A stretch of 64,000 nt of DNA from Variovorax fucosicus. GTDB lineage: Bacteria; Pseudomonadota; Gammaproteobacteria; Burkholderiales; Burkholderiaceae_C. Positions within the stretch are counted from its first letter, which is position 1. Every line of letters starts with the position of its first letter. Of the stretch, positions 1 to 64,000 are shown in pieces. The stretch is from NCBI RefSeq assembly GCF_030316825.1, contig NZ_JASZYU010000004.1, forward strand, positions 124,001-188,000, written 5' to 3'. Under the pieces are notes generated by a model that made no database searches, was not told the origin of the DNA, and worked only from the letters and a program-made list of their open reading frames with translations. The translations under genes were made by a program, and so were the position numbers.

Positions 1-1
1 T

Positions 2-970
2 GACTATCAGCGCCAGGTGCTCGCGATCCTGCTGCAGATGGAAGGCGAGCTCGTCGCCAAGTTGACGGGGAAGAAGGCGCTGACCGAATTCAGCCGGCAG
101 CGATTGACCGACTTGCTGGCAGAGGCCCGCACGATGATCGCGGAGAAGTTCATCGAGGTTCGCCTGGCAATGGATCCGCTGCCGATCGCGACGCTTGAAG
201 CCGAGTTCGTGACCAAGAAGCTCGGCGAGGCGATCGGCGTGAAGCTGGTGAACGCGGCGCCCACGCAGGCAGTGCTTCGTGCAGTGGCAAACGATGCTCT
301 GGTGCAGGGCGGCCCCGCTTCGGCGTGGTGGGCACGACAAGGACAGGACACAGCCTTTCGCTTCGCCAATGCTGTACGGCAGGGGGTGGTGCAGGGCGAG
401 ACGAACGCGATGATCGTGGCGCGCATCAAGGGCACGCCGCTGATTCCCGGGATCATGGAGACGACGAGAAAGAACGCCGAGGCGATGGTCCGCACCAGTG
501 TGCAGACCATCAGCGCAGCGGCGCGGCAAGAGACGTACCAGGCCAACGCCGACATCATCGAAGGGTTCGAGCAAGTGTCCACGCTGGACAGCCGGACGAC
601 CGATGTGTGCGTGGCTTATGACGGCGCGAAGTGGGATCTGGAATACGAGCCCATCGCCCCGTCGAAGCTGCCCTACAACGGCGGGGTTCCGCGGCACTGG
701 GGCTGCCGGTCGACCATGGCGCCGATCGTGAAGCCGCTGGTTGAAGGCATGCCAGGGTTTGAACCGAGCGAGAGAGCATCCAAGTTCGGGCCGACGAAGG
801 CCAAGACATTCGCCGAGTGGCTCGATACGCAGACACCTGCATTTCAGGATGAGCTGCTGGGAACCGGTAAAGCGGACCTGTTCCGCGCGAAGAAGATCAC
901 GCTGCAGCAACTTTTGGATCAGCGCGGGAGACCCTTGACGCTGGCGCAGTTGAGAGCGAAGTACGCATAG
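2..970 (+). CDS. Phage minor head protein, Mu gpF-like (5' end outside window)
   Basis: The reading frame is open from the first bases of the window, so the N-terminus is missing; a GTG at 17 is unlikely to be the real start. The C-terminal part has the gpF/SPP1 gp7 signature: a segment TLDSRTTDVCVAYDG followed about 35 residues later by PRHWGCRST. In this family these Cys/His-containing segments belong to the minor head or head-morphogenesis domain. Such proteins are packaged in small numbers and sit next to the portal gene. Its place just upstream of scaffold and capsid genes fits that role. A terminator-like hairpin follows at 1089-1117. Confidence 0.85.
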   Translation, partial: DYQRQVLAILLQMEGELVAKLTGKKALTEFSRQRLTDLLAEARTMIAEKFIEVRLAMDPLPIATLEAEFVTKKLGEAIGVKLVNAAPTQAVLRAVANDALVQGGPASAWWARQGQDTAFRFANAVRQGVVQGETNAMIVARIKGTPLIPGIMETTRKNAEAMVRTSVQTISAAARQETYQANADIIEGFEQVSTLDSRTTDVCVAYDGAKWDLEYEPIAPSKLPYNGGVPRHWGCRSTMAPIVKPLVEGMPGFEPSERASKFGPTKAKTFAEWLDTQTPAFQDELLGTGKADLFRAKKITLQQLLDQRGRPLTLAQLRAKYA

Positions 971-1088
971 ATTTTGGCGAATGCGCGGTGCTGACGCGCT
1001 TCACCCCACAAAGGCGAACTCGAAACCGCTGAGGCGTGGGTCGTGATCGAGATACCGGGATCAGCTCCGGTCGCCAATTACTTTTCCG

Positions 1089-1117
1089 AGGCCCTGCAGT
1101 GCGGGGCCTTTTTCTTT
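1089..1117 (+). terminator. Intrinsic terminator before the scaffold gene
   Basis: AGGCCC (1089-1094) pairs with GGGCCT (1104-1109) and is followed by a T-rich run to 1117. It separates the minor head gene from the scaffold/capsid genes, so it could reduce readthrough or mark the end of a transcript. The rest of the 971-1154 gap shows only a small ACCGG/CCGGT hairpin near 1052 and no convincing gene. Confidence 0.6.
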
Positions 1118-1154
1118 GTGGCAGCGCCACGCAACACTGACCTGAGGTCACACC

Positions 1155-1790
1155 ATGAGTATTGATTTGAACGCACCTGAGGTGCAAAAAGCCATCAAGG
1201 ACGCCGTCACGAGCGCAGTTGAAGAGGCCACCACTGGCCTCGTCTCCAAGCGCGACGAACTGCTGCGCGAGGTGAAAGAACTTCGCAAGGGAAAGACCAT
1301 CAATCCCGAGGATGTCACGAAGCTGGAAGACCAGATCGAGGCGCTCAAGGGCCAGGTGACCGAAGCCCAGAAAGCAGCGAAGACGGCGACCTCCCAAGCC
1401 GAGAAGGACCGCAAGGCCCTGGAAACGGCTGAAGGCTTCACGCAGCGTCTGCTGGTGGACAACGGGTTGAACGATGCGCTCGCGAAAGCAGGCGTGACGA
1501 ACCCCGTTCACCTCAAGGCTGTCAAGTCAATGCTCGCGGGGCAGGTGCAAGTCGCAACCGAAGGTGACCAACGTGTCGCCAAGGTCGGTGACAAGGCGCT
1601 TGCCGACTACGTGGCCGAATGGTCCAAAGGCGACGAAGGCAAACACTTCGTCGCTGCCCCTGCGAACAGCGGTGGCGGGGCTGGCGGCGGCGGAGGCAGT
1701 TCGAACGCACAAAAGGGCGATCTCGGCGGCAACAAGGACGAACGTCTGAAGGCCATCGAAAGTCGCTTTCCCAACCTGACAACGCAATAG
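1155..1790 (+). CDS. Phage capsid scaffolding protein (probable)
   Basis: A 211-residue, highly charged protein directly upstream of the major capsid gene. Residues about 30-95 are Lys/Glu/Ala-rich and look like a long coiled coil (segments such as KRDELLREVKELRKG and KLEDQIEALKG). A Gly/Ser-rich linker lies around residues 172-187, followed by a short C-terminal tail. Size, composition and position match phage scaffolds that template procapsid assembly and then leave the head. No protease motif is visible, so it is more likely a pure scaffold than a scaffold-protease. The family was assigned from pattern and position, not from a recognised motif. Confidence 0.7.
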   Translation: MSIDLNAPEVQKAIKDAVTSAVEEATTGLVSKRDELLREVKELRKGKTINPEDVTKLEDQIEALKGQVTEAQKAAKTATSQAEKDRKALETAEGFTQRLLVDNGLNDALAKAGVTNPVHLKAVKSMLAGQVQVATEGDQRVAKVGDKALADYVAEWSKGDEGKHFVAAPANSGGGAGGGGGSSNAQKGDLGGNKDERLKAIESRFPNLTTQ

Positions 1791-1800
1791 AGGTACGCCA

Positions 1801-2760
1801 ATGTCCTTGACCAACATGAAGGTCTTCAACGAGACCATCCAAACCGCAACGATCGAAACTCTCGGCCAGATGGTCGAGAAGTTCAACGCCGCCTCCCGCG
1901 GCTCGATCGTCCTGACCAGCCAGGGATTCGAGGGCGACTACCGCTTCGAGAACTTCTGGGCCGGCATCCACGCTGCCCAGCGTCGCGTCGATCGCTATGC
2001 GACCAATGCCGCGGCAACCCCGACGAACCTCGCGCAGCTGCAAGCCATCGGCGTGAAGATCGCTGGCGGTTTCGGCCCGATCCAGTTCGAGCCGGGCCAA
2101 CTCGCCTGGGTGCAGAAGTCGCCGGCCGAAGCGGTCGAAGTGATCTCGCGCAACATGGCCGAGGCGATCATGAAGGATCAGCTGAACACGGCCATCGCCG
2201 CGCTCGTGGCTGCCATCGAAGCCCAAGCCACTGCCACGCACGACACCAACACCGGCCCGATCTCGTACATCGACCTGAACCTGATGCACGCGAAGTTCGG
2301 CGACAGCTCGAGCCTGATCGTGGCCGACATCGTCGACGGCGCCACCTACCACTCCCTGATCGGCCAGAACCTCGCCAACGCGCAGGCTCTGTTCCAGTCC
2401 AACGGCGTGCTGGTGGTGGACATCCTCGGTAAGGTCATGGTCGTGACCGACGCCCCGGCGCTGCGCGAGACCGGCACGGGTGCCGACGTGAAGGCGCTGG
2501 GCCTGGTGGCTGGTGCCGCGACCGTCTATGACGGCTCGTCGCTGATCACGAACATCGAGACCACCAACGGCCTTGAGCGCATCGTGACGACCATGCAAGC
2601 CGACTACGACTTCGGCCTCGCGCTGAAGGGCTACGCCTGGGACACGGCCAACGGCGGCAAGTCGCCCACCTCGGCCGAGCTCGCAACCGGTTCCAACTGG
2701 GACAAGGTCGCGACCGACATCAAGCACACCGCGGGTGTCATCACCCTGGCGATCGTCTGA
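1801..2760 (+). CDS. Phage major capsid protein
   Basis: A 319-residue protein immediately after the scaffold gene, with AGAGG as ribosome binding site. It resembles the HK97-fold capsid proteins of temperate siphoviruses that carry gpF-like minor head proteins: an N-terminal helical arm (VFNETIQTATIETLGQMVEKF), a segment around residues 85-145 rich in small residues, and C-terminal text including DYDFGLALKGYAWDT that resembles P-domain/A-domain sequence in related coat proteins. No prohead-protease cleavage site is obvious. The stop codon overlaps the next start as TGATG. Assigned from position, length and overall resemblance. Confidence 0.82.
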   Translation: MSLTNMKVFNETIQTATIETLGQMVEKFNAASRGSIVLTSQGFEGDYRFENFWAGIHAAQRRVDRYATNAAATPTNLAQLQAIGVKIAGGFGPIQFEPGQLAWVQKSPAEAVEVISRNMAEAIMKDQLNTAIAALVAAIEAQATATHDTNTGPISYIDLNLMHAKFGDSSSLIVADIVDGATYHSLIGQNLANAQALFQSNGVLVVDILGKVMVVTDAPALRETGTGADVKALGLVAGAATVYDGSSLITNIETTNGLERIVTTMQADYDFGLALKGYAWDTANGGKSPTSAELATGSNWDKVATDIKHTAGVITLAIV

Positions 2761-3314
2761 TGGATCACACCGCGGCAGAGCGCAGCAAGTACCAGAAGAT
2801 CTGGACGGTGGACGGCTACAGAGTCCGTTCGCCAGGCTTGCGGCATCTGCCCGGTGCTCTCGAGTGGATGCAGCCGGAGGCCGGCGCATCCATCACCGAT
2901 TGGGGCTCCGGCTCCGGTCAAGCATCCGATGCGATGCACAAATTGGGCTTCGATGTTCGCATGGTGGACATCGCGGCAAACGCCTATCGAGGCGACCTGA
3001 AGGTCATCGAAGCGTGCCTGTGGGAACTTCCCGAGGACATGCCGGCGACCGACTACGGGTTTTGCGCTGACGTGATGGAGCACCTCCCCCCTGAAAAGGT
3101 CGAGGCCGTGCTCCAGCAGATCGCAGCGCGCACCCGCAAGAAGTGCTATTTCCAGATCGCGCTGTTCCGCGACCACACATTTACAGAGGCCGGCCCCCTG
3201 CACTTGAGCGTCTTCCCGCCTGAATGGTGGGAACAGAAGGTTCTCGCGTCTTTCAAGACTGCCGAGTTCAAGCTGATCGGACGCAAGCATTTGCTGGCCG
3301 TCGCAACACCATGA
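2760..3314 (+). CDS. SAM-dependent methyltransferase, phage cargo gene
   Basis: A 184-residue class I (Rossmann) methyltransferase-like protein. The SAM-binding motif I is TDWGSGSGQA (about residues 46-55), an acidic motif II residue is D70 in RMVDIA, and a post-I segment FCADVMEHLPPEKV (101-114) is typical of small-molecule or protein methyltransferases. No DNA-methylase motif (DPPY or PCQ type) is present. It starts by TGATG coupling to the capsid stop and overlaps the next gene by ATGA, so it is co-translated with head genes. The target is unknown; virion protein, glycan or host metabolite are all possible. A methyltransferase between capsid and connector genes is unusual. Confidence 0.75.
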   Translation: MDHTAAERSKYQKIWTVDGYRVRSPGLRHLPGALEWMQPEAGASITDWGSGSGQASDAMHKLGFDVRMVDIAANAYRGDLKVIEACLWELPEDMPATDYGFCADVMEHLPPEKVEAVLQQIAARTRKKCYFQIALFRDHTFTEAGPLHLSVFPPEWWEQKVLASFKTAEFKLIGRKHLLAVATP

Positions 3315-3994
3315 CCGATTTCAACGACCTCTTCCTGAAGCACAAGGGCAAGCGCATCTTGGTCATGGGCGGTGGCCCGTCGCTTGAGGTGGATCTTGAC
3401 GAACTTGACTTCGACATAGCGATCAGCACCAACGGCCACGGCGTCGAGTTCGTGAAGCCCGACTATGTGCTGGCGATGGACGAGACCAACAAACGCACCT
3501 CGTCGCCGATGGGCGCCTACCTGCGCAGCGTGACCGACGCGCCGATCATCAGCCCGCACGGCTACGCAGACTTCCAGCTGGTGACGTGGCCTCAGTCGCC
3601 GCGCTTCGTGCTCTCGGGCATGGTGGCGACGTGGGCCGCATTCGTCATGGGCGCCAAAGTCGTGCTTCTGGCGGGATGTGACGGCTACGGCGGCGACAAG
3701 GGCTTCGTGTTCGAAGCGGAGAAGATGGCGCGCGATGTGAAGTGCCCGGTTCGCGTGGTGGGCGGCGGCCCGCTGACGAAGGTCTGGGACGAATACAAGC
3801 CCGCGGAGAAGTTCGGCCGCTACCAGGCGCACAGCTCCATCAATGGCTGGCTCGACGTAGACGAGCGGATCACGGTTCGCGCCCGCAAGCCATCACATGT
3901 ACTTGGCCGTGAGCTCGCCATCGGTGAAGAGGCCAAGGTCATGCGCCACCAGGTCGCGCGCCTGCTGAAGCACCGCATGGTCGAGGAAGTCTGA
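3311..3994 (+). CDS. GPSL-motif protein of unknown function, phage cargo gene
   Basis: 227 residues. The start at 3311 is chosen because ATGA overlaps the methyltransferase stop. The N-terminus has a nucleotide-binding-like strand and loop, KRILVMGGGPSL (residues 14-25), then paired segments FDIAISTNGHG, KPDYVLAMDE and KVVLLAGCDGYGG. A GPSL loop of this kind is known from DUF115/Maf-type proteins and some sialyltransferases, which handle activated sugars, so a glycan role is possible but unproven. The last 40 residues (from about TVRARKPSHVLGRELAIGEE) look like a separate small domain common near phage head genes, suggesting a fusion. The true substrate cannot be read from sequence. Confidence 0.6.
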   Translation: MTDFNDLFLKHKGKRILVMGGGPSLEVDLDELDFDIAISTNGHGVEFVKPDYVLAMDETNKRTSSPMGAYLRSVTDAPIISPHGYADFQLVTWPQSPRFVLSGMVATWAAFVMGAKVVLLAGCDGYGGDKGFVFEAEKMARDVKCPVRVVGGGPLTKVWDEYKPAEKFGRYQAHSSINGWLDVDERITVRARKPSHVLGRELAIGEEAKVMRHQVARLLKHRMVEEV

Positions 3995-3995
3995 C

Positions 3996-4487
3996 ATGGC
4001 ACTGGTCGTTGCACCCACTGAGCCGGCAGAGGCTTACATCTCGGTCGCTGCCGCTGATGCGTACTTCCTGGCACGCGGAAATGCGACATGGGCCGCCCTG
4101 ACGACCACCCAGAAGGAACAGAACCTGCGCAAGGGCGCCGACTTCATGGGCCAGGTGTACGGCACGCGCTGGCAGGGTTATCGCGTCTCATCGACGCAGG
4201 CGCTTGACTGGCCGCGTTCTGGCGTCGTCGCTTTCGACTTCGATGTGCCGTACACCTCGATCCCGACAGCCATCGCCAACGCGAACGCAGAATTTGCACT
4301 GCGTGCATCGACTGGCGAACTGCTGGCCGACCAGGGTAGAGCGACCAAGCGCGAGAAGGTCGGCCCGCTCGAGGTCGAGTACATGGATTACGCCACGATG
4401 GCGACCACATACCCGGCGATCAATGGGATGCTCCTTCCGTACCTGAATGGCTCTGGCGGCACGTTCCGCAAGGTCGTGAGGACCTGA
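3996..4487 (+). CDS. Phage head-tail connector-region protein (DnaT-like family)
   Basis: A 163-residue protein two bases after the previous stop. It has the pattern of phage neck proteins often named DnaT-like: an early AYISVAAADAYFLARG segment with a short helix, a conserved QALDWPR core near residues 68-74, and an aromatic C-terminal half (LPYLNGSGG). The name DnaT-like is historical; in this genomic position such proteins are thought to be head completion or adaptor proteins, not replication factors. Next come a head closure and a tail completion gene, which supports a neck role. Confidence 0.68.
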   Translation: MALVVAPTEPAEAYISVAAADAYFLARGNATWAALTTTQKEQNLRKGADFMGQVYGTRWQGYRVSSTQALDWPRSGVVAFDFDVPYTSIPTAIANANAEFALRASTGELLADQGRATKREKVGPLEVEYMDYATMATTYPAINGMLLPYLNGSGGTFRKVVRT

Positions 4488-4488
4488 C

Positions 4489-4845
4489 GTGAGCTTCTAC
4501 GGGAACATGGCTGCTACGGCGGCCGGTCTCATCACGAAGTTCGGCGCCGCGGCGTCACTCGCCCGGATCACGGCGGGGGCATACAACCCGGTCACTGGCA
4601 CATCGACGCCGACTGAGGTTGTGCAGGCGGTGCGCGCGGTGGTGCTCGACTACGACGCCAAGATGATCGACGGATCGATGATCCAGCAGGGTGACAAGCA
4701 GGTTTATCTGTCGGCGGTGGGTGTCTTGCCACCGGCTGTTGCGGACGTACTGACATGGCAAGGGGTGGCCTACACCATCATCTCGGTCAAGCCGTTGGCA
4801 CCGGCTGGCGTTGACACGCTGCATGAGCTACAGGTGCGGAAATGA
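4489..4845 (+). CDS. Phage head closure / head-tail joining protein (probable)
   Basis: 118 residues from a GTG start one base after the upstream stop. It is a small beta-rich protein with the text YNPVTGTSTPTEVVQAVRAVVLDYDAK followed by DVLTWQGVAYTIISVKPLAP, the pattern of head-closure (stopper) proteins in which two beta strands surround a loop. Order after the adaptor and before the gp10-like protein agrees with this. It overlaps the next gene by ATGA. The exact family is not certain. Confidence 0.6.
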   Translation: MSFYGNMAATAAGLITKFGAAASLARITAGAYNPVTGTSTPTEVVQAVRAVVLDYDAKMIDGSMIQQGDKQVYLSAVGVLPPAVADVLTWQGVAYTIISVKPLAPAGVDTLHELQVRK

Positions 4846-5246
4846 GTTCCTTCGCCTTCGACATCCAGCGCTTCTGCGAACTGACCAATGAGCGCGCATC
4901 GACGGTGACGCGCCAGGCTGCACTGAGCATGCTGAACAGCCTTATCAAGCGCTCGCCCGTGGACACCGGCAGGTTCCGTGGCAACTGGCAAACCACCATC
5001 GGCGCACCGCCGTCAAGCGTGCTGGAGACGGATGACAAGTCAGGCGCACAGACGCTCAGCCGCGGGCTTGCAGTCCTGGCCGACTTCGAATGCGGGCCGC
5101 CGATCTACCTAGTGAACGGCCTTCCATATGGTCGTCGCCTTGAAAACGGCTACAGCCAACAGGCGCCGAGCGGCATGGTCCGGCTCACGGTGAACGAGTT
5201 CCGCAAGTACATCGCGCAAGCAATCGAACAGGCGCAGAGCAAATGA
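4842..5246 (+). CDS. Phage tail completion protein, HK97 gp10-like
   Basis: 134 residues. The motif LIKRSPVDTGRFRGNWQ (about residues 33-49) is the hallmark of HK97 gp10-like neck/tail completion proteins (SPVDTGRxRxSW type), followed by a predicted beta domain and PYGRRLENGYS, which corresponds to the conserved Y-x-x-xLE-G pattern of the family. These proteins join the head-tail interface during tail maturation. Start and stop overlap both neighbours by ATGA, so translation is coupled. Confidence 0.8.
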   Translation: MSSFAFDIQRFCELTNERASTVTRQAALSMLNSLIKRSPVDTGRFRGNWQTTIGAPPSSVLETDDKSGAQTLSRGLAVLADFECGPPIYLVNGLPYGRRLENGYSQQAPSGMVRLTVNEFRKYIAQAIEQAQSK

Positions 5247-5656
5247 GCACCAAGGCATGTCGCGCGCTGCTGGAGGCGCGGGTGAAGACGTGGGCCGATG
5301 CCCATAACCCGGTGCTGCCCATCGCGTTCGAGAACGTCAAGTTCACCAAGCCGGCATCGGGCATCTACCTGCGCACCTTCACGCTGCCGAACCCGACCGA
5401 CAGCCGATTCATGGAGGCGACCGACCGTGTGTATATGGGCGTCTTTCAAGTGTCGATCGTTGCGCCTCTCCAGACTGGCCCGGCCGCGGCTGAAGCCATC
5501 GTCACGGAACTGGAAGCCCTGTTCCCTCTAAATCTTGATCTGACCAGCACTCTCAAGGTCACGACCATCACCCCCGTTTCTGCGGCGCCCGCTCTTCAAG
5601 AGCCGGACGCCTATGTCACACCAGCGTCGTTTTCCTACCAAGCAACGACCTACTGA
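5243..5656 (+). CDS. Phage tail terminator protein (probable)
   Basis: 137 residues with alternating helix and strand: an N-terminal helix (CRALLEARVKTWADAH), strands with FENVKFTKPASGIYLRTFTLP, then DRVYMGVFQVSIVAPLQTGPAAAEAIVTEL and a C-terminal strand. This is the layout of tail terminator proteins, which cap the tail tube and set the end of polymerisation. It lies between the gp10-like gene and the tube gene, the usual place. It overlaps the preceding gene by ATGA and is followed by a terminator hairpin. Confidence 0.7.
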   Translation: MSTKACRALLEARVKTWADAHNPVLPIAFENVKFTKPASGIYLRTFTLPNPTDSRFMEATDRVYMGVFQVSIVAPLQTGPAAAEAIVTELEALFPLNLDLTSTLKVTTITPVSAAPALQEPDAYVTPASFSYQATTY

Positions 5657-5689
5657 GTTCCCCCGCCCTTTCGTGGGCTTCTGCAACCT

Positions 5690-5712
5690 GGCCGCCATTG
5701 AGCGGCCTTTTT
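5690..5712 (+). terminator. Intrinsic terminator before the tail tube gene
   Basis: GGCCGC (5690-5695) and GCGGCC (5702-5707) form a six-pair stem with a CATTGA loop followed by TTTTT. It sits in the 78-base gap between tail terminator and tail tube genes and may let the abundant tube gene be expressed separately from the genes before it. Confidence 0.65.
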
Positions 5713-5734
5713 CATTTCCGAAAGGGCATCCGCC

Positions 5735-6379
5735 ATGTCTTCCTACTTTCCCAACAAAACGATCCTGTCGATCAGCTCGGCATTCGGTTCGGCCTTGACA
5801 GTCAGCGCCATCACCAACGCCAATCCCGGCGTTGCGTCCTCGACGGCGCATGGCCTCAGTGACGGCGATATCGTGCTGGCGTCGTCCGGCTGGACCGACC
5901 TGAACGACCGCCCGGTGCGCGTGGCTGGCTCGGTGACCAACGCCTTCAATCTGGAAGGCTTCGACACCACGAGCACGACCCGCTTCCCGGCCGGCGCAGG
6001 CGTTGGCACCGTCAAGGAGGTCACTTCCTTCGTGGCGTTCTCCCAGGTCACCGACGTGCAGACCGCGGGCGGCGAGCAGCAGTACTTCCAATGGGTCTAC
6101 CTGGAAGACGGTCTGCAACGCCAGAAGCCGACGTTCAAGAACGCGCGCTCGATGACCGTCTTGCTGGACTACGACAACGCGCTGGCCTGGTACACCACGC
6201 TGCTCGCGCATGACCTGTCTGGCGACACCCAAGTGCTGCGCGCGGCGCTGCCCAACGGCAAGGTCTTCTACTGGTCGGTGGTTGTCGGCTTCGACGGCGA
6301 GCCGAACTTCAACATCAACACCAACATGCAGGTGACTGCACAGCTGGCGCTGGTGAACCCGCGGTCGACGAAGTACTGA
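5735..6379 (+). CDS. Phage major tail (tube) protein
   Basis: 214 residues, rich in Ser, Thr, Gly and beta-forming residues, as expected of a siphovirus tail tube subunit. The middle has an Ig/OB-like segment on handling transitions (ASSTAHGLSDGDIVLASSGW), and the C-terminal half includes FVAFSQVTDVQTAGGEQQYFQW and NFNINTNMQVTAQLALVNP, typical of tube proteins that stack as hexamers. It follows the tail terminator gene and precedes the tail assembly chaperones, the standard order. It starts after an intrinsic terminator and its stop overlaps the chaperone start as TGATG. Confidence 0.8.
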   Translation: MSSYFPNKTILSISSAFGSALTVSAITNANPGVASSTAHGLSDGDIVLASSGWTDLNDRPVRVAGSVTNAFNLEGFDTTSTTRFPAGAGVGTVKEVTSFVAFSQVTDVQTAGGEQQYFQWVYLEDGLQRQKPTFKNARSMTVLLDYDNALAWYTTLLAHDLSGDTQVLRAALPNGKVFYWSVVVGFDGEPNFNINTNMQVTAQLALVNPRSTKY

Positions 6380-6705
6380 TGTTCAAGCTCAAGGCTGATC
6401 CGACCTTCCAAGCGAAGGTCGCTTTCCCCGTCTTTGGCGGGGCATCCGTGGACGTGCAACTCACGTTCAAGCATCGCACCAAGGCCGAGCTTGCGAAGTG
6501 GCTGGAGGAAGGTCGCCAGACCACGGAGGGTTCCGTTCGTCGCACCGACGAGCAGACCTTCTTCGAGATGGTGGTGGGCTGGGAGATCGACGAACCCTTC
6601 AACAAGGAAAACGTCGCGATCCTGCTGGACCACCACATCGGCGTGGCGCTGGCGACATACCAGACCTACATCGACGAGCTGACAAGGCATCGCGAAAAAA
6701 ACTAG
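6379..6705 (+). CDS. Tail assembly chaperone, gpG-like (upstream frame)
   Basis: 108 residues ending in ...RHREKN. It occupies the place of lambda gpG between tube and tape measure genes. An N-terminal beta part (ADPTFQAKVAFPVFGG) is followed by helices (KHRTKAELAKWLEEG, EQTFFEMVVGWEI). The last codons read GAA AAA AAC TAG, so a perfect A_AAA_AAC slippery heptamer (6696-6702) lies directly before the stop. A -1 shift here would extend the protein by 106 residues encoded at 6702-7022, giving a 214-residue gpGT-like product. In lambda-type phages both forms are needed to load the tape measure protein during tail assembly. Confidence 0.82.
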   Translation: MFKLKADPTFQAKVAFPVFGGASVDVQLTFKHRTKAELAKWLEEGRQTTEGSVRRTDEQTFFEMVVGWEIDEPFNKENVAILLDHHIGVALATYQTYIDELTRHREKN

Positions 6706-6759
6706 TCGGCGCCGCCCGTCACCTGTTCGATCCTCCGGATTGGGCGGGCCGCGCGGCGC
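6696..6759 (+). promoter_or_regulatory. Predicted programmed -1 ribosomal frameshift site
   Basis: The heptamer A_AAA_AAC at 6696-6702 is in the zero frame of the upstream chaperone and is followed at once by its TAG stop. After a -1 slip the ribosome continues with CTA GTC GGC in the frame of the downstream chaperone. A GC-rich stem can form six bases later: GCGCCGC (6709-6715) with GCGGCGC (6753-6759), a usual spacing for stimulators. Both the canonical heptamer and the position between tube and tape measure genes match known tail-chaperone frameshifts. Confidence 0.8.
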
Positions 6760-7022
6760 TTGGCTTTGAGCCAGAGGACTTCGGGGACGAGCGCTTTGAG
6801 GTCTGGCCCGACAACTGGCTGGCAGTGGGCGTTTTCACGGCGATGCGAACGCAATGGCGGGTCGGGATGGCCGGGGCCTACGGGCTTGACCTGAACGTCC
6901 TGCCTGAGATTTGGCGCCGCCTGAAGGTGCCCCCCTCTGAACGAGACGAGATCTTCGAGTCGCTACTCCTGATGGAGGGGTCGGCCCTGGAGTTCATGCA
7001 CAAAAAGAAAGCCGGCCAATGA
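6702..7022 (+). CDS. Tail assembly chaperone T-domain (DUF1799-like), made by frameshift
   Basis: The convincing protein sequence begins after the frameshift point: LVGAARHLFDPPDWAGRAALGF, then EDERFEVWPDNWLAVGVFTAMRTQW-type text and a C-terminal helical part ending KKKAGQ. Upstream in the same frame the translation is Arg/Gly-rich noise from the overlapping chaperone, and no start codon with a ribosome site is seen near 6700. It is therefore best read as the extension of the gpG-like protein (106 residues) and not as a separate gene. In other phages such domains, often annotated DUF1799, recruit the tape measure protein. Its stop overlaps the tape measure start by ATGA. Confidence 0.75.
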   Translation, partial: LVGAARHLFDPPDWAGRAALGFEPEDFGDERFEVWPDNWLAVGVFTAMRTQWRVGMAGAYGLDLNVLPEIWRRLKVPPSERDEIFESLLLMEGSALEFMHKKKAGQ

Positions 7023-10006
7023 CAGATTTCGCCGAGTTGGGCATCAAGGTCAACAGCAGCCAGGTCAAGCAGGGCGCTGCTGATCTGGACACGCTGTCGG
7101 CCGCTGCCGCCAAAGCGGAGAAGCAGGCTGCCAACTTCGAGAAGAACTTCGGCGGTGCCGCGAAGGCCGTTGGAGAGACGGGCAAAGCGGCAAAGACCGC
7201 GGCCAGTTCGATCGACGACTACGTGCGAAAGCTCGAGACTGTCGCAAAGACGAACGGCATGAGTGCGCGCGAGACGAAGCTGTACGAGCTTTCTCTTCGC
7301 GGTGCCACCAAAGCCCAACTCGAGGCGGCGGATAACGCACTCAAGCTGGACGAGGGATACAAGCGCGGCATTGCCATCGGCAAGTCGGTCCGCGAAGGCT
7401 TCATCGCCACGGCGGACGCTGCCCTGAAACTCGGCGCGGCCTTGGGTGCCGCTGCGGCTGGCGGCGCACTCCTGTTCAACAAGATCGCCGACAGCATCGC
7501 GAAGTACCAGGAACTGAGCGAGAAGACGGGCGAGACGGCCGAGAACATCGCCTCCCTGCAGCCTGCATCCAATGCATCTGGTGTCTCGCTCGACACCGTG
7601 GCAACGGCATCAATTCGATTGACGGCGGCGCTCTCCAAGACTGATGATGAATCAAAACTCGTCGCCAAGGGCATCAAGGCCCTGGGCCTGAACTTTGACG
7701 AGTTCAAGCGCATGTCTCCGGTTCAGCAGCTGGATGCTGTCGCCAAGGCCATGTCTGGTTTCGCGGACGGCTCGGAGAAGTCTGCTGCTGCCGTGGCGAT
7801 ATTTCGCGGCGCCGGAGCAGAGCTACTCCCATTCTTCAACGATCTGGCAGAGCAGGGCGAGCGCCAGATCCGTCTGACCAATGAACAGATCAAGGCGGCC
7901 GACGACTACACCAAGGCCCAGGCCAAGATGCGCGGCGAGATCACGCTGCTTGCGCAGCAGATCGTCTCCGCTTCGATTCCGGCAGTCACAGATCTGTCGG
8001 GTGCGATCCGGGACGGGATCGTCCAAATCTTGGGGATGGGCACAGCAGCCGACCAACTCAAGAACAACAACAGCATCGGCACGTTCGCAGAGGACGGCGC
8101 GCGCTTCCTGGCGAACCTGCTGGACATGGCCGACAAGGTCGTGTTTGCTTTCCAGTACGTCGGCCAGACCATCGGCGCCACTGCCGCCATTGCCGCTGCC
8201 GCAGCACAGGGTGAATTCGGGCAGATCGGCGCCATCATGGACGCGGCAAAAGAGAAGGGTGAGCAACTTCTCAAGCGCCCCAACTTCGCCGAGAGCCTGG
8301 ACAAGCGCATTGCTCAGCGCAACGCCGACGCGGCACAGCGTCGGCAGGAGGATCGCGGCTTTACGCCGTCGCTGCCGCGCATCAATGCGGCTGGGCTGAA
8401 CACCGACAGAGGCAAAAAAGGAAAAAGGGACAACAGCGCGGCACAGGAAGCAAAGGCCCAACTCGCCTTCGACTTGGAGGACATCCGCAAGGCGCAGGAT
8501 GCCCTGTCCAACACGATCGCCAATGGCGAGAAGTTGCTCGAGGCGCGTCGTTCGGCCAACCTTGTGACCGAGGGTGAGTACTGGAAGCAAAAGCGAGACT
8601 TCCTGATCCAGAACGATGCCGCACAGCAGGCTGGTCTGGAAAAAGAGATCGCGCGCCTGAATCAGGAGAAACTGACCGGCAAGGACAAGATCGACAACGA
8701 TCGCAAGATCCTGGACGCGCAGTCGAAGCTGAACAAGCTGCGCGAGAACGCAGCCACCGACCTTCAGGTGCTGTCCATCAAGGAGACGGACGCACTCGAC
8801 AAGATTCGGATCAAGTTCGAACAGGCGGAAGCGGCTGCACAGTCCTACGTCGATACGATCTCAAAGCAGAACGACCGGGAGATTGCCGGCCTCGGGAAGG
8901 GCAACCAGGCCCGCGACATCGACAGTCGCCGCAGCCAGCGGGAAGACCAATTCCAGAGCCGTCGCGATCAACTCGACAGCCAGCGTCGCGCCAACCAGAT
9001 CACTAGCGAGGAATACGAGAAGTTCCTTGCGATCGAGGCCAGCGCCCACAAGCGCTCTCTCGCAGCTGATGAGAAGTACTGGAAGGAAAAGCTCGAGAAG
9101 CAGCAGGACTGGAAGGTTGGAGCGACCGAAGCCCTGCAGAACTTCATCGACGAAGCCAACAACACCGCCAAGCGCACGGAAACTGCCATCGCGAGCGGCC
9201 TGAGCGGGCTCAGCGACTCGATCACCGACGCCATCATGGGCGATGGCACGAAATCGTTCAAGGACTTGGGCAAGAGCGTCGCCCGCCAGTTCGTCAAGGG
9301 CTTCGTTGATACCGAGATCCTCAAGCCGGCCGCCGAATTCCTGAAGGACGCGCTGAAGGGCGACAGCACCTCCGGGAGTGGCCTGAGCGGCATCCTGAGC
9401 ATGTTCGGCCTTGGCGGTGGCTCGAAGGGCGCTAGCACTGTTTCGGGTGCCGCTGGTGCCGCATCCAGCGCCGCAGCCGCGGCAGCTGCTCAGTCGACCC
9501 TTGCAACGACTGCAACAGGCGCCACAGCGGCCCTCAGCGCGCTTGCCACTGCTGCTGCATCCGCTGCAACGGCGATGGGCGGCTCCAGCCTTTCCAGCGC
9601 ACTAAGCCTGGCGAACGGCGTCGGCGACTCCGGTGGCGATGCACTCGGCTCCCTGATCGGAATGATGGGCTGGTCTGAAGGCGGCTTCACCGGGCAGGGC
9701 GGCAAGTATCAACCGGCCGGCATCGTGCATGCCGGAGAGGGAGTGCTGAGCCAGGAAGAGGTTCGCTCGATCGGTGGCGAGCATGGCTTCAACTTCCTGC
9801 GCCGGATGATCAAGCGCGGCTATGCCGATGGCGGGTTCGTTGGGTCGGTGCTTGGCGGAAACCTCGCACCACAAGGCGGCGACACCAACAACAACCAGAA
9901 GCTCGAGGTGCATAACCACTTCGCAGCCGGCACCACAAGCCAGACGATCGACCAGGCAACCCAGAAGTTGGGCGCCGCGCTTCGCAAGTCGCAGAGGAAC
10001 GCATGA
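7019..10006 (+). CDS. Tail tape measure protein
   Basis: 995 residues. Long helical, Ala/Lys/Gln-rich stretches, a hydrophobic segment near residues 130-155 (ALKLGAALGAAAAGGALLF), a coiled region about 480-700, and a C-terminal lambda-type tape measure domain including ALQNFIDEANNTAKRTE and FKDLGKSVARQFVKGFV. A very Ala/Ser/Thr-rich low-complexity stretch lies at about 800-870, and a segment with GGFTGQGGKYQPAGIVHAGE (repeat-like GGF... and VHAGEGVLSQEE) near the C-terminus is typical of these proteins. The tape measure sets tail length; at about 0.15 nm per residue the tail would be near 150 nm (estimate). It overlaps both neighbours by ATGA. Confidence 0.93.
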   Translation: MTDFAELGIKVNSSQVKQGAADLDTLSAAAAKAEKQAANFEKNFGGAAKAVGETGKAAKTAASSIDDYVRKLETVAKTNGMSARETKLYELSLRGATKAQLEAADNALKLDEGYKRGIAIGKSVREGFIATADAALKLGAALGAAAAGGALLFNKIADSIAKYQELSEKTGETAENIASLQPASNASGVSLDTVATASIRLTAALSKTDDESKLVAKGIKALGLNFDEFKRMSPVQQLDAVAKAMSGFADGSEKSAAAVAIFRGAGAELLPFFNDLAEQGERQIRLTNEQIKAADDYTKAQAKMRGEITLLAQQIVSASIPAVTDLSGAIRDGIVQILGMGTAADQLKNNNSIGTFAEDGARFLANLLDMADKVVFAFQYVGQTIGATAAIAAAAAQGEFGQIGAIMDAAKEKGEQLLKRPNFAESLDKRIAQRNADAAQRRQEDRGFTPSLPRINAAGLNTDRGKKGKRDNSAAQEAKAQLAFDLEDIRKAQDALSNTIANGEKLLEARRSANLVTEGEYWKQKRDFLIQNDAAQQAGLEKEIARLNQEKLTGKDKIDNDRKILDAQSKLNKLRENAATDLQVLSIKETDALDKIRIKFEQAEAAAQSYVDTISKQNDREIAGLGKGNQARDIDSRRSQREDQFQSRRDQLDSQRRANQITSEEYEKFLAIEASAHKRSLAADEKYWKEKLEKQQDWKVGATEALQNFIDEANNTAKRTETAIASGLSGLSDSITDAIMGDGTKSFKDLGKSVARQFVKGFVDTEILKPAAEFLKDALKGDSTSGSGLSGILSMFGLGGGSKGASTVSGAAGAASSAAAAAAAQSTLATTATGATAALSALATAAASAATAMGGSSLSSALSLANGVGDSGGDALGSLIGMMGWSEGGFTGQGGKYQPAGIVHAGEGVLSQEEVRSIGGEHGFNFLRRMIKRGYADGGFVGSVLGGNLAPQGGDTNNNQKLEVHNHFAAGTTSQTIDQATQKLGAALRKSQRNA

Positions 10007-10935
10007 CGATCACAGTGCTGACCAACGTGGTCATCCCGCAAGGGATCCTCACGGCCGGAATCACCGGGGAACTCTCTCGCCAGAACAAGCGCGGCCAGAA
10101 CATCGGCGGCTTTGCCACGGTCAACGCCTACCGTGACGTGACGATGCGCTCTTACCAGGTCGGCACTGGGCCGATGCGTCAGGATGCCGGCGAAAAGCTT
10201 GTCGGAGCGTTCGAGGTGACCGACGCCGGCACCTTCGGCATGCTCTACGAAGATCCGATCGACTCAAGCGTGACGGTTGCGAATGGGGCTCTGCAGGGCT
10301 ATATGCTTGGCGTCGAGTACGGCAACCCCGGCTTCGGCAATGGTGGCCCGGTCTACGGCTTTCGAAAGATGTATGCCGTTTGGGGTGGTGCGCTCTCTCG
10401 CGCTCGCGCCTTCACGCGGTTGAACGGAACGCCGTCCCTGTACCGCGGTGGCACGCCTGTGACCATCGGGGTTGCGGCTGGCAATGCGGCCATCAGTGCC
10501 GGCCCCTCCTACGTCACCTTCGTGGCAGATGCTTCGCAGAGCGTCACGGCTGTCACGGTGGGGGCGACCACGCAGGTAACGCTTTCCGCGGCTCTTGCCG
10601 GTCTGGTCGTCGGTGGCCGCCTCTGGCTTCAAGACCTGACCGGCACGCATGCGTCACTGCTGAACAGCATGAGCCACGAGATCACCGCCATCACGGGCGG
10701 CAGCTTGAACGTCTACACGCTGGCGACAAACACAGCAGGCAAGACGATCACTCCGGCAGGGACTGGCAAGAAGTACCCACAGACCGACGAAGCTCTGACC
10801 GTCGCAGCGCGGTTCTATGTGCCTGTGCATTTCAGAAACGACACCCTGGCATGGGAACTGGTCATCGCCGGCCCGACTGCGAAGCGCGAGATTGTTGTGG
10901 CTTCCTGCTTCCTAGACGAAATCCGGGAAGCGTAG
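10003..10935 (+). CDS. Distal tail protein, DUF2460 family, with inserted domain
   Basis: 310 residues. The N-terminal part (NKRGQNIGGFATVNAYRDVTMRS then VGAFEVTDAGTFGMLYEDP) and the C-terminal part (LTVAARFYVPVHFRNDTLAWE) match the DUF2460 family of gene-transfer-agent-type tails, whose members act as distal tail proteins joining the tube to the hub. Usual members have about 210 residues; here about 100 extra residues (roughly 145-245) with Thr/Val/Gly-rich beta text sit in the middle, resembling an Ig-like or carbohydrate-binding insertion. Overlaps the tape measure by ATGA and is followed without gap by the hub gene. Confidence 0.78.
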   Translation: MTITVLTNVVIPQGILTAGITGELSRQNKRGQNIGGFATVNAYRDVTMRSYQVGTGPMRQDAGEKLVGAFEVTDAGTFGMLYEDPIDSSVTVANGALQGYMLGVEYGNPGFGNGGPVYGFRKMYAVWGGALSRARAFTRLNGTPSLYRGGTPVTIGVAAGNAAISAGPSYVTFVADASQSVTAVTVGATTQVTLSAALAGLVVGGRLWLQDLTGTHASLLNSMSHEITAITGGSLNVYTLATNTAGKTITPAGTGKKYPQTDEALTVAARFYVPVHFRNDTLAWELVIAGPTAKREIVVASCFLDEIREA

Positions 10936-11826
10936 ATGAAAACGATCCCGATCGCCCTTCGCAACGAGTTTGCGAAGGGCTCAACCACGCGCGCCTGGTG
11001 CTGGTACTTTGAGCAGAAGGGTGGGGCGGTCTTCACCGTCACAACCTGGTCGCGCGACCTCCTGATTGACGGCCTGATCTACAAGGCCAAGGACGGCGTC
11101 AACCCGATGGCGATCGAGAGCACTGCCGACGGCGCGGTATCGAACTCCGAGATCACGGGCGCGCTTTCCGATGACTTCGTAACCGAAGAGCAGATCGTCG
11201 GCGGCATCTGGGACAACTGCTTCGTGACCGTCTTCGAGGTCAATGCCCGCGATCTGACGATGGGCCGCATGTCTCTCGTGTCGGGCTGGCTGGGCCAACT
11301 CTCCTGCGGCCGGATGGATTTCAAGGCCGAGCTCCGCAGCCTCGCCCAAGCCCTGCAGCAGACCATTGGCGATGTCTACCAGCCCATGTGCCGAGCGCGC
11401 CTGGGTGATTCGATGTGCAAGGTCGACGTGGAGGCGCTGCGCGTCACCAGCACGCTCACAGCAGTGACGAGCCGCCGCACCTTCACCGACAGCGCGCGTG
11501 GCGAGGCGTCCGACTGGTTCGGCGCTGGACTCTTCCGAGTGCTGGCCGGGCCGTACACCGGAATGGAGATGGAGGTTTACGCCTTCGCTGCTGGCGTCTT
11601 CACGCTGTCTCTTCCATTGCCGTTCGATCCGACTGTATGGCCGGCCTATTCCGTCGTGCCTGGCTGTCGCAAGCGCCACGAGCGCGGTGGCCTGTTTCCC
11701 GCGGGAATCTCCGACTGCCGCGACAAGTTCAACAACGTGATCAATTTCCAAGGCGAGTGGCCTGCGGGCTTTCCGGGCAACAACCGGATCCTCGGTCTCG
11801 GCAGCATGGTGGGGCAGCAGTCATGA
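10936..11826 (+). CDS. Tail hub protein, DUF2163/BR0599 type, likely Fe-S binding
   Basis: 296 residues with the two domains known from gene transfer agents: an N-terminal DUF2163-like part (WSRDLLIDGLIYKA) and a C-terminal part with VPGCRKRHERGGLFPAG. Four cysteines are spaced as in phage lambda gpL and GTA gp13: PMCRARLGDSMC around residue 155-165, PGCRK near 250 and SDCRD near 262. In those homologues they bind a [4Fe-4S] cluster. The protein links distal tail and tip. No gap separates it from the DUF2460 gene, and it overlaps the peptidase gene by ATGA. Confidence 0.82.
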   Translation: MKTIPIALRNEFAKGSTTRAWCWYFEQKGGAVFTVTTWSRDLLIDGLIYKAKDGVNPMAIESTADGAVSNSEITGALSDDFVTEEQIVGGIWDNCFVTVFEVNARDLTMGRMSLVSGWLGQLSCGRMDFKAELRSLAQALQQTIGDVYQPMCRARLGDSMCKVDVEALRVTSTLTAVTSRRTFTDSARGEASDWFGAGLFRVLAGPYTGMEMEVYAFAAGVFTLSLPLPFDPTVWPAYSVVPGCRKRHERGGLFPAGISDCRDKFNNVINFQGEWPAGFPGNNRILGLGSMVGQQS

Positions 11827-12275
11827 CGCAACAAGAAGAGATCGTCGCAGCGGCGCGCAGTGCCTTGGGCAAGCGTTGGGCTCATCAGGCCAGAGGCGAA
11901 GACGGCAAGACCGATTGCGCCGGCCTGGTGCTCACGGTGGCGAAAGAGATCGGCTTCCTCGACTGGGATATCCCGTCCGACTATGCGCGCACCGCAGCGT
12001 CTCACGAAATGCTCGAGGTGTGCCGTCAGCATTTCATCGAGATCCAGAGGCCGGATCTCCGCCCGGGCGACATCGTCGTTCTGCGCTACCCCGACACAAA
12101 CCACATCGGCGTGATCGGAGACTACCCGCCAGCCCCCAAGAGCCACGTATCGATCATCCATGCGACGGCGTTTTATCCGCGCTGCGTGGTCGAGAACCGC
12201 TTCGACGACATGTGGATGAAGATGGCCGGCGCCAGGCTGACCGGCTGCTTCCGCTTTCCGGAGAGGGTGGCATGA
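11823..12275 (+). CDS. Tail-associated NlpC/P60 peptidase
   Basis: 150 residues from the ATG at 11823 (ATGA overlap). It has the NlpC/P60 cysteine peptidase pattern: catalytic Cys in KTDCAGLVL (about residue 32), and catalytic His in TNHIGVIGD (about residue 94). In phage lambda gpK and GTA gp14, proteins of this type cut the peptidoglycan peptide crosslink during DNA entry. An in-frame opening extends far upstream within the hub gene but has no family resemblance there. Overlaps the J-like gene by ATGA. Confidence 0.85.
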   Translation: MTQQEEIVAAARSALGKRWAHQARGEDGKTDCAGLVLTVAKEIGFLDWDIPSDYARTAASHEMLEVCRQHFIEIQRPDLRPGDIVVLRYPDTNHIGVIGDYPPAPKSHVSIIHATAFYPRCVVENRFDDMWMKMAGARLTGCFRFPERVA

Positions 12276-15200
12276 GCGACGGACGCACCTGGGGCACAGT
12301 CATTGGCGGTGTCGTCGGCTTCTTCACGGGCGGCATCGGCTGGGCCGCTGGTGCTGCGATCGGTGGGGTTGTCGGTGGCTTGCTTGAGCCGAAGAAGCAC
12401 ACCGAAACCAATCGCATCGACGACATCAAGGTGTCGCTGAGCAAGTACGGCGATGGCATCCCGGAGACCTTTGGCGGCAATATCCCTTCGGCAACTTGCG
12501 TCTGGTCGACCTACGTCATTCAGTTGCCCGAGAAGCAATCTGGCGGCAAAGGCGGCGGCACTGAGAACACGAACTACCGCCAGTTTATCCAGAGCATGTG
12601 GTGCCTTGGGAAAACGCCGCCTGAGGGATCGACCGTCAGCATCCGCAAGGCATGGATCGACGGCAAGCTGAACTACGACTCTTCGAATGGCCTGTCGGCA
12701 TCGCAGGCCCTGGCGACTGAAGAGAACCCGTTCGCATCGATCGCCATCCTCCCCGGCTTCGATGACCAGCTGCCCGTTTCGCTGATCGAGTTGTACGAGG
12801 GCGTTGGAAACGTGCCGGCTTTCCGCGGGCGGATCTGCCTGTTCATCTTCGGCCTGGAAACCCCTGGCGGTCGAATCCCTCAATTGCAGTTCGAGCTTCT
12901 CATCGATGCCGACGTAGGCCCGGAGATCATCACTTTCGTCCTGAGCCCGTCTGCATCGGAGGACGAGGGCGGTAGCCTGATCAAGGCCGACAGCATCTGG
13001 GAGTGGTCAACCAGCTACAACGGCGCCGGCAACCCGCTGACGCTGTCGGTTCGCCATGGGGAGGCAGGAGCGCTGCAGCCTGCTGGGCAGATGAACATCG
13101 CCGAGGGCGGAAACACCCCCTACCCGGTGATCGGGAGCGACGCCAGCATCATCGCTCCGTATCCGACGACGGGTCAGTTGAACCTGATCAACCTGATCGA
13201 CCTGACGAGCGAGGTGCTCTACACCGGGGGTGCGGACGGTCCCGGCTCCAACTATGGTCGCGCGGCCTACGACGCAGCGTCCGAGTTGTACGCAGTTTGC
13301 AGCTGGGATGACGGCGCAACCGAAACACCCATCGCGATCGTTCAGCCTGGTGCCGATGCGATCTTCTGCGACACGATGCCGGGCGATGGGGACGGCGCCT
13401 GCCTGGCGTTCTACAACAACATCGTCTATGCGGTGGTGTACGACGGCACGAAGCCAATCCTCGTTCGACGCATGCAGGATGGATCGGCCAATGGCGCCTA
13501 TCCAGACATCGAGGGGCCTGTCGTCAACTTTGGCCTTCGGTGGTCGTCGGTGCGAGTCGATACGAACGGCGTCTATGTCTACGCGGTCGAGAGTTCAGGA
13601 TTCCCTGGCCGGCTGTACAAGGTGGACCTTGCTGCCGAAGCCTGGACGCTGCTTCTGGACGACACCGGCCCGACGCCAGCGACGGTTTCGAGCACCATCT
13701 CTTCCAGCTTCTACAGCTCCGACACGCTGGGCATCTTCGGCCCGACGTTCTCGAGCGGCCCTCCCATTGGCTACAACCTGATCCGCTTCGTCGTCGTCAC
13801 CCCGGTCCCTGCGCGCGCAGACGATTTCATTGAGAGCCAGTGCCTTCGCGCGGGCCTGACTGCAGATCAGTTCGATGTTTCCACCATCGACGACACGTTC
13901 TGGGGGTTGACGCTGAAGAGCCCAGCGAGCGCCCGCGCGAACATCACGCCAGTGATGACCTATGCAGGCGTCGGGGTGGTGGAGGAAGACGGCTTGCTGA
14001 GGTTCTTCCATCGCAAGGACCATTCCTCAGTCGTCACCATCCCCTACGAAGAACTTGGATTCGCGGAAGACGGAAGCGAACCGGGCGACCCGTTCCCCTT
14101 GGTGCGCGCCAATTCGCAGGAGCTTTCCAGAAGCCTGACGCTCACCTACAACGATCCGAACTTCGACTACCAGGTCAGCACGGTCAAGGCGTTCTTTCCG
14201 TCGGCGGATGACGGCGCAGATGATGCGGAAACGCTGGACATGGCGATCGACGGGAGCAGCGCGCAGACCGTCTGCCGCCGGATTCTGCTCGAGCGGCGTC
14301 TTTCGCAGATCACCCGAACCCTGGCGGTCTCGCGCAAGTATTCATACCTGAGCGCTGGCGATGCTTTCGAGGTGCTGTCTCAAACCGGAAGCTACGGCGA
14401 GTGGGTTGCAAGCAAGGTCACGGACACGGGCGCTCGCATCGAGATCGAATGCTTTCCGTCCGACACGGATCTGCTCATCCAATCCGTTCCGGGGCCGAGT
14501 GGCTACCGTGCCCAGACCATCGACCCGCTCGCTCCGCAGACTCGGATGCTGCTTCTGGATTCGCCAATCTTCCGGGACACCGACAACAACGCCGGCCTCT
14601 ATGTTGCGGCCGAAGGCTACGGTCCCGGCTGGCACGGCTACACGCTGTGGGTGGGTGACGATGACACCAATCTGGAGGATCGCGGCTTCGTGAACGAGCC
14701 ATGCCCGATCGGCTTCGCTGAGAGCGCCCTCGGAGACTGGACCTACAACAGGCTCGACGGCAAGAACAGCGTCATCGTGAGCATGGGAGAGGACGACCTC
14801 AGCAGCACCACCGAATTGTTGCTGATGACAACGCGCGTCAATCTCGCCCTGATCGGGAACGACGACCGATGGGAAGCCATCCAGTTCATGACGCGATCGG
14901 ATCTCGGGAGCGGCAGATTCCTGCTCTACGGTTTGTTGCGAGGTCTCTTTGGAACCGAGCGGTTTTGCGGCACGCACCAGGCGGGCGATCGGTTCGTGAT
15001 GATCTCGACCACTGGGATGTTGCGCCCCAACATGGACGCGGGCGAGATCGGCCAGACCAAGAGCTACCGGCCGGTTTCCCTGGGCCGCAGTTTCAACAGC
15101 GTCGCCTCGGTGCAGTTCGCCAATGAGGCGGTTGGGCTTCTGCCCTACAGCCCATGGGACGCGCGCAAGAGCAAGGCCGCGAGCAACGACCAGACGCTCA

Positions 15201-15469
15201 CATGGCAGCGCCGCAGCCGCCTATCGACCAACGCCCTGCGTGGAACCGTTCCATTGGGCGAGGCCGCCGAAAGCTACTCGATCGAGTTCTACACCAGCAG
15301 CGCCTTCACGACGCTGGCCGGGACGCTGACCAGCACCACCAAGACTCTGACGATCACCAGCGCGCAGCAAACCGCGTTCGGGCTCACGCCTGGCGCGACT
15401 CTCTACGTTCATATCCGGCAAGTGTCCGACATCGTCGGCGCGGGCGCTCCACTTGAGGCAACCCTGTAA
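12272..15469 (+). CDS. Tail tip / host-specificity protein, J-like
   Basis: 1065 residues, the last core tail gene before the fibres, matching GTA gp15 and lambda gpJ in position. The N-terminus (residues 8-36) is a hydrophobic glycine zipper, VIGGVVGFFTGGIGWAAG and on. The first 240 residues match phage tail tip text (SKYGDGIPETFGGNIPSA), and the C-terminal half includes FGTERFCGTHQAGDRF and a fibronectin-like end. Residues about 315-500 look like inserted beta-propeller blades (YGRAAYDAASELYAVCSWDD; VRVDTNGVYVYAVESS). It would form the adsorption tip and choose the receptor. The ATG at 12272 is used because of the ATGA overlap; the frame is open further upstream without meaning. Confidence 0.83.
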   Translation: MSDGRTWGTVIGGVVGFFTGGIGWAAGAAIGGVVGGLLEPKKHTETNRIDDIKVSLSKYGDGIPETFGGNIPSATCVWSTYVIQLPEKQSGGKGGGTENTNYRQFIQSMWCLGKTPPEGSTVSIRKAWIDGKLNYDSSNGLSASQALATEENPFASIAILPGFDDQLPVSLIELYEGVGNVPAFRGRICLFIFGLETPGGRIPQLQFELLIDADVGPEIITFVLSPSASEDEGGSLIKADSIWEWSTSYNGAGNPLTLSVRHGEAGALQPAGQMNIAEGGNTPYPVIGSDASIIAPYPTTGQLNLINLIDLTSEVLYTGGADGPGSNYGRAAYDAASELYAVCSWDDGATETPIAIVQPGADAIFCDTMPGDGDGACLAFYNNIVYAVVYDGTKPILVRRMQDGSANGAYPDIEGPVVNFGLRWSSVRVDTNGVYVYAVESSGFPGRLYKVDLAAEAWTLLLDDTGPTPATVSSTISSSFYSSDTLGIFGPTFSSGPPIGYNLIRFVVVTPVPARADDFIESQCLRAGLTADQFDVSTIDDTFWGLTLKSPASARANITPVMTYAGVGVVEEDGLLRFFHRKDHSSVVTIPYEELGFAEDGSEPGDPFPLVRANSQELSRSLTLTYNDPNFDYQVSTVKAFFPSADDGADDAETLDMAIDGSSAQTVCRRILLERRLSQITRTLAVSRKYSYLSAGDAFEVLSQTGSYGEWVASKVTDTGARIEIECFPSDTDLLIQSVPGPSGYRAQTIDPLAPQTRMLLLDSPIFRDTDNNAGLYVAAEGYGPGWHGYTLWVGDDDTNLEDRGFVNEPCPIGFAESALGDWTYNRLDGKNSVIVSMGEDDLSSTTELLLMTTRVNLALIGNDDRWEAIQFMTRSDLGSGRFLLYGLLRGLFGTERFCGTHQAGDRFVMISTTGMLRPNMDAGEIGQTKSYRPVSLGRSFNSVASVQFANEAVGLLPYSPWDARKSKAASNDQTLTWQRRSRLSTNALRGTVPLGEAAESYSIEFYTSSAFTTLAGTLTSTTKTLTITSAQQTAFGLTPGATLYVHIRQVSDIVGAGAPLEATL

Positions 15470-16422
15470 TGGCAAATTCAACTTCTCCGGTCCCTCAAGT
15501 CGTGGAGGGCACAGGTGCCGTCCAGAAGATCAACGAGCAATTCGATGCTGGATCGCAAGCGCTCGTCGGCGGTCGCAACGCGGCTGTGTCTGCGCTGCTC
15601 GCGTTCGGGATCATCGGTGGCAGGGTCAACGGCCAGAACGGCGCGAACACCACGCTGAACCTCACGGCAAGTTCGACCAATTACATCGTCTGGAAGAAAT
15701 CGGACGGCGTCATCAGCTTCGCCACAGGCACGACCAATTGGGACAACAGCGCCGACTACTGGCGGCTTTATTCGGTCGTCACCAACACGACCACCTGGAC
15801 GAGCTACACGGATGAGCGCTCAAGCTCACAGGGGATCTTCGGCATTGCCGCGGTGGCGCTGACCAATCCCATGACCACGGCCGAAGACATCATCAAGGGT
15901 GGTGCTTCTGGAGTGCCTGCACGTCTGGCCGCTGGCAGCAATGGGCAGGTCTTGTCCGTGGTGGCCGGCGCGGTCGCATGGGCTACGCTGGCCGGCACTG
16001 GTGATGTTGTCGGTCCTGCTGTTGCCGTAGACGATCGAATCGCGACCTTCGATGGCACGACCGGAAAGTTGATTCAGGACGGTGGGAAGACGATTGCCGA
16101 CCTGCGCTCGCCGGCCATCCAGTCGGTCACGTCGTCCGCCACGGTCACGCCAACGTTTCTGGATGACATCGTGCTTATCACGGCGCAGGCGGCCGGCCTC
16201 ACTCTGGCGAATCCGACCGGCACGGCCATCAGCGGGCTCGGAATGGTGATCCGCATCAAGGACAACGGCACTGCGCGCTCGATCGCCTATGGCACCCAAT
16301 ACCGCGCCATAGGCGTGACCCTTCCGACCACGACCGTCCTTAGCAAGACGCTCTATCTGGCGATGATCTACAACGCCGCGGATACCAAGTGGGACGTTGT
16401 GGCTGTGGGGCAAGAAGCATGA
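15469..16422 (+). CDS. Phage tail fibre protein
   Basis: 317 residues, coupled to the J-like gene by TAATG. The N-terminal 50 residues (MANSTSPVPQVVEGTGAVQK) probably attach to the tip; residues 40-125 are a beta domain, and residues 145-215 (AAGSNGQVLSVVAGAVAWAT then TGDVVGPAVAVDDRIATFDG) are the repeat type found in many trimeric fibre shafts. The C-terminal 100 residues resemble a small beta-rich head common in phage fibres (IVLITAQAAGLTLANPTGTA). Function: secondary receptor contact. No collagen repeat or chaperone domain is seen. Confidence 0.75.
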   Translation: MANSTSPVPQVVEGTGAVQKINEQFDAGSQALVGGRNAAVSALLAFGIIGGRVNGQNGANTTLNLTASSTNYIVWKKSDGVISFATGTTNWDNSADYWRLYSVVTNTTTWTSYTDERSSSQGIFGIAAVALTNPMTTAEDIIKGGASGVPARLAAGSNGQVLSVVAGAVAWATLAGTGDVVGPAVAVDDRIATFDGTTGKLIQDGGKTIADLRSPAIQSVTSSATVTPTFLDDIVLITAQAAGLTLANPTGTAISGLGMVIRIKDNGTARSIAYGTQYRAIGVTLPTTTVLSKTLYLAMIYNAADTKWDVVAVGQEA

Positions 16423-17078
16423 TGCCCTTCCAGGCCATGCGCCTGCGCAATGCAGCCGGTGGCCCTGCGCCGTCGACCGACATCATCCACATGGAGTACG
16501 AGGCCGGGAACCTGTCCACCGTCTTCACCGACACCGGGACCGGCGCCTCTACATGGACCGGCACGGGCGGCACCTTCTGCTCCACAACAGTGATTCTCGC
16601 TGGCGTTTCATCGCTGCGAACGACCGCGGACACGGATTACCTTGAGACGGCTTACACCACCGGCAACAGAATTCCACCGACTGGCGATTGGGATCTTGAT
16701 TTCCTGTTCCGCCTGGGGAGTTCCGCTGGTGTCTACGTGCTGTCTTGCCAGGACGCCAGCGCGACAGCAGCGGGCACTGCTTTTGCCGTCGCGACCAGCG
16801 GCGGATCACAGCCTGTCATCGTTCTTAGTGATGGCACCACGCGGTCTGTGATCGTGGGCCCGACGGCTGCTCTTTCGGCCACCACGAACTACACGGGGAA
16901 AGTGACGCGACGCGGCTCAACCATCGAGTTCTTCGTAAACGGTGTGTCCCAGGGCACCGGCACCTTCAGCGGAACCATCAACACGCCAGTCGGTGGCGTC
17001 TGGCGGATCGGGAAGCCTTTGTTCGGTTCGAACAATGGCAACGGCGGCTATCTAGACAACCTTCGGCTGTACCAATGA
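16419..17078 (+). CDS. LamG/concanavalin-like phage tail-associated protein
   Basis: 219 residues from the ATG at 16419 (ATGA overlap; the second ATG at 16422 is equally possible). The C-terminal 170 residues have the pattern of a LamG/concanavalin A jelly-roll: DWDLDFLFRLGS, VIVGPTAALSATTNYTGKVT, IEFFVNGVSQGTG and GGYLDNLRLYQ. Such domains bind carbohydrate. Together with the preceding fibre gene it probably forms part of the adsorption apparatus. It overlaps a 26-codon gene. Confidence 0.68.
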   Translation: MMPFQAMRLRNAAGGPAPSTDIIHMEYEAGNLSTVFTDTGTGASTWTGTGGTFCSTTVILAGVSSLRTTADTDYLETAYTTGNRIPPTGDWDLDFLFRLGSSAGVYVLSCQDASATAAGTAFAVATSGGSQPVIVLSDGTTRSVIVGPTAALSATTNYTGKVTRRGSTIEFFVNGVSQGTGTFSGTINTPVGGVWRIGKPLFGSNNGNGGYLDNLRLYQ

Positions 17079-17155
17079 AAAACCTCTACACCTTCATCCT
17101 GAACTGGATCGTTGCCAAGTGGAAGCGCCTGCGCGAGCGGTGGAGCAAGCCATGA
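17075..17155 (+). CDS. 26-residue Trp-rich basic peptide, phage
   Basis: A short reading frame that starts by ATGA overlap with the LamG-like gene (17075) and ends by ATGA overlap with the next membrane protein (17152). It begins MKNLYTFILNWIVAKW and ends with a basic helix RLRERWSKP. The first half is hydrophobic with three Trp residues in the whole peptide, so an amphipathic or single membrane helix is likely. The double overlap argues that it is a translated gene. Function unknown; a lysis-timing role is possible from position only. Confidence 0.5.
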   Translation: MKNLYTFILNWIVAKWKRLRERWSKP

Positions 17156-17655
17156 GCCCATTCGTCGCCAACCTACGCGGGTACATCCTGCGAGCGGGGA
17201 GCATCCCCATAGACCAGGACAAGGCTGAGGTCCGAATCTATGCCGCGCTGCTGACTGCTGTTGCAGGCTACTTCCTGATCGCCGAGCCAATCTTCATATT
17301 GCTCACCGTGCCGCAGTCGCCGCTGTTCCGCGTGGCGGCTTTGGCGCCTTCGGCCTGGTGCGTCATTGCCGCCTTTCTGATCTGCCTGATCTGCATGGTG
17401 CCTCATCTTTTGGCGCTGCTGTTCAGACCTTCCAGCCTGAGCGCCCGATGGCCCCGCGGCTTCGCTGCGCGCGCTGCGTTCGGGGCGGCTGTGACATGGC
17501 TCTATCTCGGGAACTTGGCGATGCCGATGGATCTCGGGGCGATTGAATGGGCCTACTTCCTTCGGGCGTTCGGAGCGCTGATGCTTTCCTTCAGCTACGG
17601 CTACTCCGTCAACGCCCAGCAGGGCAGAGAGATCCTCCATGCAAAAGACGACTAG
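17152..17655 (+). CDS. Phage membrane protein, about four helices
   Basis: 167 residues from the ATG at 17152 (ATGA overlap). Hydrophobic segments at about 29-50, 60-85, 102-125 and 132-150 suggest four transmembrane helices. No family recognised. It lies between the fibre genes and the holin-lysozyme genes and overlaps the next gene by 17 bases, so a lysis-related or superinfection-exclusion role is possible but unsupported by motif. Confidence 0.6.
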   Translation: MSPFVANLRGYILRAGSIPIDQDKAEVRIYAALLTAVAGYFLIAEPIFILLTVPQSPLFRVAALAPSAWCVIAAFLICLICMVPHLLALLFRPSSLSARWPRGFAARAAFGAAVTWLYLGNLAMPMDLGAIEWAYFLRAFGALMLSFSYGYSVNAQQGREILHAKDD

Positions 17656-18130
17656 CCGACTCCTTGTGGCATGGCTGCTGTGCTACAGCGCCTTGACCTA
17701 TGCCGCTTCCAGCCTTGTTGATGACGTTTTCCAGTACGACTGGGCGTCCCTGGTCTGCGCGCTTGCTGCCGGGCTTCTGGGAGGTGCGGGCCGGACCATC
17801 CTCACCCTGGTGAGCGACAAAGAATTCGTCGGCAACATCCGCCTCGTGCTGATGAAAGACTTGGTCGTCGCCATGATCGGCGGCGGCTTCGCGTACATCG
17901 CAATCCAGGGCTACAACAGCTTCGTGGGTGGGTTGACGATCGTCTCCCTTCCGCCCATCGCTCGAGACTTCCGGATCCTTGTGATCGTCGTAGCCGGCGC
18001 CTCTCGTGGCCGCTGGCTCGGCACGGTCGACCGCTTTGCCACCGATGTTCTTTCCAATGCCCGTCAGAAGCTTCGCGGCGGCGCGCCTGAGGATCCGCCC
18101 TCTGTCAGGGCACCACTGGAGATCAAATGA
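17639..18130 (+). CDS. Putative holin, LydA-like
   Basis: 163 residues with several membrane segments: a signal-like N-terminus (LLVAWLLCYSALTYAASS), then LVCALAAGLLGGAGRTILTLV, DLVVAMIGGGFAYIAIQGY and a late hydrophobic stretch ILVIVVAGASRG. The middle resembles the LydA holin family of temperate phages (aGLLGGaaR pattern followed by a short charged loop with DKEF). It directly precedes the endolysin, which lacks any export signal and so needs a holin. Overlap with the lysozyme start is ATGA. Confidence 0.65.
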   Translation: MQKTTSRLLVAWLLCYSALTYAASSLVDDVFQYDWASLVCALAAGLLGGAGRTILTLVSDKEFVGNIRLVLMKDLVVAMIGGGFAYIAIQGYNSFVGGLTIVSLPPIARDFRILVIVVAGASRGRWLGTVDRFATDVLSNARQKLRGGAPEDPPSVRAPLEIK

Positions 18131-18603
18131 CCATGAAAATCTCTGAAAGAGGCGTCGACCTCATCAAGGAATTCGAGGACTGCAAGCTGACAGCCTATCC
18201 CGATCCGAAGACGGGCGGCGCACCATGGACGATCGGTTGGGGCGCCACTGGCCCGAACATCGGCCCCGGCGTAGTTTGGTCCCAGGCGCAAGCCGATACG
18301 CGTCTGTTCATGGACATCGCGGAGCGTGAGGCCGCGGTTGACGCGGCAGTGAATGTGCCGCTCACACAAGGCCAGTTCGACGCGATGGTCTCAATCGTGT
18401 TCAACGTGGGCGCCGGATCGAAGTATCGAGACGGCATCATCCGCCTGAAGGATGGCCGGCCGTCGACGCTGCTGCGCAAACTGAATGCGGACGACTATCA
18501 GGGCGCCTCGGAAGCGTTCGACTCGTGGGTCAGCCCCGGCAGCAACGTCGAACGCGGCCTGCGCCGTCGTCGCACTGCCGAACGAGCGGTGTTCGAATCA
18601 TGA
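18127..18603 (+). CDS. Phage lysozyme (endolysin), glycoside hydrolase family 24
   Basis: 158 residues, cleaving the glycan strands of peptidoglycan during lysis. The T4/P21-type catalytic set is visible: Glu in IKEFEDCKLTAY (E17), Asp26 in AYPD and Thr35 in PWTIGWGATG. The C-terminal part has QFDAMVSIVFNVGAG and RRRTAERAVF, both standard for the family. There is no signal peptide or SAR helix, so release depends on the holin before it. Starts by ATGA at 18127 (a second ATG at 18133) and overlaps the spanin gene by ATGA. Confidence 0.93.
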   Translation: MTMKISERGVDLIKEFEDCKLTAYPDPKTGGAPWTIGWGATGPNIGPGVVWSQAQADTRLFMDIAEREAAVDAAVNVPLTQGQFDAMVSIVFNVGAGSKYRDGIIRLKDGRPSTLLRKLNADDYQGASEAFDSWVSPGSNVERGLRRRRTAERAVFES

Positions 18604-19118
18604 TGGCGCTCATGTCGCCGAAGGTCTGGATCGCTCTGGCCTTCGCCGGCCTGCTGGCGATCATCGGGCTACAGCAAGTCCGCGTGAGCAATTGGCGCGC
18701 AGCCGAAGCAGCTGCACGCGCATCCCTGGCAGCAGACCGCGCCACCTACGCGCAGGCCGCGCAGATCGCCGAGCAAGCCGCTCGAGCCGAAGAATCCCGC
18801 CGAAACGAAGCCACCAGAAAGGTCGTGTCCGATGCCCACATTGAAACTGCCGCGGCCAAGGATGCTGCTGGTGCTGCTGAGCGTGCTGCTGTCGAGCTGC
18901 GCCAGCGTCTTGCCAGCCTCATCGCCACCGGTCGTAAAGCCGCCAGCAATCCCAGCGCTCCCGGACGAAGCCCGGGTGACCAAGGTGGTGACGCCCTCGA
19001 TCTGTTCGCCGGGGTGTTCTCGCGGGTTGACGGCGCTGCGGGCGAGCTTGCTGCCTACGCCGACGCCCTCAAAGTAGCGGGGCAGGGCTGCGAGCGCTTT
19101 GCGGATTCCCTGCAATGA
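18600..19118 (+). CDS. Inner-membrane spanin, Rz-like (DUF2514 type)
   Basis: 172 residues from the ATG at 18600 (ATGA overlap). One N-terminal transmembrane helix (IALAFAGLLAIIGLQ, about 11-25) is followed by a long Ala/Glu/Arg-rich coiled coil (to about residue 115), as in i-spanins, and the tail has a Cys (VAGQGCERF) seen in DUF2514 members. With the outer-membrane lipoprotein encoded inside it in another frame, it would fuse inner and outer membranes at the last step of lysis. Confidence 0.82.
   Translation: MMALMSPKVWIALAFAGLLAIIGLQQVRVSNWRAAEAAARASLAADRATYAQAAQIAEQAARAEESRRNEATRKVVSDAHIETAAAKDAAGAAERAAVELRQRLASLIATGRKAASNPSAPGRSPGDQGGDALDLFAGVFSRVDGAAGELAAYADALKVAGQGCERFADSLQ
18832..19077 (+). 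CDS. Outer-membrane spanin lipoprotein, Rz1-like, embedded in Rz gene
   Basis: An 81-residue frame wholly inside the Rz-like gene in the +1 frame. It has a basic N-terminus, a hydrophobic stretch LLVLLSVLLSSC and a lipobox L-S-S-C with Cys23 as the lipidation site, then a Pro-rich mature part (SVLPASSPPVVKPPAIPALP), the signature of Rz1 o-spanins. Embedded Rz/Rz1 pairs are known from lambda-like phages. The mature lipoprotein of about 59 residues would sit in the outer membrane and contact Rz across the periplasm. Confidence 0.8.
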   Translation: MPTLKLPRPRMLLVLLSVLLSSCASVLPASSPPVVKPPAIPALPDEARVTKVVTPSICSPGCSRGLTALRASLLPTPTPSK

Positions 19119-19333
19119 TCGCCCGCCTCATCGAGATCGCCGGCTGGATCGCTATCCCCGCCGTGGTGGTGCTGATCATTGCGGTTGCATGCTCACCGCG
19201 TGGCACATTCACCGCTGATACGGTTGCCCAGCCGCGAACGGCTTCCCATCCCCAACGTCCCGCACCTCTCGCGTTTCAGGGATCGGGGTGGCTCCCGGAT
19301 AGCGGGCCTGCGCTTCTTCGGCCGTCATCTTGA
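19115..19333 (+). CDS. Small membrane protein, uncertain
   Basis: 72 residues, starting by ATGA overlap with the Rz-like gene. Residues 5-27 form a clear membrane helix (IEIAGWIAIPAVVVLIIAVA) followed by CSPRG. The remainder is Pro/Arg-rich and overlaps a minus-strand reading frame, so either the real C-terminus is shorter in an ancestor or this is partly noise. No family recognised. Confidence 0.35.
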   Translation: MIARLIEIAGWIAIPAVVVLIIAVACSPRGTFTADTVAQPRTASHPQRPAPLAFQGSGWLPDSGPALLRPSS

Positions 19334-19475
19334 ACGGCGAGCGCTGGGGCTTCTTGCGCCAGGCGTCGGGCGGCAGCATCCAGGCGAAGTATTCGACTTC
19401 CATGGCGGCAGGATAGCTCACCTGGATCACCTCCGGATAAAGACGCCGCAGCATCTCGCGCCAGCGCCCGAGCAT
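19209..19475 (-). CDS. Small phage protein of unknown function, possibly the 3' part of a broken gene
   Basis: 88 residues from an ATG at 19475 (a TTG at 19490 would add five). The text MLGRWREMLRRLYPEVIQVS, then FAWMLPPDAWRKKP and MTAEEAQARYPGATPIPE, has a balanced composition unlike shadow frames. Just upstream, in the frame one base off, 19563-19470 reads MEPEKTGWPPCELMQDD and RPLSLWFASKVNARA, also protein-like, which then turns to noise. The two may be halves of one gene split by a one-base change near 19,465, or two overlapping genes. They follow the integrase stop by 16 bases on the same strand. Confidence 0.45.
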   Translation of the reverse strand: MLGRWREMLRRLYPEVIQVSYPAAMEVEYFAWMLPPDAWRKKPQRSPFKMTAEEAQARYPGATPIPETREVRDVGDGKPFAAGQPYQR

Positions 19476-19579
19476 TGACCTTGCTGGCAAACCAGAGACT
19501 GAGCGGACGGCAGTCGTCCTGCATCAACTCACAGGGCGGCCAGCCGGTCTTTTCGGGCTCCATATCAGGTAAGGTGGAA

Positions 19580-20590
19580 TCACCGATGCAGATCTCTCGC
19601 GCGCAACTGGGTGTAGCGGGCGAGCTGCTTCGGGTCTTTGTGGCCGGTGATCAGCATCATTTCCAGAATGCTGTACTTGTTCGTCCCGACCAGGCGGCTG
19701 ATTGCCTCGTGGCGTAGGTCGTAGAGGCGCAAATCTTCAATCCCCAGGTCCCGGCAGGCTCTCGGAAATACCGTGCTCCAGGTGTCGCCGTTGACCGGGA
19801 AAATGAACTCTGCGCCTTCGGGGTGAGGCTGGCGGTCGATGATCGCCATGCACTCGCCCAGCAAGGGGACGATCTGATTGTTTCCGATCTTCTTCTTCGG
19901 GTCCTTGCGGTCGCGGATCAGGATCGTTCGATGCTCCCGGTTCAGGTCTTCCCACCGAAGTCCGACTATCTCACTCGGTGGCCGGAAGCACGACGACAGA
20001 ATGAAGTCGATGTGATCGGGGGTCAGCGTCTCGCTGTGAGCGCGAAACCATCCGCGCAGTTGCTCGATCTCGGCCGTTGTGGGGCGTCTGTCCCGCTCTT
20101 GCCCCCGTTCCAGCAACCCCAGATGGCTCAGCGTTTCCCGCGCGTCATCCACCACGGACGGGTGGACCGGGATCTTGTGCAGCGCGCGCCCCATTTTCAG
20201 CACGCTCTTGAGGTAGGTCAGGTCAATGCCGGCCGTCACCCCCGAAACCTTCCGGTCCGTTCGGATGTACTCGACCACGCGATCCGGTGTCAGGTCGGCC
20301 AGCTGCACCTTGGCGAGCAAAACCCCCATCGTTTTCAGCACCGCGGCCTTGTTCCTGCCAAACGGCTTCGACTTGCCCACCTCATCCGTGTAGACCTCGA
20401 TCAACTTGGCAACCGTCCAGGCGTCGCCCTTCGGGATCACGCCAGCCGATAGTTTCTCGGTGTCACCCTCGATTTGCCGAGCCCACGCCGTAGCGAGCGT
20501 CTTGGTGGAGAATGTCTTGGTCTGTGTCGGGTAGCCCTTGCGCCGGACCTGTGCTCGCCACTTCAAGCCGATTTTTATGATTGATGCCAT
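19580..20590 (-). CDS. int: Site-specific tyrosine recombinase (dusA-associated phage integrase)
   Basis: 336 residues from the ATG at 20590, preceded by an AGGAAA ribosome site; the open frame extends upstream without family resemblance. The N-terminus MASIIKIGLKWRAQVRRKGY is the DNA-arm-binding start typical of integrases beside dusA. Catalytic boxes: Arg I in SSCFRPPSEIVGL, Lys in the beta hairpin region (RDRKDPKKKIG), box II LRLYDLRHEAISRL (Tyr replaces the first His), then LITGHKD and the nucleophile Tyr in LARYTQL. It would integrate and excise the prophage at dusA. Transcribed away from dusA and toward the phage lysis genes. Confidence 0.92.
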   Translation of the reverse strand: MASIIKIGLKWRAQVRRKGYPTQTKTFSTKTLATAWARQIEGDTEKLSAGVIPKGDAWTVAKLIEVYTDEVGKSKPFGRNKAAVLKTMGVLLAKVQLADLTPDRVVEYIRTDRKVSGVTAGIDLTYLKSVLKMGRALHKIPVHPSVVDDARETLSHLGLLERGQERDRRPTTAEIEQLRGWFRAHSETLTPDHIDFILSSCFRPPSEIVGLRWEDLNREHRTILIRDRKDPKKKIGNNQIVPLLGECMAIIDRQPHPEGAEFIFPVNGDTWSTVFPRACRDLGIEDLRLYDLRHEAISRLVGTNKYSILEMMLITGHKDPKQLARYTQLRARDLHR

Positions 20591-20592
20591 GG

Positions 20593-20624
20593 TTTCCTGT
20601 AGCGCTGTCGTAGCACTCAGGAAA
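20593..20624. promoter_or_regulatory. Inverted repeat upstream of integrase, possible arm site or operator
   Basis: TTTCCTG (20593-20599) and CAGGAAA (20618-20624) are perfect inverted repeats; between them GTAGCGCT (20599-20606) and GTAGCACT (20610-20617) are near-identical direct repeats. The block covers the integrase ribosome site and start region. It could be a recombination directionality factor or integrase arm site, or an RNA hairpin that hides the ribosome site. Confidence 0.35.
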
Positions 20625-20700
20625 TGTAGATTAGTTTTTGCCAGTGGCGATACGTGCAAGCACTGAGACCGAAAAGCTCGGCGATTCAAGACCTTACGTA

Positions 20701-21690
20701 ATGCCGACAACCACTTACGACGCAATGCGCCTTTCGGTTGCGCCCATGATGGACTGGACCGACCGGCACTGCCGCTACTTCCACCGCCTGCTCACGCGCC
20801 GCGCGCTGCTCTACACCGAGATGGTGACGACCGGCGCGCTGGTGCATGGCGACGTGCCGCGGCACCTGCGCTTCAACGCCGAAGAGCATCCGGTCGCGTT
20901 GCAGCTGGGCGGCAGCGAGCCTGCCGACCTCGCGCATTGCGCAAAGCTGGGCGAGACCTGGGGCTACGACGAGATCAATCTCAACTGCGGCTGCCCGAGC
21001 GAGCGCGTTCAGCGCGGTGCCTTCGGCGCCTGCCTGATGGCCGAGCCGCAACTGGTGGCCGATTGCGTGAAGGCCATGGTCGACGCGGCGAGTGTGCCGG
21101 TCACGGTCAAGCACCGCATCGGCATCGACAAGACCGAGAGCTACGCGTTCGTGCGCGACTTCGTCGGCGCGGTGAGCGAGGCGGGCTGCAAGACCTTCAT
21201 CGTGCATGCGCGCAATGCCTGGCTCAAAGGCTTGTCGCCCAAGCAGAACCGCGAAGTGCCGCCGCTGCGCTACGAGCTCGTGCACCGGCTGAAGCACGAC
21301 TTTCCGGCGCTGCGCTTTTCGATCAACGGCGGCATTGCCGATGCGGACACGGTGCACGGCCAGTTGCGCCTGCTCGACGGCGTGATGATCGGCCGCGAGG
21401 CGTACCACAACCCCTGGTGGCTGGCCGGGTGGGACGCAGCGTTTTTCGGCGAAGCGCCGCGCGAGCTCACGCGCGAAGACATCGAAGCCCAGATGTGCGA
21501 CTACATGGCGCGCGAGGCGGCCGAGCATGGCACGCCCTGGTCGAACATCGCGCGCCACATGCTCGGCTTGCGCAATGGTTTGCCCGGCGCGCGGCGCTGG
21601 CGCCAGGTATGGAGCGACCACAAGCTCAAGGGCCTGGGCGCACATGCCGTGATGGCGCTGGCGCACGAGCCGGTCGCGCAGGAAGCCTAG
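20701..21690 (+). CDS. dusA: tRNA-dihydrouridine(20/20a) synthase DusA
   Basis: 329 residues from the ATG at 20701 (a second ATG at 20725 is possible). An FMN-dependent enzyme that reduces uridine to dihydrouridine in the D-loop of tRNA. Family marks: LSVAPMMDWTDRHCR near the start, the catalytic segment NLNCGCPSERVQRGAFGACLM, KHRIGID, FIVHARNAWLKGLSPKQNRE and NGGIADADT for FMN binding. The first codons were probably rebuilt by phage DNA, so the upstream promoter and ribosome site now come from the prophage. Its stop and that of the convergent gntR gene are three bases apart. Confidence 0.95.
   Translation: MPTTTYDAMRLSVAPMMDWTDRHCRYFHRLLTRRALLYTEMVTTGALVHGDVPRHLRFNAEEHPVALQLGGSEPADLAHCAKLGETWGYDEINLNCGCPSERVQRGAFGACLMAEPQLVADCVKAMVDAASVPVTVKHRIGIDKTESYAFVRDFVGAVSEAGCKTFIVHARNAWLKGLSPKQNREVPPLRYELVHRLKHDFPALRFSINGGIADADTVHGQLRLLDGVMIGREAYHNPWWLAGWDAAFFGEAPRELTREDIEAQMCDYMAREAAEHGTPWSNIARHMLGLRNGLPGARRWRQVWSDHKLKGLGAHAVMALAHEPVAQEA
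20740..20774. other. Probable phage attachment site in the 5' part of dusA
   Basis: The phage-chromosome junction must lie at or near the first codons of dusA, because the phage integrase ends its promoter region here and dusA reads normally onward. In known dusA insertions the shared core covers the conserved codons for APMMDWTDRHCR, which here lie at 20740-20774. The second copy should be at the left prophage end outside the window, so the core cannot be confirmed. Confidence 0.45.
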
Positions 21691-21693
21691 TTC

Positions 21694-22341
21694 CTAATTC
21701 GCGGCCTCCAGGCCGCTCCTGAAATGCTCGCGCATGCGGGCCATGGCAGTCGGCGCGTCCTTCTCGGCCAGCGCCGCCATGATCGCGCGGTGCTCCTTCA
21801 GCGACTCGTTGATGCGGCCCGACTTGAGCAGCGAGTTGTGGCGGTTCAGCTTCATCACCTTGCGCAGGTCGGCCACCATCTGGTCGCGCCAGCGGTTGTC
21901 GGCGATGGCCAGCAGCCGCATGTGAAAGCGTTCGTTGACCGCGAAGAAATGTTCGCGATCCACGTGGCCCGGCCTGGCCGCGGCTTCGAGTTCGGCATGC
22001 AGCGCCTTCAGCTCGTCGAGCTGCGCAGCGGTGGCGCGCTCGGCTACCACGCCGGCGGCATCGCTTTCGAGCAGGCTCAGCAGGTGGTAGACATCCGATA
22101 GATCCTTCTCGGACACCTCGGTCACGTAGGCGCCACGCCGCACCTTCATCGTCACCAGTCCCTCGGCCGCCAGCACCTTGAGGGCTTCCCGCAGCGGCGT
22201 GCGGCTGATACCGTATTCCTCGGCGAGTTTGAGCTCATCGATCCAGCTGCCGGGCTCCAGTTCGCGCTGGAAGATGCGCTGGCGCAGCAGTTCGGCCACC
22301 TCTTCATAAAGGGCGCGAGGGGTGAGGGTGACGGCGGACAT
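21694..22341 (-). CDS. GntR-family regulator, FadR/FCD subgroup
   Basis: 215 residues from the ATG at 22341 (a TTG at 22359 is less likely). The N-terminal winged helix holds [27 protein letters not shown]; the FCD ligand domain holds the usual metal-binding positions in [22 protein letters not shown] and MREHF. It is divergent from the methylmalonyl-CoA mutase gene with 92 bases between, so control of that operon in response to an acyl-CoA or organic acid is likely by context. It is convergent to dusA. Confidence 0.85.
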
Positions 22342-22368
22342 GGGCGAAATGTACCGCAAAAATCGAGT

Positions 22369-22418
22369 TTGAATTAATAATTACGGATCGGTTAGACTCG
22401 CAGCTCACTGACGATCCG
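22369..22418 (+). promoter_or_regulatory. Candidate promoter and operator between gntR and mcm
   Basis: A sigma70-like pair TTGAAT (22369-22374) and TAGACT (22393-22398) with an 18-base spacer reads toward mcm. The spacer is AT-rich (ATTAATAATTA) and holds CGGATCG (22384-22390), which has an inverted copy CGATCCG at 22412-22418. GntR-type proteins bind short AT-containing dyads in such divergent gaps, so this is a reasonable operator region. Confidence 0.4.
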
Positions 22419-22433
22419 ATCCAGGCGGCGCAC

Positions 22434-24596
22434 ATGAGCACATCACCCGAACCCACCTTCAAGACGGCCGACCTCGACGCGTGGGCCAAGGCTGCCGCCA
22501 AGTCCGCGCCTGGCGGCGACCTGAACGCGCTGAACTGGCGCACGCCCGACGGCATCACGGTCAAGCCGCTCTACACCGCGGCGGATCTGCAGGGCCTCAA
22601 ATACACCGACACATTGCCCGGCTTCGAGCCCTACCTGCGCGGCCCGCAGGCCACGATGTATGCGGTGCGGCCGTGGACGATCCGTCAATACGCGGGCTTC
22701 TCGACGGCCGAGGAATCGAACGCGTTCTATCGCAAGGCGCTGGCCGCCGGCGGGCAAGGCGTGTCGGTCGCGTTCGACCTGGCCACCCACCGCGGCTACG
22801 ACAGCGACCATCCGCGCGTGACCGGCGACGTCGGCAAGGCCGGCGTGGCGATCGACTCGGTCGAGGACATGAAGATCCTGTTCGACCAGATCCCGCTCGA
22901 CAAGGTCTCGGTGTCGATGACGATGAACGGCGCCGTGTTGCCGGTGCTGGCAGGCTACATCGTGGCGGGCGAAGAGCAGGGCGTGGCGCAGGACCAGTTG
23001 AGCGGAACCATCCAGAACGACATCCTCAAGGAGTTCATGGTCCGCAACACCTACATCTTCCCGCCCGCGCCGAGCATGCGGATCATCGGCGACATCATCG
23101 AGTACACGGCACAGAAGATGCCGAAGTTCAATTCGATCAGCATCAGCGGCTATCACATGCAGGAAGCCGGCGCCAACCAGGCGCTGGAGTTGGCCTTCAC
23201 GCTGGCAGACGGCAGGGAGTATGTGAAGACCGCGCTGGCCAAGGGCCTGGACGTCGACGGCTTCGCCGGGCGCCTCTCGTTCTTCTGGGCCATCGGCATG
23301 AACTTCTACCTCGAAGTCGCCAAGATGCGCGCGGCGCGCCTCTTGTGGTGCCGGATCATGAAGGATTTCAACCCCAAGAACCCCAAGAGCTTGATGCTGC
23401 GCACGCATTGCCAGACCTCGGGCTGGTCCCTCACCGAGCAGGATCCGTACAACAACGTGGTGCGCACCACCATCGAGGCGATGGCAGCGGTGTTCGGCGG
23501 CACGCAATCGCTGCACACCAACGCCCTCGACGAAGCCATTGCGCTGCCGACCGAGTTCAGCTCGCGCATTGCGCGCAACACGCAGCTCATCATCCAGGAA
23601 GAGACCCACATCACCAGCGTGATCGACCCCTGGGCTGGCAGCTACATGATGGAAAAGCTCACGCAGGACATGGCCGATGCGGCCTGGGCGATCATCGAAG
23701 AAGTCGAGGCGATGGGCGGCATGACCAAGGCCGTCGACAGCGGCTGGGCCAAGCTCAAGATCGAGGCGGCCGCGGCCGACAAGCAGGCGCGCATCGACTC
23801 GGGGCGCGACGTGATCGTCGGCGTCAACAAGTACAAGCTCAAGACCGAAGACGCGATCGACAGCCTGTCGATCGACAACGTCAAGGTGCGCGATGGGCAG
23901 ATCGCCAAGCTCGAGGCGATTCGCGCCAGGCGCGACACCACAGCCACCCAGGCCGCACTCGATGCACTGACGGCCGCGGCCGAGAGCGGTGAGGGCAATC
24001 TGCTGGCGCTCAGCATCGACGCGGTGCGCCTGCGCGCCACGGTCGGAGAGATCAGCGACGCCCTCGAAAAGGTCTATGGCCGCCACCGCGCCGACACGCA
24101 GAAGGTCACCGGCGTCTACGCCGCGGCCTACGACTCGGCCGAGGGCTGGGAAGCGCTGCAGCACGAGATCGCCGCCTTTGCCGAGGAGCAGGGGCGCCGT
24201 CCGCGCGTGATGATCTCCAAGCTCGGCCAGGATGGGCACGACCGCGGTGCGAAGGTCGTCGCCACGGCATTTGCCGACCTCGGCTTCGACGTCGACATGG
24301 GCCCGCTGTTCCAGACACCCGAAGAGTGCGCCCGCCAGGCGATCGAGAACGACGTGCATGCGGTTGGCGTCAGCACCCTCGCGGCCGGCCACAAGACCCT
24401 GGTGCCCGCGATCATCGCGGAGCTCAAGAAGCAGGGTGCCGACGACATCATCGTGTTCGTCGGCGGCGTGATTCCCCGGCAGGACTACGACTTCCTGTAC
24501 GAGGCCGGCGTCAAGGGCATCTACGGCCCGGGCACGCCGATCCCGGCCAGCGCCAAGGACGTGCTGGAGCAGATTCGCGCGGCGGTTACGGCCTGA
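22434..24596 (+). CDS. scpA: Methylmalonyl-CoA mutase, adenosylcobalamin-dependent
   Basis: 720 residues, a full-length single-chain mutase. It isomerises methylmalonyl-CoA to succinyl-CoA. The barrel domain has [20 protein letters not shown] and [12 protein letters not shown] (both substrate-site segments). The B12 domain, from about residue 590, has the base-off motif DGHDRG (His602 is the axial ligand), then STLAAGHK and VGGVIP. It opens the propionyl-CoA module, whose carboxylase and chaperone genes follow on the same strand. Cobalamin dependence is established for the family. Confidence 0.96.
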
Positions 24597-24610
24597 GCGG
24601 GACGACCGAC

Positions 24611-25078
24611 GTGGAGGATCTCTGGTCGCGGCTTTCATTCCAGCCGGTGGTCGATGGCGATTTTGAGGCCATGCTGGCGCTGCGCATCGATGCGATGCGC
24701 CCGAGCCTGGAACGTGTCGGCCGCTTCGACCTTGCACGGTCGCGCGAGCGCCTGATGCAGGGCTTTGTGCCGCCCTACATGCAGCACATCCTGCTCGATG
24801 GCGAGCGCATCGGCTTTGTCACGCTCAAGCCCGAGGACCACGACGCGCTGCGGCTCGACCATCTCTATCTGAGAAGCGGCTTTCACGGCCAGGGCATCGG
24901 CGCCTGGGTGCTGCAATGGGCGGTTGGCCAGGCGCGCGTGCGCGGCCTCGACGTCAGGCTCACCGCGCTCAAGCTGAGCGACGCCAATCGCTTCTACCTG
25001 CGCCACGGCTTCGTGTGCGAAGGCGAGGAGGGCGTGGACGTGCACTATCGCTGGCGCGCCAGGGAGTCGGTGTCTTGA
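24611..25078 (+). CDS. GNAT-family N-acetyltransferase
   Basis: 155 residues from a GTG at 24611; the first in-frame ATG (24671) would cut into the conserved start. The acetyl-CoA-binding motif A is LDHLYLRSGFHGQGIGAWVL, with the RxxGxG/A loop in the form GFHGQGIG, followed by KLSDANRFYLRHGFVCEG at the C-terminus, common in GNAT enzymes. Substrate unknown. It lies 14 bases after the mutase stop and is coupled to meaB by TGATG, so it is made with the propionyl-CoA enzymes. Confidence 0.8.
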   Translation: MEDLWSRLSFQPVVDGDFEAMLALRIDAMRPSLERVGRFDLARSRERLMQGFVPPYMQHILLDGERIGFVTLKPEDHDALRLDHLYLRSGFHGQGIGAWVLQWAVGQARVRGLDVRLTALKLSDANRFYLRHGFVCEGEEGVDVHYRWRARESVS

Positions 25079-26150
25079 TGGCGGCGGCTGAATTGGAGCG
25101 CGCCTTGCTCGACGCGACGGCCATGGTGCAGCGCCGCGCCATCGCCAAAGCCATCACGCTGCTCGAATCCACCCGCGCCGACCATCGCGCGCAGGCTGAC
25201 GAACTGCTCACGGCGCTGTTGCCGCGCACCGGCAACTCGTTCCGGCTGGGCATCTCCGGCGTGCCGGGTGTCGGCAAATCCACCTTCATCGAAGCGCTCG
25301 GCCTGTTCCTCATCGACAAGGGCCATCGCGTCGCGGTGCTGACGATCGACCCGTCGTCGAGCCTGTCGGGCGGCTCGATCCTCGGCGACAAGACGCGCAT
25401 GGAAAAGCTCTCGGTGCACGAGCGCGCCTACATCCGGCCCAGCCCGTCCTCGGGCACGCTGGGTGGCGTTGCCGAGAAAACACGCGAAGCGATGCTGGTC
25501 TGCGAAGCGGCAGGCTATGACGTGGTCATTGTCGAAACGGTCGGCGTCGGCCAGAGCGAAACGGCGGTGGCCGGCATGACCGACATGTTCGTGCTGATGC
25601 AGTTGCCCAATGCCGGCGACGACCTGCAGGCGATCAAGAAAGGCGTGATGGAGCTGGCCGATCTGGTCGTCATCAACAAGTCCGATATCGACATGGCGGC
25701 TGCGACGCGTGCGCAGGCGCAGATCACCTCGGCACTGCGGCTGTTCGGCCACCACGGCAACCCGGCCCATGCGCATGCGATGAACGCGGCGCATGCGCAG
25801 CCCGGATCGCCCGAAGCCGAAGTGCGGTTCTGGCTGCCGCGCGTGATGCAGCTCAGCGCGCTGCTCGGCACTGGCGTCGATGCGTTCTGGGCTTCGGTTT
25901 CCGAATTCCGCGCGCTGCAAGCCGCCAACGGCAAGCTCGCCACGCGCCGCGAAAAGCAGGCGCTCTCCTGGATGTGGGAGCGCATCGATGCCGGACTCAA
26001 GCAAGCCTTTCGCCAGCACCCGCAGGTGCGCGAACTGCTGCCGCAAACCATTGCCCAGGTGGCAGCGGGCAAGCTGCCCGCGTCGACCGCGGCGCGAAAC
26101 CTGCTCTCGGCGCAGGCTGCCCACACGATTCAACCTCCTGACGGAACGCC

Positions 26151-26154
<4 letters not shown>
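25078..26154 (+). CDS. meaB: Methylmalonyl-CoA mutase-associated GTPase MeaB
   Basis: 358 residues from the ATG at 25078 (TGATG coupling). A G3E-type P-loop GTPase that protects the mutase and helps exchange damaged cobalamin. Walker [10 protein letters not shown] (residues 61-69), switch region [30 protein letters not shown] (Walker B region) and the guanine motif NKSD. Older annotations call this family ArgK or LAO transport ATPase, which is misleading. Its C-terminal helix is the usual dimerisation arm. Overlaps the carboxylase beta gene by ATGA. Confidence 0.93.
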
Positions 26155-27683
<1,529 letters not shown>

Positions 27684-27687
27684 TCGT

Positions 27688-28374
27688 ATGCGCAGCCATT
27701 ACCCCCAGTTCCGCGAGGGAGCGGAACCTGGACTGGTGCCCAAGCTCGGTGGTCTGCCGTGGGGCCTGCCTGCGCGCCTGTGGCCGGTTTGCCGGGAATG
27801 CAATCGCGCCATGAGCCATCTCGCGCAATTGCCGGCCGACGGTGACGCGCTGTCGCTTGCAAGCGGCGAGGTGCTGTTCCTTTTCAAGTGCGAGTGGGAC
27901 AGCATCTGCAGCTTCTGGGAACACGACGCAGGTGCGAACGCCGCGTTCGTCGTGCAGAGCGCCGAGTTGGGCGCCGGGCCGACCGAGCCTCCCTCGGACT
28001 CTGCCGACGGACCGCCTGCACTGTTGCGCGAGATCGCCATCGCAGGCTGGCGCGTCGGCGACGATGGTGCCCCTGCGGAACTGGAGTCGGCTTTTTATGA
28101 CTATCAGACCCATTTCGACCTGCCGAAGGAGGTCGCACACCCCCACGATTGGGCGAGCCCATGGTGTACGAAGAGCGGCGGAGTTCCGTACTGGACGGCC
28201 AACGGCGCGCAGGGAATGCCGGCGGGACGCCTGTTCCTGCAGATCGACAACTGGGTCGATCTCGCCGACGGCGACTCCGTCGAAGTGGCGAACTTCTGCT
28301 CCGACGGCACGGCGTACGTGTTCGTCGATCGCTCGCAAGCGCAGCCGGTGTACTCGATGTTCATTAACCGCTAA
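27688..28374 (+). CDS. DUF1963/YwqG-like protein
   Basis: 228 residues four bases after pccB. Text such as KLGGLPWGLP, WPVCRECNRAMSHLAQLP and RLFLQIDNW resembles the DUF1963 (YwqG) family of unknown function, which is a soluble beta-rich protein with a conserved Gly-Gly-x-Pro-x-x start. Two Cys in the PVCREC segment could bind metal. Its insertion between the two carboxylase subunit genes is unusual; no functional link is known. An alternative is a chance insertion of an unrelated gene within the operon. Confidence 0.65.
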   Translation: MRSHYPQFREGAEPGLVPKLGGLPWGLPARLWPVCRECNRAMSHLAQLPADGDALSLASGEVLFLFKCEWDSICSFWEHDAGANAAFVVQSAELGAGPTEPPSDSADGPPALLREIAIAGWRVGDDGAPAELESAFYDYQTHFDLPKEVAHPHDWASPWCTKSGGVPYWTANGAQGMPAGRLFLQIDNWVDLADGDSVEVANFCSDGTAYVFVDRSQAQPVYSMFINR

Positions 28375-28401
28375 GGCGGCCAGCAAGAAAACGGATTCAG
28401 C

Positions 28402-30450
28402 ATGTTCAAGAAAATCCTGATCGCCAACCGCGGTGAAATCGCCTGCCGCGTCATCAAGACGGCGAAGAAGATGGGCATCCTCACGGTGGCCGTCTATTCC
28501 GATGCCGATAAGGACGCGCGCCACGTCGAGCTGGCCGATGAGGCCGTGCACATCGGCGCCGCGCCGTCGCGCGACTCGTACCTGCAGGCCGACCGCATCA
28601 TCGCGGCCTGCAAGCAGACCGGCGCCGAGGCGGTGCATCCGGGCTACGGCTTCCTGTCGGAGAACGAGGCCTTCGCGCGCAAGGTCGAGGAGGAGGGCAT
28701 CGTCTTCATCGGCCCAAAACACTATTCGATCGCGGCGATGGGCGACAAGATCGCGTCCAAGAAGCTCGCGAACGAGGCCAAGGTCAACACCATCCCGGGC
28801 TGGAACGATGCCATCGAGACGGCCGAGCGTGCCGTCGAGATCGCCAAGGATATCGGCTACCCGGTGATGATCAAGGCATCGGCCGGTGGCGGCGGCAAGG
28901 GCCTGCGCGTGGCGCACGACGACAAGGAAGCGTTCGAGGGTTTCACCGCCTGCCGCAACGAGGCGCGCAACAGCTTCGGCGACGACCGCGTGTTCATCGA
29001 GAAGTTCGTGGTCGAGCCGCGCCACATCGAGATCCAGGTGGTTGGCGATTCGCAGGGCAACGTGATCTACCTGAATGAGCGCGAATGCTCGATCCAGCGT
29101 CGGCACCAGAAGGTGATCGAAGAGGCGCCTTCGCCCTTCATCAGCGAGGCCACGCGCCGCGCGATGGGCGAGCAGGCGGTGCAACTGGCCAAGGCCGTGA
29201 AGTACCAGAGCGCAGGCACCGTCGAGTTCGTGGTCGGCAAGGATCAGAGTTTCTACTTCCTCGAGATGAACACGCGGCTGCAGGTCGAGCATCCGGTGAC
29301 CGAGTGCATCACCGGCCTCGACCTGGTCGAACTCATGATCCGCGTTGCCGCCGGCGAGCAGCTGCCGCTGAAGCAGGCCGATGTGAAGCGCGAAGGCTGG
29401 GCGATCGAGTGCCGCATCAATGCCGAAGACCCGTTCCGCAACTTTCTGCCCTCGACCGGCCGGCTGACGCGCTTTCAACCGCCGAAGGAAACCATGTTCT
29501 CGGCCGACACCGAGCACCTCTATGGCGTGCGGGTCGACACCGGCGTCTACGACGGTGGCGAGATCCCGATGTTCTACGACTCGATGATCGCCAAGCTCAT
29601 CGTGCACGGACGCGACCGCGCGCATGCGATCGCGATGATGCGCGAGGCGCTCAACGGCTTCGTGATCCGCGGCGTCAGCAGCAACATTCCGTTCCAGGCG
29701 GCGTTGCTCGCGCATCCGAAGTTCGTCACCGGCGACTTCAACACCGGCTTCATCGCCGAGCACTACGGCCGGGGCTTCCGTGCGGAAGACGTGCCGCACG
29801 ACGACCCGGACCTGCTGGTCGCGCTGGTCGCGTACATGCACCGGCGGTACCGCGCGCGCGCCTCGGGCATCAGCGGCCAGCTCAACGGGCATGGCGTCAA
29901 GGTGGGCGAGCAGTTCGTGGTGGTCACGCTGGGCGCCGGTGGCAAGCACGTGCACACGCCCGTTGCGGTCACCGACTTCAAAGGCAACTCGGGCTCCAGC
30001 GCAGTCCTGGTGGGCGCGAACAACTATCAGATCAGCAGCAACGCGCAGCTCGGCAGCGTGCGCGTGGAGGGCTTCGTCAATGACAAGCCTTTCACCGCGC
30101 AGGTCGAGCGCGGTGCCGGCAAGAATCCGCTGGCGCTGCGCGTGTCGCACAACGGCACGCAGATCGAGGCGATGGTGCTGTCGCCGCTCGGCGCGCGGCT
30201 GCAGAAGCTCATGCCCTACAAGGCGCCGCCGGACATGAGCAAGTTCCTCATGTCGCCGATGCCCGGCCTGCTGGTCGAAGTGGCCGTTCAGCCGGGCCAG
30301 CAGGTGCAGGCCGGCGAGAAACTCGCGGTGATCGAAGCGATGAAGATGGAGAACGTGCTGTTCGCTGCGCACGACGGTGTGGTCGGCAAGATTTCGGCCG
30401 GCAAGGGCGAGTCGCTCGCCGTCGACCAGATCATTCTGGAGTTTGTGTAG
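28402..30450 (+). CDS. pccA: Propionyl/acetyl-CoA carboxylase, biotin carboxylase-biotin carrier (alpha) subunit
   Basis: 682 residues. The N-terminal biotin carboxylase domain (FKKILIANRGEIACRV; ATP-grasp motif KASAGGGGKGLRV; MNTRLQVEHPVTE) carboxylates biotin with ATP and bicarbonate. A middle BT domain links to the C-terminal biotin carrier with EAMKMEN, whose Lys is the biotin site. Length and domain order are those of PccA. It partners the PccB encoded just upstream. Confidence 0.94.
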   Translation: MFKKILIANRGEIACRVIKTAKKMGILTVAVYSDADKDARHVELADEAVHIGAAPSRDSYLQADRIIAACKQTGAEAVHPGYGFLSENEAFARKVEEEGIVFIGPKHYSIAAMGDKIASKKLANEAKVNTIPGWNDAIETAERAVEIAKDIGYPVMIKASAGGGGKGLRVAHDDKEAFEGFTACRNEARNSFGDDRVFIEKFVVEPRHIEIQVVGDSQGNVIYLNERECSIQRRHQKVIEEAPSPFISEATRRAMGEQAVQLAKAVKYQSAGTVEFVVGKDQSFYFLEMNTRLQVEHPVTECITGLDLVELMIRVAAGEQLPLKQADVKREGWAIECRINAEDPFRNFLPSTGRLTRFQPPKETMFSADTEHLYGVRVDTGVYDGGEIPMFYDSMIAKLIVHGRDRAHAIAMMREALNGFVIRGVSSNIPFQAALLAHPKFVTGDFNTGFIAEHYGRGFRAEDVPHDDPDLLVALVAYMHRRYRARASGISGQLNGHGVKVGEQFVVVTLGAGGKHVHTPVAVTDFKGNSGSSAVLVGANNYQISSNAQLGSVRVEGFVNDKPFTAQVERGAGKNPLALRVSHNGTQIEAMVLSPLGARLQKLMPYKAPPDMSKFLMSPMPGLLVEVAVQPGQQVQAGEKLAVIEAMKMENVLFAAHDGVVGKISAGKGESLAVDQIILEFV

Positions 30451-30484
30451 GCTCACCCCTGACCAACGATGAAGAACTATTGAT

Positions 30485-31531
30485 ATGCCGATTGCAAATG
30501 ATCTTTTGTTCGCCGACACCGCTTCGGCGCCGGTGACGCTGCACCGACCCGCCAGAACGCCCGCGGCAACGCCGGTGCGCTGGCCCGTCGAGGCCGTGCA
30601 GGCGCTGCTGGACAAACCCTTCAACGAGCTGCTGTTCGAGGCCCAGACCGTGCATCGCGCGCATTTCCCCGAGGGCGATATCGAGCTGGCCACGCTGCTG
30701 TCGGTCAAGACCGGCGGCTGCCCCGAGAACTGCGGCTATTGCCCGCAGGCGGCCGAGTACGACACGGGCGTGCAGGCGCAAAAGCTCATGGAGGTCGACG
30801 AGGTGGTGCGTGCCGCGCAGGCCGCGAAAGACGCCGGGGCCACGCGCTTCTGCATGGGTGCCGCCTGGCGCGCGCCGAAGGATCGCGATGTCGAGAAGGT
30901 CGCGGTGCTGGTCGAAGCGGTCAAGGGGCTGGGCCTGCAGACTTGCGCCACGCTCGGCATGCTCGAGCCGCACCATGCGACGCAGCTCAAGGCAGCCGGG
31001 CTGGACTATTACAACCACAACCTCGACACTGCGCCCGAGTACTACGACGACGTGGTCAGCACGCGCACCTACCAGGATCGGCTCGACACGCTCGCGCGGG
31101 TGCGGGCGGCCGGCATCAGCGTGTGTTGCGGCGGCATCGTCGGCATGGGCGAGGCGCCGGTGCATCGCGCCGGGCTGATCGCGCAACTGGCCAACCTCGA
31201 CCCGTACCCGGAGTCGGTGCCGATCAACAGCCTGGTGCGCGTGCCCGGCACGCCGCTGGCCGATTCGGAGCCGATCGATCCGCTCGACTTCGTGCGCATG
31301 ATCGCAGTGGCCCGCATCACGATGCCGACCGCGCGCGTGCGCCTGTCGGCCGGCCGCCAGCAACTGGGCGACGCGGTGCAGGCGCTGTGTTTCATGGCCG
31401 GCGCCAATTCGATCTTCTACGGCGACAAGCTGCTTGTGACCGGCAACCCCGACGTGGAAGCCGACGTGCAGCTGCTGCGCAAGCTGGGCCTGCACGCCCG
31501 CCGAACCAGCGAGCCGGAGCGCTGCGCATGA
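30485..31531 (+). CDS. bioB: Biotin synthase
   Basis: 348 residues. A radical-SAM enzyme that inserts sulfur into dethiobiotin. The [4Fe-4S]/SAM motif is CPENCGYC, followed by the BioB-specific [11 protein letters not shown]; later [11 protein letters not shown] and [11 protein letters not shown] bind the [2Fe-2S] site and dethiobiotin in the family. It starts 34 bases after pccA, whose product needs biotin; the rest of the biotin genes are not in the window. Overlaps the VOC gene by ATGA. Confidence 0.96.
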
Positions 31532-32019
31532 CGCGCCCTTTCAAGGTGCTGGGCGTCCAGCAAATCGCGATTGGCGGGCCCGACAAGCTGCGCCTGCAGA
31601 AGCTCTGGGTCGACATGCTCGGGCTCGAAGTGATCGGCACCTTCCGCAGCGAGCGCGAGAACGTCGACGAGGATATCTGCGCCATCGGCAGCGGGCCGTT
31701 CAAGGTCGAGGTCGACCTGATGCAGCCGCTCGATCCTGAAAAGAAGCCCGCGGTTCACACCACGCCGCTCAACCACATCGGCCTGTGGATCGATGACCTG
31801 CCGAGGGCGGTCGAGTGGCTCACCGCGCAGGGCGTGCGCTTTGCGCCCGGCGGCATCCGCCAGGGCGCGGCCGGCTTCGACATCTGCTTTCTGCACCCCA
31901 AGGCGAGCGACGAGTTTCCGATCGCGGGCGAGGGCGTGCTGATCGAGATGGTCCAGGCGCCGCCCGAGGTCACCGCGGCCTTCAACGCGCTCGGCGCTAC
32001 GCGTTCAGAACCTTCCTGA
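31528..32019 (+). CDS. VOC-family protein, candidate methylmalonyl-CoA epimerase
   Basis: 163 residues from the ATG at 31528 (ATGA overlap with bioB). A glyoxalase/VOC fold is indicated by two half-repeats: [18 protein letters not shown] and [18 protein letters not shown], with a C-terminal VLIEMVQAP strand like that of methylmalonyl-CoA epimerases. The epimerase is the one step between PCC and the mutase not otherwise encoded here, so this gene is the best candidate, but the family also includes dioxygenases and lyases. The 3' end overlaps the convergent Lrp gene by 23 bases. Confidence 0.65.
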
Positions 32020-32494
32020 TCGGCGGTTTCACGTCGGCGCGTTTTGGCGGCAGCATCGGCTGGTGCTCGCGCGCGGGGTTCAGGATGATCGAGGTTGCGG
32101 TCTCGGTGAGGATGCAGAACTTGGTCACCACGGCGTCGAGGTGCGCCACATCGATCACCGCGATCTCCAGCACCCAGCTGTCGTCGCCGGTCACGTTGTA
32201 GGCATTGACGCACTCGGGCGTCTGCTGCACCAGCTCGACGACGCGCGCATACTCGGCCCGGCCAACGCGGATGATGGCGCGGATGCCGTAGCCCAGCCGA
32301 GTCAGGTCGACGGTCGCGCGGTAGCCGCTGATCACGCCGGAGGCTTCGAGCTTGCGCACGCGCTCCGTCACGGCCGGCTGGCTCAGGTGCACGCGGCGGC
32401 CGAGTTCGGCCATCGTGAGGCGCGCATCCGCCTGCAGTTCGGCCAGGATGCGGGTGTCGTGCGCGTCGAGCGCGGGGCTCAAGGTGATGTCCAT
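31997..32494 (-). CDS. Lrp/AsnC-family transcriptional regulator
   Basis: 165 residues from the ATG at 32494, with a strong AAAGGAG ribosome site. The N-terminal helix-turn-helix reads [30 protein letters not shown]; the C-terminal RAM domain has the fold-typical [19 protein letters not shown]. Such proteins bind amino acids and often control the exporter next to them. It is divergent from an EamA-type exporter with 86 bases between and would plausibly regulate it. Its 3' end overlaps the VOC gene. Confidence 0.88.
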
Positions 32495-32580
32495 GAAACT
32501 CCTTTGAATCAAAGGCATTTTGGCGCCAGAACCATGAAAGAGCCATGGATAACGGGTGTTCGCCTTCATACCATTGAGCC

Positions 32581-33492
32581 ATGAACACGCTCGCATCCTC
32601 CAGTGCCGCCACGCAGCGCCCGGCGCGCTCCGGCCTGCCACCGGTCATCCTTCTGTGTCTCGCCGCCACCTGGGTGGTGTGGGGCTCGACTTATCTGGCG
32701 ATCAAGTACGCCTTGCTGAGCTTCGCGCCTTTTCTGCAGATGGGCTCGCGCTTCGTGTTCGCCGGTGTGCTGCTGGCGGTCTGGATGCGCTGGCGCGGCG
32801 CCGCCTGGCCCACCGCGCTGCAGTGGCGCAACGCATTCGTCGTCGGGGCGCTGATGCTGGGTGGTGGTATGGGCGGCACGGCCAGTGCTGAGGTCACGGT
32901 CGGCTCGGGGCTGGTGGTCGCTTTTATCGCCGTGATTCCGTTGATGATCGCGCTGCTCAATCTGTTCTGGGGTGTGGTGCCGCGTCTGACCGAGGCGGTC
33001 GGCATCGCGCTCGGGCTTGTCGGCGTGTTGATGCTGACGCAGGGCAGCGGTTTCCAGGCCTCGCGCGAGGGACTGGTGGCGATCGTCGTGGCCTGCGTCT
33101 GCTGGTCGGTCGGCAGCGTGCTGAGCCAGCGCAGCTTGCCGCTCGCCACCGGCGCGATGGGCTTTGCGAGCGAGATGATTTGCGGCGGCGTGGTGCTGCT
33201 GGTGCTCTCCGCGCTGGCCGGCGAAACGCTGGTCTGGCCGCCACAGCCGGTTGCGGTGGCCGCCTGGTTCTACCTGGTGGTGTTCGGCTCGCTGATCGCG
33301 TTCAACGCGTACATGGTGCTGCTTGCGCGCGCGCCGGCCGCGCTGGCTTCGAGCTATACCCTCGTCAACCCGGTGATCGCGATGCTGCTCGGCGTGCTGA
33401 TCGCCGGCGAAACGGTCACCGGCTTCGAGTGGGGCGCCGTGGTCGTGATCCTGGTCGGCGTGCTATTGCTGCTCTGGAAACGAAAGGCTTGA
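32581..33492 (+). CDS. EamA/DMT-family transporter
   Basis: 303 residues with about ten hydrophobic helices and an inner repeat of the drug/metabolite transporter (EamA) fold. Family marks: WGSTYLAIKYAL in the first half and SLIAFNAYMVLLARAPAALASSYTLVNPVIAMLLG in the second. Members export amino acids and related metabolites; YedA-type proteins are close in pattern. It is divergent from an Lrp-type regulator, which supports an amino-acid export role. Substrate is not readable from sequence. Confidence 0.86.
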   Translation: MNTLASSSAATQRPARSGLPPVILLCLAATWVVWGSTYLAIKYALLSFAPFLQMGSRFVFAGVLLAVWMRWRGAAWPTALQWRNAFVVGALMLGGGMGGTASAEVTVGSGLVVAFIAVIPLMIALLNLFWGVVPRLTEAVGIALGLVGVLMLTQGSGFQASREGLVAIVVACVCWSVGSVLSQRSLPLATGAMGFASEMICGGVVLLVLSALAGETLVWPPQPVAVAAWFYLVVFGSLIAFNAYMVLLARAPAALASSYTLVNPVIAMLLGVLIAGETVTGFEWGAVVVILVGVLLLLWKRKA

Positions 33493-33505
33493 GTTTCATT
33501 CCAGA

Positions 33506-33600
33506 AACACCGCGGAACCGGCTCTGCCGGGCCGCTGGTGTTGCCCCCGTTAGGGGGTTGGCGAAGCGACACGAAGTGCGCGAAGCCTGGGGGCGAGTCC
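33506..33600 (+). repeat. Dispersed intergenic repeat, copy A
   Basis: The gap between the EamA and LysE genes carries AACACCGCGGAACCGGCTC and TGCCGGGCCGCTGGTGTTGC, then a CCCCC/GGGGG hairpin, then ACACGAAGTG. A close inverted copy is at 42732-42820 and a diverged copy at 45608-45690. Two imperfect palindromes are visible, so it may form a stem-loop in RNA and act in transcript ends. Confidence 0.75.
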
Positions 33601-33602
33601 TT

Positions 33603-34241
33603 TCAAGCGCCGGGTCGACGCCAGAACGCGAGTGTGGCCGCCAGTGCCCACATGCCCGCCGCGCAGCCGCGGTTGAGCCGCTGCAGGCTGCGCCGCGACA
33701 ACCAGCGCACGGCCTGCGTTCCGGCGGCTGCGTAGGCCAGCATCACGCAGGTATCGAGCGCCACGAAGATCGCGCCGAGCAACAGGTACTGCGCGCCCTG
33801 CGGCTTCGTGATGTCGATGAACTGCGGCAGGAAGGCTGCGAAGAACAACACCGTCTTGGGGTTCGACAGCGCCACGATCAGGCTGCGCAGCAGCGCAACA
33901 CGGCCGTGCGGCCGGATCTCGATGGCGGACTTGGCCAGCGCGGTGCCGAGGTCGGTCGCTTCGCTGCGCCACAGCTTGATGCCGAGCCAGACGAGGTAGG
34001 CGACACCCGCCGCGCGAATCACGTTGAACAGCAACTCCGAAGCGGCGAGCAGCGAGCCCAGTCCGAGCGCGACGACCGCGATCAGCGTGACGCTGCCGAG
34101 CGACGCACCTGCAATGCCCCAGCTCGCGCGCCGCATGCCGCCGTCGATGCCATTGGACAGCGCCAGCAGCATCGTGGGGCCGGGGATCACGGCCAGTGCG
34201 AGCGAGGCGACGACGTAGATGAGCAGGGTGTCGAGGGTCAT
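33603..34241 (-). CDS. LysE/RhtB-family amino acid exporter
   Basis: 212 residues with six predicted membrane helices. Family marks are [18 protein letters not shown] near the N-terminus and [19 protein letters not shown] in the middle. LysE/RhtB proteins export amino acids such as lysine, threonine or homoserine. The start overlaps the stop of the RnfB-like gene on the same strand, so the two are probably co-transcribed. Substrate unknown. Confidence 0.9.
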
Positions 34242-34867
34242 GGTTTGGTGGCGGGTGGGCGTTGCGACGCGGCACGGGCGCGTGCCAGGGCGGCCTCGAC
34301 GATGGAGCGCTTGCGCGTGTCGGCGGCCTGCGGTTCGGCGGGTGCGGGTGCTTCTTGGGCCTCGCGCTGGCCGTCATCGCGATGCCTGGCGTGAAGCTGG
34401 TAGCGCTGCAGTGCGGCGTCGGCCTGCGCCTGCGACCAGGCCTGCCAGCCGCTGCGGCCCGGCGTCGCATCTTCGAGCGAAATGCAGTCGACCGGGCACA
34501 CCGGAATGCAAAGCTCGCAGCCGGTGCAGTGCGGCTCGATCACGGTGTGCATGCGCTTGTGGATGCCGAGGATGGCGTCGGTCGGGCAGGCGTCGAGGCA
34601 GAGCGTGCAGCCGATGCACCAGGCCTCGTCGATCACCGCCATGCGGCGCGGGCCTTCGGTGCCGAATTCGGTGCCAAGCGGTTGCACCGGCCGTCCGGTG
34701 ATCGCGGCCAGTCGCGCAATGCCCTCGGCGCCGCCGGGCGGGCACTGGTGAATGCCGGCCTCATCGTTTGCGATGGCCTCGGCATAGCCAGCGCAATCAG
34801 GGTAGCCGCAGCGCGTGCACTGCGTCTGCGGCAACGCAGCGTGGATGCGCGCGGCCAGCGGACTCAC
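34238..34867 (-). CDS. rsxB: RnfB/RsxB-like ferredoxin-type electron transfer protein
   Basis: 209 residues. The N-terminus has a four-Cys Fe-S (4Fe4S) module [18 protein letters not shown]; two classical ferredoxin clusters follow, [17 protein letters not shown] and [17 protein letters not shown]. RnfB is the ferredoxin-like subunit of a membrane electron-transport complex. Here no rnfA, C, D, G or E gene is adjacent, and the N-terminal membrane anchor of full RnfB is missing, so it is better read as a stand-alone RsxB-type protein, with an Ala/Arg-rich C-terminal tail. Overlaps the exporter gene. Confidence 0.82.
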
Positions 34868-34889
34868 GGCAGCGCTACCTCTGCTCGGC

Positions 34890-36305
34890 TCAGCGCGCGG
34901 CGCGGCTACGCGTTGTCGTCGTCTTGCGCGCAGCAGCCACCTTCGCCCTTGGGGCCGGCGCCGTCAGTGCCTTGGGCTTGGCCGGCATGGCGCGAATCGT
35001 GTCTTCGGCGGTCACGCCCTTGTTCGAGGGCGCGCGCTTTTGCGGCTTGTCGTGCGCCGCGATGAAGGCGAGCGTCTTCGGATAGACCATGTCGCGCCAG
35101 CGGCGGCCACTGAAGATGCCGTAGTGGCCCGCGCCCTTGACTTCGTAGTGCTCGCGCTGCGCGGCCGGAATGCCGGTGCAAAGCTGGTGTGCGGCTTCGG
35201 TCTGGCCCGAGCCCGAGATGTCGTCGAGTTCGCCTTCGATCGTCAGCAGGGCGCTGCCGTGGATGTCTTGCGGTTTCACGCGCTCGATCTGGCCCTGCGG
35301 GTTCTTCACGTCCCAGGTTCCGTTCACCAGATCGAAATCCTGGAACACGGTGCGGATGGTGTCGAGGTAGTAGTCGGCGTCCATATCGAGGACGGCGTTG
35401 TACTCGTCGTAGAACTTGCGGTGAGCCTCGACGCTGGCGTCGTCGCCCTTGATCAGATCCTTGAAGTAGTCGTAGTGACTGGTCGCGTGCCGATCAGGGT
35501 TCATTGCCACGAAACCGGTGTGCTGCAGGAAGCCCGGGTACACGCGGCGGCCTGCGCCCGCGAAGCCTTGCGGCACGCGGTAGATCACGTTGTTCTCGAA
35601 CCACTCATAGCTCTTGTTCATTGCGAGGTTGTTCACCGCCGTGGGCGACTTGCGCGCATCGATCGGGCCGCCCATCATCGTCATCGAGAGCGGCAGCGCC
35701 TCGCCGCGGCTGGCCATGAGCGACACCGCAGCCAGCACCGGCACGGTCGGCTGGCACACGCTCACCACGTGGCAGTTGCCGTACTCGGCCTGCAGGTGGC
35801 GGATGAATTCCTGCACGTAGTTGATGTAGTCGTCGAGGTGGAACGTGCCTTCCGACAACGGCACCAGGCGCGCGTTCTTCCAGTCGGTGATGTAGACCTT
35901 GTGGTCTTGCAGCATGGTGCGCACGGTGTCGCGCAGCAAGGTGGCGTAGTGACCCGACAGCGGCGCCACGATCAGCACCACGGGTTGGCCCTTGAGCGTT
36001 TGCAGGGTGTGCGGCTCGTCGGTGAAGCGCTTGAAGCGGCGCAGCTGGCAGAACGGTCTGTCGAGTTCGATCACTTCCTGGATCACCACCTCGTCGCCGT
36101 CGACCTTCACGCCCTTGATGTTGAACTCGGGCTTTTCGTAGTCCTTGCCGAGGCGGTACAACAGGTCGTAGCCGGCGGCCATGCGCTGTGCCATCGGCAA
36201 CTGGCTCCACACCGCGCCCGGGCCGTAGAGCCTGGAGGCGGCCTGCGCGAAATCGGAGAAAGGCTCCATCAGGGAGCGCTGGGCTTCGTAGAGTTGATAA
36301 AGCAC
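34890..36305 (-). CDS. phaZ: Intracellular polyhydroxybutyrate depolymerase
   Basis: 471 residues from a GTG at 36305 giving [16 protein letters not shown], the conserved start of this family; the frame is open far upstream but without resemblance. It hydrolyses stored polyhydroxybutyrate to 3-hydroxybutyrate on granules in the cytoplasm. The nucleophile is a Cys in [13 protein letters not shown] (instead of a lipase-type Ser); downstream are [13 protein letters not shown], and the catalytic His is expected in [10 protein letters not shown]. The Lys/Arg/Ala-rich C-terminal tail is a common granule- or DNA-contacting extension. A PhaR-like operator lies upstream. Confidence 0.93.
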
Positions 36306-36327
36306 GGATGCCCCTGTGTTTGTAATG

Positions 36328-36342
36328 TTGCAGTGCAATATA
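36328..36342 (-). promoter_or_regulatory. PhaR-like operator and -10 region of phaZ
   Basis: TTGCAGTGCAA (36328-36338) is a perfect palindrome of arms TTGCA and TGCAA around one base, and matches the TTGCA...TGCAA pattern bound by PhaR, the repressor of polyhydroxybutyrate genes in this bacterial group. On the minus strand a TATATT -10 box (36342-36337) overlaps it, so binding would block the phaZ promoter. The rest of the 36,306-36,457 gap holds no gene. Confidence 0.6.
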
Positions 36343-36457
36343 GCAGCAGCGAGGCCTCTGGGAGCTAGGCAGAAACACCCAAAGAGCCGCTTGCCAGTCT
36401 CACGACGACCGCCGCCGGCACCGACCCAGGCGACGCGCCGCGGCGGAAAACAGACGG

Positions 36458-37654
36458 TTACACCACCTTGGCGATGCTGGCGCAGACGTAGTCGATGTTC
36501 TTGCTGTTGAGCGCGGCCACGCACATGCGGCCCGTGTCGGTGCCGTACACGCCGAACTCGTTGCGCAGGCGCACCATCTGGTCCTTGGTCAGGCCCGAGT
36601 AGCTGAACATGCCGATCTGCGTGGTGATGAAGCTCATGTCTTCTTTCACGCCGGCCGCTTTCAGGCCGTCGACCAGCTTCTGGCGCATGGCCTTGATGCG
36701 CACGCGCATTTCGGCGAGTTCCTTTTCCCAGACCGCGCGGCGGGTCGGGTCGTTCAGCACCGCGGCTACCACCGCACCGCCGTGGATCGGCGGGTTGCTG
36801 TAGTTGGTGCGAATCGCGATCTTGAGCTGGGACAGCACGCGGCCGGCTTCTTCCTTGTTCTCGCACAGCACCGACAGGGCGCCGACGCGCTCGCCGTAGA
36901 GGCTGAAGCTCTTGGAGAACGAGGTCGAGACGAAGAAGGTGAGGCCGGCCTCGACGAACTTGCCGATCACGGCGCCGTCTTCCTGGATGCCGTGGCCGAA
37001 GCCCTGGTACGCCATGTCGAGGAAGGCGACCAGGTTCTTTGCCTTGACGGCGGCGATGACCTGATCCCACTGGGCGGCCGTGATGTCGTAGCCGGTCGGG
37101 TTGTGGCAGCAGGCGTGCAGCACGACGATGGTGCCGGCCGGGGCGGCGTTGAGCGCGGCCAGCATGCCGTCGAAGTTGACGCCGCGCTTGGCCGCGTCGT
37201 AGTACGGGTAGCTTTCGACCGGGAAGCCGGCCTGGGTGAACAGCGCGCGGTGGTTTTCCCAGCTCGGGTCGCTGATCAGCACCGTGGCATTCGGGCTGAG
37301 TTTCTTGAGGAAGTCGGCGCCGACCTTGAGGCCGCCGGTGCCGCCGATCGCCTGGATCGTCGCGACGCGGCCGGACTTGACCGGCTCGCTGTCGGCGCCG
37401 AACACCAGTCCCTTGACCGCGCTGTCGTATGCCGCGATGCCGTCGATCGGCAGGTAGCCGCGCGCGCTGGGCGCTTTCATCATGTCTTCCTCGGCGGTCT
37501 GCACGCAGGCCAGCAGAGGCAGCTTGCCGTTGTCGTCGTAGTAGACGCCGACGCCGAGGTTGACCTTCTTCGGGTTGGTGTCGGCTGCAAATTGCTCGTT
37601 GAGGCCGAGGATCGGATCGCGCGGTGCCATTTCGACCGCGGTGAACATAGACAT
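36458..37654 (-). CDS. tyrB: Aromatic-amino-acid / aspartate aminotransferase, class I
   Basis: 398 residues. PLP enzyme for aromatic and acidic amino acids. Family text: [49 protein letters not shown] and the PLP-lysine segment [16 protein letters not shown], then IRTNYSNPP for substrate carboxylate binding. The length and the start are standard. It is divergent from uvrB across a 107-base gap with an inverted repeat. Exact substrate preference cannot be set from sequence alone. Confidence 0.92.
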
Positions 37655-37688
37655 GGAGAAAGTCCTTTGGGATGAAAGCTTCGCGTGT

Positions 37689-37717
37689 AACCGGACAAGC
37701 GCTTAAGCTTTCCGGTT
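37689..37717. promoter_or_regulatory. Long inverted repeat between tyrB and uvrB
   Basis: AACCGGA (37689-37695) pairs with TCCGGTT (37711-37717); inside, AAGC and GCTT pair as well with one bulged C, leaving a GCTTAA loop. It lies in the divergent promoter gap and could be a repressor dyad or a 5'UTR hairpin. It does not resemble a LexA box, and none was seen in the gap. Confidence 0.4.
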
Positions 37718-37761
37718 CCCTTGAATTTTACCGGCGCCACCGCCACCTGACGGGAACAGCC

Positions 37762-39894
37762 ATGCCAGAGATCTCCGAAGCCATCACAGACACGCACGAC
37801 CCCGCTGCCGTCGGCCCCGCGAAAGAGGGCGAATTCATCCGTTTTCCGAACTCCCCGTTCGAGCTGTTCCAGCCCTATCCGCCGGCCGGCGACCAGCCGA
37901 ATGCGATCGAGGGCCTGGTCGAAGGGGTAGAGAACGGCGAGGTGTTCCAGACCCTGCTGGGCGTCACCGGCTCGGGCAAGACCTTCACCATGGCCAACGT
38001 GATCGCGCGGCTGGGCCGCCCGGCCATCGTGTTCGCGCCCAACAAGACCCTGGCCGCACAGCTCTACAGCGAGTTCCGCGAGTTCTTCCCGAAGAACGCG
38101 GTCGAGTACTTCGTCAGCTACTACGACTACTACCAGCCCGAGGCCTACGTGCCGCAGCGCGACCTGTTCATCGAGAAGGACAGCTCGATCAACGAGCACA
38201 TCGAGCAGATGCGTCTGTCGGCCACCAAGAGCGTGCTGGAGCGCCGCGACACGGTGATCGTGGCGACGGTGAGCGCCATCTATGGCATCGGCACGCCCGA
38301 GGACTACACCCAGATGCGTTTCATCATGCGGGTGGGCGACAAGATCGGCCAGCGCGACGTGATCGGCCGGCTGATCCGCATGCAGTACACGCGCAACGAG
38401 CAGGATTTTTCGCGCGGCACCTTCCGCGTGCGCGGCGACACGATCGATGTGTTTCCGGCCGAGCACAGCGAACTCGCCATCCGCATCGAGCTGTTCGACG
38501 ACGAGATCGAGACGCTGCAGTTGTTCGACCCGCTCACCGGCCGCATCCGGCAGAAGATCCCGCGCTTCACGGTCTACCCCTCGAGCCACTACGTGACGCC
38601 GCGCGACAAGGTCATGACCGCGGTCGAAACCATCAAGCTCGAACTGGCGGACCGGCTCAAGGAGCTGGTGGGGCAAGGCAAGCTGGTGGAGGCGCAGCGG
38701 CTCGAGCAACGCACTCGCTTCGACCTCGAGATGCTGGCCGAGATCGGCCACTGCAAGGGCATCGAGAACTACACGCGCCACTTGTCGGGCGCCGCGCCGG
38801 GCGATCCGCCGTCCACGCTGACCGACTACCTGCCGAAGGACTCGTTGATGTTCCTCGACGAGAGCCATCAGATGATCGGCCAGCTCAACGCCATGTACAG
38901 CGGCGACCGCGCGCGCAAGACCACGCTGGTCGAATACGGTTTCCGGCTGCCGTCGGCGCTGGACAACCGGCCGCTCAAGTTCGAGGAGTTCGAGACGCGC
39001 ATGCGCCAGGCGATCTTCGTCTCGGCCACGCCGGCCCAGTACGAGAAGGATCATGCTGGCAACGTGGTCGAGCAACTGGTGCGGCCCACCGGGCTGATCG
39101 ACCCCGAGGTCGAAGTGCGCCCGGCCACGCACCAGGTCGACGACGTGCTCGGCGAGATCCGCCTGCGCGTCGAAAAGAGCGAGCGCGTGCTGATCACCAC
39201 GCTGACCAAGCGGATGGCCGAGCAGTTGACCGACTACCTGGGCGACAACGGCGTCAAGGTGCGCTACCTGCACAGCGACATCGACACGGTCGAGCGGGTC
39301 GAGATCCTGCGCGATCTGCGTTTGGGCGCATTCGACGTGCTGGTGGGCATCAACCTGCTGCGCGAGGGCCTGGACATTCCCGAGGTGTCGCTGGTGGCGA
39401 TCCTCGACGCCGACAAGGAAGGCTTCCTGCGGGCCGAGCGCTCGCTGATCCAGACCATCGGCCGTGCCGCGCGCAACCTGAACGGCAAGGCGATCCTGTA
39501 CGCCGACCGCATGACCGATTCGATGAAGAAGGCGATCAGCGAGACCGACCGGCGGCGCGCCCACCAGATCGCCTACAACGAGGCCCACGGCATCACGCCG
39601 CGCAGCATCCTGAAGCAGGTGCGCGACCTGATCGACGGCGTCTACAGCGAAAAGACGGGCAAGGAAATGGCCAAGCTCGAGCTGGAGCGCGCCAAGGTCG
39701 AGGACATGAGCGAGAAAGACGTCTCGCGCGAAATCAAACGGCTCGAAAAGCTCATGCTCGAGCACGCCCGCAACCTCGAGTTCGAGAAGGCGGCGCGTGT
39801 GCGCGACCAGCTGGCGTTGCTGCGCGAGCAGGCTTTCGGCGCGCGCGGCGGCGACAACATCGCCGTGCTGACGCCCGGCGACACGCGCGGCTGA
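37762..39894 (+). CDS. uvrB: Excinuclease ABC subunit UvrB
   Basis: 710 residues from the ATG at 37762; the open frame starts at 37672 but the first 30 codons are not conserved. Helicase-like damage-verification subunit of nucleotide excision repair. Walker [18 protein letters not shown], the beta-hairpin region [21 protein letters not shown], helicase motifs DESHQMIGQ and IGRAARN, and a C-terminal UvrC-binding UVR domain ([22 protein letters not shown]). Length matches the family. Confidence 0.97.
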
Positions 39895-39950
39895 GCGGCG
39901 TGTCGGCATCGCTCCTCGGGTTTACCCGGGAGGGGCGAGGGACTTTCTGC

Positions 39951-39972
39951 TATACTTGACTGAAATACTCAA
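39951..39972 (+). promoter_or_regulatory. iscR promoter -10 box and IscR type 1 operator
   Basis: TATACT (39951-39956) is a good -10 box. TTGACT-N5-ATACTCAA-like dyad, precisely TTGACTGAAATACTCAA at 39956-39972, has arms TTGAxT and AxTCAA, the pattern of type 1 IscR sites bound by cluster-loaded IscR in the E. coli iscR promoter. The site overlaps the promoter start, as expected for repression of the isc operon when Fe-S clusters are plentiful. A small hairpin at 39912-39933 may end the uvrB transcript. Confidence 0.65.
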
Positions 39973-39989
39973 CAACAAAGAAACTCCCG

Positions 39990-40097
39990 ATGAAGGGCTG
40001 GCTCCAACCGATTGGCAACACCAATCGACGACGGGTCGGTAAGGGCGGAGACGACGTCACCCAGCCCCACCCGGGTTCGGTGTCATTTCAACGGTAA
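39990..40097 (+). CDS. Possible 35-residue leader peptide before iscR
   Basis: ATG at 39990 to TAA at 40095-40097 is open: MKGWLQPIGNTNRRRVG and on to SVSFQR. It has no clear ribosome site and its third positions are less G/C than the neighbouring genes, so coding is doubtful. The same bases form a well-paired RNA structure (see the leader entry). Either reading could hold; the peptide is the weaker one. Confidence 0.2.
   Translation: MKGWLQPIGNTNRRRVGKGGDDVTQPHPGSVSFQR
39995..40082 (+). ncRNA. Structured 5' leader of the isc operon (unclassified)
   Basis: The iscR transcript should begin near 39963 and its start codon is at 40116, leaving about 150 bases of leader. In it GGGCTGG (39995-40001) pairs with CCAGCCC (40061-40067) to close a junction; inside is CGATTGG-CAACA-CCAATCG (40009-40027), a perfect seven-pair hairpin; after it CACC and GGTG form a short stem at 40068-40082. 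I do not recognise it as a known riboswitch class. It could regulate iscR translation or readthrough. Confidence 0.4.
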
Positions 40098-40115
40098 GCA
40101 CACCAGGAGCTTGCA

Positions 40116-40652
40116 ATGCGTCTCACAACAAAAGGCCGTTTTGCGGTCACCGCGATGATCGACCTGGCCCTGCGCCAGAACACCGGCCCGGTCACGCTGG
40201 CTGCCATCAGCCAGCGCCAACAGATTTCACTCTCGTACCTCGAGCAGTTGTTCGGCAAGCTGCGCCGGCACGAACTGGTCGAGTCGACCCGTGGCCCGGG
40301 CGGCGGTTATTCGCTTGGCCGCAAGGCGGCCGAGATCACCGTGGCGGACATCATCGTTTCGGTCGATGAGCCGATCGACGCCACGCAGTGCGGCGGCAAG
40401 GAAAACTGCCTCGGCGAAGCCGGCCGCTGCATGACGCACGAGCTGTGGGCGTCGCTGAACCAGCGCATGGTCGAATTCCTCGACTCGGTCACGCTTCAAA
40501 AACTGGTCGACGACCAGCTCGCCAAAGGCGTGCAGGTCGAGAACAAGCCGGTCATCAAGCGTGCGATCTCGGCCCAGCCGGTGGTCAAGCCAATGCGGAT
40601 CAACGCACCGAATTCGGTGTTTGCGCTGGGCAACGTTTTCGCCAAGTCGTGA
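40116..40652 (+). CDS. iscR: Fe-S cluster assembly regulator IscR
   Basis: 178 residues, Rrf2 family, with AGGAG before the ATG. N-terminal winged helix [19 protein letters not shown] and [20 protein letters not shown]; the three cysteines for the [2Fe-2S] cluster are in [20 protein letters not shown], with the typical His for the fourth ligand. It represses the isc operon when cluster-loaded, consistent with the operator at 39956. An extra C-terminal tail of about 25 residues is present. Confidence 0.95.
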
Positions 40653-40729
40653 TGTGGTCGGTGCCTTCGGGCACCGCGCCGAACGCCCCCGATTCAACAA
40701 TCTTCTTCCTCCGCCAGCCCGAGCCAGCC

Positions 40730-41950
40730 ATGGACGTCACTCCTCATTTCCCGATCTACCTTGACTACGGCGCGACCACGCCGGTCGATCCGCGCGTTGT
40801 CGACGCGATGATTCCCTGGTTGCGCGAGCATTTCGGCAACCCGGCGTCGCGCAGTCATGCCTGGGGCTGGGAAGCCGAAGAGGCGGTCGAAAAGGCTCGT
40901 GGCGAAGTGGCCGACCTGATCGGCGCCGACCCGCGCGAAATCGTCTGGACCTCGGGCGCCACCGAATCGAACAACCTCGCGATCAAGGGCGCGGCCCAGT
41001 TCTACAAGGGCAAGGGCAAGCACCTGATCACGGTCAAGACCGAGCACAAGGCGGTGCTCGACACGATGCGCGAGCTGGAACGCCAGGGCTTCGAAGTCAC
41101 GTACCTCGACGTGCAGGAAGACGGCCTGCTCGACCTCGACAAGTTCAAGGCCGCGATCCGCGCCGACACCATCCTCGCGAGCGTCATGTTCGTGAACAAC
41201 GAGATCGGCGTCGTTCAGGACGTGGTTGCGCTCGGCAACATCTGCCGCGAAAAGGGCGTGATCTTTCATGTCGACGCGGCACAGGCCACCGGCAAGGTCG
41301 AGATCGACATGGCAAAGCTGCCCATCGACCTGTTGAGCCTGGCTTCGCACAAGACCTATGGCCCCAAGGGCATCGGCGCGCTGTACGTGCGCCGCAAGCC
41401 GCGCGTCCGGCTGGAAGCCCAGATGCACGGCGGTGGCCACGAGCGCGGCATGCGTTCGGGCACGCTGCCCACGCACCAGATCGTCGGCATGGGCGAGGCC
41501 TTCCGGCTTGCCAGGCTCGAGATGAAGGACGACATCGCCAAGGCCGCCGCATTGCAGAAGCGCCTGCTCGACGGCCTGAAGGACGTGGAGCAGGTCTTCA
41601 TCAACGGCGACCTCGAACGGCGCGTGCCGCACAACCTGAACATCAGCTTCAACTACGTCGAAGGCGAGTCGCTGATCATGGGCATCAAGGGTCTGGCGGT
41701 GTCGTCGGGCTCGGCATGCACGTCGGCCAGCCTGGAGCCCAGCTACGTGCTGCGTGCGCTGGGCCGCAGCGACGAGTTGGCCCACAGCAGCCTGCGCATG
41801 ACGATCGGCCGCTTCACGACCGAGGAAGAGATCGACTACGCGATCTCCACCATCAAGCACAACGTGGCGAAGCTGCGCGAACTCAGCCCCCTGTGGGAGA
41901 TGTTCAAGGACGGCATCGACATCAGCACGATCCAGTGGTCGGCCCACTGA
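40730..41950 (+). CDS. iscS: Cysteine desulfurase IscS
   Basis: 406 residues from the ATG at 40730 (an extended frame begins upstream inside iscR). PLP enzyme that takes sulfur from cysteine for Fe-S cluster assembly and for tRNA thiolation. PLP lysine at residue 208 in [12 protein letters not shown], the sulfur-carrying Cys at residue 330 in [16 protein letters not shown], and the N-terminal [11 protein letters not shown] of the class V aminotransferase fold. Second gene of the isc operon, following iscR by 77 bases. Confidence 0.96.
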
Positions 41951-41986
41951 TATCCACGCCCTGATCAAGTTCAAAGAGGTAACCCC

Positions 41987-42406
41987 ATGGCATATTCACC
42001 CAAGGTCATCGACCACTACGAAAATCCCCGCAATGTCGGCTCGTTCGAAAAGGGCGACGACTCGGTTGGCACCGGCATGGTTGGTGCACCGGCCTGCGGC
42101 GACGTCATGAAGCTGCAGATCAAGGTCAACGCCGAAACCGGCGTGATCGAAGACGCGCGCTTCAAGACCTACGGCTGCGGCTCGGCCATCGCTTCCAGTT
42201 CGCTCGTGACCGAGTGGGTCAAGGGCAAGACGCTCGACGAAGCGGCTGCGCTCAAGAATTCGCAGATCGCCGAAGAACTGGCACTGCCGCCGGTCAAGAT
42301 CCATTGCTCGATCCTGGCCGAAGACGCGATCAAGGCCGCCGTGAACGACTACAAGGCCAAGCACGGCGCCCCGGCGCAAGCTGTATCGGAAGCAGCGGTT
42401 CACTGA
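41987..42406 (+). CDS. iscU: Fe-S cluster scaffold IscU
   Basis: 139 residues. The scaffold on which IscS builds clusters. The three conserved cysteines lie in [23 protein letters not shown] and [12 protein letters not shown], with LPPVK just before the third as the HscA-binding motif. Start and length match the family. It follows iscS by 36 bases. Confidence 0.96.
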
Positions 42407-42407
42407 G

Positions 42408-42731
42408 ATGGCTGTGACGCTCACCGAAGCGGCCGCGCGCCACGTCACACGCTACCTCGGCAAGCGGGGCAAGGGCGTGGGGGTACGGCTGGGCGTCAAG
42501 ACCACCGGTTGCTCGGGCCTGGCCTACAAGCTGGAGTACGTGGACGAGTTCGCCCCGGAAGACGTCGTGTTCGAAGACCATGGCATCAAGGTGCTGGTCG
42601 ACCCGAAAAGCCTGGCCTACATCGACGGCACGCAGCTCGACTTCGTGCGCGAAGGCCTGAACGAGGGCTTCAAGTTCATCAATCCGAACGAGCGCGATCG
42701 CTGCGGCTGCGGAGAGAGCTTCCGGATTTAG
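42408..42731 (+). CDS. iscA: Fe-S cluster carrier IscA
   Basis: 107 residues, one base after iscU. A-type carrier that accepts clusters from the scaffold or delivers iron. Conserved Cys at [16 protein letters not shown] and the C-terminal pair DRCGCGESF. Third assembly gene of the isc operon; a repeat and a terminator-like hairpin separate it from hscB. Confidence 0.94.
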
Positions 42732-42820
42732 CCCACCCCCGAGGCGGCTCACTTCGTGTAGCCACTTCCCCCTCTAGGGGGCAACACCAGCGGCCCGGCA
42801 AAGCCGGTTCCGCGGTGTTC
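42732..42820 (-). repeat. Dispersed intergenic repeat, copy B
   Basis: Read on the minus strand it begins GAACACCGCGGAACCGGCTT, then TGCCGGGCCGCTGGTGTTGC, a CCCCC/GGGGG hairpin and ACACGAAGTG, nearly the same as copy A at 33506. It fills the space between iscA and hscB inside the isc operon. Confidence 0.75.
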
Positions 42821-42841
42821 CCCGAGCTGGCACCGACACAG

Positions 42842-42869
42842 CCGCCGCTGACTTTGCAGGCGGTTTTTT
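42842..42869 (+). terminator. Terminator-like hairpin inside the isc operon
   Basis: CCGCC (42842-42846) pairs with GGCGG (42859-42863), followed by six T residues (42864-42869). The short stem suggests partial termination between iscA and hscB, which would lower hscB-hscA-fdx relative to iscRSUA. The hscB start codon lies only six bases after it and has no clear ribosome site. Confidence 0.55.
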
Positions 42870-42875
42870 ATTGCC

Positions 42876-43394
42876 ATGAATCTCCAAGACACCGATTTCG
42901 AACTGTTCGACGTGCCGACGACCTTCGCGCAGGACCGCGCCGCACTCGATGCGCGCTGGAAGGAACTGCAGCGCGAGGCGCACCCCGACCGCTTTGCGGC
43001 CCAGGGCGCCTCTGCACAGCGCGTGGCGATGCAATGGTCGGTTCGCATCAACGAGGCCTACCAGCGTCTCAAGAGCCCGATCCGGCGCGCGAGCTACCTG
43101 TGCGAGCTGAACGGCTCGCCGATCGAGGCCGAGAACAACACGGCCATGCCGGGCGATTTCCTGGTGCAGCAGATGGAGTGGCGCGAGGCGCTGGAAGACG
43201 TGGCTGACGAAACCGGCCTGGATGCCTTGCGCGACGAGGTCGACGCGGGCCGTGCGCGCGCGCTGTCGGCGCTCGACTGGCTGATCGACGAAAAAGGCGA
43301 CTACCCGGGCGCGGCGCGCCAGGTCAGAGCCCTGATGTTCATTGAGCGTTTTGCCGAGGACATCGATGCCAAAGCCGCGCAGTGGGGACAATAG
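42876..43394 (+). CDS. hscB: Co-chaperone HscB (J-domain)
   Basis: 172 residues. J-domain protein that presents IscU to HscA. The J-domain has the HPD motif as [10 protein letters not shown] in the N-terminal third, after [21 protein letters not shown]; the C-terminal helical domain binds IscU. Position before hscA is standard. The start ATG has no evident Shine-Dalgarno sequence and follows a terminator-like hairpin. Confidence 0.93.
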
Positions 43395-43398
43395 CGAC

Positions 43399-45255
<1,857 letters not shown>

Positions 45256-45267
45256 AAGCACAAGTAG

Positions 45268-45606
45268 ATGCCCATCATCAAGATCCTCCCGCATGCGGAG
45301 TACTGCCCGCAGGGCGCAGAAGTCACCGCGCCAGCCGGCACCTCGATCTGCGAGGCGCTGCTGGACAACCACATCAACATCGAGCACGCCTGCGAGATGA
45401 GCGCTGCCTGCACCACCTGCCACGTGCTGGTGCGCCAGGGCTTCGAGTCGCTCAATCCGTCGGACGAAACCGAAGACGATCTGCTCGATCGCGCCTGGGG
45501 GCTGGAGCCGCAGTCGCGGTTGAGCTGCCAGGCGATACTGGCGCAGAAGGACGTGACGATCGAGATCCCCAAATACTCGATCAATCACGCCAAGGAGAAT
45601 CATTGA
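45268..45606 (+). CDS. fdx: [2Fe-2S] ferredoxin of the isc system
   Basis: 112 residues, adrenodoxin-type. Cluster Cys residues lie in ACEMSAACTTCHVLV and in the late SRLSCQAIL. The text ESLNPSDETEDDLLDRAWGLEP is the usual interaction helix of isc ferredoxins. It supplies electrons for cluster assembly. It ends the isc operon; no iscX gene follows, only a repeat and dnaQ. Confidence 0.95.
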   Translation: MPIIKILPHAEYCPQGAEVTAPAGTSICEALLDNHINIEHACEMSAACTTCHVLVRQGFESLNPSDETEDDLLDRAWGLEPQSRLSCQAILAQKDVTIEIPKYSINHAKENH

Positions 45607-45607
45607 T

Positions 45608-45690
45608 GAGCGCAGCGCCGGGCCGCCCCGAGCAAGCTCGCACCCCCTTGGGGGGTGGCGAGGACACGAAGTGCCGAGACAGGGGGCACA
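45608..45690 (+). repeat. Dispersed intergenic repeat, diverged copy C
   Basis: Shares GCCGGGCCGC, a CCCCC/GGGGG hairpin (here CACCCCCTTGGGGGGTG) and ACACGAAGTG with copies A and B, in the same order, but the outer parts differ. It lies in the 85-base gap between fdx and dnaQ and may form the end of the isc transcript. Confidence 0.6.
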
Positions 45691-45691
45691 C

Positions 45692-46411
45692 ATGAGTCGC
45701 CAGATCGTTCTCGATACCGAAACAACCGGGCTCTCTGCCGAGAACGGCGACCGCGTGATCGAACTCGGCTGCGTCGAGCTGTTCGCCCGCAAGCTGACCG
45801 GCAACGACCTGCACATCTACTTCAACCCCGAGCGCGAGAGCCACGAAGACGCCCTCAAGGTGCACGGGCTCACCACCGACTTCCTGCGCGACAAGCCCAA
45901 GTTCGCCACGCTGGCGGGCGACGTTGTCGAGTACCTGCGCGGCGCAGAACTCATCATTCACAACGCCGCCTTCGACGTCGGCTTCCTCAACAAGGAGCTC
46001 GAACTGGCCGGCCTGCCGCCGCTGCGCACCTTCGTCGGCGAGATCACCGACACGCTCGCGATGGCCAAGCAGGTGTACCCGGGCAAGCGCAACTCGCTCG
46101 ATGCGCTGTGCGACCGCTTCGGCGTGGATCGCTCCAATCGCACTTTCCACGGCGCCAAGCTCGACGCGCAACTGCTGGCCGACGTCTACATCAACCTCAC
46201 GCGGGGACAAGACGCGCTGTTGATCGATGTGGCGTCGAACGAGCCCACGCTCGGCATGGCGATCGCGGTGGATCTGCGCAGCTTTGCGCTGCCGGTGCTG
46301 CGCGCAGGCGAGCATGAACTGGCCCTGCACGAGGCTGCGTTGCAGCAACTCGACAAAGCCAGCAACGGCCGCACACTGTTTCGCCAAGCTGGCGAAAATG
46401 CTGTGGCATAA
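45692..46411 (+). CDS. dnaQ: DNA polymerase III epsilon subunit (3'-5' proofreading exonuclease)
   Basis: 239 residues from the ATG at 45692. DEDDh exonuclease that proofreads for Pol III. Exo I VLDTETTGL, Exo II HNAAFDVGFLNKEL, Exo III HGAKLDAQLLADVY all present; the C-terminal part, residues about 190-239, is the linker region that contacts the alpha subunit. Its end contains TTTCGCC-AAGCT-GGCGAAA (46379-46397), a perfect inverted repeat just before the tRNA gene. Confidence 0.94.
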   Translation: MSRQIVLDTETTGLSAENGDRVIELGCVELFARKLTGNDLHIYFNPERESHEDALKVHGLTTDFLRDKPKFATLAGDVVEYLRGAELIIHNAAFDVGFLNKELELAGLPPLRTFVGEITDTLAMAKQVYPGKRNSLDALCDRFGVDRSNRTFHGAKLDAQLLADVYINLTRGQDALLIDVASNEPTLGMAIAVDLRSFALPVLRAGEHELALHEAALQQLDKASNGRTLFRQAGENAVA

Positions 46412-46487
46412 TCGCGGGCTTCGCACGAAAGTGTCGAACATTTCTGGCGGTGCCAGCAGCCCTCGCGGCTGTTCCAGGTACCGCTCG

Positions 46488-46562
46488 GGGCGGTTAGCTC
46501 AGGGGTAGAGCACAGCATTCACACTGCTGGGGTCGGAGGTTCGAAACCTCCACCGCCCACCA
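46488..46562 (+). tRNA. tRNA-Val (anticodon CAC)
   Basis: A full cloverleaf: acceptor GGGCGGT / ACCGCCC, D-arm GCTC/GAGC, anticodon stem CAGCA/TGCTG with loop TTCACAC (anticodon CAC, reading GUG Val codons), T-arm GGAGG-TTCGAAA-CCTCC, discriminator A and an encoded CCA (46560-46562). It lies 76 bases after dnaQ. Confidence 0.97.
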
Positions 46563-46679
46563 ATTTCCTTCGTATTTGCGCACGCATGTCGGCCCCGGCC
46601 GACGCATGGTTGCGCGTGTCCACCGTGGCGGTCGACGCGCATCGGCGGTAGAAAGAAGCGAAGCGAAAGGAGGCCCGGC

Positions 46680-46838
46680 ATGGCCACATTCCCCGATTTG
46701 CCCACCCCGATCACGCCCAACCCGGACGACCCCGCCGATTTGCCGGTTGAGCCCGACCAGGGGCCCGGCACGCCGCCGATCGAACCCGACGAGCCCGGCA
46801 GTCCGGCTCGCATGGCATTCCGTCGGGCCGGCGCTTGA
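46680..46838 (+). CDS. Small acidic Pro-rich protein, 52 residues
   Basis: ATG at 46680 is preceded by AAGGAGG at the right distance. The product starts MATFPDLPTPITPNPDDPAD and has many Pro, Asp and Glu residues (PVEPDQGPG, PIEPDEPG), with a short basic tail (RMAFRRAGA). Small proteins of the same build (DLPVEPDQGP) are common in proteobacteria and have no known function; the composition suggests an unfolded protein. Independent gene between the tRNA and the FAD enzyme. Confidence 0.65.
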   Translation: MATFPDLPTPITPNPDDPADLPVEPDQGPGTPPIEPDEPGSPARMAFRRAGA

Positions 46839-46870
46839 ACGCAGTCCCGTTGCGCGGCTAAGCTCGCGCG

Positions 46871-47974
46871 ATGGATGAATTCGATTGCGCCGTCATCGGT
46901 GCCGGCGTGGTGGGTCTGGCCGTGGCGCGCGAACTGGCGCTCGCCGGGCGCGAGGTAATCGTGCTGGAGGGCGAAGGCGCGATCGGTACCGGCACCAGCT
47001 CGCGCAACAGCGAGGTGATTCACGCCGGCATCTATTACCCCAAGGGGTCGCTGAAGGCGCAGTTGTGCGTCGAGGGCAAACACCTTCTCTACGACTACCT
47101 CATCGCGCGCGGGCTGCCCCATCGCCGCTGTGGCAAGCTCATCGTGGCCACTTCACAGGCGCAAGTCGCCCAGCTCGACGCGATTCGCGCCAGGGCCGTC
47201 GACAACGGCGTCGATGACCTCGAATGGCTCACGGCCGATCAGGCTCGCGAGATGGAGCCGCAGTTGCATTGCCTGGCGGCACTGCATTCGCCCAGCACCG
47301 GCATCGTCGACAGCCATGCGCTGATGCTGAGCCTGCAAGGCGAACTCGAAAACGCCGGTGGCGTGGTGGCGCTCAAATCGCCGGTTGCGGGTGCCGAATG
47401 TGGGCCCGGGTCGATCGTCCTGGCCGCTGTGGACGGCACGCAACTGCGTTGCCGCAGCGTGGTCAATGCGGCAGGGCTGGGCGCACCTATGTTGGCGAAG
47501 CGGTTCGACGGGCTGCGTGCCGATGCCGTGCCGACCGCGTACTTTGCCAAGGGCAACTATTTCACTCTGGCCGGCCGCGCGCCATTCACGCGCTTGATCT
47601 ACCCGGTGCCGGAAGCGGCGGGCCTCGGCGTCCATCTCACGCTCGATCTGGGCGGGCAGGCCAAATTCGGGCCTGACGTGCAATGGGTGGATTCTCCGCA
47701 GGATCTGGTCGTCGACCCGATCCGGAGCGAAGGCTTCTATGCCGAGGTGCGCCGCTACTGGCCGGCGCTTGCAGACGGCGCGCTCGTGCCCGGCTACGCC
47801 GGCATCCGGCCGAAGATCTCCGGGCCGGGCGAGCCGGCCGCCGACTTCATGATCCAGGGGCCGGCGCAGCACGGCGTGGCGGGGCTCGTCAATCTGTTCG
47901 GCATCGAATCCCCCGGGCTGACCAGCAGCCTGGCGATAGCCCGCCGCGTTGCGCAATTGCTGGCAAAAGTCTGA
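46871..47974 (+). CDS. FAD-dependent oxidoreductase, L-2-hydroxyglutarate oxidase-like
   Basis: 367 residues. N-terminal FAD-binding Rossmann motif [20 protein letters not shown], then [21 protein letters not shown], a hallmark of the L-2-hydroxyglutarate oxidase (LhgO) and dehydrogenase group; the C-terminal half has [14 protein letters not shown] and [17 protein letters not shown], seen in the DAO-type enzymes of this group. LhgO oxidises L-2-hydroxyglutarate to 2-oxoglutarate in the family. Related members act on other 2-hydroxy acids, so the substrate is not certain. A GCGCGGG/CCCGCGC hairpin follows the stop (47975-47999). Confidence 0.82.
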
Positions 47975-48085
47975 GCGCGGGCACGAAAAAGACCCGCGCA
48001 ACCCATGTACGATGGAACGGCACGCCGCTTGCAGGCGTGCGGTGGCCGGCGCGGTGCCGGCGCAACTCACGGAGGGACGATTTCA

Positions 48086-48400
48086 ATGACTGCATCCACT
48101 CAAAACCTCGAAGCGGCTGCCAACGCGGTGGCTGAAGATCTGGCGAACGACGTGCGCGGCGTTCTGGCCAGCAAGGAACTCGACGCGGTCCCCCACATCA
48201 AGGCGCTGCGCCAGCGGGTGGATGCCAAGTTGGCGATCGCCCGTGAACTGGCCGCCGAAAAGGGCAAGCTCGCCGCCAAGAAGGCGCGCGACGCGGCCGA
48301 CACCGCCAACGCCTACGCGCACGATGAACCGTGGCAGATCGCCGGTGCCGCCCTCGCGGTCGGCGTGCTGGTGGGTCTGCTGCTTGGCCGCCGCAGCTGA
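48086..48400 (+). CDS. DUF883-family membrane-anchored protein (YqjD/ElaB-like)
   Basis: 104 residues from the ATG at 48086, preceded by GGAGGG. Charged helical body (KALRQRVDAKLAIARELAAEKGK) and a C-terminal membrane helix ending GVLVGLLLGRRS, the DUF883 pattern of YqjD/ElaB, which bind ribosomes and anchor them to the inner membrane in stationary phase in E. coli. A GCACGCC/GGCGTGC hairpin (48020-48040) lies in its upstream region. The next gene is YqjE-like, as in E. coli. Confidence 0.85.
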   Translation: MTASTQNLEAAANAVAEDLANDVRGVLASKELDAVPHIKALRQRVDAKLAIARELAAEKGKLAAKKARDAADTANAYAHDEPWQIAGAALAVGVLVGLLLGRRS

Positions 48401-48466
48401 GCGCGCGGCCCTACACGCGCAACGCCCGCCGCCTGAACGCCTGAATCGCAGGCTGGAGGCCTGTCG

Positions 48467-49171
48467 ATGAAGCTCATGTCGCTGTTCGGGCTGGACGCCC
48501 GGCTGCGTCGGCTGCGCATTGCGGCCGGTGAGGGCGCGCTGGCGGCGGAAGACCGCGTTCAGCTGGTGCGCATGGCATGGGAGGACGAGAAGCGGCGTCT
48601 CAAGCAGATGCTGGTTCTGGTGATCGCCGTGCTGGGCCTCACCACGGTCACGGTGGCCTTGCTGTCGGTGGCAGTGGTGGTGCATTTCTGGGACACGCCG
48701 AGCCGCACCACGGCGGCCTGGTCGGTGGCCGGGGTATGGATCGCGCTCTGGCTGAGCGCCGTGGTGGCACTCGTGTCGACGCTGCAAGGTGCGAAGAGTG
48801 CCTTTGCACCCACCCGTCGCGAGTTCGAGCGCGACTGGGAATGGGCACAACAGCGCTTTGGCCTGGGTGGAGATCACGACGAGGAGGGCGACGCTGCCGC
48901 ACCTTCCCCGCGTCCGGCCACGCAGGCGGAACTGCTCGCCCGCATCGAACGGCAGCGCCAGCGCATTGCGGTGCTTGAAACACCAGCGCCGGCGGCGACG
49001 CCCGGCGCCCCTCCACCCGACGAATCGCCAGCCGCCGCGGCGTTGCGCATAGCGCGGCAGCATCCGGTTGCTTCCGGCGTGGCTGCCGCCGCGGTGGTGG
49101 CAGCCCTCGGGCCGCGCCGATTGCTGCGGTGGGCCGCACTGATCGCGCCCGTGCTCTGGCGCATGCGTTGA
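48467..49171 (+). CDS. YqjE-like membrane protein with a YqjK-like C-terminal extension
   Basis: 234 residues. Residues 1-115 are YqjE/phage holin-family-like with two hydrophobic helices (LVLVIAVLGLTTVTVALLSV and ALWLSAVVALVSTL). A variable Asp/Ala/Pro linker (about 125-195) leads to LRIARQHPVASGVAAAAVVA and RRLLRWAALIAPVLWRMR, resembling YqjK. In E. coli yqjD-yqjE-yqjK are separate adjacent genes; here E and K appear joined. Function is unknown, and the K match is weak. Confidence 0.65.
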   Translation: MKLMSLFGLDARLRRLRIAAGEGALAAEDRVQLVRMAWEDEKRRLKQMLVLVIAVLGLTTVTVALLSVAVVVHFWDTPSRTTAAWSVAGVWIALWLSAVVALVSTLQGAKSAFAPTRREFERDWEWAQQRFGLGGDHDEEGDAAAPSPRPATQAELLARIERQRQRIAVLETPAPAATPGAPPPDESPAAAALRIARQHPVASGVAAAAVVAALGPRRLLRWAALIAPVLWRMR

Positions 49172-49183
49172 ACGGATGAGCGC

Positions 49184-50239
49184 TCAGGCGCTCTTCAGCG
49201 CCTTCGCGGCCTCGCGCACCAGCGCGGGGCCGCGGTAGATCAACCCGGTGTAGATCTGCACCACGTCGGCACCGGCCGCGATCTTGGCCCTGGCATCGGC
49301 CGCATTCAAAATGCCGCCCACGCCGATGATCGGGAACCCCTTCCCCAATGCTGCACGCAGCTGCGCAACCACACGGTTGCTGGCCTCGCGCACTGGCGCG
49401 CCCGAGAGGCCGCCGCTTTCGTTGCCGTGCGGCAGGCCCGCCACCGCATCGCGCGCCAGCGTGGTGTTGGTCGCGATCACGCCATCCATGGCGTGGCGCT
49501 TGAGCGTCGCGGCAATCACGGCAACCTGTGCTTCTTCGAGATCCGGCGCGATCTTCACGAACAGCGGCACGCGCTTGCCGTGCGCCGCGGCCAGTGCCTC
49601 CCGCCGTTGCGCCAGCGTGCCCAGCAGCGCATCGAGCGCCTCGTCGCTTTGCAGCGTGCGCAGGTTGGCGGTGTTGGGGCTCGAGATGTTGATCGTCACG
49701 TAGTCGGCGTGCGGATACACCCCTTCGAGGCACAGCAGGTAGTCGTCGGTGGCGCGCTCGATCGGGGTGGCCGCGTTCTTGCCGATGTTGAGGCCGAGCA
49801 GCATCGGGCCCGAACGGCCGGCGCGCTTGCGAAACCGTGCGCGCTGCACGTTCGAGATGAACGCATCGAGCCCTTGGTTGTTGAAGCCGAGGCGGTTGAT
49901 CAACGCTTCGCGCTGCGGCAGGCGGAACATGCGCGGCTTGGCATTGCCGGGCTGCGCTTTCGGGGTGACCGTGCCGACCTCGACGAAGCCAAAGCCCATG
50001 GCTGCGAAGGCGTCGATGCAGCGTGCGTTCTTGTCGAGCCCGGCGGCAAGGCCGACCTTGTTGGGAAAGCTCAACCCCGCCAGCGTGACCGGGTCTTCCA
50101 CGCGCGCGGCCGTGTAGACGCAGGCCAGCGGTGTGTTCTGCGTGCGGGCCAGCCCGTCGAGCGTGAGTTCGTGCGCATGCTCCGCGTCGAGGCCGAACAG
50201 GAAAGGGCGGGCGAGGGCGTAGGGCAGCAACAGCGACAT
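49184..50239 (-). CDS. pyrD: Dihydroorotate dehydrogenase (quinone), class 2
   Basis: 351 residues. FMN enzyme of pyrimidine synthesis that passes electrons to membrane quinone. The N-terminal segment [20 protein letters not shown] is the class 2 membrane-binding helix, then [26 protein letters not shown]-type text, [11 protein letters not shown] (class 2 uses Ser as base) and [12 protein letters not shown]. Divergent from rpiA with 50 bases between, and convergent with the YqjE-like gene. Confidence 0.95.
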
Positions 50240-50289
50240 CGGATAATCCAGGGCTTCAGACAGACAACGACAACCCAGGATTCTCCCCG

Positions 50290-51000
50290 ATGACCGCCAG
50301 CCCGCTCCCCCAAGACGAACTCAAGACCCAGGTCGGCCGCGCCGCGCTCGACTACGTGGTGGCCGGCGAGATCGTCGGCGTCGGCACCGGCTCGACGGTC
50401 AACAAGTTCATCGAGGCGCTGGCGACGATCAAGCACACGATCCGCGGCGCGGTGTCGAGCTCGGTGGCTTCGACCGAACGCTTGCGTGCGCTCGGCATCG
50501 AGGTGTTCGACAGCAACGAGGTGGAGGAACTGGCCGTGTACATCGACGGCGCCGACGAGATCGACGGCCACGGTTTCATGATCAAGGGCGGTGGCGCGGC
50601 GCTCACGCGCGAGAAGATCGTCGCTGCGCAGTCCCGGCGTTTTGTCTGCATTGCCGATCTGTCGAAGCGGGTCGAGGTGCTTGGCGCGTTTCCGTTGCCG
50701 GTGGAAGTGATTCCGATGGCGGCGCGCCGCGTGATGCGCCAGTTCGAACGGCTGGGCGGACTGGCCCAGGTGCGCGAGCGGGACGGCCTGCCGCTGGTCA
50801 CCGACAACGGCCAGCACATCGTCGACGTGACGGGCCTGAAGATCACCGATCCGCTCGCGTTCGAGACCGAGGTGAGCCAGTGGCCCGGCGTGGTGACGGT
50901 GGGCGTGTTCGCGCACCAGAAGGCCGACGTGTGCCTGCTCGGCACACCGGACGGCGTTCAGACGCTTGTCTTCGGCGGCGCGGCGTCGCTCAGAACTTGA
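50290..51000 (+). CDS. rpiA: Ribose-5-phosphate isomerase A
   Basis: 236 residues. Interconverts ribose-5-phosphate and ribulose-5-phosphate. Signature: [42 protein letters not shown], and LPVEVIPMA. Its 3' end overlaps the convergent secreted glutaredoxin-like gene by 11 bases (50990-51000). Confidence 0.96.
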
Positions 51001-51625
51001 TGCCGGCCGGGTTGCTCTGCGTCGGGCCGGTTGCGGCGGGTGGAGGAGCCGGCGCAGCCGCCGGTGCGGGCGCTGCCGCGGGACGCGGGGGCGCTGCCTG
51101 TTGGACCGCCACCAGCGGTTGGGCCGGCGGACGGTTGTAGCCTGCCGGCAATTGGTTGCTCTTGGGGTAGCCGGCCGCGTCGAGGTACTGCGACCACTCA
51201 CCGTCCGAATAGCCCTTGAGCTGCTGCGCGCCGATGGTCAGCAGCGGCAGCGAGTTCTGCCCGCTCAGGCGCTGGAGTGCGTCGATGTCTTCGTTGGTCT
51301 TGACGATGCGTTCGTCGAACGGAATGCCACGCGTGGTCAGCATCGAGCGCGCGGTGCCGCAGGGTACGCAGTCTTCGCCGGTGTAGATCGTGACCGGGTA
51401 GCGCTGAACCACCAGGCGCAATTCGTACGGCAGGCCCGCGCCGGTGGCGCCAGCCGCCGCGCCGCCGCCGCGTGGCGCGGTGGGCTGCACGTTGGCGGCC
51501 GGCGGCTGATCCGAGAAGGTGACCTTGCCATTCTTGTCGACGTTGCGGTACACGGGCTGCGCGATGGCGCCAGCGGCGACCAGCAAGAAGGCAAGCGCAG
51601 TGAGACGGGGGGTGGAAAGGGTCAT
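50990..51625 (-). CDS. Secreted DUF4124 and glutaredoxin-like protein
   Basis: 211 residues. An N-terminal signal peptide ([15 protein letters not shown]) is followed by a DUF4124-type segment ([19 protein letters not shown]). Residues about 76-150 are a glutaredoxin-like domain with CVPC as the redox pair ([18 protein letters not shown]) and PLLTIG as the cis-Pro region. A Pro/Ala-rich tail follows. It could be a periplasmic thiol protein, but substrate is unknown. A hairpin (51635-51653) lies upstream. Overlaps rpiA at its end. Confidence 0.72.
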
Positions 51626-51661
51626 CGGAAACTCCGGGTCAACGAATGACCCGAGTATCCA

Positions 51662-53713
51662 TCAGGCCGCCTCGACTTCGGCCATGCCCTGGTGGCGCAA
51701 CAGTGCATCGAGCTGCGGTTCGCGGCCGCGGAAGGCCTTGAACGACTCCATCGCGCTGCGGCTGCCGCCGGCCTCGAGAATCGCCTGCCGGTACTTGCGG
51801 CCGGTCTCGATGCTCGGCTCGCCATTGCTGCCCACGGTTTCCTCGAAGGCCGCATAGGCGTCGGCGCTCAGCACCTCGGCCCACTTGTAGCTGTAGTAGC
51901 CGGCTGCGTAGCCGCCCGAGAAGATGTGGCTGAAGGTGTTGGGCGTGCGGCTGAACTCGGGCGAGGGCATCACCGCGACCTCGCTGCGCACCTCGCCCAG
52001 CAGCGCCATCACCGCGCCGGGAGCGGCCGTCGCGGCGTCGTAGCGCGTATGCAGCAGCATGTCGAACAGCGAGAACTCGATCTGGCGCAGCGTCTGCAGG
52101 CCGCTCTGGAAGTTCTTGGCCGCGGTCATCTTGTCGAACAGCGCGCGCGGCAGCGGCGCGCCGGTGTCGACGTGCGAAGTCATGTGCGAAAGAACGTCCC
52201 ACTCCCAGCAGAAGTTCTCCATGAACTGGCTCGGCAGCTCGACCGCATCCCATTCGACGCCGCTGATGCCCGAGACATCGCGCTCGTTGATCTGCGTGAG
52301 CATGTGGTGCAGGCCGTGGCCGAACTCGTGGAACAGCGTGGTCACGTCGTCGTGCGTGAGCAGCGGCGGCTTGCCGTCGACGCCTTCGGCGAAGTTGCAG
52401 ACCAGTTGCGCGATCGGCGTTTGCAGCGCGCCGGTGTCGGGCCGCAGCCAGCGTGCGCGCACGTCGTCCATCCAGGCGCCGCCGCGCTTGCCGGCGCGCG
52501 CCGACGGGTCGAGGTAGAACTGGCCGATCTTCTGCCCTGCGCGCTCGATGCGGTAGAACTCGACGGCCGGGTGCCACACCGGTGCGCCGTCGCGTTGGAT
52601 GTTCACTTCAAACAGCGTCTCGACAATCTTGAACAGGCCGGCCATCACCTTCGGCGCGGTGAAGTACTGCTTGACCTCCTGTTCGCTGAAGGAATAGCGC
52701 GCCTCCTTGAGCTTTTCGCCCACGTAGCTCCAGTCCCAAGGCTGCGGGTCGCTCATGCCAAGCTGCTCGCTCGCGAATGCACGCAGGTCGGCCAGGTCGC
52801 GCTCCCCGTAGGGCCTGGCCTTGGCGGCGAGGTCGCGCAGGAACTTGATCACCTGGTCGGGCGAATCCGCCATCTTCGGCACCACCGAGAGTTCGCCGAA
52901 GTTCTTGTAGCCGAGCAACTGCGCTTCTTCCTGCCGCAGAGCGAGGATCTCGCGGATCAGCGCCGTGTTGTCGAGCGCCGGATCGCCGAACTCGCTGGCG
53001 CGCGTGACATACGCGCGGTAGAGCGTCTGGCGCAACGCGCTGCTTTTTGCAAACTGCATCACGGGCAGGTAGCAAGGCATCTTGAGCGTGAGCTTGTAGC
53101 CTTCCTTGCCCTCGGATTCGGCCGCCGCACGCGCGGTACTGACCACGTCTTCGGGCACGCCTTCGAGTTCGCCCAGGGCCGCGTAGTACGCGAAGGCATC
53201 GGTGGCGTCGAGGGCGTTCTCGCTGAACTTCTGGCTCAGCTCGGCCTGGCGTTCCTGGATCGCGGCAAAACGCTCCTTGGCTGCGCCCTGCAATTCGGCG
53301 CCGCCAAGCACGAAGTTGCGCACCGCGTACTTGTGGGCCTGGCGCTGCTCGGGGTTCAGCGTGGCCGGGTCGATCGCCTTGTACTTGGCGTAGAGACGCT
53401 CGTCGGAGCCGAGCCGCGTCCAGAACGCCGTGACGCGCGGCATGGCGTCGTTGTAGGCGGCGCGCAGTTCGGGCGTGTCCGCCACCGCATTGAGATGGCC
53501 GATCGCGCCCCAGGCGCGGCTGAAACGCTCGGTCGACACATCGAGCACCTTCGCAATGGCCAGCCATTCGGCCGGGAACGCCGGCGCGGTGACGGTCTGC
53601 AGCGCGGTATCGGCCTCGGCCAGCAGCACGTCGACCGCAGGGGCAACATGCTCGGGCCGGATCTGGTCGAACAGCGGGAGGTCGGTGAAGTCGAGGAGCG
53701 GATTGGGGTTCAT
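51662..53713 (-). CDS. prlC: Oligopeptidase A, M3 metallopeptidase
   Basis: 683 residues from the ATG at 53713. Zinc peptidase of the thimet family that degrades short peptides, including cleaved signal peptides. Zinc motif VTTLFHEFGHGLHHML (HExxH) with the downstream Glu ligand expected near SQFMENFCWE. The N-terminal half has the helical M3 pattern. The folD gene is upstream on the same strand, eight bases away, so the two are probably co-transcribed. Confidence 0.95.
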   Translation of the reverse strand: MNPNPLLDFTDLPLFDQIRPEHVAPAVDVLLAEADTALQTVTAPAFPAEWLAIAKVLDVSTERFSRAWGAIGHLNAVADTPELRAAYNDAMPRVTAFWTRLGSDERLYAKYKAIDPATLNPEQRQAHKYAVRNFVLGGAELQGAAKERFAAIQERQAELSQKFSENALDATDAFAYYAALGELEGVPEDVVSTARAAAESEGKEGYKLTLKMPCYLPVMQFAKSSALRQTLYRAYVTRASEFGDPALDNTALIREILALRQEEAQLLGYKNFGELSVVPKMADSPDQVIKFLRDLAAKARPYGERDLADLRAFASEQLGMSDPQPWDWSYVGEKLKEARYSFSEQEVKQYFTAPKVMAGLFKIVETLFEVNIQRDGAPVWHPAVEFYRIERAGQKIGQFYLDPSARAGKRGGAWMDDVRARWLRPDTGALQTPIAQLVCNFAEGVDGKPPLLTHDDVTTLFHEFGHGLHHMLTQINERDVSGISGVEWDAVELPSQFMENFCWEWDVLSHMTSHVDTGAPLPRALFDKMTAAKNFQSGLQTLRQIEFSLFDMLLHTRYDAATAAPGAVMALLGEVRSEVAVMPSPEFSRTPNTFSHIFSGGYAAGYYSYKWAEVLSADAYAAFEETVGSNGEPSIETGRKYRQAILEAGGSRSAMESFKAFRGREPQLDALLRHQGMAEVEAA

Positions 53714-53721
53714 GGTTTCAA

Positions 53722-54573
53722 TCAATTTGCGGCGCGTTCGGCCGCTTCAAGGGTGTTCACCAGCAACATCGTGATGGTCATGGGGCCCACGCCGCCGGGC
53801 ACCGGCGTGATCCAGCCGGCCACTTCGCGCACGCCGTCGAAGTCGACATCGCCGCAGAGCTTGCCTTCGTCGGTGCGGTTCATGCCGACGTCGATCACGA
53901 CCGCGCCGGGCTTCACCATGTCGGCCGTGAGCACATTGCGCTTGCCGACGGCGGCGACGATCACGTCGGCCTGGCGCGTCATGGCGCCGAGGTCGGGCGT
54001 TGCGCTGTGGCAGATGGTCACGGTGGCGCTCTGGGCCAGCAGCATCAGCGCCATGGGCTTGCCGACGATGTTGCTGCGGCCGATCACCACCGCATGCTTG
54101 CCGCGCAGCTTGTAGCCGATGGACTCCAGCATCTTCATGCAGCCGTAGGGTGTGCAGGGCCAGAAGCCGGGCGCGCCGGTCATGAGCGCGCCTGCGCTCG
54201 CGACGTGGAAGCCGTCGACGTCCTTGGCCGGCGAGATGGCTTCGATGACCTTTTGCGCGTCGATGTGGGCGGGCAGCGGCAACTGCACCAGGATGCCGTG
54301 GATGGCGGGGTCGTTGTTGAGCGCATCGACGCGTGCCAGCAGGTCAGCTTCGCTCAGTTCGGCCGGGTACTTTTCCAGGACCGAGTGCAGGCCGTTGTCT
54401 TCGCAGGCCTTGACCTTGTTGCGCACGTAGACCTGGCTGGCCGGGTTTTCGCCGACCAGCACCACGGCGAGGCCGGGCGTGACGCCTTTCGTCCTGAGGG
54501 CGGCGGCGCGGGAGGCGACCTCGGTGCGCAGGGTGCGGGACAGCGCGGTGCCGTCGATCAATTGAGCCGTCAT
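53722..54573 (-). CDS. folD: Bifunctional methylenetetrahydrofolate dehydrogenase/cyclohydrolase
   Basis: 283 residues. One-carbon enzyme that oxidises methylene-THF and hydrolyses methenyl-THF. Marks: [22 protein letters not shown] (active-site Lys in YVxxK), [24 protein letters not shown] (NADP-binding) and [13 protein letters not shown]. Between it and prlC are only eight bases. A terminator on the same strand ends the response-regulator transcript just before it. Confidence 0.96.
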
Positions 54574-54592
54574 GGGTTTCGATTCTCCAAGT

Positions 54593-54623
54593 AAAAACGC
54601 CCGCTGACGCAGGCGTGGCGGGC
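54593..54623 (-). terminator. Intrinsic terminator of the response regulator operon
   Basis: On the minus strand GCCCGC and GCGGGC (plus-strand 54599-54604 and 54618-54623) pair, with inner ACGC/GCGT, and are followed by TTTTT (54597-54593). It lies between the response regulator stop and folD start, both on the minus strand. Confidence 0.7.
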
Positions 54624-54652
54624 ATTCATGGCTATCGCGGCGATAGGGTCGT

Positions 54653-55282
54653 CTAGGCCTTGGCCGGGGCGGCCTGCCCGAGCGCGATCTTGAGCAGATC
54701 GGCCACGGTATTGGCGTTGAGCTTCTCCATGATGTTGGCGCGGTGCGCTTCCACCGTCTTGATGCTGATGCCGAGGTCGTCGGCGATCTGCTTGTTCAGG
54801 CGACCGGCGACGATGCGCTCGAGCACCTGTGCCTCGCGGCCGGTGAGCTTGGACAGCAGCGCGTCGCGGCTGGCCGATTGCTGGTGCTGCGCAAAGGCGC
54901 CGCGGGCGTGCTCGAGCATGCGCTCGACCAGCGTGACCAGTTCCTCGTCGTTGAAGGGCTTCTGGATGAAATCCATCGCACCCTTCTTCATCGAGTCGAC
55001 CGCCATCGGCACGTCGCCGTGGCCGGTGATGACGACGATCGGCAGCGGCGAGCGGCGCTCGATCAGCCGATCCTGCAACTCGAGACCGGTCATGCCGGCC
55101 ATGCGGATGTCGACGATCAGGCAGGCCACTTCGCGCGGGTCGTAGCGCGACAGAAAGGACTCGGCCGAATCGAAACAGCGCACCCTGTAGTCCTTGCCTT
55201 CCAACAACCACTGGAGGGAATCGCGCACTGCTTCGTCGTCGTCGACGACGTAGACCGTGCCCTTCTTCGGAATCAAACTCAT
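54653..55282 (-). CDS. Two-component response regulator, FixJ/NarL type
   Basis: 209 residues. Receiver domain with the phosphorylated Asp in LIVDIRMAG, Thr in VITGHGD and Lys in IQKPF; the LuxR-type helix-turn-helix is [21 protein letters not shown] and [19 protein letters not shown]. The start overlaps the histidine kinase stop by ATGA, so the two are partners. It resembles FixJ or DctR-type regulators; target genes are not known. The aceE operon lies next to the kinase in divergent orientation and is one candidate. Confidence 0.9.
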
Positions 55283-57819
55283 GCGGGTACCTTTGCCTCG
55301 TCGCTTGCTACGGAATTGATAGCGTCAAGCACCGGAATCCAGAAGGAAAAACGGCACCCGACGACCTCTGAACCATTGTAGAGGTTCTCTGCCTGCATAC
55401 GGCCGCGGTGCGACTCGACGATGGTGCGGCACAGGTTCAGCCCGATGCCCATGCCTTCGGGCTTGGTCGAGAAGAAGGCCTCGTAGAGCCGGTCCATCAC
55501 CTCGGGCGCCAGGCCCATGCCGGTGTCCTGCACCGAGAACTCGACGGCATTCTGGCCTTCGGCCATCCTCGGCAACACGCGCAGCTCGACGCTGCGGCGC
55601 GCCAGCGGCCGATCGGCCGCGTCGATCGACTCGGCTGCGTTCTTCAGCAGATTGACCAGCACCTGCTCGATCAGGATCGGATCTACGCGCAGGATCGGCA
55701 GCCGCGCCGCCACGTAGTGGTTGAGCCGCACGTTGCGCCGGCGCAGTTCGATACCGGCCAATTCGACCGCTTCGCTGACCATTGCGCCGACCTCGGCCGG
55801 CGTGCGGTTCGGCTCGCTGCGCTTCACGAAGGAGCGGATGCGCTGGATGATCTGGCCGGCACGCTGCGCCTGCTTGGACGTTTTGTCGAGGGCCGCCAGC
55901 AACGCTTCGTTGTCGATGGTCTGGCCGCGGATGCGCGAGGCCATGCCGTTGCAATAGTTGGTGATGGCGGTCAGCGGCTGGTTCAGCTCGTGTGCCACGC
56001 TGGAGGCCATCTCGCCCATCGTGATCAGGCGGCTGGCGGACTGCGCGCGATCCGCCTGTGCGGCCGACAGATCCTCGGCGTCGCGCCGCGGTGTGATGTC
56101 GGTGGCGATCACCATCTGTGCCAGCCGGCCGTCGACCCAGGTCAGGTAGCGCGAGCGCACTTCGAGCCACTTGCCGAGCTCGGGCACGAAGATCTCGTTG
56201 TTGGCCGGCTGCGCGCCGGTCAGCGTGTCGATCGGCAGGCCGGCGAACGGGTCGACGTCGTCCAGCCCCTCGTCGTGCGCCTGGGACGCCGGCACGCCAG
56301 CCTGCGCCACCATGCCGAGGTGGCCGATGGTGTCGGAGCCGAACCAGCTGCGGTAGAGCTTGTTGGCGAACAGCAGTTCCTCGCTGCCGAGCGGTGCCAC
56401 CGACACCGAGGCGTCGAGCGCTTCCAGCACCGTGGTGAAGCGCTCGTGCGAGGCCGACAACTGCTCGCGGATGCGCGTGGGCTCGGTGATGTCGGTCATC
56501 GACGTCATCCAGCCGGTTTGATGTCCGCGCGCATCGATCAGCGGCGACACGTACAGGCGGGCGCTGAACACGCTGCCGTTCTTTCGCTTCACGCGCACCT
56601 GAAAGCCGCCGGGCAGGGCGCGGCCATGCAGCTCTTCCTCGAGCCGCTCGTTCATCACCTCGCGGTCGGATTCCAGCCAGTAGGGGAAAGGCGGCGTCTG
56701 GCCGACCAGCTCGGACTCGCTCCAGCCGGTCATCGCGCAGAACGCCGCGTTGACGTAGGTGATGCGGCCTTCGAGATCAAGCACGCGCATGCCGGTCAGC
56801 ATGGAGTTCTCCATCGCCCGGCGGAAGTTGGTTTCGGCCATCAGCGCCTGTTGTGCCTGCAGGCGCCGCCGGGTGTGGCGCCACGTGCCGATCAGCATCC
56901 AGCTGGTGAGCACGCTGAGCGCGACCACCAGCCAGAACAGCCCGTTGCCGACGATGCCCTGCGAGGTGCGGTAGGCCTGTGCGCGCAGCAGCAGGCCGTT
57001 GCCGACCGGTGACACCGGTACCTCGTATTCGTTGGTGTGCTCGGCCCAGGGCAGCAGCCGCGCGCCGGCCTCGCGCGGATTGACGGTGTTGCCGGCGATC
57101 AATCCGTCCTTGGCGTCGAGCAGCGACACCGCATAGCGTGCCGACACCTCGGGCGGGATGCCGTAGCGCAGCAGCCCGTCGATCGAGAACTCCCCGAGCA
57201 CCACGCCGGCAAACAGGCCCTGGTCGAACAGTGGAATGTGGAGCTGCAGCAGGCTTGGCGGATCGCTGCCCGCCACCGGCTGCGAAAACACCGGCTGGCG
57301 CAATTCGCGCGCGAGCGCGTAGTTGGTTTCGATATCGCCCGGACGCAGCACCTCGCCGATCGCATGTTGCTGGGCCGGATGCAGGCTGGGTGCCCCATAG
57401 GCCGCGCGCACACGGCGCCGGTCGTCGATCCAGGTCACGGCCTGCAGCTCGGGGAACTGGCTCACCAGCGACTCGGACCGGCTCGCGAACTCGGTCGGAT
57501 CGATCTCGCGATTGGATGCATCGCGCGCGATGCGCATCAGCTGCTCCTGCCGCTCGAGTAACCGCAACCGCACGCGCTGCTGGGCGTATTCGACATCGCG
57601 CTTGACCGACTCCTGCTCGCGCCCGAGCTCTTCGGCGCGCAGATACCAGAAGGCCGACACGATGGCCGCCAGAAACAGCAACACCGCTGCCAGCGGCGCC
57701 AGCATGGCGACCGCGTCCTGCAACACCGGCGTTTGCCTGCGCCACCAGCGGCGCCACCACGACAACGGCGACGCGCTCACGACCTGGCGCGCTGCAGTGA
57801 CGGGGGAAGAGAGGGGCAT
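55279..57819 (-). CDS. PAS-domain sensor histidine kinase
   Basis: 846 residues. Two membrane helices (about 34-60 and 291-312) enclose a periplasmic sensor of about 230 residues. Two PAS domains follow (about 330-445, 460-575), then the kinase: phospho-His at residue 610 in SVAHELNQPLTAITNY, N box VLVNLLKNAAESI, G1 DTGMGLAPE and G2 GMGIGLNLCRTIV. It resembles DctB/FixL-type kinases. The periplasmic sensor suggests an external small molecule, perhaps an organic acid, but the ligand is unknown. Paired with the response regulator. Confidence 0.9.
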   Translation of the reverse strand: MPLSSPVTAARQVVSASPLSWWRRWWRRQTPVLQDAVAMLAPLAAVLLFLAAIVSAFWYLRAEELGREQESVKRDVEYAQQRVRLRLLERQEQLMRIARDASNREIDPTEFASRSESLVSQFPELQAVTWIDDRRRVRAAYGAPSLHPAQQHAIGEVLRPGDIETNYALARELRQPVFSQPVAGSDPPSLLQLHIPLFDQGLFAGVVLGEFSIDGLLRYGIPPEVSARYAVSLLDAKDGLIAGNTVNPREAGARLLPWAEHTNEYEVPVSPVGNGLLLRAQAYRTSQGIVGNGLFWLVVALSVLTSWMLIGTWRHTRRRLQAQQALMAETNFRRAMENSMLTGMRVLDLEGRITYVNAAFCAMTGWSESELVGQTPPFPYWLESDREVMNERLEEELHGRALPGGFQVRVKRKNGSVFSARLYVSPLIDARGHQTGWMTSMTDITEPTRIREQLSASHERFTTVLEALDASVSVAPLGSEELLFANKLYRSWFGSDTIGHLGMVAQAGVPASQAHDEGLDDVDPFAGLPIDTLTGAQPANNEIFVPELGKWLEVRSRYLTWVDGRLAQMVIATDITPRRDAEDLSAAQADRAQSASRLITMGEMASSVAHELNQPLTAITNYCNGMASRIRGQTIDNEALLAALDKTSKQAQRAGQIIQRIRSFVKRSEPNRTPAEVGAMVSEAVELAGIELRRRNVRLNHYVAARLPILRVDPILIEQVLVNLLKNAAESIDAADRPLARRSVELRVLPRMAEGQNAVEFSVQDTGMGLAPEVMDRLYEAFFSTKPEGMGIGLNLCRTIVESHRGRMQAENLYNGSEVVGCRFSFWIPVLDAINSVASDEAKVPA

Positions 57820-57876
57820 CGCGCGAGTTTAGGGGAACCCCCGACTTGTGCCGCTGGACACGCCTGAAATGGCTTT

Positions 57877-57906
57877 CGATGGGGCAGGCGATTAGCTGCC
57901 CCATCG
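57877..57906. promoter_or_regulatory. Perfect 10-base inverted repeat upstream of aceE
   Basis: CGATGGGGCA (57877-57886) and TGCCCCATCG (57897-57906) are perfect inverted copies around GGCGATTAGC. No T run follows on either strand, so it is not a standard terminator. It lies between the kinase start (57819) and the aceE promoter and could be a regulator site or a transcript-end hairpin. Confidence 0.45.
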
Positions 57907-57927
57907 CCCAACAAGTACTGCAATACG

Positions 57928-57942
57928 TTTCATAATAAGAAA
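57928..57942 (+). promoter_or_regulatory. aceE promoter -10 and overlapping palindrome
   Basis: TTTC-ATAATAA-GAAA (57928-57942) is a short palindrome, and CATAAT (57931-57936) within it is a good -10 box. About 100 bases of leader follow before the aceE start at 58045. Overlap of a dyad with the -10 box is typical of repressor control; the protein is not known. Confidence 0.45.
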
Positions 57943-58044
57943 TCGATACGCACCATTTGAAATCTCTAAAAATTTGTGCGAAACTGCCGCGCGATGCAAA
58001 CCCGGCGGTAAATTGCTGCCATCCACATCCAGGAGACAAACAAC

Positions 58045-60759
58045 ATGTCGGCAAATCCCGAGAATCTTTTTGGCTCGGCCGCGAACGACGCGGACAGGCA
58101 GGAAACGCGTGAATGGATGGACGCACTGTCCGCCGTGATCCAGAGCGAGGGCCCGGAGCGCGCCCACTTCCTGCTCGAGCAACTGCTCGAACATGCGCGC
58201 CAGAACAGCATCGACATGCCGTTCTCGGCCAACACCGGCTACGTCAACACCATCGAGCCCGACCAGGAAGCGCGCTGCACCGGCAACATCGAAGTCGAAG
58301 AGCGACTGCGCGCCTACATGCGCTGGAATGCGATGGCGATGGTGGTCAAGGCCAACCGCCATCACCCTGTCGATGGGGGCGACCTCGGTGGCCACATCGG
58401 CTCGTTCGGCTCGCTGGCCCACATGTTCGGCGCCGGCTTCAACCACTTCTGGCACGCCGAGAGTGAAAACCACGGCGGCGACTGCCTCTACATCCAGGGC
58501 CACGTGTCGCCGGGCGTCTATGCGCGCGCCTACCTCGAAGGCCGCCTGACCGAAGAGCAACTGCTGCACTTCCGCCAGGAAGTCGACGGCAAGGGCCTGT
58601 CGAGCTACCCGCACCCGAAGCTGATGCCCGAGTTCTGGCAGTTCCCGACCGTGTCGATGGGCCTCGGCCCGCTGATGGCGATCTACCAGGCCCGCTTCCT
58701 CAAGTACCTGCACGCCCGCGGCATCGCCAACACCGAGAACCGCAAGGTCTGGGTGTTCTGCGGCGACGGCGAAATGGACGAGGTCGAGTCGCTCGGCGCC
58801 ATCGGCCTGGCCGCCCGCGAGAACCTCGACAACCTGGTGTTCGTCGTCAATTGCAACCTGCAGCGCCTCGATGGCCCGGTGCGCGGCAACGGCAAGATCG
58901 TGCAGGAGCTCGAAGGCGAGTTCCGCGGCTCGGGCTGGAACGTGATCAAGCTGCTGTGGGGCAGCGAATGGGATCCGCTGCTGGCGCGCGACAAGGATGG
59001 TGCGCTCAAGAAGCTCATGATGGACACGCTCGACGGCGACTACCAGGCCTTCAAGGCGAACGACGGCGCGTATGTCCGTAAGCATTTCTTCGGCCGCGAT
59101 CCGCGCACGCTCGAGATGGTTGCCCACATGACGGACGACGAGATCTGGCAGCTCAAGCGCGGCGGCCACGACCCGAAGAAGGTCTATGCAGCGTTCCATG
59201 CGGCCGTCAACCACACCGGCCAACCGACGGTGTTGCTGATCAAGACCGTCAAGGGCTTCGGCATGGGCAAGAGCGGCGAGGGCAAGAACAACGTGCACCA
59301 GACCAAGAAGCTCACCGACGAAGACATCAAGGCGTTCCGCGACCGCTTCAACATTCCGATTCCCGACAGCCAGCTGGCCGAGATTCCGTTCTACAAGCCG
59401 GCCGACGACACGCCCGAAATGCAGTACCTGCACGAGCGCCGCAAGGCGCTGGGCGGTTACCTGCCGCATCGCCGCACCAAGGCCGATGAGAGCTTCACGG
59501 TGCCTTCGCTGGAAACCTTCAAGTCGGTGGTCGAGCCCACGGCCGAAGGCCGCGAGATCTCGACCACGCAGGCCTATGTGCGCTTTCTCACGCAGCTGCT
59601 GCGCGATCAGGCGCTCGGCCCGCGCGTGGTGCCGATCCTGGTCGACGAAGCGCGCACTTTCGGCATGGAAGGCCTGTTTCGCCAGATCGGCATCTACAAC
59701 CCCGCAGGACAGCAGTACACCCCGGTCGACAAGGACCAGGTCATGTACTACCGCGAAGACAAGGCCGGCCAGATCCTGCAGGAAGGCATCAACGAAGCCG
59801 GCGGCATGGCCAGCTGGATTGCGGCAGCCACGTCGTACAGCACCAACAACCGCATCATGGTGCCGTTCTATGTGTACTACTCGATGTTTGGCTTCCAGCG
59901 CATCGGCGACCTGGCCTGGGCGGCCGGCGACATGCAGGCGCGGGGCTTCCTGCTCGGCGGCACCTCGGGGCGCACCACGCTGAACGGCGAAGGCCTGCAG
60001 CACGAAGACGGCCACAGCCACATCCTGGCCAACACCATCCCGAACTGCGTCAGCTACGACCCGACCTTCGCGCACGAAGTCGGCGTCATCCTGCACCACG
60101 GCCTCAAGCGCATGGTCGAGCGCCAGGAAAACGTCTACTACTACCTGACGCTGCTCAACGAGAACTACCCGATGCCCGGCCTACAGCCCGGCACTGAGGA
60201 ACAGATCATCAAGGGCATGTACCTGTCCAAGCAGGGGCCGGCTCTGAAGGCCAAGGCGCCGACCGTGCAGCTGCTCGGCAGCGGCACGATCCTGCGCGAG
60301 AGCTTCGCGGCGCAGGAACTGCTCGAGAAGGACTGGGGCGTGAGCGCGAGCGTGTGGAGCTGCCCGAGCTTCAACGAACTCACGCGCGACGGCCAGGATG
60401 CCGACCGCTGGAACCTGCTGCACCCGACCGACACGCCGCGCGTGCCGTTCATCGCGCAGCAACTCGCTGCCAGCACCGGCCCGGTGGTTGCCTCGACCGA
60501 CTACATGAAGGCCTATGCCGAGCAGGTGCGTCCGTTCATTCCGAAGGGCCGTACCTACAAGGTGCTGGGCACAGACGGCTTCGGCCGCAGCGACTTCCGC
60601 AGCAAGCTGCGCGAGCACTTCGAGATCAACCGCCATTTCATCGTGGTGGCCGCACTCAAGGCACTCAGCGAAGACGGCACGCTGCCGGCCGCCAAAGTGG
60701 CTGAAGCGATCAAGAAGTACGGCATCGACGCCGACAAGATCAACCCGCTTTACGCGTAA
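58045..60759 (+). CDS. aceE: Pyruvate dehydrogenase E1 component (homodimeric)
   Basis: 904 residues from an ATG with AGGAG upstream. Thiamine-diphosphate enzyme that decarboxylates pyruvate in the pyruvate dehydrogenase complex. TPP motif [14 protein letters not shown] to NLQRLDGPV, the active-site loop [14 protein letters not shown] (His near), and [16 protein letters not shown] in the C-terminal half. Length and the beta/gamma-proteobacterial homodimeric type fit. First gene of the PDH operon. Confidence 0.96.
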
Positions 60760-60791
60760 TCATCAACGCCACAAGGCGGGAGACACACAAC

Positions 60792-62456
60792 ATGGCAACA
60801 GTGGAAGTCAAAGTGCCGGACATCGGCGATTTCGATGAAGTCGCGGTGATCGAGGTGCTGGTGAAGGTGGGCGACACGGTCAAGGCCGAGCAGTCGCTGA
60901 TCACGGTGGAGTCGGACAAGGCGTCGATGGAAATCCCGTCGAGCACGGCCGGCGTGGTGAAGGAACTCAAGGTCGCCGTTGGCGACAAGGTCAAGGAAGG
61001 CTCGGTCGTGCTGGTGGTGGAGGCCGAAGGCGCCGCCGCCGCTCCCGCCCCTGCAGCCGCTGCGGCCCCTGCAGCCGCGCCTGCCCAGGCGGCTGCACCC
61101 GTGCCTGCTGCGGCGGCGCCTGCAGCGGCGGCTGGCCCGATCGACGTCAAGGTGCCGGACATCGGCGACTTCAAGGACGTGGCCGTCATCGAAATCCTGG
61201 TCAAGGCCGGCGACACGATCAAGGTCGAGCAGTCGTTGATCACGGTCGAGTCGGACAAGGCGTCGATGGAGATTCCCTCGTCCGCCGCCGGCGTGCTGAA
61301 AGAGCTCAAGGTCAAGGTCGGCGACACGGTCAACATCGGCGATCTGATCGCGGTGATCGAAGGCTCGGGCGGCGGTGCTGCGGCACCCGCGGCCGCACCG
61401 GCCCAGGCTGCAGCCGCGCCTGCGCCGGCCACCGCATCGGCTCCCGCTGCTGCGGCGCCGGCGGCGTCCGCAGCAGCAGCGCCTGCTGCGCACCAGCCGA
61501 CGGTGGCTCCCAGCGCCGGTCTGCCGCACGCATCCCCCTCCGTGCGCAAGTTCGCGCGTGAGCTCGGCGTGCCGCTGGAAGAGGTCAAGGGTTCGGGGCC
61601 GAAGGGGCGCATCACGCAGGAAGACGTCCAGGGCTTCACCCGCGCCGTGATGAGCGGCCAGTCCAGCACCAAGGCGGCCGGCGCGAAGGCACCGGCGGGC
61701 GGCGGCGGTGCCGATGGTGCGGCGCTGGGCCTGATCCCCTGGCCCAAGGTCGACTTCACGAAGTTCGGCAGCGTCGAGCGCAAGGATCTGTCGCGCATCA
61801 AGAAGCTCAGCGGTGCCAACCTGCACCGCAACTGGGTGATGATCCCGCACGTCACGAATAACGACGAGGCTGACATTACCGAGCTCGAGGCTTTCCGCGT
61901 CTCCACCAACAAGGAGAACGAGAAGTCCGGCGTCAAGGTGACGATGCTGGCCTTCGTGATCAAGGCGGTGGTGGCGGCGCTGAAGAAGTTCCCGGATTTC
62001 AATGCCAGCCTGGACGGCGACACGCTGGTCTATAAGCAGTACTACAACGTTGGCTTCGCGGCCGACACGCCCAACGGGCTCGTGGTGCCGGTGCTGAAAG
62101 ATGCCGACAAGAAGGGCATCCTGCAGATCAGCGTGGAAATGGGCGAACTCGCCAAGAAGGCGCGCGACGGCAAGCTGGGCTCGGCCGACATGCAGGGTGG
62201 ATGCATGTCGATCAGCTCGCTCGGCGGCATCGGCGGCACGCACTTCACGCCCATCATCAATGCGCCCGAAGTCGCCATTCTGGGCCTGTCCAAGGGCCAG
62301 ATGAAGCCGGTATGGGACGGCAAGCAGTTCGTGCCGCGCCTGACGCTGCCGCTGTCGCTGTCGTACGACCACCGGGTGATTGACGGAGCTTTGGCGGCGC
62401 GCTTCAACGCGTACCTGGGGCAGGTGCTCGCCGACTACCGCCGCATCCTGCTATGA
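60792..62456 (+). CDS. aceF: Dihydrolipoamide acetyltransferase (PDH E2)
   Basis: 554 residues, 32 bases after aceE. Two N-terminal lipoyl domains (lipoyl Lys in [13 protein letters not shown], each repeated), joined by Ala/Pro-rich linkers; a subunit-binding domain [20 protein letters not shown]; and the catalytic domain with [13 protein letters not shown] near the C-terminus (His catalytic). Two lipoyl domains plus one more on E3 give three per E2-E3 unit. Overlaps the next gene by ATGA. Confidence 0.96.
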
Positions 62457-63043
62457 CCACGGTGGTGGCCGCCCGCAAGGGCGGCCAGGTGGCAATGGTG
62501 GCCGACTCGCTCGTGACCTTCGGGGACACGCGCATGTCGCAGCGCATGGAGGCCAACCGCAAGATGTTCAAGGTCGACGATGCGGCCGGACAAAGCGTGA
62601 TGGCGGTGGCCGGCTCGGCCGCGCACTTCCCTGCGTTGCGGCATGCGCTGGCCAGCATCTCGCGCGAGGAGCTGCGCCTGGGCAGCAAGGACGAGGTGTA
62701 CCGCACCTTTCTGCAGTTGCATCCGGTGCTGAAGGACTCGTTCTTCCTGCAGACCAAGGAAGACGAGCACGAGCCCTACGAATCGAGCCAGTTCACCGTG
62801 TTGCTGGCCAACCCGAGCGGCATCTACGGCATCTACAGCTACCGCGAAGTGTTCGAGTTCAAGGAGTTCTGGGGCATCGGCTCCGGACGCAGCTTTGCAC
62901 TCGGCGCCATGCATGCGGCTTACCCCAAGGCGCGCAGTGCGCTGGAAGTCGCGCAGGCCGGCATCGCCGCGGCTTGCGAATTCGATCGCAATTCGGCCGA
63001 ACCGGTCGACGTTCTCACACTCAAACTCAAGGTGTCCAAATGA
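62453..63043 (+). CDS. HslV-like proteasome homologue, betaproteobacterial (BPH) type
   Basis: 196 residues. After Met removal the chain starts [20 protein letters not shown], matching HslV (TTIVSVRRNGQ). Thr1 would be the nucleophile, Asp17 falls in the same place as in proteasome subunits, and Lys36 in ANRKMFKV corresponds to the conserved Lys33 after a three-residue insertion. A Gly-rich turn [14 protein letters not shown] fits the later conserved GSG. It resembles the stand-alone proteasome-like BPH family. There is no HslU ATPase gene nearby. It sits inside the PDH operon, coupled by ATGA to both aceF and lpdA, an unexpected position. Confidence 0.75.
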
Positions 63044-64000
63044 GCGAACAACAAATTCAGGTGCCCGACATCGGTGACTTCGACGAAGTCGCGGTGATCG
63101 AGGTGCTGGTGAAGCCAGGCGACACGGTCAAGGTCGAGCAATCGCTGATCACGGTCGAATCGGACAAGGCCTCGATGGAAATCCCGTCATCGGCAGCAGG
63201 CGTGGTCAAGGCGCTGGCGGTGAAAGTCGGCGACAAGGTCAAGCAAGGCTCGGTGGTGCTGACGCTGGAAGTCGATGGCGCCGTGGCGCCCGCTGCTGCG
63301 CCGGCAGCAGCCCGCGCGCCGGCCGCCGCAGCAGCGAAACCGGCCGCAGCGCCGCCCCCGGCGCCGGCCCCCGCAGCTGCATCGAGTTATGGCGGCGCGG
63401 TCGATGTCGAATGTGATGTGGTTGTTCTCGGCGCTGGCCCCGGCGGTTATTCGGCCGCCTTCCGCGCGGCCGACCTCGGCCTCAAGGTGGTGCTGGTCGA
63501 GCGCTACGCGACGCTCGGCGGCGTTTGCCTGAACGTCGGCTGCATTCCATCGAAGGCGCTGCTGCACGTTGCGTCGGTGATGGACGAGGTCAAGCACTTC
63601 GAGTCGCTTGGCGTCACGTTCGCAGCGCCGACGGTCGACCGCGCCAAGCTGCTGGGCCACAAGAACAAGGTGGTGGGCAAGCTCACCGGCGGCCTGACCG
63701 CGATGGCCAAGATGCGCAAGGTGACCGTGGTGCGCGGCGTCGGCAATTTCATCGACCCGTACCACCTCGAGGTGGAAGAAACCTCGGGCACGAGCTGGGA
63801 CACGACCGGCAAGAAGCAGGTCGTCAAGTTCCGCAACGCCATCATCGCGGCTGGCTCGCAGTCGGTCAGCCTGCCGTTCATGCCGAAGGACGATCCGCGC
63901 ATCGTCGACTCCACGGGCGCGCTCGAGATGGGCACCGACCCGAAGCGCATGCTGATCCTGGGCGGCGGCATCATCGGCCTCGAAATGGGCACGGTGTATT
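63040..64000 (+). CDS. lpdA: Dihydrolipoyl dehydrogenase (PDH E3) with N-terminal lipoyl domain (3' end outside window)
   Basis: The first 320 codons are present; the gene is cut by the window end. N-terminal lipoyl domain ([20 protein letters not shown] with lipoyl Lys in [10 protein letters not shown]) and an Ala/Pro linker lead to the flavoprotein: FAD motif [20 protein letters not shown], the redox disulfide [13 protein letters not shown], then [10 protein letters not shown] for NAD(P) near the end. It regenerates the lipoyl groups of E2. The lipoyl domain on E3 is known in several betaproteobacteria. Confidence 0.95.

Follow-up and report, generated by a model that had tools for sequence, protein, structure and literature searches.

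The leader of iscR in Variovorax fucosicus almost certainly carries a real, conserved RNA element. With little better than even confidence, we regard this element, taken as a whole, as a cis-acting orphan riboregulator of iscR that is controlled by a factor at its core. IscR is the master regulator of iron-sulfur (Fe-S) cluster assembly; it senses Fe-S status via its own cluster and represses the isc operon. The element lies in a 64,000-nucleotide stretch of DNA (hereafter the window), the coordinates of which are used throughout (Table 1). A sequence-only reading of the window had noticed a long structured leader ahead of iscR and proposed an RNA element acting beside IscR; the comparisons described below partly confirmed the former observation and partly supported the latter. 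Judged from the aligned sequences, the leader combines conserved structure and compensatory changes upstream of a single gene.

Table 1. Features of the iscR leader region (window coordinates)
Feature	Position	Strand	Basis or remark
IscR type-1-like operator (presumed family) overlapping a TATACT -10-like hexamer	39951-39972	+	sequence; kept in genus leaders
P1 5' strand	39984-39988	+	two registers, genus and family model
Conserved P1-P2 linker, GATGAAGGG	39989-39997	+	GATGA invariant across the genus leaders, single changes apart
P2	39998-40039	+	covariation
Nearly invariant core, GGGCGGAGACG	40043-40053	+	conservation in genus and other-genus leaders
P3 hairpin	40056-40084	+	window fold; covariation
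TTTC	40086-40089	+	potential pairing with GAGA 40048-40051, lengthening P3
Conserved tail, AACGGTAAGC	40090-40099	+	conservation
Possible P4 (40094-40099/40109-40114)	40094-40114	+	98.6% paired in genus, no covariation
iscR	40116-40652	+	IscR similarity

The IscR-type operator sequence (39951-39972) and the ATG of iscR (40116) were both confirmed, and 165 bases separate the start of the operator from the ATG. We take the operator to belong to the IscR type-1-like family, and the neighbouring genes to be uvrB ahead of the operator and further isc genes beyond iscR. Transcription probably starts near 39963. A scan of 39850-40200 called no promoter- or terminator-like sites; its promoter part requires a -35 hexamer, and an extended -10 promoter would escape it. 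The segment GGGTTTACCC (39918-39930), located 5' of the operator, was kept in all 14 aligned genus leaders and may be a second regulatory site. Directly 3' of the presumed uvrB lies a hairpin-forming segment, GCTCCTCGGGTTTACCCGGGAGGGGC (39911-39936), which was not called a terminator because no T run follows it. Ahead of the iscR ATG, AGGAGCTTGC (40105-40118) was kept even where the leader of a family member is very short (for example, at the loci L087 and L102), and its conservation thus has a separate reason; 28 leaders of other families did not show it. The same genome encodes a second IscR/Rrf2 paralogue (G000:C1:421601-422125, L261; 55% identical), which starts ~20 bases past the preceding frame and lacks a long leader.

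Within the window's genus, the region was matched in 98 of 100 genomes and, by our own count, ~94 matches span the leader. In one of these genomes, G213, an Rrf2-type match has the very coordinates found in CP063167.1 of Variovorax paradoxus, where a plasmid search gave a single Rrf2 gene; the genus is thus very probably Variovorax. Ninety genomes yielded 91 leader sequences (88 distinct), which were aligned by sequence only (alignment A1); the set leaves out four genomes in which the leader was matched (G216, G244, G278 and G296). The consensus fold was taken from a ribosum-scored RNAalifold run with small manual changes, default RNAalifold recovering only part of it, and comprises P1 (CTTCGC/GCGGAG), P2 (CCGACTC/GGGTCGG plus an inner hairpin), P3 (GTCACC/GGTGTC plus an inner stem) and P4 (GTAAGC/GCTTGC). 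Pairing was retained in 92.1% of 2832 cells, as against 37-43% with the partner slid, a control that removes relatedness in part. Nine pairs were changed on both sides, in 48 cells versus 23.9 in shuffles, and none of 500 shuffles, which leave relatedness in, reached the covariation score of A1. P1 and P4 hardly vary or covary in A1, and the inner stem of P3 is weak (56.5% of cells paired). When folded alone, the leader of the window is no more stable than its shuffled counterparts (z -0.63; equalled by 52 of 200 shuffles). G-U pairs are common in the genus: one pair of P1 is G-U in 85 of 88 leaders, and one pair of P2 in 69 of 87. As such pairs form on the + strand only, the fold marks this strand, and their abundance implies that the region is transcribed.

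P2 consists of an outer stem (39998-40004/40033-40039) and an inner hairpin (40009-40015/40021-40027), and P3 of the pair G40056-C40084, a stem (40058-40061/40079-40082) and an inner stem (40063-40067/40073-40077). The perfect hairpin at 40009-40027 picked out by the sequence-only reading is present; it corresponds to the tip of P2 and is kept in relatives. A junction-closing stem, which the same reading had drawn between 39995-40001 and 40061-40067, did not survive the comparison: it is perfect in the window, only 46.5% of cells are paired over the 88 genus leaders, its covariation score is attained by 495 of 500 shuffles, and the bases of its two arms are part of P2 and P3. Stems broken without compensation in relatives, which had been named as a sign against the element, were thus found for the closing stem and not for P2 or P3, where aligning the leaders of relatives did uncover the compensating changes that had been looked for. 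P1 is a short closing stem, the 5' strand of which can pair in either of two registers. In the genus register, CTCC pairs with GGAG 40047-40050 (99.6% of cells paired, with hardly any variation), and in the family-model register, CCC 39986-39988 pairs with GGG 40043-40045 (94.7% paired in 43 leaders). TTTC pairing with GAGA would exclude the P1 of the genus register, with which it is in competition; the corresponding GAGAC/GTTTC helix was paired in 83.3% of cells in alignment A2 and 80.9% in alignment A3 (43 leaders), both described below, with little covariation. A local 5' hairpin, CTTC/GAAG, was rejected as part of the fold: it is 98.9% paired, shows no covariation, and in three leaders keeping P1 has lost its third pair. 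Six genus leaders (L141, L151 and L186-L189) have a shortened P2 tip and an altered core flank, which reads GAGACCAC except in L189, where it reads GAGAGCAC; by its sequence, this type is a natural variant of the element.

The element extends to other genera of the family. A conserved iscR start pattern was found in 85 of 200 family genomes, and in many family leaders a core resembling GGCGGAGACGG lies 68-86 nt ahead of the ATG. In an alignment-free comparison, the P2 and P3 segments of 33 core-bearing leaders, a set including two genus leaders and one false core (L076), folded much more stably than their shuffles (Stouffer -12.4 for P2 and -7.5 for P3). We aligned, by sequence only, 18 core-bearing leaders from outside the genus that were picked for a clear 5' CCC (alignment A2). 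Here, 78.1% of cells were paired (45-54% when slid), double changes occupied 22 cells compared with 11.9 in shuffles, and the covariation score was reached by none of 500 shuffles. A covariance model built from A2, R1, holds no row from the window's genus. Its top match in 6 kb with filters off was the leader of the window (39985-40100; 18.8 bits, E 3.2e-4), followed by a match of 8.7 bits. Among the 85 family genomes, R1 also matched 35, with E no higher than 0.012 and every time at the leader; 18 of these 35 had supplied rows of R1, and 17 of the 67 remaining genomes were newly found. Two further matches of R1 in the 85-genome set were weak (E 0.36 and 2.8). In the other 50 genomes showing this start pattern, R1 had no match at the leader at E <= 0.02; the element is therefore dispensable or too diverged there. 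The covariance search that had been suggested thus placed the leader of the window first, with all strong family matches lying before iscR. A third alignment, A3, was obtained by fitting leaders to the model (43 of 45 chosen loci matched; L020 and L222 did not). With the bias towards the model that such fitting brings, A3 contained 83 double-change cells (31.2 in shuffles) and had a covariation score of 0.368 (0.198 in shuffles). In A2 and in the 43-leader alignment alike, each of the six P2 pairs of the model shows changes on both sides.

These data bear on the possibility that the conservation stems from DNA sites or recent common descent and not from RNA. The operator adjacent to the leader is indeed conserved; nevertheless, pair-keeping changes on both sides occur between genera, the G-U pairs exist on the + strand only, and the hairpins occur in unlike sequences, so that we consider this explanation very improbable. 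Still less credible is control of iscR by attenuation through translation of the 35-codon open frame, which is present at 39990-40097 as the sequence-only reading had it. Its ATG occurs in all 88 genus leaders and, as in leader-peptide attenuators, a short frame lies within the leader. Unlike in those systems, the reading frame, its length and its stop are unconserved (3-38 codons, with 8 of 88 frames open into iscR and the stop shifting between frames), GATGAAG is present in just 10 of 31 core leaders outside the genus, and no terminator-like site was called in the scanned interval. The variable length, stop and frame contradict a conserved leader peptide.

The structured leader appeared to be confined to one place in the genome and to one family. 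Among 299 family genomes, R1 matched 50 at E <= 0.1; 38 matches, spread over 19 genera by our own count, reached E <= 0.001, and all 38 are directly followed by the exact 14-letter protein start of iscR. A weak second match in one genome (G088, E 0.018) falls in a coding frame, presumably YebC-like. One further family member, L222, gave E 0.15 at its leader, and some members have iscR leaders of ~14 nt. In the genome of V. fucosicus, a second model, R2, which includes the leader of the window among its rows, found a single copy (E <= 1). Over 300 genomes of the order, R1 reached E <= 0.001 in five, none of them outside the family, and over 229 genomes of the class, R2 reached E <= 0.01 in two, again none outside the family. 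Twenty-eight iscR loci from other families showed neither the core nor an R1 match in the leader. The large searches used strict filters, losing weak matches, and in the 299-genome search R1 failed to detect even the genus of the window; absence elsewhere is therefore unproven. Taken as they stand, the matches make the element look like an invention inside the Comamonadaceae-type family, present in part of it.

We found no counterpart of this structure among known RNAs. At gathering cut-offs, the 4227 families of Rfam 15 matched only a tRNA (46488-46559) in the whole window and nothing at the leader, in agreement with the earlier impression that it belongs to no known riboswitch class. Fourteen relative loci searched against Rfam 15 at E up to 5 gave one unrelated weak match, outside the leader. 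The proposal of an undescribed RNA element is borne out by covariation within and between genera, by the lack of an Rfam match and by strong matches tied to iscR alone. The leader resembles orphan riboswitch candidates and structured leaders (Rfam; Weinberg 2010, PMC2864571) in its covarying hairpins, invariant unpaired bases and fixed place before one gene, and differs from the structured leaders of Rfam in having no Rfam 15 match. There is no mention of iscR in the main text of PMC2864571, the table of which gives no Rfam number for the Burkholderiales-1 motif; this motif lies outside the comparison made here. Likewise, 'iscR' does not occur in the main text of PMC11109978, and a word search of PMC6599224 turned up nothing about a leader or a start site. 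No title or abstract opening in the literature searched describes such an element, most subscription papers being outside reach. Thus, the iscR leader structure is unlisted in the RNA catalogue and the papers searched.

How might the leader act? Base conservation is highest in the core and tail, above that of the stems. This invariance fits a binding site, and since it exceeds that of the stems, we committed to the reading that the element is read at its core. Transcription from the IscR-type promoter, with a start near 39963, would produce a 5' leader of ~150 nt, the RNA of which is predicted to fold into the P2 and P3 hairpins around the almost invariant purine-rich core; the conserved tail follows, beside the Shine-Dalgarno site. 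A factor (a small molecule, a protein or an sRNA) would read the core, and its binding would alter either the start of translation or the stability of the mRNA of iscR, thereby adding an RNA layer to IscR feedback. Fe-S biogenesis would in this way come under RNA-level control by the leader.

The means by which such binding could affect expression were sought in the leader itself. The Shine-Dalgarno sequence AGGAG (40105-40109) falls within the loop and 3' arm of the possible P4. Its computed accessibility was no lower than after shuffling, either in 28 leaders (Stouffer -1.1) or in 15 leaders of the genus (mean z +0.95). In a duplex test on 26 of 27 picked leaders, a duplex between the tail and the ribosome site was moderately favoured (Stouffer -3.3) and P1 duplexes weakly so (Stouffer -1.8). 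Pairing of the core with the AAGCC tail was tried as a candidate and was not favoured (26 leaders, Stouffer +1.9).

An orphan riboswitch, in which P1-P2-P3 would form an aptamer for a small ligand (Fe2+ or another compound of Fe-S supply) that sets the translation start of iscR, has in its favour the invariant junction-like core flanked by covarying hairpins, the presumed control of a single gene and the two alternative partners that the P1 5' strand could still take in most genus leaders. On the other hand, we found neither an Rfam riboswitch match nor a clear expression platform, whether a terminator or burial of the Shine-Dalgarno site, and three leaders of the window's clade lose the local 5' hairpin and retain P1, which speaks against a strict two-state switch. 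We regard a riboswitch as doubtful. The leader might also be a platform on which a trans-acting protein or sRNA recognises or pairs with the core or tail, an explanation that is possible, if short of probable. Conservation of the core and tail beyond the stems favours it, as does the control of the E. coli iscRSUA mRNA by the sRNA RyhB (PMC5040110). One candidate protein, CsrA (PF02599), is absent from the genome: the profile had no match there, whereas the same profile was found in 3 of 14 control genomes. Finally, the hairpins might have no regulatory role and only stabilise the 5' end of the mRNA or act as a spacer there. Such passive structure would accord with the part of the family that has no match, with the leaders of ~14 nt and with the lack of a visible expression platform. 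Nevertheless, plain stabilisers need no nearly invariant unpaired core, and we judge this explanation unlikely.

A close known parallel is the E. coli iscRSUA operon, controlled by IscR and RyhB, which has the same operon head. RNA-level control beside IscR operates there and is proposed here too. According to PMC5040110, the site at which RyhB pairs is upstream of iscS, and the portion of the mRNA encoding iscR stays stable; in contrast, the present element precedes iscR.

Returning to the riboregulator controlled at its core, it is attractive to speculate, albeit tentatively, that the leader is a family-specific RNA sensor, which binds a ligand or partner reporting iron or Fe-S supply and sets the translation of iscR. 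The invariant core offers a direct handle for mutation, probing and the search for such a partner. If the sensor reading is true, Fe-S assembly would be tuned by RNA as well as by the cluster of IscR. A conserved RNA ahead of iscR would give this environmental bacterial family a second control point, one unlisted to date.
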